Assembly: GCA_016744575.1 (NCBI GenBank)
Contig: JADGEC010000018.1
Span: forward strand, 1-39,980
Length of the DNA: 39,980 bases
Direction: 5' to 3'
Origin: Sulfurimonadaceae bacterium
GTDB lineage: Bacteria > Campylobacterota > Campylobacteria > Campylobacterales > Sulfurimonadaceae
Shown here: in pieces, positions 1-39,980 of the stretch
Numbering within the stretch: position 1 is the stretch's first letter
Layout of the letters: each line of letters starts with the position of its first letter
Translations under genes and position numbers: made by a program
The notes under the pieces: generated by a model
Databases searched by the model: none
Seen by the model: only the letters and a program-made list of their open reading frames with translations
What the model was told of the DNA's origin: nothing

Positions 1-73
1 GCCGACACGAGGATTTGAACCCCGGGCCTGCTGATTACAAATCAGCTGCTCTAGCCAACTGAGCTATGTCGGC
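1..73 (-). tRNA. tRNA-Thr (anticodon TGT), 3' end cut by window edge
   Basis: Read on the minus strand, the sequence folds as a tRNA. The acceptor arm GCCGACA pairs with TGTCGGC over 7 bp. A D-arm follows, then an anticodon stem GCTGA/TCAGC closing the loop TTTGTAA, whose anticodon is TGT (Thr). The T-arm is CGGGG/CCTCG around TTCAAAT. The acceptor 3' strand ends exactly at base 1, so the discriminator base and any CCA lie outside the window. It is preceded by a strong promoter at 91-119. Confidence 0.95.
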
Positions 74-90
74 ATCGAAATTGAGTCAGA

Positions 91-119
91 ATTATAGTCA
101 TATCGGAATGCAATGTCAA
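91..119 (-). promoter_or_regulatory. Consensus sigma-70 promoter of tRNA-Thr
   Basis: On the minus strand a perfect -35 box TTGACA (119-114) is followed after exactly 17 bp by a perfect -10 box TATAAT (96-91). The expected start is near base 84, about 10 nt before the mature tRNA. Campylobacterota housekeeping promoters usually lack a conserved -35 box, so full consensus here fits a strongly expressed stable-RNA gene. Confidence 0.85.
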
Positions 120-204
120 GCCTTTTACAAAAAGTTTTAAAATTTCTCAAAAATAGATCGTGAAGGCTACTCTCAGTCACGCTATAAATCACCTTTTCCT
201 TACA

Positions 205-210
205 TATAAT
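205..210 (+). promoter_or_regulatory. -10 box (TATAAT) upstream of the YaaA-family gene
   Basis: A perfect TATAAT hexamer lies between the divergent tRNA-Thr and the YaaA-family gene. Transcription would begin near 216-218. That puts the in-frame ATG at 216 at or next to the 5' end of the mRNA, and the family-supported ATG at 300 after a leader of about 84 nt. No clear -35 box is visible, which is normal for this phylum. Confidence 0.5.
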
Positions 211-299
211 AGAAAATGAGATTGAGTCAAAACTGGACTTTTCTCTCTTTCAGGATTAGTCAACGACTTTATTGTAGACTTCCTAAAAAAGATGACACT

Positions 300-1028
300 A
301 TGCTATTTACCCTTTTCTCTCCTGCTGAAGGAAAACTTACCGGAGGTCTTGCTCAACCGATGCATGATCTGCTCTTTGACCTCTCTAGCAGAGATAAGAT
401 ACTCCATGAATACAGTACTATAGTAAACTCCGGTGATACTACTGAGATAGAGGCACTTTTCGGTATAAAGAAAGCGAGTGACATCCAGCCCTACATCACA
501 GACTTACGTACAGCACCTGTCATGCCTGCCATAGAACGCTACAACGGAGTTGCTTACGAATATCTTGATTACAAAGGTCTCACAGATAAAGAGCAGGACT
601 ACCTTAAGAGACAGACTATAATCTTCTCCAACCTGTATGGTCCGCTTATGGGCGGTGACCTCATCGCCAACTATAAAGTCAAACAGGGTAACAGCATCGG
701 CAGTATTGCTCCGGAGAAGTTCTATAAAGAGGCCTTTAGCTCACAGCTTGATACACTCTTACAAGAGCATGACATCCTCGATCTTCGTGCCGGTCACTAT
801 GATAAGTTCTATAAAGTCACTCGACCCTACACAACTTTAAAGTTCATCAAAAACGGAAGAGTCGTCAGTCACTGGGCAAAAGCTTACCGCGGCATCGTGC
901 TAAGGTACCTTGCACAAAACAATATCACATCGCTCGATGCTTTTATGGCGATGGATATCGAGGGGCTTGCGGTAAAGGAGATAAAGAGGATCAAAGAGAA
1001 GACGGAGATCGTGTTTGATATAGTCTGA
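300..1028 (+). CDS. yaaA: YaaA/DUF328 (UPF0246) family peroxide-stress protein
   Basis: This is a 242-residue protein of the YaaA family. Members in other bacteria lower intracellular free iron and limit oxidative damage under peroxide stress; the E. coli protein also binds DNA. Family marks seen are the N-terminal MLFTLFSPAEGK (cf. the usual start with L.SPAK), the central LYGPLMGGDLIANYK and the C-terminal SHWAKAYRG. The frame is open back to an ATG at 216, adding 28 residues that do not resemble the family and would begin at the predicted transcript 5' end. The start at 300 is therefore preferred, although no good Shine-Dalgarno precedes it. It is a single gene with its own promoter. Confidence 0.85.
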   Translation: MLFTLFSPAEGKLTGGLAQPMHDLLFDLSSRDKILHEYSTIVNSGDTTEIEALFGIKKASDIQPYITDLRTAPVMPAIERYNGVAYEYLDYKGLTDKEQDYLKRQTIIFSNLYGPLMGGDLIANYKVKQGNSIGSIAPEKFYKEAFSSQLDTLLQEHDILDLRAGHYDKFYKVTRPYTTLKFIKNGRVVSHWAKAYRGIVLRYLAQNNITSLDAFMAMDIEGLAVKEIKRIKEKTEIVFDIV

Positions 1029-1153
1029 GCACTTCGATCGCCTTACTCACAGTTTCTTATCTATATGTTCAAGCTGACCAAAGTAGATATTCTCCGATGT
1101 AGAGAAGCCAGAGATATCAAATGATACCTTCTGTATAAAAAAAGGGAGAAAAA

Positions 1154-1357
1154 GTGCATTTAGTGACCGTTAAAGATGCCTGTAGCTGTTTTTTAAGATC
1201 CGCACTTCCAGAGAGTCAGCAGTTTGCTGACAAAGCCACAGCAAAAGGGAAGGCACAATGGCTGCTCGTTCGTATGAACAGAGAGTTCTGTAAGAAACAC
1301 ACCTTCTCTCTGGTAGAATCATTTGATGACTTTACCATCTATGTTCGTCCGAGATAA
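1154..1357 (+). CDS. Small uncharacterised basic protein (67 aa)
   Basis: The start is GTG, preceded by a good Shine-Dalgarno GGGAG at 1144-1148. The product is a soluble, Lys/Arg-rich protein of 67 residues with three cysteines (two in CSC near residue 10, one in EFCKK) and no signal peptide or membrane segment. I do not recognise a family. It stands alone, converging with the outer-membrane gene that ends at 1384. The ribosome-binding site and the absence of a competing gene support it as real. Function is unknown. Confidence 0.6.
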   Translation: MHLVTVKDACSCFLRSALPESQQFADKATAKGKAQWLLVRMNREFCKKHTFSLVESFDDFTIYVRPR

Positions 1358-1383
1358 CAACAGAAGGTAAACTACTGCTTGGA

Positions 1384-2286
1384 TCACGATCCATCAGCCC
1401 AGCGGTACTGCCATGCTAGACCGAGTGCATCAAAATCGGTTCCCGTACGGGTACTGATCCCGCTACTGCCATAGAGTTTGATGGAGCTCTTTTTACTGAC
1501 CGGTAGTGCCAATGTGACTCCCAGACGTGAATTAGCCAGAGGATCCCCTATGGCTACACCATCATTGCTCTGTTCGCCACCCCAGTAATAGTTGGCGTCT
1601 AACCCGATCCAGATACCTTTGCCGATATCATAGATGATATGTGCCTGTGTGGAGTAGACTGGCTCTTGTCTTCTCTTTTTCCCGTCTAAGTAGTCATTGT
1701 TCTCGCTATAGACCTCTACATCTGCCGCAAGCTCAAAGGTAAAGTCATTGACTGCCTGGGAAACACCCATACCCGTTTTGAATGCCCAGCGATTTGTACT
1801 GATGTTGACCGCCTTTGTACTGTCATACTGACCAGTAGGCGCAGTGACCTGGATGTTAACACCGACAATAGTGTCCTGTCTGTAAGAGGTGTACTCTTTG
1901 AGTGAGAGTGCCGGAGCACCAAAAAGATTAAATGAAAGTCCGGCTTTTAGATCACCAATCCCGCAGACATGACGACTCACCCTTTGTCCCTCTTGCTGTG
2001 CACTTCCATCAATACACATAGATGGAATGACGATGTTAGCCTTGGCACTCTGTCCAAAAGCCTCAAATACTCTTGCATATGCCAGTATAGCGCTATTCAC
2101 ATCCAGCTTTGGGTCTTCGAGCCCAAGTGACGGGTTATCAGCAAGTGCACCTTGAGAGTAGCCATAACCCACTACCAGGAAGTTCAGCCCCACAGGAGCA
2201 TTGGAGTACAACCTGGGCTCAAGCGACTGTGCAGCAGCTATCTGTATGCCTAATGACAGCATAAGAAGAGAGACACTTTTTTTCAT
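1384..2286 (-). CDS. Outer-membrane transporter-like protein, phenol-degradation MetA/SphA-like family
   Basis: The 300-residue product has a signal peptide (MKKSVSLLMLSLGIQIAAAQS). The mature part starts LEPRLYSNAPVGLNFLV, the hallmark of the COG4313 'MetA-pathway of phenol degradation' barrel family. The rest alternates amphipathic beta strands and ends LGLAWQYRWADGS. Members are predicted outer-membrane beta barrels for hydrophobic or aromatic solutes; the substrate cannot be read from the sequence. It is second in a two-gene unit, 21 bp after the stop of another barrel protein, so the two are probably co-transcribed. Confidence 0.75.
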   Translation of the reverse strand: MKKSVSLLMLSLGIQIAAAQSLEPRLYSNAPVGLNFLVVGYGYSQGALADNPSLGLEDPKLDVNSAILAYARVFEAFGQSAKANIVIPSMCIDGSAQQEGQRVSRHVCGIGDLKAGLSFNLFGAPALSLKEYTSYRQDTIVGVNIQVTAPTGQYDSTKAVNISTNRWAFKTGMGVSQAVNDFTFELAADVEVYSENNDYLDGKKRRQEPVYSTQAHIIYDIGKGIWIGLDANYYWGGEQSNDGVAIGDPLANSRLGVTLALPVSKKSSIKLYGSSGISTRTGTDFDALGLAWQYRWADGS

Positions 2287-2307
2287 CTTAAGTTCCCGCT
2301 GCGCGGA

Positions 2308-3117
2308 TCAAAATAGAAAGCTAAGATACGCTGTGATACCAGAAAGCTGGTTCTCGATTGTGACCTTTTTATCACCATCATCCATCTCGACTCCGAGAGT
2401 ATTACTGTTAAACCCTACTCCCAGGCCCATGTTTTCCATAAAACGGTACTCAAGGTTCAACATACTACTGATAAACGAACCTTTATAGATATCATACTTC
2501 ATATAGAAATACTCTACTTTATAGTTCAAAAACAGCGTGTCCTGGATGACAGTGTACTCCCCTTTAAAACCAAAGACAGGAAGTGGTGCCGTCACACTGG
2601 AACCGGATGAGACCAGTGTGTCCGCTTCACCGTTGACATTCCCATCCGCAGCGAGCCCAAGGTCCAGCTTCGTGACATGCAGTCCTGCCGTCAGCATCAG
2701 TTCGATGTCCTCATTATGGTAAAAAGAGTAACCGTAGTTCACTTTATAGATGTCCATGTCAAAATAACTCTTGACCTGCACATCGGACAATGTGTCTCCA
2801 TTCCACTCAAACTCGTTCTCAACGAACTTGTTCCCATCGCTCTTCACACTGAAATATGAGATATCCATACTGTGGACATCAGTGAACCGGTAGCGGGCAT
2901 CAAGACGAAAAGCACCCGTATCATTGTCAAGACCTAACTGATCTTCAGTGTTGATCTTCGCACCTATAGGTACACCCTTTTTACCTAGCTGCATGTCCGT
3001 CTGAAAGTCGGTCACAAACATGCCACCTAGATCGATCTTCCACCTATCCTGCATCTCTGCAAACAGGCTGGTACCTAAAAACATCACTATGGTCACTATC
3101 AGCTTAATATTTCTCAT
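2308..3117 (-). CDS. Outer-membrane beta-barrel protein, function unknown
   Basis: The product is 269 residues with a signal peptide ending near LFAE, then alternating hydrophobic/polar strands with acidic loops. It ends in YLSFLF, a C-terminal phenylalanine as required by the BAM insertion machinery. The start ATG follows AAGGA with somewhat long spacing. It is the first gene of the unit with the phenol-MetA-like barrel. No family name is recognised. The barrel assignment rests on the signal peptide, strand pattern and terminal Phe; no substrate is inferred. Confidence 0.65.
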   Translation of the reverse strand: MRNIKLIVTIVMFLGTSLFAEMQDRWKIDLGGMFVTDFQTDMQLGKKGVPIGAKINTEDQLGLDNDTGAFRLDARYRFTDVHSMDISYFSVKSDGNKFVENEFEWNGDTLSDVQVKSYFDMDIYKVNYGYSFYHNEDIELMLTAGLHVTKLDLGLAADGNVNGEADTLVSSGSSVTAPLPVFGFKGEYTVIQDTLFLNYKVEYFYMKYDIYKGSFISSMLNLEYRFMENMGLGVGFNSNTLGVEMDDGDKKVTIENQLSGITAYLSFLF

Positions 3118-3250
3118 CTCTCATCTTTCCTTAAATGTGAATGGAACTCATATAGTAGCATCATCGACACTATAGAACTATTTAACCAGCAGTCATCTCT
3201 TCTCGATCTCCACACCATTTACACACTCTTAGCCCCTATACTCTCTGAAG

Positions 3251-3280
3251 CGGTCAGGAGTCCCACTTCTCTCCTGATCG
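3251..3280. other. Stem-loop with 10-bp stem
   Basis: CGGTCAGGAG (3251-3260) pairs with CTCCTGATCG (3271-3280) over 10 bp with one G-T wobble, around a 10-nt loop. No U-tract follows on either strand, so a classical terminator is not supported. It could be an attenuator or transcript-stabilising element upstream of the small decayed gene, or a protein-binding palindrome. Confidence 0.45.
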
Positions 3281-3306
3281 ATCCTCCTTTCAACTCCTTG
3301 AACATT

Positions 3307-3336
3307 CCTTGTCATCTTTTTCTTTTTCTGACAAGG
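3307..3336 (+). promoter_or_regulatory. Hairpin overlapping the ribosome-binding site of the SHOCT remnant
   Basis: CCTTGTCA (3307-3314) is perfectly complementary to TGACAAGG (3329-3336) across a 14-nt U/C-rich loop. The 3' arm contains the first part of the Shine-Dalgarno AAGGAAG of the ATG at 3343. If transcribed, the hairpin would hide the ribosome-binding site. This may be a relic of regulation of the gene before it decayed. Confidence 0.4.
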
Positions 3337-3342
3337 AAGACC

Positions 3343-3520
3343 ATGCCTATCATCTCCCTCATACTCATAGCTCTAGTACTAGCAAGCTTTCTATAAACAA
3401 AGGCTCATCGGGCGAAGAAGGGTCAGATAGAGCGACTGAGTCATCAAAGATGTTAAAAAAGGACTACTTAGTGAAGAGGAGTTCAGGCAATTAAAACAGG
3501 GTCTTGCGGCGAAGAGTTAA
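3343..3520 (+). pseudogene. Decayed small membrane protein with C-terminal SHOCT-like motif
   Basis: After AAGGAAG an ATG opens MPIISLILIALVLASFL, a single hydrophobic helix, then hits TAA at 3394. The same frame continues as TKAHRAKKGQIERLSH. A one-base shift near 3443 is then needed to read IKDVKKGLLSEEEFRQ, then LKQGLAAKS and a stop at 3518-3520. The last part matches the short SHOCT motif (L.D.G.ITEEEF...K..LL), which is often found at the C-terminus of small one-helix bacterial membrane proteins. Helix, linker and SHOCT tail in the right order, broken by one stop and one frameshift, indicate a pseudogene. A sequencing error could explain one lesion but hardly both. Confidence 0.5.
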
Positions 3521-3644
3521 GATGCTGTGTAAGACGGCAGCTATCGATTACTCTGCGTAGATGCTATATGGAGTTAAATACAACATATGGGACTCTTGGC
3601 CATAACGGATGAAGAAAAAGAATTGTGACCCAATCATCATAAAT

Positions 3645-5468
3645 CTACAAATCAGTAATTCGTTTTGCATAATCCTCTAGTATTCGGATATCTTTAAAAC
3701 CTTCTTTTTCAGCTTGAGTGATATTCTCACTCAGATCCCATCCGATGGATTTGTGACCATCTTCCAAAAGTCTATCCAGCTCTATTTTAGCCTCTTCAAA
3801 ATATTCTGGAAAATGAGCCAATCGATAGAACCATAGTTCAACCGTCAAGTCACCTTCAGTCTGATCATTTTTAAAGGCTTTTTCCAAAAATGTAACTGAC
3901 TCGGCCTTTCTCCCTTGTGCTAACAAATGCTGAGCATAGTTGCCATTGTTATTGGCATCATCTGATTCCAGCTCCAATGCCTTTTTGTAATACCTCTCTG
4001 CCTCGTCATACTCTTTTCTGATATTATGCAAGAAAAGAGCATAGTTGCCATTGTTGTTAGCATCATCTGATTCCAGCTCCAATGCCTTTTTGTAATACCT
4101 CTCTGCCTCGTCATACTCTTTTCTGATGTTATGTAAAAAAAGAGCATAGTTGCCATTTTTATTGACACCATCAGGGTTCAGTTCCAATGCCCTCTTGTAA
4201 TACCTCTCTGCCTCGTCATACTCTTTTCTGATATTATGCAAGAAAAAGGCATAGTTGCCATTGTTATTGGCACCATCAGGGTTCAGTTCCAATGCCTTCT
4301 TGTAGTACTTCTCAGCCTCATCATACTCTTCTCTGCTATCATCTAAGAAAATTGCATAGTTGCACATCAGCTCATGGCTATTTGGAATTTTTTTCAAACC
4401 TTGATTATATATCACATCTTTTTTATCCAGATCTTTTTCATTTCTCGCTTCTAACTCAAATTCCCACCAAGAAGGGAGAAGTTTTTCTATGGCTCTCTTT
4501 CCATCATCATCCAATGAAGACTCCCCTAGTCTTTCAAGTTGTCTCTTATAGGTCTCTGCATACTCTATTGCATTTTTAATGATCTGGCTATTATCTATGT
4601 TCTCTCTATCTATCAATGGTTCAAACCCAAGCCTGTCATTTACTAAAAGCATGAATTGGTCAAAACCCTTTATAGAGACAGTAAAATCCTGCTTTGTCAG
4701 CACTCCTTTAATCTTATCCGAGAGTCCACTTTTATCACCACGATGACACCAATAGATGGGTTTTCTATCTTGAATGTTCTTCAGATAGTTCATCAGGCTA
4801 TCATCGTTACCGCCATATCCCAGAACTATGATCGCATTTTCCATCAGCACCGGTTTCAGTGCTTTTTCCCACTGCTCATCGAGTGTCTTTGTCGTACCAT
4901 CAGTATTATAGGGGTCAAATAGAAAATCTCTATGGATCTTGATGATAGTAGGTCTTGAAGGAGAGGTCGGATTGATGTAGTTACTAAGTAGTTCATGTCC
5001 AAGGACAAGAGGTCTTGATTTTTTAAACTCGAAGAGTGCATCTTCTGTCATCGTATCAAAATTCGTAGTGATGACAAACTTGTTTGGGGTCTCATCAAGT
5101 AGTTGAGCTAAAAAGGAATAACCTATGCTCGGCCGTGCCCGGTCCATATACTTTTGAAGTTCCTGATAGCCTGCTTGATAGTTTGCTTCAAACCTTTTTT
5201 CAAATATCTTTGTATAAGATTCTGATATCTTGGATTCATCAAACCCTGAGATCGAGTCTTGCCATATTTTAAGTGCGTTATCAGATATATCTTCTTTAAG
5301 CTCTTTATACCATTTTTCAGCAAGTTCATTTCCTGATGGTATCTTTGAGTTGATCGATGCCCCGGCTCCCAAGATGAATCCATATCGAATACTGCTATTT
5401 GGCTCATTTGAAGCCTTTATCGACCGGATCAGCTGATCTTGAGTTATCTCTTTTGCCGAAATATCCAC
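3645..5468 (-). CDS. SIR2-like domain protein with C-terminal TPR repeats (candidate defence effector)
   Basis: The 607-residue cytoplasmic protein starts at a GTG with AAAGG upstream. Residues 28-290 form a SIR2_2-type Rossmann domain with GAGAS (34-38), TTNFD (134-138), KIHRD (His179) and GYGGNDD (217-223). Asn136 and His179 correspond to the residues needed for NAD hydrolysis in defence SIR2 proteins, so NADase activity is plausible. Residues about 345-545 are TPR helices for protein binding. Five units have a strict 105-bp (35-residue) period and middle copies almost identical in DNA. The gene lies 39 bp downstream of a patatin-like phospholipase gene on the same strand, so the two probably form an operon. 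NAD-depleting abortive infection is an inference from domain type, not from homology to a named system. Confidence 0.8.
   Translation of the reverse strand: MDISAKEITQDQLIRSIKASNEPNSSIRYGFILGAGASINSKIPSGNELAEKWYKELKEDISDNALKIWQDSISGFDESKISESYTKIFEKRFEANYQAGYQELQKYMDRARPSIGYSFLAQLLDETPNKFVITTNFDTMTEDALFEFKKSRPLVLGHELLSNYINPTSPSRPTIIKIHRDFLFDPYNTDGTTKTLDEQWEKALKPVLMENAIIVLGYGGNDDSLMNYLKNIQDRKPIYWCHRGDKSGLSDKIKGVLTKQDFTVSIKGFDQFMLLVNDRLGFEPLIDRENIDNSQIIKNAIEYAETYKRQLERLGESSLDDDGKRAIEKLLPSWWEFELEARNEKDLDKKDVIYNQGLKKIPNSHELMCNYAIFLDDSREEYDEAEKYYKKALELNPDGANNNGNYAFFLHNIRKEYDEAERYYKRALELNPDGVNKNGNYALFLHNIRKEYDEAERYYKKALELESDDANNNGNYALFLHNIRKEYDEAERYYKKALELESDDANNNGNYAQHLLAQGRKAESVTFLEKAFKNDQTEGDLTVELWFYRLAHFPEYFEEAKIELDRLLEDGHKSIGWDLSENITQAEKEGFKDIRILEDYAKRITDL
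3935..4459 (-). repeat. Tandem 105-bp repeats encoding TPR units
   Basis: The landmark CATAGTTGC recurs at 3935, 4040, 4145, 4250 and 4355, exactly 105 bp apart. The units beginning at 3935 and 4040 differ at only about half a dozen positions; the one at 4355 is clearly more diverged. This indicates recent duplication or gene conversion of 35-residue TPR units (NYALFLHNIRKEYDEAERYY core). Copy number is likely to vary between strains. Confidence 0.85.
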
Positions 5469-5507
5469 TCTTTTGCCTTTCGAAGTACTCTACGTTCACA
5501 TGATCTT

Positions 5508-7154
5508 CTATTCTGCTAAGAGTCCATTTTTATCTAGGTCTTCTGTGATCTTATCGATGATCGCCTTCGATATCCGCCGTTTTCTCATCCAGATCAATAT
5601 TTTGAGGACTTTACGTAACCAAAAGCTATCAATATACTCTTCCAAAGCTTTTGTAGAAAGCGCATTGACTCTTCCATCGATCTGTTTTTTCAAGACTTTC
5701 AGGTCATCTCTCGTATATTTTGGCCATGGCGGTCGTTCTACTTTTATCTTCGCAGTCCCACATAGAGGTATGATCGGAACAGCTTCTTGTCTGGTCTGAC
5801 TGGACGTAAAAAGACTCTTTTTCTTTTGACTGAACAAAGGGTGTCCCTTGGCTAGGGTAAGATGACATTGCAAGAAGTGCTGGCAGTTTCGTCTTCCAAG
5901 ATTGAAGTCATGTTGCCTGAAATCATGAGATAGAAAGCCACCAAACCCACCCAGTGAACCACTTGCGATCGGTGAGTTTTTTGCATCACTTCTCGTAGGT
6001 GAGATCAAAAACCTCTCTTGTGAATGATTAAGATCAGTACGCTTGATCTCTTCAAGTTTAAAACGAGCCTGATTTTTCAGTGCCGAGAACATACCTTTAA
6101 ACACTCCAAAAATATCAAGTCTTTCTACTGAACCAGTAAATTCAAGGGGATCACTCTGAGGAAAAGGATCGACCATCAATATTGCACTGGAAGGATATTT
6201 TTGGTTAGGTCCACTACTGCAAACGTCTTCCGATAATAAGGATGTTAACAATTCAAAAGGCTCATTGTTCATCAGACCGCCATCGACACAGTTAAAGGTA
6301 TAGTGGTTTGACATCCCTTTCGGCCAGCTCGGTGCTATATGGCTGATCTGATTCCCTTTCTCTGGATTATTTCCGTGACAATCAACGCAGTCAAGATGAG
6401 TCAACCATTCTCGATTATTATAACCCGATACAGGTCTTCGAAGCTGTCGGGAAGCAAGTCCTAATGGAAAAGCACCACTCGCTAGCGCTGATTCTCCAAA
6501 AAACTCCCAACGTTTATCCCGATAGTCTTTTGGATTTAGCCATATGGCACTATCAAACATCCTCACATCTTTATCTGGTTCCTTCTCAGAAAAGATGAAA
6601 TGGATAAAGTCCTCATGTAGCAACATGCCATGTTGTCTAGCTGCCTGAACTCTATTTGTAGTCTCTCCTTGAAACTCTACATGATAAGGAACGCCATTAA
6701 GATTCGCCACTGATATCGCAACATGTAGGTATTCGCTGATAAAATCAGGCCACTCATCATTGCTAGGAATAATATCTATCGCTTCCTTGGCGATCTCATC
6801 CAAGACCGTAGAATCAAGTATGGACGGAATCCCGTTACTGTCTTTGAGGTCTTGACTCTGAAGAAGTCTATCGATATCGATCTTTTCGACCCAGGACCTA
6901 TAAAGGTTGTTATCGGACGTCTCAAATCTTCCACCAAGCATCGCTGTCATGATAGCTGCTGTCATCCCTCCAGCAGAAGCACCAGAGATAGTATTGATCT
7001 TAACATCATAAGGATAGGTCTCAGGGTCTTCTTTCTTCTCTTTTTCCCACTCCTTTAGTGCTTCAAGTAAAAAGTCCATAACACCTGCGGTGTATGCCCC
7101 AGCAGATATCGCGCCAGCCATGGTCAGATCTAATGTAAATACTGGTTTGTTCAT
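5508..7154 (-). CDS. Patatin-like phospholipase family protein
   Basis: The 548-residue protein has no signal peptide. The N-terminus has AGAISAGAYTAGV (13-25) in place of the glycine-rich oxyanion loop. The nucleophile elbow is GASAG (58-62, Ser60), and the partner Asp of the Ser-Asp dyad is in DGGLMNNEPFELL (near residue 290). The family hydrolyses ester bonds of phospholipids. Patatin domains serve as membrane-attacking effectors in some CBASS systems, but no cyclase or Cap gene is present here. The start has GAGGG five bases upstream. It is the first gene of a two-gene unit with the SIR2-TPR gene. A CVDCH motif near residue 260 is probably not heme-binding because the protein is cytoplasmic. 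The dyad is intact, so it is likely active; the biological role is uncertain. Confidence 0.85.
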   Translation of the reverse strand: MNKPVFTLDLTMAGAISAGAYTAGVMDFLLEALKEWEKEKKEDPETYPYDVKINTISGASAGGMTAAIMTAMLGGRFETSDNNLYRSWVEKIDIDRLLQSQDLKDSNGIPSILDSTVLDEIAKEAIDIIPSNDEWPDFISEYLHVAISVANLNGVPYHVEFQGETTNRVQAARQHGMLLHEDFIHFIFSEKEPDKDVRMFDSAIWLNPKDYRDKRWEFFGESALASGAFPLGLASRQLRRPVSGYNNREWLTHLDCVDCHGNNPEKGNQISHIAPSWPKGMSNHYTFNCVDGGLMNNEPFELLTSLLSEDVCSSGPNQKYPSSAILMVDPFPQSDPLEFTGSVERLDIFGVFKGMFSALKNQARFKLEEIKRTDLNHSQERFLISPTRSDAKNSPIASGSLGGFGGFLSHDFRQHDFNLGRRNCQHFLQCHLTLAKGHPLFSQKKKSLFTSSQTRQEAVPIIPLCGTAKIKVERPPWPKYTRDDLKVLKKQIDGRVNALSTKALEEYIDSFWLRKVLKILIWMRKRRISKAIIDKITEDLDKNGLLAE

Positions 7155-7721
7155 GAAAACCCTCTCAGATATTTGTTATCACTTGTCGGCAACCTTCATT
7201 AAAAGACCTACTATCGATGCAAGCCTAGCTTCTTCTTACGAATGACTTTTGAAAAAATGGGGATGAGGCTACTTTGGTTTAAATCTATACAGGAGCCATT
7301 TCCTGATCTTCGGATTGATAAGCTATAAGTTTTGAATCTATGACATATGAATCAGATAAAAGCCAGAATAATAGACAGTTACCGAATACCCTGTCACTTG
7401 CAACGAAGATAGACCTGAGTGGTCTCAGTGTTGACAACTAGTTTTATTCAACATCAAAAAAAATCAAACCTTTACAAAATCACCAACAATTTCTGGACTA
7501 TACTTTCTAAATTATGTATGGGTTTCTCTTAAGTCATTATCAATTGTTATAACAAACTATAATGGAAAAAAGTTGCATATTCGTTGCATTTTCTAGAAAG
7601 GTATCAAAATAGATATGTTTTTACACTAAAGGGTAAACAAATATCTTGTCAGAAAAGCTTATAACATATTATAAATACACCTAAAAAAGCAGCGTGTTAT
7701 CACTTGAACAGTATCGATCTC

Positions 7722-7793
7722 GACTCCATCGCTTTTGCGTCGATGAGAAAGGCCATAGCACTTTTAAAGGTGCCAAGCAAAAGCAGACTCCAT
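7722..7793 (+). other. Structured segment, possible small RNA or promoter-proximal element
   Basis: GCTTTTGC (7731-7738) pairs perfectly with GCAAAAGC (7777-7784), enclosing a second hairpin GCAC...GTGC (7758-7773). The whole is flanked by two direct copies of GACTCCAT (7722-7729, 7786-7793). A TATTATAAA-like box lies near 7670. It could be a short RNA, or DNA structure around the thioredoxin promoter; no known RNA family is recognised. Confidence 0.3.
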
Positions 7794-7797
7794 AGTG

Positions 7798-7803
7798 TAT
7801 AAT
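7798..7803 (+). promoter_or_regulatory. -10 box of the thioredoxin-like gene (leaderless configuration)
   Basis: TATAAT is followed by six bases (GCCGCC) and then the ATG at 7810. A start seven bases after the box would be the A of the ATG itself. No Shine-Dalgarno is present. The same TATAAT-N6-ATG spacing occurs at 26223 and, on the other strand, at 31416. Confidence 0.6.
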
Positions 7804-7809
7804 GCCGCC

Positions 7810-8130
7810 ATGCAAACATTAGAAGATATTGAAAACATAATAAAAGAAGAGTTAGCAGTGATGGTGTATTTCAGTGCGCCTACCTGTAACGTCTGTCATG
7901 CCCTTAAGCCCAAGTTAGTCGAAGCTATGGAGAGTAATTTCGACCAGATGAAGATCGTCAGTGTGGATGTATCCGAGACCCCGGAGATATCATCACACTA
8001 CACCGTCTTTGCGATCCCTACTGTACTGGTATTTTTAGACGGTAGAGAGTTCTTACGAAAAAGCCGCCATATGAGTGTAGCTGAAGTAGTAGACGCAGTA
8101 AAACGCCCCTACGAGATCATGACCTCTTAA
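7810..8130 (+). CDS. Thioredoxin family protein
   Basis: The 106-residue protein has a complete thioredoxin fold: a strand VMVYFSAPTCNVC with the redox pair Cys26-x-x-Cys29, and the cis-proline in FAIPTVLVFLDG. CNVC replaces the classical CGPC, so the redox potential and partners probably differ from TrxA. An in-frame GTG at 7795 lies within the promoter, so the ATG at 7810 is chosen; it gives the usual thioredoxin length. The protein is cytosolic, without a signal peptide. It is a single gene converging with rlmB. Confidence 0.9.
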   Translation: MQTLEDIENIIKEELAVMVYFSAPTCNVCHALKPKLVEAMESNFDQMKIVSVDVSETPEISSHYTVFAIPTVLVFLDGREFLRKSRHMSVAEVVDAVKRPYEIMTS

Positions 8131-8142
8131 CGCTCTAGCGTA

Positions 8143-8904
8143 TCAAGGTAAAAAAGCGATCAATGCCGCAGTGACTGCGACATTGAGCGATTCGACACCA
8201 CGTCGCATCGCAATACCAAACGAAGCATCACACAGTTTCGCCACACTCTCACTGACCCCTTCATTCTCATTACCAAGTACAAATACTGCACGTCTCGGCA
8301 CATCAAGACTGTTTATACTCTGATCCGCATGTGAAGAGAGAGAATAGACAGTCGCATCTGCTTCAAGAAGAGCGGGCAGGACCTCTTCGAGTGTATCGCA
8401 GTAGAGGATGTCTATCTTAAAGAGCGTACCGGCACTGGCCTTGATGACAAGAGGCGAGAGCCTGGCGCTGTTCTTTTTCGGTAAGATGATCGCATCGATG
8501 TTTCCGGCAGCTGCCGAGCGGATGATCATGCCAAGGTTCTGAGGGTTTTGTATGCCATCAAGTGCCAACACTCTAAAGCTCTCAGGTGCCTGCTCAAGAA
8601 AATCCTCTGCTTTTTTATAGTTAGGTGCAAGTATATCTGCTGCGACACCTTGGTCTTGCTTTGCATTTCGCGAGATCCGACTCAACTGTGCTTTGGTATG
8701 TTCACGTAGTTCGATACCACGTCTCTCCGCCAGGTCGAGTATCTTGTTTATGACACCCTCTTGCTTATTACTGCTTGCCATATGAAGCTTTTTGATAGTG
8801 ATACTATCGTCTTGCAATACCTCAAGTACCGCATTACGCCCGTAAACTGTGATATAGGAATCATAAAATGCTTTTTTGGCTGTATACTCTTGTGAATCTT
8901 TCAC
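8143..8904 (-). CDS. rlmB: TrmH/RlmB-family RNA 2'-O-ribose methyltransferase (SPOUT)
   Basis: The 253-residue protein has the N-terminal RNA-binding part starting YGRNAVLEVL (21-30). The SPOUT knot motifs follow in order: NPQNLGMIIRSA (from 120), LGNENEGVS (near 212) and ESLNVAVTAAL (near 237), which bind SAM in a trefoil knot. The layout matches RlmB, which methylates a conserved guanosine in 23S rRNA; the exact target (rRNA versus tRNA) cannot be proven from the sequence. The start is GTG with AAAGGT upstream. A possible small gene ends 11 bp before it. Confidence 0.87.
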   Translation of the reverse strand: MKDSQEYTAKKAFYDSYITVYGRNAVLEVLQDDSITIKKLHMASSNKQEGVINKILDLAERRGIELREHTKAQLSRISRNAKQDQGVAADILAPNYKKAEDFLEQAPESFRVLALDGIQNPQNLGMIIRSAAAGNIDAIILPKKNSARLSPLVIKASAGTLFKIDILYCDTLEEVLPALLEADATVYSLSSHADQSINSLDVPRRAVFVLGNENEGVSESVAKLCDASFGIAMRRGVESLNVAVTAALIAFLP

Positions 8905-8915
8905 TTTTCGACCTT

Positions 8916-9044
8916 TCAGTGCTTTTGTATAAGAGGCGTACCTCTGTAGATCAGTTCGATATCAAAGTCATCACCGAGACTAAGATAGTCCAGTCCGAAA
9001 GCCTTATCACTCTGCTCGATAATCTCATCAAGACCGTATATCAT
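8916..9044 (-). CDS. Possible small acidic protein (42 aa) between nhaA and rlmB
   Basis: A minus-strand frame reads MIYGLDEIIEQSDKAFGLDY, then LSLGDDFDIELIYRGTPLIQ, KH and stop. The composition is protein-like and acidic, and it fills the space between the nhaA stop and rlmB. No Shine-Dalgarno sits at this ATG; AAGG is 26 bases upstream. The frame is open further back (RSKVVRPRPEK) to the nhaA stop. A slightly earlier ATG (MYDVPR) is out of frame by one base, so the 5' end may carry a frameshift. No family recognised. Confidence 0.4.
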   Translation of the reverse strand: MIYGLDEIIEQSDKAFGLDYLSLGDDFDIELIYRGTPLIQKH

Positions 9045-9077
9045 CTTCTCTGGTCTGGGTCTTACTACCTTGGAACG

Positions 9078-10247
9078 TCATACATGCTCTCTTAACTGCC
9101 GTTTTAGTACAAAATAGCCGGCGATACCAGAGAGAAGAGAACCCAACAAGATCCCCAATCGCTCATCTACAAGATCGAAACAGACACCATCATGGCACTC
9201 AAAGGCAAGTGAACCAATAAACAGACTCATCGTAAAACCAATACCGCTTAAGAGTGCGACCCCGTAGATATGTCCCAGCGTCACATCTTCAGACATCCTT
9301 CCCAGACCCAGTCTCAATGCGAAGTATGTGAATAGAAACACCCCTACCTGTTTTCCCAGGAACAGACCAAAAAAGATACCCATCGTCATATTATCTATAA
9401 GGTCTTTAGGGCTGAGGCCGCCAAAGCTTATACCAGTATTGGCAAAAGCGAAGACTGGCAATATCACAAAGTTGACCGGTGAGTGAAGCGAATGTTCTAA
9501 AGTGACAAAACTCTCCCGATTATTTTGAATAGGGATGAAAAGACCGAGGATGACTCCGGCAAGTGTCGCATGGACACCTGATTTCAACACTGCTGTCCAG
9601 AGGATCATACCGATCAATACATAGGCAGTGTTATTGACTACTCCCTTACGGTTCATAAAGAACAAGATAGCTATCATCACAGCCGCCACTCCCAAAGAGC
9701 TTAGCGACATACTTGAGGTGTAAAAAAGCGCGATGATGATGATAGCACCCAGGTCATCTATGATGGCCAAAGCCAGTAAAAAGAGTTTCAACTGTGCCGG
9801 GACACGAGGTCCAAGCAGAGAGAGCACACCCAAAGCAAAGGCGATATCTGTCGCCATCGGAATTGCCCACCCCTGCATCGCAGCCTCATCACCCCAGTTA
9901 AAGGCGATATAGATAGCTGCAGGGACTATCATCCCTCCTAGAGCTGCCAAGGATGGCAGTACTATCTGTGAGCTATCACTGAGCGAGCCTTCGACTAGTT
10001 CGCGTTTTATCTCAAGTCCTACCATAAAGAAAAAGACTGCCATCAAACCGTCATTGATCCACAACAGAAGTGGCTTAGCGATATAGAACTGTCCAAACAT
10101 CACCGCTACGGGTGTCTCCATCATATGCGTATAGAGACCAGAAAAACCTGAGTTGGCAAAGAGCATCGCCAGTATGGTCGCGAGGATCAGTAAGATACCT
10201 GGAGCGGACTCCAGTTTAAAAAATTTGTGTAAAGATCGATTAAGCAT
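9078..10247 (-). CDS. nhaA: Na+/H+ antiporter NhaA
   Basis: Starting at the ATG at 10247 the product is 389 residues, essentially the length of E. coli NhaA. It is an inner-membrane protein of about 12 helices that exchanges two protons for one Na+ or Li+ and sets cytoplasmic pH and sodium. The ion-binding aspartate pair is seen in AIIDDLGAI. The N-terminal MLNRSLHKFFKLESAPG also fits the family. The frame stays open 29 codons further upstream, but those codons derive from the 19-bp inverted repeat. A GGAG lies just before the ATG at 10247. The gene follows the sensor-kinase gene on the same strand, separated by the inverted-repeat element. Confidence 0.95.
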   Translation of the reverse strand: MLNRSLHKFFKLESAPGILLILATILAMLFANSGFSGLYTHMMETPVAVMFGQFYIAKPLLLWINDGLMAVFFFMVGLEIKRELVEGSLSDSSQIVLPSLAALGGMIVPAAIYIAFNWGDEAAMQGWAIPMATDIAFALGVLSLLGPRVPAQLKLFLLALAIIDDLGAIIIIALFYTSSMSLSSLGVAAVMIAILFFMNRKGVVNNTAYVLIGMILWTAVLKSGVHATLAGVILGLFIPIQNNRESFVTLEHSLHSPVNFVILPVFAFANTGISFGGLSPKDLIDNMTMGIFFGLFLGKQVGVFLFTYFALRLGLGRMSEDVTLGHIYGVALLSGIGFTMSLFIGSLAFECHDGVCFDLVDERLGILLGSLLSGIAGYFVLKRQLREHV

Positions 10248-10307
10248 AGACTCCAGCTTTAAAAAGAAATTTTGATGAGATAATAACGTAATAATATTAG
10301 GGCTTCT

Positions 10308-10457
10308 CCAATACCATTGACTTAAGCTGATCAAGTATTAGATGACAAAGGTTTGAGACAAGTGACTCAAAAGCATATATATTCGTGCTATTGATCATCA
10401 CTGGTAAGCGTAGTCAATAAAAATCGTTTATCTGTCGTCTTAAGTCAATGGTATTGG
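10308..10457. mobile_element. 150-bp MITE-like element bounded by perfect 19-bp inverted repeats
   Basis: CCAATACCATTGACTTAAG (10308-10326) recurs as its exact reverse complement at 10439-10457, enclosing 112 non-coding bases. An inner TGATCAA/TTGATCA pair is also present (10328, near 10391). The outer flanks are GCTTCT and GCATCT, a possible 6-bp target duplication with one mismatch. Size, perfect ends and lack of a gene fit a miniature inverted-repeat element. A long-loop regulatory structure is the alternative. No transposase is in the window and I cannot name the parent IS. Confidence 0.55.
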
Positions 10458-10474
10458 GCATCTATAAAGGTCTA

Positions 10475-12454
10475 CTAACTCCCCTGTAGCTTTTTCTTTC
10501 TTCGTGAGACCAACTTCACTTTATTTGGCAAGACGATAGAGAAGCAGGCCCCAGTACTTGTGTTAGACACTTTCAGTGTACCCTCCATACTCTTCTCTAT
10601 GATCATCTTAGACATATAGAGTCCGATACCCGTTCCCTGTGATTTGAACTTGGTCGTAAAATAGGGATCAAATATATTGCTGATGATCTCCTTATCGATC
10701 CCGCCTGCGTTGTCACAGATGGTCACGGTATGTTTGTTATCACGAAAAGTGTGACGGATGACGACTTTAGGATCTTTGACCTTTCGCTCTTTGAGCACGT
10801 CTTTTGCATTGTTGATGACATTCAAGACGACCTGAGAGAACTCATTAGCGTAACCCACAAGAAGGTCCTTGTCCTGATAGGTGAAATCTACCTTTATCTT
10901 GTTCTTGTCGATAGAGGTCTTGATGATCTCAAGTACCTTGTCGACCGATTCATGCAGATGGAACGACTGGCGTACTTTATCGGGCTGAAAGAAGTTACGG
11001 AAATCATCGATGGTCTCACCCATGAAACGGAAAAGCTGATCGGATTGCTCCTGATACTGCTCCATCTGCGCTAATGTCAGTGACTGCAGTTGATAACCAA
11101 AGAAGATGTTCTGCTGTATCAGTGAGAGTTGATGCAGCGGTTGCCTCCACTGATGGGCGATGTTTTCGATCATCTCACCCATGGCTGCCTGTCTCGACTG
11201 CTGGATCATCATCTGGTCTTTGTTCCGGATCTCATTGACACGGTCATCTATCTCCTCGAGTAGTGTCGTATTGATCTGCTGAAGTCTGTTGATATGGCTC
11301 GTAGACATGATCTTGATGCGATCTGAAAGTGCATAAGAGAAAAAAGCCATCAGCCATAATGAGCCGATCTGCTGTAGATGTTCAGCAGAGATATATGGAA
11401 GCGTGAACCAACCCATCTTGTAGAGTGCTGTGATCAGTGTCGTAAAAAGAAAGAGTGACCAGCCGAGCAGATAAAAGCGTGCTGGTCTATACTCGGGAAG
11501 AACCTTAATAGCCGCAAATATCAGTATGAATGGGACAATAGCCATCCAGATGGCTGCTAACTTGATACTGAGTGAGAACTCCATCATCACCGCCATGACT
11601 ACACCAGCGATAGAGATCAGTTCAGCAAAGAAGAACAGACTGCAAAAGACCGGTTTGAAACGCCTCACCTGTAAAAAGTTCTTGGTAAACCACAGGACAG
11701 TCCATGTGGTGATGAACACGAACAGGCTCATCCCATTGTTCGCAAGCCAGGTATACTCAGGCCATAACCAGGCAAAACCCATACCATCAAAACTCAACTG
11801 CCAGAGTGTATAAGCGCCCAGGAAAATAAGGTAGTTGATGTAATGGCTCTCTTTATAGATGATAAAAAGGATGATGTTGTAGAGCAACAAAGAGAATAAG
11901 ATCCCATAATAGAGTCCATAAAGCAGCGTCGACCTGTTCTCTTCCTGTAAAGCATCATCGAGGCGTTCCAGAGTGATCGGGATCAGCATGGTACCATCTG
12001 TCTTGACATGCAGATAGTAGACAGCACGTGTGTCTTCTTGCAGATCCGTCCAGAAAGTCCTGCTGGGATATTGACGCTGATCAAAGGGCTTTTGATCACC
12101 ACCAGATGCTACTTTCTCCAGCTGCTCACCTCTTTGGATATAAAGGGTGTACTTATCAATATGGGGATAATCGATGTTGATGACCCACTTCTCATCCAAC
12201 GGTTCACAGCGCTCTATTGCGAAACGTATCCAGACACTTTCACTCATAAAACCAAAAGAGTATATAGAGCCCTTTCCAGGCATGAACTCCTCACTATGAG
12301 AAAGGATGTTCTTTTTATGTAGTGCATGCCGTGTGGCCATTGTATAAGAGCTGTACGGCACGACGTTCACCGATGGAGAATCATTGTCCAGACATATCGA
12401 TTCTGCTTGTAACAGTGAGCTGAGCAGTAATAAGATAAAGAGTAGGATCCGCAT
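10475..12454 (-). CDS. 7TMR-DISM sensor histidine kinase
   Basis: The 659-residue inner-membrane kinase has a signal peptide, then a periplasmic 7TMR-DISMED2 beta-sandwich sensor (to about residue 160). Seven transmembrane helices (about 170-380) and a coiled-coil linker follow. The H box is NIAHQWRQPL (near residue 432), a form very common in Campylobacterota. The ATPase motifs are NVINNAKDVL (N), CDNAGGI (G1) and GTGIGLYMSK (G2). All catalytic motifs are intact. DISM sensors are thought to detect small carbohydrate-like or other periplasmic ligands. No response regulator is adjacent, so it is an orphan kinase. ATG 12454 is preferred over a TTG two codons upstream. Confidence 0.88.
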   Translation of the reverse strand: MRILLFILLLLSSLLQAESICLDNDSPSVNVVPYSSYTMATRHALHKKNILSHSEEFMPGKGSIYSFGFMSESVWIRFAIERCEPLDEKWVINIDYPHIDKYTLYIQRGEQLEKVASGGDQKPFDQRQYPSRTFWTDLQEDTRAVYYLHVKTDGTMLIPITLERLDDALQEENRSTLLYGLYYGILFSLLLYNIILFIIYKESHYINYLIFLGAYTLWQLSFDGMGFAWLWPEYTWLANNGMSLFVFITTWTVLWFTKNFLQVRRFKPVFCSLFFFAELISIAGVVMAVMMEFSLSIKLAAIWMAIVPFILIFAAIKVLPEYRPARFYLLGWSLFLFTTLITALYKMGWFTLPYISAEHLQQIGSLWLMAFFSYALSDRIKIMSTSHINRLQQINTTLLEEIDDRVNEIRNKDQMMIQQSRQAAMGEMIENIAHQWRQPLHQLSLIQQNIFFGYQLQSLTLAQMEQYQEQSDQLFRFMGETIDDFRNFFQPDKVRQSFHLHESVDKVLEIIKTSIDKNKIKVDFTYQDKDLLVGYANEFSQVVLNVINNAKDVLKERKVKDPKVVIRHTFRDNKHTVTICDNAGGIDKEIISNIFDPYFTTKFKSQGTGIGLYMSKMIIEKSMEGTLKVSNTSTGACFSIVLPNKVKLVSRRKKKLQGS

Positions 12455-12679
12455 CGACAACCAGTCAAGTAGTTTATTTCGACTATTATAATGAATAAAT
12501 GTTGAAGTACCCTATAATCCCCTACTATGAAGAAGAAATCGCATAGATCGCGCTATCTGGGAGGTAATGGGGCTAAGGTAATATAAGGTGTTTGAGACGA
12601 CTGAGCCTAAAGTAGGGTCTATGCTACGCCATCTCAAAGCGTTAGAGAGATATTTGTTCGTTTGGTGTCTTAAAAAGTA

Positions 12680-14599
12680 TTATCGTATGCGCTCGACGAT
12701 CTGCTCTGCAGTCAGTCCAAACTTCTCAAATAGAAGTGCTGCCGGTGCGGAAGCTCCAAAACTATCCATCGAAACGACTTCATCAGCAAAACGGTACCAC
12801 TCCATACCTCTGGCGGCTTCGATCGCGACCCGCTTCGTCCCTGGCTTGATGACTGAGTCTATATAAGCAGCGTCTTGTTCCAACAAGAGGTCGAAACATG
12901 GGACACTGACTACATTGGCCGGTACACTACTGGCATTAAGCAGCGCTTTGACTTTCATCGCAGTCTCGACTTCAGAACCTGAAGCCATGATGGTGATGAC
13001 AGCATCCTCATCCTCTTCAAGAAGATAACCACCATTCGCAGCACTACCAAGGAGTGCAGAAGGAAGCAAAGAGAGTTTCTGACGTGATGTCACAAAAGCA
13101 GATGGTGAACTCTTCATCTCCAACGCGACTTTCCACGCTTCGACGTTCTCGTTACCGTCTGCAGGACGCCATACATAGAAGTTCGGTAAAGCACGGAACT
13201 GGCTGAGATGCTCTATAGGCTGATGCGTCGGTCCATCCTCACCCACACCGATACTGTCATGTGACCAGATAAAGAACTGCTGAATACCACTTAATGCAGC
13301 AATACGTGCAGCAGGTTTCATGTAATCACTAAAGACAAAGAACGTCGCAGTGAAAGGCATCAATGGGCCATAAAGGGCCATCGCATTACTGATGGCAGCC
13401 ATAGCATGCTCACGGATACCGAAATGGATGTTACGTCCTTTTGGAAAGAGACCCATATCTTTAAGCTCACTCTTGTTCGAAGGCCCAAGATCCGCTGAAC
13501 CACCGAGGAATCCTGGAAGTCCGCGAGCGATAGCATTGATGATCTTTCCATTGGTGCTTCGTGTCGCATCAGCTGCATCAAAAAGAGGCCACTGAATACG
13601 TGAGAAGTCCGGGTTCTGCAGCTGGTCAAGCGCTTCGTTCTGCTCAGCCAGAGGCAGTGTCTTCAGTCCATGGGTCCACTTGCGTTCCAACAGATCGCCC
13701 TCTTCTATCGCACAACGGAAACGAAGTAAGACATCCTCATCGACATGAAAACTTTTCTCCGGGTCAAAACCGGCACGAGTCTTTGCCTCTTTGATGACCT
13801 GGTCACCCAGTGGTGCACCATGAGCGTTGTGTGAGCCTTCAAGATCACCGGCACCTTTAGCGATGACGGTGTTAGCTATGATCAATACAGGACGCGTACA
13901 CTCTTTTGCCTCAGTGATAGCCTCATCGATCGCATTAGTATCATGACCGTCGACTTCCAGGACATCCCACTCTTGAGACTCAAAACGCCCTCTGATATCT
14001 TCTGAGATACTCAGGTCAGTAGAGCCTTCGATAGTAATACGGTTAGAATCATAGATCATGATAAGGTTATCAAGCTTCTTATGTCCCGCTATCGAACACG
14101 CCTCATAACTGATACCCTCTTCCAGGTCACCATCACCACAAAGTACATAGACATTGTGATCGATCACTTTTGCTGTATCAGAGTCGACTTGTGCACCGAC
14201 GAACTTCGATGCCATCGCAAAACCAACACCGTTTGCCACACCCTGTCCAAGCGGACCAGTCGTGATCTCTATACCTTCTGTGTGACTATACTCCGGATGA
14301 CCCGGTGTCTTGGAGTCAAGCTGACGGAAATCTTTAAGATCGTCTATCTCCAGTCCATATCCCCAAAGATAATAGAGAGAGTAGATCAGTCCGGTAGCAT
14401 GGCCGCCGGAAAAGACAAGACGGTCACGGTTCAACCATGAAGGGTTTTTCGGATTGTGATTCAGGTGCTCGCTTAAGACTACTGCGACATCGGCTAGACC
14501 CATTGGTGCTCCGGGGTGTCCAGAGTTAGCTGCTTGAACCATGTCAGCAGCTAAAAAACGGATCGTATCTGCCATCTTACGGCGCATATCATTACTCAT
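12680..14599 (-). CDS. tkt: Transketolase
   Basis: The 639-residue enzyme transfers two-carbon ketol units between sugar phosphates using thiamine diphosphate and Mg2+ (pentose phosphate and Calvin-type interconversions). The TPP motif begins GDGDLEEGISYEA. The substrate His signatures are in SGGHATGLIYSLYYLWGYG and GPLGQGVANGVGFAMA, and the Pyr-domain glutamate lies in IREHAM. The length is slightly under E. coli TktA. The ATG has AAGGA upstream and begins one base after the ispA-like stop, so both are transcribed together. No anomalies. Confidence 0.95.
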   Translation of the reverse strand: MSNDMRRKMADTIRFLAADMVQAANSGHPGAPMGLADVAVVLSEHLNHNPKNPSWLNRDRLVFSGGHATGLIYSLYYLWGYGLEIDDLKDFRQLDSKTPGHPEYSHTEGIEITTGPLGQGVANGVGFAMASKFVGAQVDSDTAKVIDHNVYVLCGDGDLEEGISYEACSIAGHKKLDNLIMIYDSNRITIEGSTDLSISEDIRGRFESQEWDVLEVDGHDTNAIDEAITEAKECTRPVLIIANTVIAKGAGDLEGSHNAHGAPLGDQVIKEAKTRAGFDPEKSFHVDEDVLLRFRCAIEEGDLLERKWTHGLKTLPLAEQNEALDQLQNPDFSRIQWPLFDAADATRSTNGKIINAIARGLPGFLGGSADLGPSNKSELKDMGLFPKGRNIHFGIREHAMAAISNAMALYGPLMPFTATFFVFSDYMKPAARIAALSGIQQFFIWSHDSIGVGEDGPTHQPIEHLSQFRALPNFYVWRPADGNENVEAWKVALEMKSSPSAFVTSRQKLSLLPSALLGSAANGGYLLEEDEDAVITIMASGSEVETAMKVKALLNASSVPANVVSVPCFDLLLEQDAAYIDSVIKPGTKRVAIEAARGMEWYRFADEVVSMDSFGASAPAALLFEKFGLTAEQIVERIR

Positions 14600-14600
14600 C

Positions 14601-15449
14601 TTAATCCTTATGTCTATTAATATATTTTTTCAATTCCGGCCAAAGTACCACTTGAAGTCTCTCATCAAAACTTTCTATCGTACCGGTCAGTTCCATAGCC
14701 AGTTCATCGGCTTCTTTCATCGCACCATCAAGTCCCAACAAAGTCACAAAGCTGTTCTTCTCTTCGTCATTATTGGTCGTCTTACCCGCTTCTTCCTCAC
14801 TTTTCGTGATATCGAGGATGTCGTCTTGTATCTGGAACAGTAGACCCAGTTTGATACCAAAATCATAGATCGGCTCTTCCAGAGACTGCTCTCCTACAAT
14901 GATCGCCCCCATCTTCAACGAGGCTGCGATCAACTTGGCAGTCTTGTTCGTATGCAGAAGACGTATCTGTTCAAGTGTAAGCGGTTGGTTCTCGAAGTGG
15001 CAGTCTATTGCCTGTCCAAGGACCATACCGCCAGCGCCACCGTTTTCAGCCAGCTCTCGAATAAGTCGTACCCGTACTCTGTCTGAGAACGGTGCTTTTG
15101 ATAGGACCTCGAATGCGTAAGTGTTAAGTGCATCACCAGCCAAGACAGCGGTGACTTCATCATAACGTTTGTGTAGAGTCGGCTGTGTACGACGAAGATC
15201 AGCATCATCCATCACGGGAAGGTCATCATGGATAAGCGAATAGGTATGTAGCAATTCCATCGCATACGCAGCATGATTAGCTGCATCGAGAAGCAGCGAG
15301 TCATAGGCCCGGACTACGCCAAGAAGTAAGATAGGTCGAAATCGTTTTCCACCGGCAAGCAGCATACTCTGTAACGCTTGTTCATAATGAGGGTGAAAAC
15401 TCGGTACCGAGGGGATGTTCGTTGTTAAGAAAGCTTCAAACTGCTGCAT
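14601..15449 (-). CDS. ispA: Polyprenyl diphosphate synthase (farnesyl/geranylgeranyl type)
   Basis: The 282-residue trans-prenyltransferase condenses IPP with allylic diphosphates. The first Asp-rich motif is DDLPVMDDADLRR with the two-residue bacterial insertion; the second is QIQDDILD. GGKRFRP and LLHTYSLIHDD are the family lead-ins. Type-II FPP synthases have this FARM insertion, so C15 is the likely product, though chain length is not certain from sequence. It would supply quinone tails and undecaprenyl carriers. First gene of a unit with tkt; the Shine-Dalgarno is weak. Confidence 0.9.
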   Translation of the reverse strand: MQQFEAFLTTNIPSVPSFHPHYEQALQSMLLAGGKRFRPILLLGVVRAYDSLLLDAANHAAYAMELLHTYSLIHDDLPVMDDADLRRTQPTLHKRYDEVTAVLAGDALNTYAFEVLSKAPFSDRVRVRLIRELAENGGAGGMVLGQAIDCHFENQPLTLEQIRLLHTNKTAKLIAASLKMGAIIVGEQSLEEPIYDFGIKLGLLFQIQDDILDITKSEEEAGKTTNNDEEKNSFVTLLGLDGAMKEADELAMELTGTIESFDERLQVVLWPELKKYINRHKD

Positions 15450-15585
15450 ACGGACCCGCTGATTTTTTTAAAGAAGTCTACCACTATTATGCTTATTGTC
15501 TTACTGAAAAGTGGTAAAAATGTTACTTTTTTCTATGAATGTATTGGAGGAAGGAAGTGTATGCGACTGAAGAGTACGCATATGT

Positions 15586-15894
15586 TTAGTTCTGTCCAAA
15601 CGGGTTCATGCCACCAAGCATACCCATCGCGCTGTTTTTCTTATTGTCTTCGACCATCTTATTAGCATCATTGATAGCTGCGATCAGTAAGATCTGAAGT
15701 GACTCTTTGTCTTCAAGCAGTGAATCATCGATTATCATGTCGATGACCTCACCCTTACCACTGACAGTGACTGCGACCATCCCGCCACCAGTCTTGACGG
15801 TAAACTCTTTAGTCTCGAGTTCAGACTCCATCTGCTGAGCCTTCTCCTGCATTCCTTCGAGTAGTTTCCCCATATCACCAAGATTGTCAAACAT
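15586..15894 (-). CDS. YbaB/EbfC family nucleoid-associated protein
   Basis: The 102-residue DNA-binding protein has an N-terminal coiled helix ([20 protein letters not shown]), the core strand TGGGMVAVTVSGKGEV and a C-terminal helix ending GMLGGMNPFG, the classical YbaB order. Family dimers bind DNA with tweezer-like helices and influence nucleoid organisation. It overlaps the panD stop by one base (TGATG), so it is translationally coupled to panD, an arrangement I recall as common in this phylum. In other phyla the gene sits next to dnaX-recR. Confidence 0.92.
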   Translation of the reverse strand: MFDNLGDMGKLLEGMQEKAQQMESELETKEFTVKTGGGMVAVTVSGKGEVIDMIIDDSLLEDKESLQILLIAAINDANKMVEDNKKNSAMGMLGGMNPFGQN

Positions 15895-16259
15895 CAGATG
15901 CTCGTCAATCGTTCAGTGATGTTGTTCTCGTCATCGACGATGACAACAGTCGGCTCATAACTCTCAAGGTCTTTCTCATCATACGTGGCATAGGCAACGA
16001 TTATCACTTTATCACCTTTATGGACTTTTCGAGCTGCTGCTCCGTTAAGGCAGATCTCACGTTCACCCCACTCGCCAAGGATGATATATGTCGAGAACCT
16101 CTCCCCATTGTTTATGTTCAAGATCTCTACTTTTTGACCCACACGCATCTTTGAGGCTTTAAGAAGCTCTTCATCGATGGTGATGGAACCGACATAATTA
16201 AGGTTGGCATCCGTCACAGTAGCACGGTGGATCTTACTATATAGCATCTCAATGGTCAT
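15894..16259 (-). CDS. panD: Aspartate 1-decarboxylase (pyruvoyl enzyme)
   Basis: The 121-residue protein converts L-aspartate to beta-alanine for pantothenate and coenzyme A. The self-cleavage site YVGS places the pyruvoyl-forming residue at Ser25. Lys9 ([13 protein letters not shown]) and the [13 protein letters not shown] and [12 protein letters not shown] motifs match the family. Length is normal. A good AAGGAA lies upstream, and the gene begins 12 bp after the 2Fe-2S protein gene. It forms an operon with that gene and ybaB. Confidence 0.96.
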
Positions 16260-16271
16260 CGAAATCTTTCC

Positions 16272-16646
16272 TTATCTTCCCATCTGTTTCATCATCTCAG
16301 ATGGAGTGATCGCATCATCCCATAACTCTTCTGGGATGATGTACTCATCAACCGGTTTGCCGCCGATGATGTGCTCATCGATAATACGGCTGATCTTGTC
16401 TTTGTTCAGTCCTGTATACATAGTGTGCCCTGGCTCTACTAGCATGACTGGTCCAGCATTACAGCGGTTCAAACATGCACTTCTGATCGGTTGTACTGTG
16501 CCGATTATACCCTTTTGCATCAAAGTCTGTGCTAAATGCTGAAAGAGGTCTTGCGTATCAGGACCAACACAAGATGGCTTTGGCATGCCAGGAGGTGAAG
16601 ACTGCTCACATTTAAAAATATAAAATGCTGGTTGTGGTAATCCCAT
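16272..16646 (-). CDS. Thioredoxin-like [2Fe-2S] ferredoxin domain protein
   Basis: The ATG at 16646 has AAAGGAA in front; an earlier in-frame start would swallow that site. The 124-residue protein has four spaced cysteines: Cys13 (FKCEQ), Cys26 (PSCVG) and the C-x3-C of SACLNRCNAGPV. This is the pattern of thioredoxin-fold 2Fe-2S proteins, as in the NuoE subunit and 'Shethna-type' ferredoxins. A C-terminal extension (PVDEYIIPEELWDD) is typical of the stand-alone form. Electron transfer is likely; the partner is unknown. First gene of the panD-ybaB unit. Confidence 0.85.
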   Translation of the reverse strand: MGLPQPAFYIFKCEQSSPPGMPKPSCVGPDTQDLFQHLAQTLMQKGIIGTVQPIRSACLNRCNAGPVMLVEPGHTMYTGLNKDKISRIIDEHIIGGKPVDEYIIPEELWDDAITPSEMMKQMGR

Positions 16647-16757
16647 TACTATTTCCTTTACTCTCACGTGTTAAAATTTGAGTGAGATTATAGCGACCTA
16701 TCTTAAAAAAGCAGGTGAATGTCCGATCTATAAAGCATCAACTAAGGTTTAACATCT

Positions 16758-17642
16758 ATGAGACACGGATACCTTCCTCTTTTCTTTATCTTTTTCATCA
16801 CCCGACTATATTCGGCATCGGTAGTCCACAATACTTTTGAGGACGTAAAGACCAAAGGTGATGTTGGACTCTCCGCATCCACCATCAATGTCAAGGTCAC
16901 AAGTAAAGTACTTCCACACAGTGAACTCACCTTTGACTACACTTCCAAGATCTATCCCACTGATCCAAACAGATATGTCAAAGAACCCTCGACAAAGAAG
17001 ATCGAAGAGGGCACGACCACCTTTGGTATCGACTATAAAGGTATTGAGAACCTCACGCTTCAAAGTCACTACTACTATGACCCTTCCCTCTATGGGATCC
17101 TTATCACCCAGGCGCAGTACTATAAACAAGTCTGTGATGACTACCTCTTCACGACTGGGACCCAATACTTTAGAAGTGTCAAAGATGGTGAGCAGGCATT
17201 TGTCGACCAGGCTGGAGAGTATGGAGGCATAGACTTCTTAGCTCTACAGACTGCTCTTGAAGGAGAGCGCTGGGGTATCGATCTGAACTACTCACGTAAC
17301 TACGGGCTTTCTGGTATAAAAAACAGTTACCGCGGGATAGCATCCACCTTCACCTCCTCTATGATAGGGGGAGGGCATGGAAGTTATCAGCCTCAGACCT
17401 GGATGCTTAAAAGTCGCTATACACTGCCTACATCACTCCTGGGTAAGAACGAACTTGCCATGTGGTTAAGCTCTACTCGGACCAACGATGACCGTGGCGA
17501 TGAGTATGACTCCTATTACCTGCACCTAAAGCACACCATAAAGAACAAGACCTCCGTCTTCTTACGATATGAAAGTATGGACTATCTCAGCGGAAAAGAG
17601 AACGTAGATTATCTAAAGATCTTTGCCGGCTACGTGTTCTAA
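16758..17642 (+). CDS. Outer-membrane beta-barrel protein
   Basis: The 294-residue protein has a signal peptide (cleavage near LYSAS), many alternating strands rich in Tyr and Thr, and a C-terminal GYVF ending in phenylalanine, as for BAM-inserted barrels. No named porin family is recognised. It is divergent from the 2Fe-2S gene and convergent with murE. AAGGT nine bases upstream supports the ATG. The substrate or role is not evident. Confidence 0.6.
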   Translation: MRHGYLPLFFIFFITRLYSASVVHNTFEDVKTKGDVGLSASTINVKVTSKVLPHSELTFDYTSKIYPTDPNRYVKEPSTKKIEEGTTTFGIDYKGIENLTLQSHYYYDPSLYGILITQAQYYKQVCDDYLFTTGTQYFRSVKDGEQAFVDQAGEYGGIDFLALQTALEGERWGIDLNYSRNYGLSGIKNSYRGIASTFTSSMIGGGHGSYQPQTWMLKSRYTLPTSLLGKNELAMWLSSTRTNDDRGDEYDSYYLHLKHTIKNKTSVFLRYESMDYLSGKENVDYLKIFAGYVF

Positions 17643-17683
17643 GGATAAAAAAGTAGGAGTGGTGAAGATATATCGGATCGGGG

Positions 17684-17702
17684 TCGAGCTTTTTAAGCTC
17701 GA
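17684..17702. terminator. Perfect 8-bp hairpin between convergent genes
   Basis: TCGAGCTT and AAGCTCGA pair fully around TTT, between the stop of the outer-membrane gene and the stop of murE. It could end transcription from both sides. Neither side has a real U-tract, so efficiency as an intrinsic terminator is doubtful. Confidence 0.4.
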
Positions 17703-17708
17703 TGAAGA

Positions 17709-18998
17709 CTATTTAAGGAGTTCTCTGACGACCTCTCTGTCATCAAAGGGGAGTCGCTGATCATAGATAAGTTGATAGGCCTCATCCCCTTTTCCAAGGA
17801 CCAGGACGATCTCTTCATCCTCTTGATCTTCAAGAGCCTTTGCTATCGCCTCTTTACGGTTCGGATTGATGTAGACATTATCACGGTCTTCTATACCCTC
17901 AAGGATATCGGAGATGATGGCATCAGGGTCTTCATAACGAGGATTATCACTGGTCACATAGATCTTTTTTGCCAGACCCGCCGCGACACGTCCCATCATC
18001 GACCGTTTGCTTTTATCACGGTCGCCACCTGCCCCAAAGACGACCAGTAGTTCTTTCTCTTTTAGTGCGTTCAGTACCTGCTGCATCCCATCAGGAGTGT
18101 GGGCAAAATCGACGATGACCGTTGGTTCATCACTAACGCGCTCCATCCGTCCACTGACACCAGCAAAGTTGTCTACCACATCACATACTTCGCTGATCTT
18201 CTTGTCAGTGACAAGATGCACCGCTCCAATTGCCGCTACTATGTTGTACAGGTTGAAAAAACCATGCAGTTCAGCTTTAAACGGTTCCATCTTACCAAAG
18301 TGCTGTATGATCCCACTCAGACCATCATTGAGCGAGTAAGCCATTATCTTGTAAGTAGATGGGGACTCGACACTGTAAGTATAGGCATTTTTAAAGTTAA
18401 AGTCTGCTCGCGGTTCATCACGGTTTATCAACTTTTTACCCTGGTCTTTGAAAAAGCTGTTTTTGACACGGGTGTACTCTTCAATATCTTTATGATAATC
18501 AAGATGGTCCTGTGTGATGTTCGTCAAGATCCTCAACTCAAAAGGGATACCCTCAATACGTTTCTGTACGATAGCATGTGAACTCACTTCCATGATGAAG
18601 TACTCACATCCGGCTACGACAGACTGATAGATATGTCGATAGGTATTTAGGACAGATGGAGTCGTCAGACTTTTATCTTCGACGATCTCATCGTTCATAA
18701 AGAAACCGCGAGTACCTTGCATAGCTGTTTTATAGCCCAGATCAAGTAAGAAGGAGTAGATGGCACTTGCCGTAGTCGTCTTCCCGTTGGTACCGGTGAT
18801 CCCGATGATCTTGATACGCCCGATGCCAAATAACTGGGCGATATCTTCGACATTGACGATAGAGTGGGCGTTGTGGTTCTTAGCATCATCAAGATACTTT
18901 GCATTTTGCGCAGTCAGTACATAGGCAGTGTCTTCAGAGCACTCCTGTGAGTTCTCTGTCACGTAACTATATGGTTGTGATGGTAAAGCTATCTTCAA
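17709..18998 (-). CDS. murE: UDP-MurNAc-L-Ala-D-Glu:meso-diaminopimelate ligase MurE
   Basis: The 429-residue cytoplasmic ligase adds meso-diaminopimelate to the peptidoglycan precursor using ATP. The P-loop is GITGTNGKTTT (near residue 62). The mDAP-selecting motif is DNPRYEDPD (near residue 349), and the UDP-binding N-terminal domain is short. It is clearly shorter than E. coli MurE (495), as in other Campylobacterota. The start codon is TTG, directly after the TGA of the upstream TPR gene (TGATTG) with AAAGGT before it, so translation is coupled. Confidence 0.93.
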   Translation of the reverse strand: MKIALPSQPYSYVTENSQECSEDTAYVLTAQNAKYLDDAKNHNAHSIVNVEDIAQLFGIGRIKIIGITGTNGKTTTASAIYSFLLDLGYKTAMQGTRGFFMNDEIVEDKSLTTPSVLNTYRHIYQSVVAGCEYFIMEVSSHAIVQKRIEGIPFELRILTNITQDHLDYHKDIEEYTRVKNSFFKDQGKKLINRDEPRADFNFKNAYTYSVESPSTYKIMAYSLNDGLSGIIQHFGKMEPFKAELHGFFNLYNIVAAIGAVHLVTDKKISEVCDVVDNFAGVSGRMERVSDEPTVIVDFAHTPDGMQQVLNALKEKELLVVFGAGGDRDKSKRSMMGRVAAGLAKKIYVTSDNPRYEDPDAIISDILEGIEDRDNVYINPNRKEAIAKALEDQEDEEIVLVLGKGDEAYQLIYDQRLPFDDREVVRELLK

Positions 18999-19580
18999 TC
19001 AGGCACCTTTGGATAGACGGCGTAAAAGATCACGCAGCTGTTTGTCATTAGGATAGACACCTAAGGCACTCTCTATATAACTCATCGCCATCTCATCGAA
19101 GCCACTGTCCATCAGACGTTCAAGAAAATCGACGAAATCCTCTTTCTCTGTGATGATGACCCGGGTAGAGAACATGATGTTCTCAAAGATCCGTTTAAAG
19201 TCATTCTCCTCTTCGACCAACCTTCGAAAATCACTATAGAGGATGCCATCCTCATACTTTAGCTGATCTTTTACGGGTTTGGTGATCAAAGCAGTCAGCT
19301 GATCAAGAGTACCATCCATAGTCTCAAGGATCTCTGATATGATGGTATCGGCCTGATCGGAGTCCTCTTCGCGTAAGATATCATAATAATCAAATAGCGC
19401 TTCAGCACCTGCTTCTCCGCTCAATGCCATCTCAGAGAGGATCGCTCCGTTATGCGCCTCCCTTGATGCAGGGTGATCTTTTAAGACCAAGGCGTAATTA
19501 CGCAATGCTTTCTCATATTCCGCTTTTGTAAAGTTGTTATTGGCGAGGGCTAGAGTCTTAAATTTGTTTACTGTCTTCAT
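18999..19580 (-). CDS. TPR-like helical protein upstream of murE
   Basis: The 193-residue protein begins at the ATG at 19580 after a perfect AAGGAGG; the longer frame from 19598 would include that site. The first part (KAEYEKALRNYALVLKDHPA) and the last (GFDEMAMSYIESALGVYPND) look like TPR helices around an acidic all-helical centre. It is cytoplasmic. The gene is tightly coupled to murE, suggesting a scaffold or cell-envelope role, but this is only context. No named family. Confidence 0.75.
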   Translation of the reverse strand: MKTVNKFKTLALANNNFTKAEYEKALRNYALVLKDHPASREAHNGAILSEMALSGEAGAEALFDYYDILREEDSDQADTIISEILETMDGTLDQLTALITKPVKDQLKYEDGILYSDFRRLVEEENDFKRIFENIMFSTRVIITEKEDFVDFLERLMDSGFDEMAMSYIESALGVYPNDKQLRDLLRRLSKGA

Positions 19581-19653
19581 GATTCCCTCCTTCTTCATAT
19601 AAATAGTATATCGTTCATATTCAAATAAACTGTAAATAACTTTATATAACTAT

Positions 19654-19929
19654 CTAAAGATCGTCTATCTGATTCTCCATACCAATTGGTACGTTGACAA
19701 CGATAAGCTCTGGATGTATGTCCATCCGAAGTTGTCGTTCAACGCCATATTTTAACGTATTCCCGCTACTGCTGCAACCTATGCAAGCATCTTGCAGTTG
19801 CACGTAGACTTTACCGTTCTTGACCGTTATAAACTTTATACCGCCGCCATCAAGTGCTAGTGAGGGACGTACTTTCTCGATCACTGTCTCGACCGGTGCC
19901 ATCAACTCTTCATCAGAAAAAGGGATCAT
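19654..19929 (-). CDS. NifU C-terminal (Nfu) domain iron-sulfur protein
   Basis: The 91-residue Nfu-type protein has the cluster-binding motif CIGCSSS (C-x2-C), preceded by VRPSLALDGGGIKF. Such proteins carry a 4Fe-4S cluster bridged between two monomers and deliver it to apo-enzymes. It is a stand-alone Nfu domain of normal length, without the A-type domain of NfuA. The start is supported by AAGG. Palindrome AGGGGAATTCCCCT lies about 60 bp upstream. Confidence 0.92.
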   Translation of the reverse strand: MIPFSDEELMAPVETVIEKVRPSLALDGGGIKFITVKNGKVYVQLQDACIGCSSSGNTLKYGVERQLRMDIHPELIVVNVPIGMENQIDDL

Positions 19930-19986
19930 ACTTTACCTTATAATTCATCCGCTACGATAACGGACTGCTTTTAGTAAACATAAAAT

Positions 19987-20000
19987 AGGGGAATTCCCCT
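19987..20000. promoter_or_regulatory. 14-bp perfect palindrome upstream of the Nfu gene
   Basis: AGGGGAATTCCCCT is self-complementary and lies in the only gap between the aldo/keto reductase stop and the Nfu start, where the Nfu promoter must be. It may be an operator for a dimeric regulator. No regulator is assigned. Confidence 0.35.
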
Positions 20001-20080
20001 TAACAAGCCATATAATGATTCCATACTCTCAAATCGAAAGGATTACTTAAATATGACGTGACACATAAACACAGATAACA

Positions 20081-21316
20081 TCAGCCTCTTGGCGCTTCAA
20101 ATATTCCCCCGACTTCCTGCACATAGCGGCTCTTACGCATACCTACAAGCACGTAGTCGATGACATCCTGGCTCAGTAGAAAAGAGAGAGCACACTCTTG
20201 CAACGTCGAAGCACATCCATCTAGTTCATCCTTGAGACTCTGTCGTGTCGTCTTGGAACACTCATAAGCCACCATCTTGCTGTATTGGATGAAGAAAAGA
20301 TCTAAAGACTGTGCAAGTGCAGCACCTTGCTCTTCCTCAAGGCTGCCAAGACTTTTACGAAGATGCGGTACTATCTGCTTGAAGTAGAAAGCTTCATACT
20401 CACCGATCCAGCTAAAACGATGTCGGTTACCATCAAGCTCATTTAAGAGATTATGAAATGTCTGCAGCATCTCATTATCGGTAAGTTCCAAGATCACATT
20501 GAGATGTGTATAGTAATCCACAGGTTCATCATAGTCAGCCAGACGAAACATCTGTGGACCTCTTTGTGCGTTCAACGGACGATTGACCAAGACACGTAGG
20601 CCGTTAGCTTTAGCCCAGGCTGCACATCTTAGCCCCTCTTGTTCAAGCAAGTTGAGAGGTAACTGGATGGTAGTGAAGTGATGTGACTCAACTGCGATAT
20701 ACTCTGCCGCCTTTCGCGCCTGATCGACAAGCTCCTCGTAAGGTAAGAACTCCCTATCACTCTCTGCTAAGGAAAAGCTGTTGGAACTTATGCCGTAGCT
20801 TTTGATACGCCCTTTTTGGACCTCCTGCTCCAGTGCGACGAAGACATCAAAGATACGTCTTTGCATCTCATCAAGACGACGCTCTTCTTCTACACCCTTA
20901 TTGATAGCGTCAAGCAGAAAGTATTCAGGATTATGGATCAGGTAGCAGTCCAGTTCATCTCTATTGAGTCGATCCAGAGAGTATGTCAACTGGTCACGCA
21001 TAAACTCCGGGTCTATACAGTGATAGACATGGTCAGAATATTTGACTATGTCACTAAAGGTCTCATCCTCTTTGACACGCTCCATCATCGAGCCTTGGAT
21101 GTAACCGAACTTACTGACGATCTCAACATCTTTGAGCACCTTCTCAGGTAGACCGTTCATCGCCAGTGCTATCGCTCGTTCAGCACCACCATCCATATAG
21201 TTAGTGGAAGTGTCTAACAGAGTGACCCCCGAAGTGATGGCATCTTTCAATGCGTGTATATGTTCAGCGTCTCCATCAAAGATGCGATAAGTACCAAAAG
21301 CTAACTGTGCAGACAT
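20081..21316 (-). CDS. Aldo/keto reductase family protein
   Basis: The 411-residue protein has a TIM-barrel AKR fold. The catalytic tetrad is recognisable: Asp and Tyr in LLDTSTNYMDGGAE, Lys in VSKFGYIQG and His in CYLIHNPEYF. It is longer than usual AKRs (about 300-340) because of an extra helical C-terminal part (SLGSLEEEQGAALAQSLDLF region). NADPH-dependent carbonyl reduction is likely but the substrate is unknown. Its ATG has AAGGAT. It sits downstream of rplQ on the same strand. Confidence 0.85.
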   Translation of the reverse strand: MSAQLAFGTYRIFDGDAEHIHALKDAITSGVTLLDTSTNYMDGGAERAIALAMNGLPEKVLKDVEIVSKFGYIQGSMMERVKEDETFSDIVKYSDHVYHCIDPEFMRDQLTYSLDRLNRDELDCYLIHNPEYFLLDAINKGVEEERRLDEMQRRIFDVFVALEQEVQKGRIKSYGISSNSFSLAESDREFLPYEELVDQARKAAEYIAVESHHFTTIQLPLNLLEQEGLRCAAWAKANGLRVLVNRPLNAQRGPQMFRLADYDEPVDYYTHLNVILELTDNEMLQTFHNLLNELDGNRHRFSWIGEYEAFYFKQIVPHLRKSLGSLEEEQGAALAQSLDLFFIQYSKMVAYECSKTTRQSLKDELDGCASTLQECALSFLLSQDVIDYVLVGMRKSRYVQEVGGIFEAPRG

Positions 21317-21426
21317 AAATATCCTTGTTGTTGTTCGATGCTGAGTTCAGGATCGATAAAAGATGCTGGGGTGATCAGAAGTGGATTAGTTGGAGAGTGT
21401 TATGGCGCGAAGCCATCGAAAAGGTG

Positions 21427-21777
21427 TTATACCAGTTCGATGAATGCCATTGTCGTAGCATCGCCACGACGAATACGTGTACGTGTGATACGAGTGTATC
21501 CACCAGCACGTTCAGTATAATTTGGAGCTAGTTCAGTGACTAACTTGTTAGTAGCTTCTTTACTCTGCAGTGCTGCAAAGACAGCACGGTGACTATTTGC
21601 TTCACCCTTGCGAGCGACAGTGATCAATTTCTCGATATGTGAACGAAGCTCTTTGGCTTTTGCCACAGTCGTCTCGATCTTGCCGTTTTCGATCAACGCA
21701 ATACTGAGGTTCTTCAAAAGTGCAGCACGGTGTGCACTTGTACGGCTCAGTTTGCGGTATCCATGACGATGTCTCAT
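21427..21777 (-). CDS. rplQ: 50S ribosomal protein L17
   Basis: The 116-residue protein begins [17 protein letters not shown], the L17 signature, and ends at the usual short bacterial length with FIELV. It binds 23S rRNA near the exit tunnel. Last gene of the rpmJ-rpsM-rpsK-rpsD-rpoA-rplQ operon. A short GATGGC/GCCAT hairpin near 21400-21418 may mark the operon end but lacks a U-tract. Confidence 0.97.
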
Positions 21778-21799
21778 GTATGTTCCTCTTTATTGCTTA

Positions 21800-22789
21800 T
21801 TAAGCTTCAATTTTCTTTTTAAATGCACTGATGACCTCATCAGGAAAATCAGCACCGACCTCAAAACCGAAATCGTTCAGTTTCTCAACGATCTCTTCAT
21901 ACGATTTCTTACCCAGGTTCTTAACGTTCTTCAAGTCATTAGTACTCATCAGAGCGATCTCACCGATAAGCTTGATATCTGAACGGTCAAGGCAGTTAAA
22001 ACTACGTGCACTTAGGCCAAGTTCATCTACGCTTGCTGTCAGTTTCTTCAATACCGGAGACTCTTCTGCACGTTCTATCTTAGCAGGAGACTTAATACTG
22101 ATCTCACTACTAAAGACACGTAACTGCGCATGCATCACTTCTAGAGCATTTCTAAATGCATCAAGAGGTGAGATCTGACCATCAGTGACGATGTTCAAAA
22201 CGACTTTCTCGAAGCTTGGGTTATCTTCGACAAGTACATTATCTATAGTATAAGTCGCTTTTCGTACCGGAGTAAAGAAAGCGTCAAGTGCGATATAGCC
22301 TTCATCAAGCTCTTCGCGGATGTCTTCACTCGGCACATAACCGATACCCTGATAGACCTTGATAGAAAAATTCAGCGTTGCATCTTCATTAAGTGTTGCC
22401 AAGAACGCGTTCGGTGTGACTATTTCAACTTCATCAGTCTCGAGATCAGAACCCTTGATGACACATGGACCAGTAAAGCTGTAATCGATCTCAGCACTGG
22501 TCGTATCATCTTTGAGTTTGAAACGTACACCTTTTAGGTTGATGATGAAATCAGAGATATCTTCGAGCATACCACGTACTGAGTCGAACTCATGCTTGGC
22601 TCCCTCGATCTTGATCGCGACCGGAGCATAACCCACTGAACTACTCAGTAAAAAGCGGCGAAGTGGATGTGCCAAAGAGACAGCATAACCTGTCTCGAAT
22701 GGGAACGCGATGATGTTCGCTTCATTCTCACTGATCTGCTCGACAACAAACTCTTCAGGAAGAAGCGGAGATGTTTTGATCTTATTCAT
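21800..22789 (-). CDS. rpoA: RNA polymerase alpha subunit
   Basis: The 329-residue protein has the N-terminal assembly domain ([28 protein letters not shown]) and, after a linker, the DNA-binding alphaCTD with two helix-hairpin-helix motifs ([30 protein letters not shown]). It nucleates assembly of the core enzyme and contacts UP elements and activators. Complete and of normal length. Flanked by rpsD and rplQ as in most bacteria. Confidence 0.98.
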
Positions 22790-22813
22790 ATGCAGCGCCT
22801 TTTATTTCAGTGA

Positions 22814-23440
22814 TTATTTCGAGTAAAGTTCGACGATCAGACGTTCTTCAACAGGTATGACGATCTCTTCACGTTCCGGAAGGCGACTAAAGATACCAAA
22901 TACTTTCTCAGCATCGATGTCGACCCATGGAGCTAGACCAGTCTGATTAGTCAGTTCGATAGCACGAATGACCTGTACGTTCTTCTTACTCTTCTCACGT
23001 ACTTCTACTTTTTGCCCTGGCTTAATACGGTAAGATGCAATATCTACGCGTTTGCCATCGACAAGGATATGACCGTGGTTAACGATCTGGCGTGCAAAAC
23101 GACGAGTCGTTGCAAAGCCCATACGATAGACTACATTGTCAAGACGCTGCTCGATCAGTGTAATAAGGTTTGTACCTGTATTTCCTGGGCGACGTTTTGC
23201 TTCAGCAAAGAGTGAACGAAGTTGCTTCTCAGAGAGACCATACATGAACTTCGCTTTTTGCTTCTCATTAAGCTGTGTACCATACTCTGATACTTTCTTA
23301 CGACGCTGGCCATGCTGACCAGGACCATAAGGACGCTTTTCTAGTGCAGACTTTCCTGCTAGACGACGCTCGCCTTTTAGGTTAAGACTTACACCGAATC
23401 TTCTTTCGATCTTTTCTACTGGACCTCTATATCTTGCCAT
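22814..23440 (-). CDS. rpsD: 30S ribosomal protein S4
   Basis: The 208-residue protein starts [16 protein letters not shown] and carries the S4 RNA-binding fold ([34 protein letters not shown]). Primary 16S rRNA binder. No zinc-binding cysteines are present, so it is the C-minus form. A translational autoregulator in other bacteria; no specific leader pseudoknot was identified here. Confidence 0.98.
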
Positions 23441-23449
23441 GTGATCTCC

Positions 23450-23842
23450 TTAGACTCTACGGCGCTTAGGAGCGCGACAACCATTATGTGGTAGTGGAGT
23501 GACATCTTTCATAAATGTAACACGAATGCCTTCTATAGCACCTACAGCCTTGACAGCAGTCTCACGACCTGAACCAGGTCCCTGGACTTTGATACCAAGC
23601 TCTTTGATACCGTGTACCTGAGCTTTGGCTACAGCGTCTTCTACTGCTGCTTGCGCTGCAAACGGAGTAGATTTCTTAGAACCTTTGAAACCAAGACTAC
23701 CAGCTGAACTCCATGCTACCATGTTGCCCATCTCATCAGTCACAGTCACGAGAGTATTGTTGAACGATGCAGCAATATGGACAATGCCACGTGCAACGTT
23801 CTTTTTTACTACTTTTTTACGAGTTGCTTTTCTTTTTGCCAT
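23450..23842 (-). CDS. rpsK: 30S ribosomal protein S11
   Basis: The 130-residue protein contains [19 protein letters not shown] and ends [16 protein letters not shown], diagnostic for S11. It forms the platform of the small subunit with S6, S18 and S21. It lies ten bases upstream of rpsD and eleven downstream of rpsM. Confidence 0.98.
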
Positions 23843-23853
23843 GCTCTAGTTCC

Positions 23854-24219
23854 TTATGCCGCTGCGCCGACAGTTTTACGACGACCCTTACGAGTACGCG
23901 CGTTTGTCTTAGTCTTCTGTCCACGGACTGGAAGACCGCGACGGTGACGAATGCCACGATATGAACCGATGTCCATCAACGCTTTAATATCCATAGCGAC
24001 TTTCTTACGAAGGTCACCCTCTACCATATGTGTAGCACGGATCTCTTTAGCGATATTCGCTATCTCATCTTCTTTAAGTTCATGAACACGTTTGTTATAA
24101 TCGACGCCTGTAGCATCAAGGATCTTACGTGAAGTATGAAGACCGATTCCATAGATGTATGTCAAAGCATACTCTAAACGTTTTTTCTTAGGTAAGTCTA
24201 CACCAGCAATACGTGCCAT
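23854..24219 (-). CDS. rpsM: 30S ribosomal protein S13
   Basis: The 121-residue protein begins [14 protein letters not shown], with the helix-turn core ALTYIYGIG and the basic tail [20 protein letters not shown], diagnostic for S13 at the subunit head. It starts two bases after the rpmJ stop. Confidence 0.98.
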
Positions 24220-24221
24220 TC

Positions 24222-24335
24222 TTATCCTTGTCTTTGTTTATGTTTTGGGGTCTTGCAGATGACTCTGACAATACCTTTACGCTTGACGACTTTACAGTCG
24301 GCACACATCTTCTTTACTGAAGAACGAACTTTCAT
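24222..24335 (-). CDS. rpmJ: 50S ribosomal protein L36
   Basis: The true start is the ATG at 24335 with CGGAG upstream, giving the 37-residue [20 protein letters not shown]... protein. The zinc ribbon is present (C-x2-C at CADC, then Cys and His further on: [11 protein letters not shown]), so this is the zinc form. The frame is open further upstream, but that part is not L36. It is the first gene of the operon here; infA, which commonly precedes rpmJ, is not upstream. Confidence 0.96.
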
Positions 24336-24593
24336 TGTAAGCTCCGTATATAAATAGTTCACTTTACTGTTTATGAGGCCGTGTGGTTTAGACACCGCCA
24401 ATACTTGTATATAGTAATGATTATATATACAAACATTCAACCGATTATGTACAAAACGGTAAAGTGGACGCGTATATTACTTAAAAAAAGGTAAAAGATT
24501 TATTAAAGGGTGCCATTTACTACAGATATGCGGAGAAATGTGCGGGGTTTTCTTGCTTTTACTATATGAAAGGCCTACCAACTTGGTAGCTGA

Positions 24594-24657
24594 CGACAGG
24601 GGGTCAAAGCTTTACTTTATCGCTTCGCTCCGAAAGATAAACCATCCTGACCCCGTC
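24594..24657. other. Stem-loop with GGGGTCA/TGACCCC stem
   Basis: GGGGTCA (ending 24606) pairs with TGACCCC (24648-24654), extendable by GAC/GTC across a bulge. Inside, TTTATC and GATAAA form a second stem around GCTTCGCTCCG. This could be a structured RNA upstream of the ribosomal operon or the end of a repeated element. No U-tract is present. Confidence 0.4.
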
Positions 24658-24660
24658 AAA

Positions 24661-24827
24661 AGCCGTTATCCTGCTGGCATTTTCAAGTGAAAGGTCGATC
24701 AGATGTTCGACAAAGACAATCCTAAAGTGCAAACAGCACGTGAGCCTGCTGCTGAAGCAAAGCCATTGTCCTGCTGAGATCTTGAAGTCAAAGGTCGATC
24801 AGATGTTCGATGACGACCCTAAAATGC
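24661..24827. repeat. Imperfect 100-bp tandem direct repeat
   Basis: AAGGTCGATCAGATGTTCGA occurs at 24691-24710 and again at 24791-24810, exactly 100 bp apart. Flanking matches are AGCCgTTaTCCTGCTG (24661) with AGCCaTTgTCCTGCTG (24761), and CCTAAAgTGC (24721) with CCTAAAaTGC (24818). On the minus strand the copies translate as RVVIEHLIDL and RIVFVEHLIDLSLENASRI, so they may be decayed duplicated coding sequence. The intact parent is not in the window. Confidence 0.7.
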
Positions 24828-24838
24828 GATACAAGACT

Positions 24839-25684
24839 CTACTTATCATCTGACGTTTGATCACGAAAACGTTCTAATGCCTCTTCCATCAGTGCGATAT
24901 GGTAGTTCTCCTGATAGTTGATAAGGTCGAAGAAGTGTCGTAGCTCATCATGATCTATCTTTGCAGCGATAGCCCGGCACTCCTCTTTAGCAGCGATCTC
25001 CTCATCGATCCCGGCCAGCAAAAAGTCTGTCAGTGAGTCGATCTCATAGATCTCTTTGGTGATAAAACGAGGTATGGACAAGATACCGAGTTTAGCCATC
25101 ATCCGTGCAAAAGACTTCAGATGGAACTTCGACTCATCGATGAGTATCTGGAAGATCTCAAAGACACGCTGATCGTCGATCTGGCGCTGAGCGTAGGAAT
25201 AGATGACTATGAGCTCATACTCTTTATAAGACTCATCAAATAAAAATCGAAGCAGTGTGTTTAGGGTCTCAGGCTTAAACTCATCTGCTCCGTAACGCAA
25301 AGCACGGTCAAATGCTACGACAGCGGTAGTGTCATCTTTTTGCTTATCCAGGGCGTAAAGCATATACTCGAGGTCTTGCTGGACCCGCTGCTCAAGGGCA
25401 CTTGACCCACCCATCAAGCTGCGCAGATCACTAAGTGCCTCACCACACCAAGATGCCACATCCCCTACACTCCTTGCCGAGATCTGAAGCTGGTCACGTT
25501 CATAACTATACTCGACTTCAGCCTCTACACAGGCGTTCTCCACCCAGCGAAGATGTCTGTAGAGTATCTCAGAGAAGTCATACAACTGCTCCTGAAAGTC
25601 ACTATGATCAAGCGCAAACGAGCCAAATAGCACTTTGACCCAACTCTCATGGAGTACTCTAAATACCTCTGCTCCGTTATGCAT
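24839..25684 (-). CDS. Ferritin-like (putative diiron) four-helix protein, partner of IscU-like gene
   Basis: The 281-residue all-helical protein has Glu/His patterns of the ferritin/rubrerythrin superfamily in its second half: EYELIVIYSYA, DESKFHLKSFARMM, DEEIAAKEECRAIAAKIDHD and YQENYHIALMEEAL (an ExxH). Metal binding is inferred; the first half (1-140) is helical with no recognised motif. It overlaps the end of the upstream IscU-like gene by eight bases, so production is coupled. The pair suggests iron donation or protection during Fe-S assembly; this is context only. Not a bacterioferritin: no rubredoxin domain or heme Met is seen. Confidence 0.6.
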   Translation of the reverse strand: MHNGAEVFRVLHESWVKVLFGSFALDHSDFQEQLYDFSEILYRHLRWVENACVEAEVEYSYERDQLQISARSVGDVASWCGEALSDLRSLMGGSSALEQRVQQDLEYMLYALDKQKDDTTAVVAFDRALRYGADEFKPETLNTLLRFLFDESYKEYELIVIYSYAQRQIDDQRVFEIFQILIDESKFHLKSFARMMAKLGILSIPRFITKEIYEIDSLTDFLLAGIDEEIAAKEECRAIAAKIDHDELRHFFDLINYQENYHIALMEEALERFRDQTSDDK

Positions 25685-26132
25685 CCTCTTTTACCTCACA
25701 TGTCTTTTCGATCAATCTAGTAGGTATCATCGCATCCGGGTCATTTTGTCGCGCATGGTAGTGCTCAAGTGCCGCCAGGAAAGCCACTGTGACGATCTCA
25801 GAACAGGCCGCATCTTCGGGCGGCAGTTCATCGAGCTTCTCCAGCATGATATTACTCAGGACTACGGCTTCCTCAAGATCGACACCTTTGACCGTCTCAG
25901 TAAAGATCGAACCACTGACGACTGTAGTGCTGCAGGCCTTTACCTGAAAAGCGATCTCATCGATAATACCTTTATCATCAAGCGTGAAATAGACAACGAC
26001 ACTCTCACCATTGTCCGGGTTCTTACCGATGCCAATAGCATCATAGTCGTCTAGTTTCCCATAGTTTCTCGGATTTGCCATATGGTCTACATACAGCTGC
26101 ATCATCTCATCAAGTTCTTTGTTTTCCAGCAT
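25677..26132 (-). CDS. IscU/NifU-N-like iron-sulfur scaffold protein, divergent
   Basis: The 151-residue protein aligns along IscU: YVDHMANPRNYGKLDDYDAI at the N-terminus, then KACSTTVVSGS (second cluster Cys) and PEDAACSEIVTVAFLAALEH (third Cys). The first cluster site, ACGD in IscU, is replaced by NPDNGES, so one of three conserved cysteines and its neighbouring Asp are missing. Cluster assembly may be altered, or this is a carrier rather than a scaffold. A good AAGGG precedes the ATG. First gene of the unit with the ferritin-like gene. Confidence 0.8.
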   Translation of the reverse strand: MLENKELDEMMQLYVDHMANPRNYGKLDDYDAIGIGKNPDNGESVVVYFTLDDKGIIDEIAFQVKACSTTVVSGSIFTETVKGVDLEEAVVLSNIMLEKLDELPPEDAACSEIVTVAFLAALEHYHARQNDPDAMIPTRLIEKTCEVKEDA

Positions 26133-26222
26133 CGTCGCCCTTTTGACCCAGATAGTTTTTCTTAAGGAAGTATATCATGAGGATCATAGGTTTGTATTTA
26201 CTTCTATTGAGCTCCAATGCGA

Positions 26223-26228
26223 TATAAT
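26223..26228 (+). promoter_or_regulatory. -10 box of the CvfB-like gene (leaderless configuration)
   Basis: TATAAT, six bases (CGCACT), then ATG at 26235. The predicted transcript starts at the ATG and there is no Shine-Dalgarno. An earlier in-frame ATG (26217) overlaps this promoter and is therefore rejected. Confidence 0.6.
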
Positions 26229-26234
26229 CGCACT

Positions 26235-27083
26235 ATGCAAATAAATGAGAACCTTGAACTAGGCGTTATAAACCGCCTGATAGTAGACCGTAGTACTGTA
26301 CCGGGACTTTTCCTTCGTGCACTGGATGAGAAAGACGTGCTTCTTCCCAATCAATATGTGACTGATGAGATGGAGATCGGCAGCGAGCTGGATGTCTTCC
26401 TTTATACAGACTCTGAAGACCGAATCGTCGCAACCACTCTGACCCCTAAAGCCATGCTCGGACAGTTCGGGTTTTTTGAGGTAGTAGATACTACTCGATT
26501 TGGTGCTTTTGTGGACTGGGGACTTCCCAAAGACCTCTTCGTACCCCGCTCTGCGCAGAAAGTGCAGTTCAATGTCGGCGACAGACGTATACTCTATATC
26601 ACCTATGATGAACAGACTCACCGCCTTATCGGTGAGGAGAAGATCACTAAACACCTCAGCCATCAGGTCAGCGACCTCCATACCAACAGTGAGGTCGACC
26701 TGCTTGTCATGGCAAGGACCCCAATGGGCTTTAAAGTGATAGTCGACCATCAATATGAGGGGATGTTGTTTCATAATGAGCTCTTTGAGAAGCTCTATAC
26801 CGGTGACAGTAAAAAAGGATATGTCAAAAACGTCCGTAAAGATGGAAACCTTGACATCTCTCTTCAACCCATCGGAGCCAAAAAAGGTGACGCCGCTTCA
26901 GAGAAAGTGATGGCACTGCTTTTAGAGAACGACGGCATCCTGCCTTATAACTATAAAAGTGATGCAGAGCTAATCAAGAACACCTTCGCGTTAAGCAAGA
27001 AGAACTTTAAGCGGGCATTGACACAGCTCCAGGAAGAAGGCAAGATCGAGGTCAAAGATACCGGGATCTACAAAAAGAGCTGA
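26235..27083 (+). CDS. S1-domain RNA-binding protein, CvfB family
   Basis: The 282-residue cytoplasmic protein consists of several OB-fold S1-like domains and a C-terminal winged helix (FALSKKNFKRALTQLQEEGK). Family marks are GFFEVVDTTRFGAFVDWGLP (S1 domain with F.DWG.PKDLFV) and YEGMLFHNELFEKLY. CvfB proteins in Gram-positives affect virulence gene expression through RNA binding; the role here is unknown. Start as described for the promoter at 26223. It heads a run of plus-strand genes with a 68-residue protein two bases later. Confidence 0.85.
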   Translation: MQINENLELGVINRLIVDRSTVPGLFLRALDEKDVLLPNQYVTDEMEIGSELDVFLYTDSEDRIVATTLTPKAMLGQFGFFEVVDTTRFGAFVDWGLPKDLFVPRSAQKVQFNVGDRRILYITYDEQTHRLIGEEKITKHLSHQVSDLHTNSEVDLLVMARTPMGFKVIVDHQYEGMLFHNELFEKLYTGDSKKGYVKNVRKDGNLDISLQPIGAKKGDAASEKVMALLLENDGILPYNYKSDAELIKNTFALSKKNFKRALTQLQEEGKIEVKDTGIYKKS

Positions 27084-27084
27084 G

Positions 27085-27291
27085 ATGGCAAAGAGAAAGA
27101 GATCTATCGAACTTGTTGACAAAAATATCCACTATGATGTAGAGGAAGGCATAGTCAAGGTAGTCCGTTTTGACCCCAATACGATGACAGTAGATGTCAA
27201 TGTCCATGTAAAAGATCAAAAAGTACGCGCAGAGCGTATACGGTTTGCCCAACTACCCAAAAACATCAAAATACTGGTAAGGCCACTATAA
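27085..27291 (+). CDS. Small conserved-looking basic protein (68 aa)
   Basis: MAKRKRSIELVDKNIHYDVE opens a 68-residue protein rich in beta strands with an Arg/Lys start. It has no signal peptide or cysteine. It begins two bases after the stop of the CvfB-like gene and is probably translated from the same mRNA. A role with nucleic acid is possible from charge and context, but no family is recognised. Confidence 0.6.
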   Translation: MAKRKRSIELVDKNIHYDVEEGIVKVVRFDPNTMTVDVNVHVKDQKVRAERIRFAQLPKNIKILVRPL

Positions 27292-27292
27292 G

Positions 27293-27439
27293 ATGCAAGA
27301 TGACAATACTACAGGATTCACTGCTTTTATCGACTCACTCGGCGGAGCAGATATGTTTATCTGGATAGTCATGTTCAGTACCTTGACTATCTTTGTGTTG
27401 GTCATGGCCTACATAAACAGAGATGCACCGAGAGATTAA
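27293..27439 (+). CDS. 48-residue single-pass membrane protein
   Basis: The frame reads MQDDNTTGFTAFIDSLGGAD, then MFIWIVMFSTLTIFVLVMAY (one transmembrane helix), then INRDAPRD and stop. It begins one base after the previous stop and its end overlaps the frame of the cytochrome c gene. The polar N-terminus, single helix and short charged tail look like a small inner-membrane subunit. Context with a cytochrome c lipoprotein hints at a respiratory accessory subunit, but this is not established. Confidence 0.6.
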   Translation: MQDDNTTGFTAFIDSLGGADMFIWIVMFSTLTIFVLVMAYINRDAPRD

Positions 27440-27449
27440 GAGCACGTCT

Positions 27450-27977
27450 ATGAGACTATATCCCCTACTCCTCATCTCTCTCCTCCTCCTCTTTTCTGCT
27501 TGTGAGAAGAAGCGTGTCCCTGTCACTGCCTCATGCCTCGATATCCATAAATCCAGATCAGATGACCATTCACACACTGCCCAGAAAAAAGAGTTGACAA
27601 GCCTACAGCACCAGTATGATGAGTGCGGTACCGTAAAGTGCTGTGAGCTCTATATTGAGAACGTCATAGCAGAGGGTTCCGCTGTTCTCGGCCTTCCTGC
27701 CGGGGTGATGGATGGAGGCTATGCGACTCCCAAAGATGCCAAAAAGATAGCAGCCTATGTCATGACCCTCTCAGGCAAGTCTCCCAGCCACCCCAACTAT
27801 GTCGAAGATGGTAACCTCTACTATAATGGCAATTGCGGAGGCTGTCATGGAGATGATGGAAAAGGACTGGGCGGTACTTACCCCGACCTGACACTGCCCC
27901 TACTCAAAGGGGCTGGACTGCTTAAAGGGAAGATAGCAAAAGACATCACCTCACTTAAGGCAAAGCTGAAGCAGTGA
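27450..27977 (+). CDS. Monoheme cytochrome c lipoprotein
   Basis: From the ATG at 27450 the product is 175 residues with a lipoprotein signal (LLLLFSAC, Cys18), so it is anchored to a membrane on the outside. A single heme c site CGGCH lies near residue 129, followed by GDDGKGLGGTYPDL and an Lys-rich tail. The first half has CGTVKCC, possibly a disulfide. A longer frame starts at 27423 but would add residues before the signal peptide. Electron transfer in the periplasm is likely; the partner is unknown. Confidence 0.83.
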   Translation: MRLYPLLLISLLLLFSACEKKRVPVTASCLDIHKSRSDDHSHTAQKKELTSLQHQYDECGTVKCCELYIENVIAEGSAVLGLPAGVMDGGYATPKDAKKIAAYVMTLSGKSPSHPNYVEDGNLYYNGNCGGCHGDDGKGLGGTYPDLTLPLLKGAGLLKGKIAKDITSLKAKLKQ

Positions 27978-27984
27978 TAGGCGG

Positions 27985-29124
27985 CTAATACACCTTAAGA
28001 TGCATGAACATCTTCGCATTATGGACGTGATTGATGAAGATCGGGCGCTGTACCTCTCCCTCAATGACAGATATCCTATCATTTAGGCCTCTAAAGACTT
28101 CATGATCGCGCAGGCGTGAGTTTAGTTCATCACTCTTGCATCCACTACTGCACTGTGCCAATGCTTCCAACAAGAGAAGATAACTCTCGTAAGCCAGCTT
28201 ACTATGGGTGTTCAAGAGGATATCGTTCTTTTTGGCATAGCGTTCGAGAAGCACTTCCTCTATAGTAGCCACACTATCATCAGCGTAGTTCTCCGTGACG
28301 AAGAGACCCTCTACCGATCTTGCACCTTTAAGTCCATACTCTTTGAGACTACCAAGCATGCCATCACTACCGATGATGACCACATCCCAGTCCAACTCTT
28401 GACGTAGACGCAAAAGGTCGACCGATCTTTTCCCCTTTACCGACGTATATAGGACCTCTACCCCTTCTGTCTTCAGTCCACGCAGTATAGGTCTTAAAGC
28501 CTTGGTAGAGAGGCCTGATGTCATCTCAGCGATGATCTCACCTCCGATCTTCTTATACGCCTCCTGAAAAGAGTATGCAAGCGAATTGGAGTAAGCTGTC
28601 TCTGCATTGTAGAAGATGGCAGTCTTCTCTAAAAACAGTTCATCATGGATGAAGTATGCAGCCACCCTGCTCTGCTGTGCATTGCTCATACATACTCTGG
28701 AGATATAAGGGCTCCCGGTCGTTATCGACTCATGAGAAGCTAACGCTACGATGACGGGGAGCTTCTGAGCGTTGATGACTTTTGTCATGTTCATCACACC
28801 ATCACTTGTCGAGAGCGTGATGAGAGCATCAAGCTTCTCTTCTGCCAACAGTCCCAAAAACACCTCTGCTACTTTTTTCGGACTGCTCTCATCATCTTTG
28901 ACTATCAGTTCGATCCTGTCACCGATCGCTGTCAATGGATGGATGGCATATGCAGCTTGTAAGCCTTCGAGTGCTTTACGACCTATCGATGCACTATCCC
29001 CACTAAGTGGCCCGATAACACCTATTTTAAAGACCTTTCCACTTGGCTTTATCGTCTCTCGCTCTCCACAGCCTGTCAAAAAGAGCATAAGTGAGAACAC
29101 CACAAAGAGGTAAAGAGTTCTCAT
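27985..29124 (-). CDS. Periplasmic substrate-binding lipoprotein, branched-chain amino acid/leucine-binding type
   Basis: The 379-residue protein has a lipobox (LTGC, Cys19) and a Peripla_BP_6 fold starting KIGVIGPLSGDSASIGRKAL, with EGLFVTENYADD later. Such proteins capture amino acids or other small ligands for an ABC importer or a sensor. No permease or ATPase gene is near. It overlaps the DUF389 gene by four bases (ATGA), so the two are co-translated; that pairing is unusual and may indicate a sensory function. Confidence 0.8.
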   Translation of the reverse strand: MRTLYLFVVFSLMLFLTGCGERETIKPSGKVFKIGVIGPLSGDSASIGRKALEGLQAAYAIHPLTAIGDRIELIVKDDESSPKKVAEVFLGLLAEEKLDALITLSTSDGVMNMTKVINAQKLPVIVALASHESITTGSPYISRVCMSNAQQSRVAAYFIHDELFLEKTAIFYNAETAYSNSLAYSFQEAYKKIGGEIIAEMTSGLSTKALRPILRGLKTEGVEVLYTSVKGKRSVDLLRLRQELDWDVVIIGSDGMLGSLKEYGLKGARSVEGLFVTENYADDSVATIEEVLLERYAKKNDILLNTHSKLAYESYLLLLEALAQCSSGCKSDELNSRLRDHEVFRGLNDRISVIEGEVQRPIFINHVHNAKMFMHLKVY

Positions 29125-31025
29125 AAGATGTACTCCACTTCCGCACGGATAAAGAGTTTGTGTTCGACCTGGTCTTGGAGTCTTTGCCTGAGCAGTTCCA
29201 GGTCCTGACGTTTTAAGGCTTCGCGAACAGAGAGGGTAAGGTCGATGACGGTCACCTCATCCCTATCCACGACCGAGACGGATTTGATGATGACATATTT
29301 ATCGTTGACCAAAAAACGTGACTGTTCTATGAACTTCTCCAACTGGTAACTTTGGATTATCTTACTGTAGGAGAAGTAGAGAGGAAAACTCGTAGCGATC
29401 AACAGTGCCGAGACGATGAACATACTTTTTCTACTCTTGACGACACTGGAAAAACCAAGTGCCTGAAAGGTCAAAGTCGCTGCGATCGAGATACCGACAA
29501 GGTTAGTAAAGAAGAGTAAGAACGCACCGAAGAAGACATCCATGTTACCTTGACCCAGACCGATCCCCGCGACTGAGAGCGGTGGTACCAATGCGACGGC
29601 GATCGCCACACCCGCCAGACTCTGTGCGATCTCTTTGAAGGATTTCGAGTACGCTGCTGCCACTCCCGAAAAGACCGCTACTCCCATATCTAGCAGATTT
29701 GGGTTGATCCTCGATTTCATCTCGTTGGTCAGGGCCAACTCCGGCAGCAGTAAAGCTACCCCTGCCGATGCCAGAAGGGCCAGTGTGATCCCCGCCGTGA
29801 TCTTCATCAGAGAGAACTCGATCATCCGCTCATCAGCGCGCAGCATGCCCATCGCGAAAGAGACAATAGGTGCCATCAGCGGTGCAAGCAGCATCGCTCC
29901 GATGACGACTGCACTGCTGTTAGAGAAGAGTCCTATGGTCGCCAGTATTGTACTAAGGAGCATCAGTACTATGTAGTGCATGTCGGTCTCAGAATCTTTA
30001 CGCAGTGATAAGAAAAGCTCCTTAAAACGCTCTTCTGACGCATAGGAGAAGAAAGGGATGTGTGAGTTCAGATACTTCTTCATCTCCTTCTCATCAGGGA
30101 GATTATCTATCTTTATAGTCTCTTTTTCCGGACTCTTCTGCACATTTTCTTCCCAGAACTTGGCACCGGCATTGATCTTTATCCCATGCTCTTTGACTTT
30201 GAACTTTGCCGGAAGCGCTACACTGGAGTGTTCATCAAGGACCACCTCTTTACTTCCAATAGCATTGACCGTGATCTCTTTGCTTTTAATGATCCCGATG
30301 GCGTCAGGCAGTGTCTTTTGTGTACTGGAAAAGGTGATGATGGAAAAAAGGAACTTCAAGTATTCGACCACAGAGAAAGGTGAGACGAGGACAAGCAAGA
30401 CCTGACCATCACGCCGGGAGTGATCAGAGAGGATCATACGTGAAAGGATACTCTGTCTTCCATGTTCGAGCACAAAGGCACCACTCGCTGCAGTCCTTAT
30501 CTTCTTGCCATTGGCAGTCTCTATCTCGAACTGCTGAAGGCGCATCTTGAAAAACTGCGAGGCTCCTATCTTTAGCGCATGAAAGACCATACCCGGTCTG
30601 CCTCTTTGACTGACAAGGTCTATCAGCGGCACTTGGCCTATGGTCGCTTTAAACTCGACAAGGACTCCGTTACACTCTATGAGATCGATCTCTTTTGCAT
30701 CATCACGCAGAGCGATCTCGATGTTCTCATCGACCTTTGAGGAGAGATCAAGTAGTCGGACAAACTGCTTTTGCGAGTCTAGTGGTAAAAAAGCGAGTGT
30801 GAACTCCTGCTGCGAACCGAACATCATGATCTGCTTCGCGACTTCTATATCCGCAGCGACTATGACATGCCCGACATCAGTAAGATATTTTTTGGGGTCT
30901 AGTAAGAGATGAGAAGCTTCGACCGCCGTCACTTCTACATCAAAGGGGTTCGCTTTGAGCTGTTCAAGGTACTTCTTACCACTATCATCACTGATAAACA
31001 GTACCTTTTTCTTATACTCCATCAT
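29121..31025 (-). CDS. DUF389 membrane protein with N-terminal diacylglycerol-kinase-like domain
   Basis: The 634-residue protein has two parts. Residues about 1-290 resemble the YegS/DAG-kinase fold: a Rossmann-like start (VLFISDDSGKKYLEQL), FLPLDSQKQFVRLLDL where kinases have the GTGND region, and a beta sandwich with DGQVLLVLVSP and a LPAKFKVKEHGIKINAG end. The catalytic GGDGT is not visible (VAADIE in its place), so it is probably inactive. Residues about 340-550 are the DUF389 membrane core: SSAVVIGAMLLAPLMAPIVS, GMLRADE and GVAIAVALVPPLSVAGIGLG. The tail forms a small domain. Its role is unknown. GGAG precedes the double ATG. Confidence 0.75.
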   Translation of the reverse strand: MMEYKKKVLFISDDSGKKYLEQLKANPFDVEVTAVEASHLLLDPKKYLTDVGHVIVAADIEVAKQIMMFGSQQEFTLAFLPLDSQKQFVRLLDLSSKVDENIEIALRDDAKEIDLIECNGVLVEFKATIGQVPLIDLVSQRGRPGMVFHALKIGASQFFKMRLQQFEIETANGKKIRTAASGAFVLEHGRQSILSRMILSDHSRRDGQVLLVLVSPFSVVEYLKFLFSIITFSSTQKTLPDAIGIIKSKEITVNAIGSKEVVLDEHSSVALPAKFKVKEHGIKINAGAKFWEENVQKSPEKETIKIDNLPDEKEMKKYLNSHIPFFSYASEERFKELFLSLRKDSETDMHYIVLMLLSTILATIGLFSNSSAVVIGAMLLAPLMAPIVSFAMGMLRADERMIEFSLMKITAGITLALLASAGVALLLPELALTNEMKSRINPNLLDMGVAVFSGVAAAYSKSFKEIAQSLAGVAIAVALVPPLSVAGIGLGQGNMDVFFGAFLLFFTNLVGISIAATLTFQALGFSSVVKSRKSMFIVSALLIATSFPLYFSYSKIIQSYQLEKFIEQSRFLVNDKYVIIKSVSVVDRDEVTVIDLTLSVREALKRQDLELLRQRLQDQVEHKLFIRAEVEYIL

Positions 31026-31044
31026 CTACTCCAAAAAAGAAGGG

Positions 31045-31404
31045 CTATTTCTTGATCTTTGGCATAGGCATGATCGGCTTAAACACCACATCGACAAACT
31101 CATGGACCATCCACGTAAATCTGCTTTCATCCATCGCCTTTTTGACATAAGGACCGGCAAGGGGCACCTTCGACGTCAGGACAAAAGCATGTTCTATGAC
31201 ATAGTCCATAGGGTGGATCATCTCATCATCACTATCTTTGGAATTATTTGCAGAGTAGATCTGTTCCTGGATGACACCATCATCATCTTCGATTCTCTTC
31301 TCTAAAGTCTGGATATGTCCATTGATGATGTTGGCACTTTGTGTGTAGGTCTCACCTTTGACTTTTTTAGTCGCTTTTATCTTTAATTGGTTTCTATTAC
31401 TCAT
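31045..31404 (-). CDS. Uncharacterised 119-residue protein, leaderless start
   Basis: The Lys-rich start (SNRNQLKIKATKKVKGE) is followed by a polar region and a helical C-terminal half ending FKPIMPMPKIKK. No signal peptide. The gene is preceded by TATAAT (31416-31411) and six bases, then ATG, without a Shine-Dalgarno. It is followed by the DUF389 gene 19 bp downstream and is likely the first gene of that three-gene unit. No family recognised. Confidence 0.6.
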   Translation of the reverse strand: MSNRNQLKIKATKKVKGETYTQSANIINGHIQTLEKRIEDDDGVIQEQIYSANNSKDSDDEMIHPMDYVIEHAFVLTSKVPLAGPYVKKAMDESRFTWMVHEFVDVVFKPIMPMPKIKK

Positions 31405-31410
31405 GAAAAC

Positions 31411-31416
31411 ATTATA
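31411..31416 (-). promoter_or_regulatory. -10 box of the 119-residue protein gene (leaderless configuration)
   Basis: On the minus strand TATAAT is followed by GTTTTC and then ATG at 31404: the same six-base spacing as at 7798 and 26223. No ribosome-binding site lies between. Confidence 0.6.
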
Positions 31417-31552
31417 CCTGATGTCTCACGAGATGCATTCAAACTCCGGCTTACTTGTGCCTGAATAGAGAGTGCTAATAAGATCAGCTTTTCATCACGC
31501 CAAATAGTATGAGTATAATCACGATCTCTACGACCAATAAAGGTTCTATTAT

Positions 31553-31810
31553 ATGAATGATCCCTTTCATCAACGTCTAGCACTTTTAGAGAATGGGAGT
31601 TACGATGTCATTTTTTCTCACACCCGTTATCTTCTTAGCAAACAGACTCTCCTTGATGGCAGACTTATCAAACTCTATGCCTATGAACTTGGCGGTATCG
31701 ACTTCATAAGTCTAAACTATTACCGGGGTAAGGAAAAGTGGTTTTTAAAGCCGTGTGAGATGCCTGAGGAGAAGGTCATCACTTTCATCATGCAGCTTGA
31801 GATCTTGTGA
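31553..31810 (+). CDS. Uncharacterised 85-residue protein
   Basis: A soluble protein with alternating charged and aromatic residues (FISLNYYRGKEKWFLKPCEM) and no signal peptide. AAAGGT lies about eight bases before the ATG. It is divergent from the 119-residue gene and 52 bp upstream of selO on the same strand. No family is recognised; strand and spacing suggest co-transcription with selO. Confidence 0.6.
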   Translation: MNDPFHQRLALLENGSYDVIFSHTRYLLSKQTLLDGRLIKLYAYELGGIDFISLNYYRGKEKWFLKPCEMPEEKVITFIMQLEIL

Positions 31811-31862
31811 TTGGTTTGTGATCCACGCATCTTCTTAAGCCTAAGAGTGTAAAACTCCAGAT

Positions 31863-33305
31863 ATGAGACTCAATGAACTTACTCTGACTACCGACTATCT
31901 CGATCTGGACCCGCTCTTCTTTCATGAGGTGGCACCGACTCCATTGAAAAGACCGCATCTCATCAGCTTTAATCCTGATGCAGCGAGATTGATCGACCTT
32001 GACGTCGACTCTGATGATGATCTAGAGCTGGTAAATGTACTCAACGGCTCTCATCTTTTCCAAGGTAGCAGACCCTTCGCGATGTGTTACGCCGGACATC
32101 AGTTTGGTCACTATGTCCCGCGACTTGGTGATGGAAGAGCTATAAACCTTGGTAGAGCAAACGGGTGGGACTTGCAGCTCAAAGGTGCTGGTATCACACG
32201 CTATTCCCGTCAGGGCGATGGGAGAGCCGTTCTACGCTCCTCCATTCGGGAGTACCTGATGAGTGAAGCGATGCATGGACTGGGCATCCCAACGACTCGC
32301 GCACTGGCACTCATCGGTTCTGATGAGGATGTCGCACGTGAGCGCTGGGAGAAGGGTGCCATCGTGCTTCGACTCTCACCTACCTGGGTCCGTTTTGGGA
32401 GTTTTGAGTATTTTGCTCAACATACGAAGACACATCCCCATCTTGAGACCCTTGCAGAGTTTGCCATCGCTGAGGCCTATCCGGAACTCATCGGGGAAAA
32501 AGACCATTTTTTCTTGATGTATGAGCAGGTCGTCCAACGTACGGCCAAGCTACTTGCACAGTGGCAGAGTGTCGGTTTTAATCATGGAGTCATGAACACA
32601 GACAACATGTCCATTGCGGGCCTGACCATCGATTATGGCCCTTATGCTTTTCTCGATGATTATGATTTTGACTACATCTGCAACCACACAGACCATGAAG
32701 GCCGCTACAGTTTTGGCAATCAGCCTCCTGTTGCCCATTGGAACCTCAATCGACTTAAACGAGCGCTTGCTCCCATCATAAGTATAGACCGGATGGAAAA
32801 GGCACTTGAGACCTTTGGTCCACTTTACAGTGATACTTATCTACGTATCATGTTCACAAAACTTGGTCTTCAGAGCTACTCAGCCGAAGATGAGCCACTA
32901 CTTAGAAGATTGATGGAGATCATGCAGCAGCACACCATCGACTACACCCGTTTCTTCCGCCTTCTAAGCCACTATGATGGAGATAGAAAAGAGCTTCTTG
33001 CCCTCACACCTATTCCCTCACACTCCCTTGTCATATGGCTGGATAGTTATGATGAACGCCTTGGGAGAGAGGCACTGAGTCATCAAGAGCGTTGTGAGAA
33101 GATGCTCGCTACCAATCCCAATTATGTCCTAAAGAACTATATGCTGCAAGAAGCGATTGACAAGGCAGAAAAAGGGGACTTTAGTGGAGTCGATGCACTG
33201 ATGAAGATCGCTTTAGCTCCCTTTGATGAACACCCAGGACTCGAGCGCTTTTCAAGAGCGACACCAGATCAGGCTAAGAACCTGAAGCTAAGCTGCTCTT
33301 CTTAA
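31863..33305 (+). CDS. selO: SelO/YdiU family protein AMPylator (pseudokinase fold)
   Basis: The 480-residue protein has a protein-kinase-like fold that binds ATP in a flipped orientation and transfers AMP to Ser/Thr/Tyr of target proteins; the E. coli and yeast proteins act in redox stress. Signatures seen are YAGHQFGHYVPRLGDGRA, DLQLKGAGITRYSRQGDG, FNHGVMNTDNMSIAGLTIDY (catalytic and metal-binding Asn/Asp) and SFGNQPPVAHWNL. The C-terminus ends LSCSS: the cysteine stands where many eukaryotic homologues carry selenocysteine. No Shine-Dalgarno is evident before the ATG. Confidence 0.95.
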   Translation: MRLNELTLTTDYLDLDPLFFHEVAPTPLKRPHLISFNPDAARLIDLDVDSDDDLELVNVLNGSHLFQGSRPFAMCYAGHQFGHYVPRLGDGRAINLGRANGWDLQLKGAGITRYSRQGDGRAVLRSSIREYLMSEAMHGLGIPTTRALALIGSDEDVARERWEKGAIVLRLSPTWVRFGSFEYFAQHTKTHPHLETLAEFAIAEAYPELIGEKDHFFLMYEQVVQRTAKLLAQWQSVGFNHGVMNTDNMSIAGLTIDYGPYAFLDDYDFDYICNHTDHEGRYSFGNQPPVAHWNLNRLKRALAPIISIDRMEKALETFGPLYSDTYLRIMFTKLGLQSYSAEDEPLLRRLMEIMQQHTIDYTRFFRLLSHYDGDRKELLALTPIPSHSLVIWLDSYDERLGREALSHQERCEKMLATNPNYVLKNYMLQEAIDKAEKGDFSGVDALMKIALAPFDEHPGLERFSRATPDQAKNLKLSCSS

Positions 33306-33333
33306 GACCCTGCTATAAGAAGCGTGGAAGAGA

Positions 33334-36300
33334 TCAAGACCTCTTCTCTAGGGCATTCTCCTTGATGAACTTCTCCATCGCCTCTGCATCCATCGGTCTG
33401 CCATAGAGGAAGCCCTGTATATATCTACAGCCATTGTTTATGAGGAAATCTCTTTGTGCCTCCGTCTCGACACCTTCAGCGATAAGACTTAGACCCAGGT
33501 TATCTGAGAGTGTGATGACTGTTTTGACAATAGCAGCATCATCCTTATCTTCTGGAAGGTCCCGGATAAAGGACTGATCGATCTTCAGTTTATCTATAGG
33601 TAAGCGTTTGAGATAAGCAAGGGATGAGTAACCCGTACCAAAATCATCAACAGCCAGACTCACACCAAGATCGCTGATCTTCTGTAAGATAGATACAGCC
33701 ATCTCGGGGTCTTTCATCACATGCCCTTCTGTGACTTCTATCTCTATAGAGTCTGGCCTGCAGCTGTTCTCATGGAACACCTTATGAAGTACCTCTAAAA
33801 GGTCCTCCTGCTGAAGCTGTTTGACCGAGAGGTTGATCGCTACTTTTTTCGGGTCAAGTCCCTGCTCCCACCATTCGGAGAACTGCTTGATAGCCCTTTG
33901 CATGACATACCTGTCGATCTCGACTATCAGTCCTGTCTCTTCCGCCAGAGGGATGAACTTCGCTGGTGACACCAGACCCATCATAGGATGCCTCCATCGT
34001 ACCAGAGCCTCCATCCCGATAAGCTCACCTGTCTCACCGTTCATCTGAGGCTGATAGTAGACGATGAACTCCTCTTTGTCCAGAGCCTGTCGAAGACTAC
34101 TTGCCATCACAATACGTTCAAAGGCCCGCTCTGTCATCTCCTCAGTATAGAAACGGTACGTGTTTCGGCCATCCTCTTTGGCCTTATACATCGCAGCATC
34201 AGCATTTTTTAGCAGGATATTTGACTTTAAACTGTCATCCGGATAGATCGTCGCACCAATACTCAAGGTAGCATAAAGCTGATGCTCCTCGATGACAATA
34301 GGCTCTGTCATGGCATCGAGAAGTTCTTTGATGATATCCACGATCGTATGCGTATCATGAAGAGCGTCCAAAATAATAGTGAACTCATCACCACCAAGAC
34401 GGGCGATGGTATCTGTCTCACGTACCTGTTGCTGCAGCCGGATACTGACTTGTCGCAACACCTCATCACCGACATGATGACCTAAAGAGTCGTTTATCTC
34501 TTTAAAGTGATCGAGATCGATGAACAGAAGTGCGACTTTCTTATGATTACGATGCCCCGATATGATCGCCTGAGAAAGTCTGTCCATGAAAAGTTCACGA
34601 TTTGGCAGTCCAGTAAGACCATCATAATGCGCCTGATGTCTTAATATCTCCGTCTGCTCTTTTATCTTCTCTTCTGCTTCGACACGTTCGGTGATATCTT
34701 GAGCATAACCTACCATGCCGATAGCTTTTCCCTTATCATCTTTCAGTAAAGAGAGCGAAAGGTCGGCAAACATGATGACTTGAGATCTTTTGAGCATACG
34801 AACGACATCGTGATGCTCTCCCTCTTCTTTTAAGCGTATGATGTTCTTTTCAAGGTTCTCGAAATCCTCTGGCAGATAGACAGACGTGATATGCTTACCG
34901 ATCATCTCCTTGGCTGTATACTCCAAAAGTGATTCTGATCCGGCATTCCAACTGGTGATGACACCCTCAAGGTCTGTAGAGATGATCGAGTCATGCGTCT
35001 GTTCAATGATCTGTGCCTGATGCGCATACTTAAGCTGCATCTCTTTCTCTTCGGTGATATCAGTATGTGTCCCGACCATACGGACGGCCTTACCATTCTC
35101 ATAGATTATCTGGGCTCTACCTAATATCCAGACCCAATGCCCATCTTTATGTCTCAGACGATGGTTGTTCTCAAAGTGCGTCATCTTGTCTGTCTTGATC
35201 TTATAAAATCCACTAAAGACGATCTTCTTATCATCTCGATGCACACGTTCCTTCCATGTCAAGGTCCTATTTGGAAGCTCTTCATCCGTAAACCCAAGCA
35301 TCATCTTCCAACCGGGAGAGATATAGAGACTATTATCCGTGAGATCCCAGTCCAACACAGATGTCTTGCTCCCTATGAGGGCCAGCTCCATCCGTTCTTT
35401 CAATCTCTCGTTCTTTTGGTTAAGCCGTTGTAAGACACGCTGCCGATAGACTAAGAAAAGAAAGAGTATGAACGTACCAAGGAGCAGCTTCCAGATCAAT
35501 TCATTATCGAATCTTGAGATAGTGTCTACATGCCGCCACTTTGCCATTATCTTTTGGCGTTCAGCTGCATCTATACTTTTCATAGCTTTATCTATGATAC
35601 TGTGCAGGATCGGTTCATCTTTACTCACGAAAAGTGTGACATCCATCATGATATCAGTCCGACCGACTATCATCAAATTATCTGATGCCATCTGTGTGAT
35701 GGTGTAGCTTGCAAGCGCAAGCGAAGCCAGCATCGCATCATATCGCCCGGTCTCGACACCCAGTAGACCCTCTTGAGCATTTTCGACTTCGATGAAGTCA
35801 ATATCCGGATATTTTTGATAGACATCTGCTGTGTAACCATAGTCCTTGATGATAGCTATCTTTTTCTCTGCGATCTCGCCTAGCTTATCTACGTACTTTG
35901 CATCATGATCCATCACGATGACAATAGGGTTGTTGATGTACGCCTCTATAGGAGTGAACTTTTGTTCTAGGATGGCATCGGATGCATCCCCTGAGATGAT
36001 ACTGGCTTTTCCCTCCATGGCGATATCAAGCGCATCCGTCCAAGTCGTCGGTACCACTTTCTCAAAACTGATCGGTAAAGTAGCTTCTATCAGTGCAAGA
36101 TGATCTGATACGATCCCGATGTAACCACCACTCTCATCAAACGCTTCAAATGGCAACCAGTTTGGATCACCCGTGAACGTGACACTCCGATGATCTGCCA
36201 GCCATTGACGCTCTTCTTCAGTAAGTGCTATTGTGTCTTGTTCACTTTTAACAGCCTCATAGATAAGTCTGTCGGTATCCTGAGCACTATCGATCTTACC

Positions 36301-37188
36301 GCTTCTGATCAGTTGTCCTAAAGTCTTTGTGACAAACTCTTTATTGATCTCGCCGACCTCATAGATATTTGTGAGCATGAGCTCTTTGGTCCTTGCACCT
36401 TCAGATTTTAGCAGTACAAGCGATTTGTTGGATTGATACTTCTTATGGATCAGCTCTGCGACTTCATCAATATGCTCCAGCGCATACTCCCAGCCTTTCT
36501 TGCTTGCTGACAAAAAGGCGTGGATCTGGCCAGGTTCTTCTTCGACCTTCTCATACGATACAAAAAGATTGATGGCATTTGTCGAAAAACCATGCTCTAC
36601 CGGGTCGATGATATTATAGGAGATGTTCCGTTCATTGAGTTCAAAGATCTCATTGGAACTAAATGCAGCTATCGCATCCACTTTTCTCTCTATAAACTCA
36701 TCGAGTCTGAAAGTCTGCTGGACAAAGGTCGTGTTCTCCGGATCGATATTGTAATACTCCAGCAGAATAGAGAGTGAACTGTTGTCACGATCGTTCTCAG
36801 TCATCATGATCTGCCTGCCTTCGAGATCGATCGGACTCTCTATCTCAGGCTGAGTGATCAGGACAAATGGGGAGCGTTGAAGATAGGTCGCAAGCAGCGT
36901 GACATCGTCTAGTTTTCTATCACTAAACGCGATGATGCTGTTGCTAAGGGCGAAGTCTGTCTTACCATCGACGAGTTCTTGCATCGAGTTGCCATTATCA
37001 TATTCCAGCAGCTCCACATCCAGACCTGCATCCCTATAATAGCCTCTCTCCTTGGCCGCAATAAAACCGGCAGACTGGAAATGGTATTTCCACTGCAGCT
37101 GTAAGGTCACTTTTTCCAGTGGTGACTCAACTGAAAGAAGCATGATCGGAGACAATAGAAGTATTAGTAGGGACCGTAATGTCATCAC
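33334..37188 (-). CDS. Dual periplasmic-binding-domain sensor with PAS-PAS-GGDEF-EAL
   Basis: The 1284-residue inner-membrane protein has a signal peptide, then an NMT1/THI5-like binding domain (VTLQLQWKYHFQSAGFIAAK; about 25-240). An SBP_bac_3-type domain follows (VTFTGDPNWLPFEAFDESGG; about 335-560). One transmembrane helix (about 561-583), two PAS domains (about 600-850), a GGDEF domain with intact RLGGDEF (near 930) and an EAL domain with GMEALVRW (near 1060) and DDFGTGYSSL complete it. Both cyclic-di-GMP synthesis and breakdown motifs are present. The first domain suggests thiamine-pyrimidine, nitrate/sulfonate-like or related ligands. Stand-alone gene. Confidence 0.9.
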   Translation of the reverse strand: MMTLRSLLILLLSPIMLLSVESPLEKVTLQLQWKYHFQSAGFIAAKERGYYRDAGLDVELLEYDNGNSMQELVDGKTDFALSNSIIAFSDRKLDDVTLLATYLQRSPFVLITQPEIESPIDLEGRQIMMTENDRDNSSLSILLEYYNIDPENTTFVQQTFRLDEFIERKVDAIAAFSSNEIFELNERNISYNIIDPVEHGFSTNAINLFVSYEKVEEEPGQIHAFLSASKKGWEYALEHIDEVAELIHKKYQSNKSLVLLKSEGARTKELMLTNIYEVGEINKEFVTKTLGQLIRSGKIDSAQDTDRLIYEAVKSEQDTIALTEEERQWLADHRSVTFTGDPNWLPFEAFDESGGYIGIVSDHLALIEATLPISFEKVVPTTWTDALDIAMEGKASIISGDASDAILEQKFTPIEAYINNPIVIVMDHDAKYVDKLGEIAEKKIAIIKDYGYTADVYQKYPDIDFIEVENAQEGLLGVETGRYDAMLASLALASYTITQMASDNLMIVGRTDIMMDVTLFVSKDEPILHSIIDKAMKSIDAAERQKIMAKWRHVDTISRFDNELIWKLLLGTFILFLFLVYRQRVLQRLNQKNERLKERMELALIGSKTSVLDWDLTDNSLYISPGWKMMLGFTDEELPNRTLTWKERVHRDDKKIVFSGFYKIKTDKMTHFENNHRLRHKDGHWVWILGRAQIIYENGKAVRMVGTHTDITEEKEMQLKYAHQAQIIEQTHDSIISTDLEGVITSWNAGSESLLEYTAKEMIGKHITSVYLPEDFENLEKNIIRLKEEGEHHDVVRMLKRSQVIMFADLSLSLLKDDKGKAIGMVGYAQDITERVEAEEKIKEQTEILRHQAHYDGLTGLPNRELFMDRLSQAIISGHRNHKKVALLFIDLDHFKEINDSLGHHVGDEVLRQVSIRLQQQVRETDTIARLGGDEFTIILDALHDTHTIVDIIKELLDAMTEPIVIEEHQLYATLSIGATIYPDDSLKSNILLKNADAAMYKAKEDGRNTYRFYTEEMTERAFERIVMASSLRQALDKEEFIVYYQPQMNGETGELIGMEALVRWRHPMMGLVSPAKFIPLAEETGLIVEIDRYVMQRAIKQFSEWWEQGLDPKKVAINLSVKQLQQEDLLEVLHKVFHENSCRPDSIEIEVTEGHVMKDPEMAVSILQKISDLGVSLAVDDFGTGYSSLAYLKRLPIDKLKIDQSFIRDLPEDKDDAAIVKTVITLSDNLGLSLIAEGVETEAQRDFLINNGCRYIQGFLYGRPMDAEAMEKFIKENALEKRS

Positions 37189-37528
37189 AGTTATCTTTTT
37201 ACCTGTCCCTCTCTACTCTACATCAGTAAGTGCAAGACAATGAATACACCCTCAGAGATATAGATCGATTTTACTATTACATCTTATGACACGACAGGTA
37301 TCTCCTTCCTTACTCAGCTAGCTATCAAGAACAGATAGGACATTTTGTGTATTATCGGGACTTATATGGTTTTATATTTTAGCTCAGACTTTAGGAGTTC
37401 ATCACCAATAGAAGGCGCTAAAGCCAATCGTAGCTATGAGGGCAGTTGATATATATCATTGCATATTATCTTATTTATAAGTACTATACTCTTTACTTAT
37501 CCTTTAACCAGATGATTTGGAGTAAAGC
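37189..37528. other. Divergent promoter region, no gene seen
   Basis: The 340 bp between the GGDEF/EAL gene and the siroheme reductase gene hold no credible frame. TATACT at 37484-37489 is a fair -10 box for the reductase, whose mRNA would start near 37496, followed by GGAG at 37519. The rest is AT-rich without a motif I can support. Confidence 0.45.
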
Positions 37529-39256
37529 ATGTCAGAACTTGAGAAGAAACTAAACAAACGCGAACGCTATAAAGCCCAGATGCGCCCTTTTGAGTACTAT
37601 CCTGAGCTTGAATCACTTGATTTTGAGAACTTGGCAGAAGGAGACCGCTTCTACCTTCAGGATTTTGGTATCTTCACCACTGACTTTCTCGAAGATGAGT
37701 TTACGATGCGGCTTCGTGTCCCTGCTGGTAGACTAAGTACTGAGCAGTTCCAGCACATCGCGGCTATTGTCACAGAACATGACCTGCATCTCATCCTTAC
37801 AGCAAGAGCGGGGATACAGCTCCATGGGCTGGAAACTGATAATGTCCTGGATATCTTCAAGCAGTTCAATGAGCTCGGCCTTACGACCTGGCAGAGCTTT
37901 GGCGACAACATCAGAAATATAGTCACTGATGTCTATGATGGACGAGGAGAGCATAGTGAGATAGAGGTCTACCCTCTCATCATGCAGATGCAGGAGCACA
38001 TCCTGAAAAACCCACGTTATGTCGGCATGCTACCACGACGGGTCTCTATCGGTATCTCAGGTAACCGGGCTAATGTCTCCTCTTTCTTCGCCAATGATGT
38101 CTATTTTGCCCTGGCCCAAAAAGAGGGTACTTTTGGTTTTAATGTCTATCTCGGTGGTAAGAACACCGAAGTCGCACAAGATGCAAATATCTTTTTAAAG
38201 CCTGATGAAGTAGTCGACTTTTTCAAAGCCTTTGTCGAGGCTTTTTATCTGCATGGTTCACGTTTCTCCCGGTCAAAGACCCGGCTCTTCTATCTACTCG
38301 AGGATATCGGGATGGAGGGCTTCAAGGCTTATGTTCAAAATGAGTTTGCAAAGCCGTTTGAGAGTGCAGGAGAGCGCCTGCTGGAAAAAGCGCTCTTCAC
38401 ACCACATGAGATACTTAGCGATGGGACACATGCCTTCTGCTACCAGACTGACTTCGCACGTCTGGATGCAGACGAGTTAAGAGAGATAGCTGCTCATGCC
38501 AAGAGCCATGATGCAGAGGTCAGGATAGGGATCGATCAAAACCTCTATATCCTTGGTCTGAAAGACAAAGAGACGCCTTTTAAGTCACCTAAAGAGAGCG
38601 CCACTGTCATCGCATGTGCGGGCAACCTCTGTCCCTACTCTTTCTGGAGTATCAAGAACGAGACCTCTTATCTGCCTTTGAAGAAGATCAATGAACATGG
38701 CCTCCAGGTAGGTTTCTCCGGTTGTGTCAAAGGGTGCGGAAGACACCGTCATACTGATATCGGGCTGATCGGACTTAAGACCAACAACTTTGGTGCTACT
38801 GATGGTGGTGCCAGAGTCTACATAGGGGCCGAGCACTCTGATGGGACATCAGTAGGACGACAGCTCTTCGCTATGGTCCCACTCCAACATCTAAACAAGA
38901 CCCTAAGCCTTATCATCTCCATCTATGAGCGCAGCGAACATGAGGATTTCGAGATGTTCTCCCGCAACATCCTCAACAAGTTCTCCGAAGAGTTCTTGTC
39001 CCTATGGTTTCTGGCAAGTCTTGAGACAGATCAGATACTAGAACTCCCGGAAAATAAAGATATAGCTCTGGGTTCAGACGAACGCTTTATCTATGAGAAA
39101 TCTCTACTTGAAAAGCAGTTTCCAAGTGCAGACGTCTTAGCCCTCATCGATGGGGACTTTCATGACGCGGTAAGTACACTCAGTAAGAAGTTATGGACTA
39201 TAGCGGGTAAAGACCCCCACTATAAACCTCCGATCAAACGACTTAACGTCAGGTGA
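37529..39256 (+). CDS. Siroheme nitrite/sulfite reductase (hemoprotein)
   Basis: The 575-residue cytoplasmic enzyme carries siroheme coupled to a 4Fe-4S cluster and reduces sulfite or nitrite by six electrons. The ferredoxin-like half-domains are visible (RLSTEQFQHIAAIV..., ARAGIQLHGL; MLPRRVSIGISG). Cluster cysteines lie in CAGNLCPYS (near residue 362) and SGCVKGCGRHRHTDIGLIGL (near 397). The first pair is C-x4-C where most relatives have C-x5-C. The ATG follows GGAG. Substrate choice (sulfite or nitrite) is not decided by sequence. Stand-alone gene, convergent with the partial SIR2 gene. Confidence 0.88.
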   Translation: MSELEKKLNKRERYKAQMRPFEYYPELESLDFENLAEGDRFYLQDFGIFTTDFLEDEFTMRLRVPAGRLSTEQFQHIAAIVTEHDLHLILTARAGIQLHGLETDNVLDIFKQFNELGLTTWQSFGDNIRNIVTDVYDGRGEHSEIEVYPLIMQMQEHILKNPRYVGMLPRRVSIGISGNRANVSSFFANDVYFALAQKEGTFGFNVYLGGKNTEVAQDANIFLKPDEVVDFFKAFVEAFYLHGSRFSRSKTRLFYLLEDIGMEGFKAYVQNEFAKPFESAGERLLEKALFTPHEILSDGTHAFCYQTDFARLDADELREIAAHAKSHDAEVRIGIDQNLYILGLKDKETPFKSPKESATVIACAGNLCPYSFWSIKNETSYLPLKKINEHGLQVGFSGCVKGCGRHRHTDIGLIGLKTNNFGATDGGARVYIGAEHSDGTSVGRQLFAMVPLQHLNKTLSLIISIYERSEHEDFEMFSRNILNKFSEEFLSLWFLASLETDQILELPENKDIALGSDERFIYEKSLLEKQFPSADVLALIDGDFHDAVSTLSKKLWTIAGKDPHYKPPIKRLNVR

Positions 39257-39279
39257 TCTTAAATAGTGTCGTGTATTTT

Positions 39280-39980
39280 TTAAGCTGAACCAAGTGAACG
39301 TATCTTATCTATAAGTGGTTGTCCGTGATCCTTATAGTGAATAGGGATGACCTTTTTTTCAAGTGCTTTAGGCAGTGCCGAACCTTCTTTTAAAAGGACA
39401 TAATGCTCACTGTTACTATCATCAAAAAGATCACATACCTTTTCAAGTTCATTGACAAAGTACTTATCCTCAAGACTATAACCAATAAACAAAAATGACT
39501 TTTGTACCAAGTAGCTTTTTAAAGTAGAAAGTGCCATTCTAAACTCTCCGTTATGTGCATCATCATAAAGTCTATTGTAACTCTCTGTTGTCAAGATAAT
39601 TTTTTTCTTATTATCGATATGACCATGAAGATGCCAGATAGTCTCTATAGTCGTACCGTCTCTTAATGATGAAGCTTGTTCATAGTCTGATTGGATATCC
39701 CAATATTTAGTATCATCAGGGCTGGTAGATGCCCAATGTAAGACTTTTTCATAATTTGTTGTCACGATCAGATTTTGTCTCAGAGCCCAGACAGCTCTGG
39801 CGAGCGCTAAAGAGCTCTCCTCAATATCCTCTCTTTTTATATCAAAGAACTTCTCAAGAGATCCGAAGTAAGAGCTATCATTAGAAAAGGACTCTTTGAT
39901 ATCGTCGGCTATAGAGAGACAATCGCTCTTCATCTTTAATGAAGTCCTGACATTGGCGGCCTCATCACCTTTGCCAAGAG
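39280..39980 (-). CDS. SIR2-like domain protein, 5' end cut by the window edge
   Basis: About 233 residues are visible and the frame is open to the last bases of the window, so the N-terminus with the GAG(A/V)S loop lies outside; the internal ATG at 39933 is probably not the start. Visible motifs of SIR2_2 are VTTNYEKVLHWA (Asn), IWHLHGHIDNKKKI (His) and FLFIGYSLEDKYF, then EHYVLLKEGSALPKALEKK. The C-terminus ends directly after the domain, with no TPRs. Many such proteins are NAD-cleaving defence effectors. The paralogue at 3645 has a different architecture. Confidence 0.8.
   Translation of the reverse strand, partial: LGKGDEAANVRTSLKMKSDCLSIADDIKESFSNDSSYFGSLEKFFDIKREDIEESSLALARAVWALRQNLIVTTNYEKVLHWASTSPDDTKYWDIQSDYEQASSLRDGTTIETIWHLHGHIDNKKKIILTTESYNRLYDDAHNGEFRMALSTLKSYLVQKSFLFIGYSLEDKYFVNELEKVCDLFDDSNSEHYVLLKEGSALPKALEKKVIPIHYKDHGQPLIDKIRSLGSA

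Follow-up and report, generated by a model that had tools for sequence, protein, structure and literature searches.

Gene layout and relatives of the DUF389 fusion protein

The window, as the whole stretch of 39,980 nucleotides under analysis is called here, encodes a 634-aa protein in which a diacylglycerol (DAG) kinase-like domain is followed by a DUF389 membrane core and a C-terminal domain (Table 1). The stop codon of this gene is joined to the start codon of the next, a lipoprotein gene, in the sequence ATGA, which gives a 4-base overlap. Just upstream lies a short ORF whose only counterpart among the relatives' loci compared is found in a genome of the same genus, and whose place in the DUF389/lipoprotein module is uncertain. 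Scans for promoters (7 versus 5.0 in shuffles) and terminators (2 versus 2.7 in shuffles) gave no clear excess.

Table 1. Features of the DUF389 fusion locus (positions in the window)
Feature	Position	Strand	Description or basis
DUF389-fusion protein, 634 aa	29121..31025	-	DAG-kinase-like domain, DUF389 membrane core and C-terminal domain
Residues 1-295	30141..31025	-	YegS/DgkB-type DAG-kinase fold without nucleotide motifs; profile and predicted structure
Residues 57-62, AADIEV	30840..30857	-	Site of the GGDGT loop; register +/- one residue
Residues 80-88, LPLDSQKQF	30762..30788	-	Site of LPxGTxND; alignment
D114	30684..30686	-	DgkB D124 by alignment; Asp in 70/75 rows
D206	30408..30410	-	DgkB D215 by alignment; Asp in 69/75 rows
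D264	30234..30236	-	DgkB D271 by alignment; Asp in 71/75 rows
Residues 330-568	29322..30038	-	Membrane core, DUF389 plus seventh helix; Pfam match and model
Residues 569-634	29124..29321	-	C-terminal beta-alpha domain; predicted outside the cytoplasm
R570	29316..29318	-	Start of C-terminal domain; co-varies with lipoprotein gene
Y577	29295..29297	-	Start of C-terminal domain; co-varies with lipoprotein gene
Peripla_BP_6 lipoprotein, 379 aa	27985..29124	-	Pfam match; lipobox LTGC
119-aa ORF	31045..31404	-	No Pfam family; just upstream of the DUF389-fusion gene, same strand

The same domain layout recurs in relatives from several phyla, which is more than chance would give. These proteins were compared in a 75-row alignment. 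Besides the window protein it holds 74 relatives, which come from at least six phyla and were drawn from two sets of loci, 12 out of 19 (the window aside) in the first and 62 out of 80 in the second. We excluded genes that were partial, cut or masked (L003, L006, L045, L051, L060, L065, L074, L086, L088 and L099), two loci from genomes already used (L009 and L014), three short DUF389 proteins (L018-L020) and, to limit redundancy, ten full-length rows; L003, L006, L065 and L099 were restored for the tree of 79 rows and for the co-variation test. A motif filter applied to 17 further loci recovered the protein in 13, in one case as a fragment.

A lipid-kinase fold without its nucleotide motifs

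The initial annotation had read the two-domain layout of YegS and the diacylglycerol kinases in the N-terminal half, and had named structure prediction and a profile comparison with DgkB as the appropriate check. Both recover the fold. Specifically, the 75-row profile matched a diacylglycerol kinase (4wer, E 1.8e-18) and DgkB (2qv7, E 6.1e-8) in the PDB, and the predicted structure matched 3t5p (Foldseek, E 7.0e-13) and DgkB 2qvl (VIA; Z 20.9, 259 aligned residues, rmsd 3.0). Sequence models of lipid kinases fare less well: DAGK_cat (PF00781) matches residues 61-118 weakly (E 0.092, 12.8 bits versus a cut-off of 23.6) and at E 0.01 is matched by 4 of the 75 aligned rows, while the NCBIfam lipid kinase PRK00861 matches residues 75-301 (E 6.1e-8) below its cut-off. 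The window domain thus shares the two-domain fold of the YegS/DgkB/BmrU lipid kinases (PF00781 plus PF19279) but, unlike them, is fused to a membrane core. Among 200 genomes of the phylum, searched at E 1e-5, no stand-alone relative of the domain was found; the 12 matches all lie in frames of 605-674 aa. With a mean column identity of 27%, versus 62% for the core, the domain diverges faster than the part to which it is attached.

The nucleotide motifs of the YegS/DgkB/BmrU kinases are lost throughout the family. Neither GGDGT nor GTxND occurs in any of the 75 rows, and agreement never exceeds 2 of 5 positions for GGDGT (in either register) or 2 of 4 for GTxND; the replacement of the GGDGT loop, already noticed in the window protein by the initial annotation, takes the form AADIEV there. 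As judged from the aligned sequences, the loss of the ATP loop is family-wide and not local decay, because both motifs are absent from all rows. GGDGT can be placed in two registers one residue apart, AADIE by eye and ADIEV by profile, and the place of its aspartate accordingly holds Asp in 39 of the 75 rows with the profile register and in 11, the window included, with the by-eye one. Given the 39 rows, the nucleotide site is not wholly unlike that of a kinase.

Other positions of the domain are strongly kept. D114, N119, G130, G182, D206 and D264 are each conserved in 69-73 of the 75 rows, and D114, D206 and D264 are retained together in all 12 of the further rows that hold the N-terminal half. 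The three aspartates stand at the aligned places of D124, D215 and D271 of DgkB, which we take to be active-site acids, though their role here may be structural. The earlier term 'pseudo-enzyme' gains from the family-wide loss of the loop better support than a single sequence could give it, at least at the level of sequence. Of the 'lipid- or nucleotide-sensing' role named with it, the nucleotide option is the less likely one, because both nucleotide motifs are gone and acids on the catalytic/metal side persist.

The membrane core and its likeness to FNT channels

The DUF389 core to which the initial annotation saw this half joined is matched by PF04087 over residues 378-513 (E 1.5e-37, 129.1 bits versus a curated cut-off of 23.9), and its motifs VIGAM-LAPLM-P and VALVPP are common to DUF389 proteins; TIGR00341 (93.7 bits versus a cut-off of 94.75) and TIGR00271 (121 versus 146.5) fall below their thresholds. 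The other DUF389 frames seen measure about 310-490 aa and are, by length alone, too short for a kinase-like half. None of the names DUF389, TIGR00341 and TIGR00271 appears in the titles and abstracts that were searched, and papers on DUF3892/DUF3893 concern unrelated families.

The core model resembles, with middling scores, the formate/nitrite-type (FNT) hydrosulfide channels. Residues 328-530 align with whole HSC chains at Z 11.4-11.8 (197-201 aligned residues), in a range (below about 13) that according to the tool's own note can arise by chance for helical bundles. HSC chains are the sole membrane-protein chains aligning with the core among the best 50 matches listed, with one entry among the matches listed for the 75-row model and four for the 16-row model, and a phage FNT protein is matched with a Foldseek probability of 0.92 (E 0.11). 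As in FNT channels (FocA, NirC, HSC; PF01226), a helix precedes helix 1 and helix 2 is broken; unlike the six-helix FNT hourglass, in which helices 2 and 5 are both broken, helix 5 is unbroken in the model, and a seventh helix and then the C-terminal domain follow. No His stands among the invariant or nearly invariant core columns, so that the conserved pore His of FNT channels has no conserved counterpart.

Profile searches do not recover this likeness. The core profile matched no PDB chain, its comparison with a profile of 7 FNT sequences gave a probability of 0.1%, and a PF01226 search of the window's genome at E 0.001 came back empty. A PF01226 match in locus L112 was discarded, as it lies within a 662-aa protein, presumably a site-specific recombinase. 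An internal repeat in the core gained no support: hhalign found nothing between its halves, and in a profile-profile test 105 of 300 shuffles scored as well.

Predicted sidedness and a candidate lipoprotein partner

The loops of the core carry on average 1.49, 1.96 and 2.76 K+R per sequence (loops 2-3, 4-5 and 6-7) on one side, and 0.00 and 0.16 (loops 1-2 and 5-6) on the other. This charge distribution predicts a cytoplasmic kinase-like domain and a C-terminal domain on the far side of the membrane, but loop 3-4, with 1.64 per sequence, is as basic as an inner loop and counts against the assignment. No fold is assigned to the C-terminal domain, as the kinase-like domain took up the fold matches listed.

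The downstream lipoprotein is a type I periplasmic binding protein of the LivJ-like family (Peripla_BP_6, PF13458, E 1.2e-35; PRK15404 at E 0.01 is matched by 14 of 16 aligned members). Unlike the usual members of that family it is paired with a DUF389 protein, and no ABC permease or ATPase was found among the five window neighbours scanned, nor any such family among 10 downstream proteins scanned in relatives. The claim that a ligand-binding lipoprotein is co-translated with the membrane protein is supported by this match and by the gene overlap, which is shared by the window and six relatives.

Co-occurrence of the two genes, which had been suggested as a check, turns out to be a property of one clade. 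There, across three phyla, 18 of the 22 rows have the lipoprotein gene as the next one downstream, and the rows lacking it have no orthologue elsewhere in their genomes; in the whole tree it is absent beside the gene in 61 of 79 rows, and it occurs in none of the 17 further loci. No relative was found when its profile was run against a viral collection. Within the clade, all 18 rows with the lipoprotein, and none of the 4 without it, carry R570 and Y577, two residues at the beginning of the C-terminal domain; this pattern was found post hoc and rests on two independent losses.

Neighbouring genes

MscS (mechanosensitive-channel) genes account for 10 of 548 ORFs beside relatives versus 0.85 expected, an association that is clustered in a few lineages; the count of ORFs includes loci L009 and L014 (5 of the 548). 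From the neighbouring genes one may guess that the protein helps to balance ions or osmotic pressure. Together with the FNT-like model of the core, the MscS neighbours lend indirect support to the earlier suggestion that a channel or carrier is being regulated.

Proposed function and competing explanations

Our main reading, with a probability of roughly 0.4, is that the DUF389 core forms an inner-membrane channel or carrier under control, probably non-enzymatic, from both sides. The kinase-like domain would sit against the inner face of the membrane, in the cytoplasm, without phosphorylating anything, and the ligand of its kept acidic site would be a phosphate, a metal or the head group of a lipid. 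Its state could be passed to the core through helix 335-345, which precedes the first transmembrane helix and stands where FNT channels have a regulatory N-terminal helix. In the lipoprotein-bearing clade, as the co-variation suggests, the C-terminal domain, predicted to be periplasmic, may dock the co-translated lipoprotein and thereby receive a second, outer input. A more specific version, of a new gated channel with an FNT/aquaporin-like DUF389 pore, a dead DAG-kinase domain sensing membrane lipid or phosphate inside and a docked lipoprotein sensing solute outside, is put forward as a rather speculative possibility.

That the kinase-like domain is a structural part only, serving dimerisation or anchoring with no ligand, is a minority view that we rate below the main reading, though it should be taken seriously. 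The fast divergence of the domain relative to the core favours it, as does the precedent of AGK, a human protein with the DAG-kinase fold whose role in the TIM22 translocase does not seem to depend on its activity as a kinase (PMC6240735). In the mitochondrial TIM22 complex (7cgp), as here, a DAG-kinase fold is attached to a membrane channel complex, and the AGK chain 7cgp_B aligns with the window domain at Z 16.0; the same source describes AGK as also a lipid kinase and as a separate subunit (PMC6240735), and its partner in the membrane is another protein. A pure scaffold, however, need not keep active-site acids, and the six conserved residues have persisted despite the loss of the loop. These acids also feed the opposite proposal, that the domain still works as a kinase through an altered nucleotide site, and the aspartate found in a part of the rows at the GGDGT place may be added to them; with so few motif positions left in any row, and with the window protein scoring well short of the thresholds of PF00781 and the lipid-kinase models, such activity is improbable.

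The core might instead be a lipid flippase or scramblase, with the kinase-like domain handing over or sensing a diacylglycerol-like head group. In its favour, lipid kinases share the fold of the domain, and a gene that by eye is UppP-like (undecaprenyl-pyrophosphate phosphatase) is found no more than four genes away in 4 of 91 loci, adjoining directly upstream in L081. Yet inspection by eye of the neighbour clusters common to at least four loci picked out no further gene of lipid metabolism, and no lipid transporter is among the core matches listed, which leaves this reading doubtful. The lipoprotein, for its part, could be unconnected with the membrane protein, either simply encoded next to it or an orphan ABC-type binding protein, as its absence from most of the tree and from all the further loci would suggest; its position directly downstream in most rows of a clade spanning three phyla, the overlap in the window and six relatives, the lack of ABC partners among the downstream proteins scanned and the behaviour of R570 and Y577 make this a slim chance.

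Significance

A lipid-kinase domain without its ATP loop has been kept across phyla, and to our knowledge non-catalytic roles of the DAG-kinase fold in bacteria are hardly known; the titles and excerpts on lipid-kinase pseudokinases that were searched held nothing on the DUF389-fusion family. DUF389 itself is a widespread membrane family without known function, for which there are now a testable fold, a predicted sidedness, a candidate partner protein and two residues linked to that partner.

Architecture and distribution

The fusion of a diacylglycerol (DAG)-kinase-like half to a DUF389 membrane core, proposed in the initial annotation, is confirmed, and the finding goes further than was stated there. 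AlphaFold models of the 634-aa protein reached a mean pLDDT of 79.8 with a 16-row alignment and 87.1 with an alignment of 75 rows (the window protein and 74 relatives). The small ORF upstream has an 83% identical copy in a genome of the same genus, its sole other match among the loci compared for it.

Features of the long DUF389 protein and of the genes around it
Feature	Position	Strand	Basis or remark
Long DUF389 gene, 634 aa	29121-31025	(-)	ORF call
Alpha/beta plus beta-sandwich half	residues 1-295, then linker		AlphaFold models
Short helix	residues 335-345		AlphaFold models
Seven membrane helices, helix 2 broken	residues 349-568		AlphaFold models
Small C-terminal beta-alpha domain	residues 569-634		AlphaFold models
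Lipoprotein gene	27985-29124	(-)	start codon overlaps stop codon of DUF389 gene
119-aa ORF, no Pfam family	31045-31404	(-)	19 bases upstream of DUF389 gene
SelO protein adenylyltransferase	31863-33305	(+)	PF02696, E 2.2e-134; near kinase-like gene
1284-aa sensor (NMT1, SBP_bac_3, PAS, GGDEF, EAL domains)	33334-37188	(-)	

The same layout occurs in Campylobacterota, Pseudomonadota, Thermodesulfobacteriota, Bacteroidota, Ignavibacteriota and Planctomycetota. Matches were found in 20 of 60 genomes, the window's own included (17 of these 20 have the long form), and in 31 of 228 genomes of the window's family at E 1e-60. Among 200 genomes of the phylum, the N-domain was detected in 12 at E 1e-5, always within frames of 605-674 aa and never as a stand-alone protein. 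The window's genome has one DUF389 gene and no match to PF00781, and some of the 25 genomes reached through the loci also hold DUF389 frames that are shorter, at about 310-490 aa. A DUF389 protein of Mimivirus AB-566-O17 (BFVD A0A1X9VNW0) also matches the model, over 200 columns with a target TM of 0.79.

DAG-kinase fold and loss of the nucleotide site

Residues 1-295 adopt the fold of DAG kinases, as had been proposed from the sequence and as is now borne out by profile searches against the PDB and by both structure models. Specifically, single-sequence searches with the window protein gave weak matches to PF00781 (E 0.092) and PRK00861 (E 6.1e-8), and phmmer against the PDB returned one chain only, an unrelated receptor at E 4. 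A profile of the 75 N-terminal halves (A3) found 4wer (E 1.8e-18), as well as three Bacillus DAG-kinase sequences (E about 1e-14), DgkB (E 6.1e-8) and YegS (E about 6e-7 to 8e-7). Foldseek with the predicted model retrieved 3t5p (E 7.0e-13), and in VIA structure comparisons the two models scored Z 20.9 and 20.3 to 2qvl. Row by row, the PRK00861 lipid-kinase model matched 48 of the 75 at E 0.001; a Pfam scan at E 0.01 detected YegS_C in 15 and DAGK_cat in four.

In the alignments, the nucleotide site is gone family-wide. The replacement of the GGDGT loop, first noticed in the window protein, extends to all 75 rows: none carries GGDGT, GTxND or anything GGDG-like in its N-terminal part, the best agreement in any row being two of five GGDGT and two of four GTxND positions (a GTxN string is present in two rows). 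GGDG-like motifs were also absent from the first 150 residues of a set of 80 related proteins, eight of which are partial, cut or masked. At the place of the loop the window protein reads AADIEV (residues 57-62), with a register uncertain by one; if AADIE is taken as the loop, its Asp is common to 11 of 75 rows, and if the profile's register (ADIEV) is used, 39 of the 75 rows, the window protein not among them, have Asp in the GGDGT-Asp column.

Three acids are kept, namely D114 (70/75 rows), D206 (69/75) and D264 (71/75), which align with DgkB D124, D215 and D271, residues whose roles were reportedly described by Miller et al. in 2008. N119 (69/75), G130 (73/75) and G182 (72/75) are kept as well, as are P216 (75/75) and S218 (71/75) after the DG strand. 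A further 12 rows with an N-terminal half all keep the three acids, and GGDG-like motifs are absent from every one of them.

The DUF389 membrane core

The core has 30 invariant positions, 16 of them in helices 2 (IGAM, P382, P386, R396) and 5 (G472, V473, VAL, PP, G489, G491). From the models, we put at roughly even odds that it folds like the FNT channels. Among the best 50 matches listed per structure comparison, the core aligned solely with entries of HSC, the hydrosulfide channel of this family: the 75-row model gave one such entry (Z 11.4) and the 16-row model gave four (Z 11.5-11.8), values within the range where helical proteins may match by arrangement alone. These alignments pair core residues 328-530 with the entire channel chain, and in a viral structure library a phage FNT came fifth (E 0.11, probability 0.92). 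The channels of this family are built of six helices, of which 2 and 5 are broken, with a pseudo two-fold axis (PMC5525234), and their N-terminal helix can block or reshape the cytoplasmic entrance (PMC12559229). Unlike these channels, the core model contains a seventh helix, and its helix 5 is not broken. The core profile against the PDB, profile comparison with FNT and repeat tests gave no sequence evidence for kinship, and PF01226 has no match in the window's genome.

Lys plus Arg residues per sequence (mean of 75 rows) number 0.00 in loop 1-2, 1.49 in loop 2-3, 1.64 in loop 3-4, 1.96 in loop 4-5, 0.16 in loop 5-6 and 2.76 in loop 6-7. Except for loop 3-4, these charges fit a predicted topology in which the N-terminus would be inside, the chain would cross seven times and the C-terminal domain would be outside.

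The partner lipoprotein

Co-occurrence of the lipoprotein gene, which the initial annotation had put forward as a check, holds within one clade: the gene is directly downstream in 18 of its 22 rows and in no row outside it. On a tree built by a quick method with SH-aLRT support only, its presence takes three changes to explain, which would fit a single gain followed by two losses (in the trio of loci L006-L008 and in locus L058). When 18 genomes were searched in full, there was an orthologue (433-530 bits) in the eight whose locus carries the lipoprotein, none in the three L006-L008 genomes (81, 93 and 97% complete), a distant match only (55.7 bits) in that of L058, and none in six from outside the clade; elsewhere outside the clade, absence was judged from fetched flanks, some of them cut. 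At least 90% of the 16 aligned family members have the lipobox Cys, which L023 lacks. The family ends in VKVY, the final Tyr being invariant in the aligned rows. No ABC transporter permease or ATPase was found among the ten downstream proteins of relatives scanned.

Co-variation, in a post hoc test based on two losses, appears to single out the C-terminal domain, which the predicted sidedness would place in the periplasm. Of 630 positions, R570 and Y577 alone combine conservation of at least 85% among the 18 lipoprotein rows with absence from all four clade rows that lack the lipoprotein. R570 is present in 18/18 lipoprotein rows (H, H, H and A in the four; 4/57 elsewhere), and so is Y577 (E, E, E and A; 0/57 elsewhere). 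Eight of the 19 positions specific to lipoprotein rows fall in this 66-residue domain. In another 13 rows, whose loci lack the lipoprotein, Y577 never occurs and R is seen at 570 in two.

Genomic neighbourhood

MscS-type genes account for ten of 548 neighbouring ORFs (91 loci, two of them duplicates), and six lie immediately beside the long DUF389 gene in the same orientation (L011, L056, L063, L068, L070, L090). The expected number is 0.85, from 140 matches in 41 Campylobacterota genomes (~89 million bases, one gene per kilobase) applied to all phyla, and the count overstates independence because these neighbours cluster in few lineages, mainly Sulfurimonas-like and Methyloprofundus. Two of the ten, L068 and L063, score weakly with our own model, L063 being confirmed with PF00924. 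Among 17 further loci, all from the window's own family, six have an MscS gene, two of these being weak matches. P-type-ATPase-like proteins were recognised by eye near L012, L014/L096 (one genome) and L058, and an ion channel gene follows the lipoprotein in L026.

In 10 or 11 loci of the Sulfurovum group (L035-L095), a run of von Willebrand/BatD-like genes, judged by eye, is situated upstream of the long DUF389 gene. SelO, encoded near the window's kinase-like gene, is itself a pseudokinase-fold enzyme.

The neighbouring genes hint at a role in ion or osmotic balance for what is a conserved putative pseudo-lipid-kinase joined to a membrane core that is uncharacterised and, in one clade, accompanied by a partner lipoprotein.
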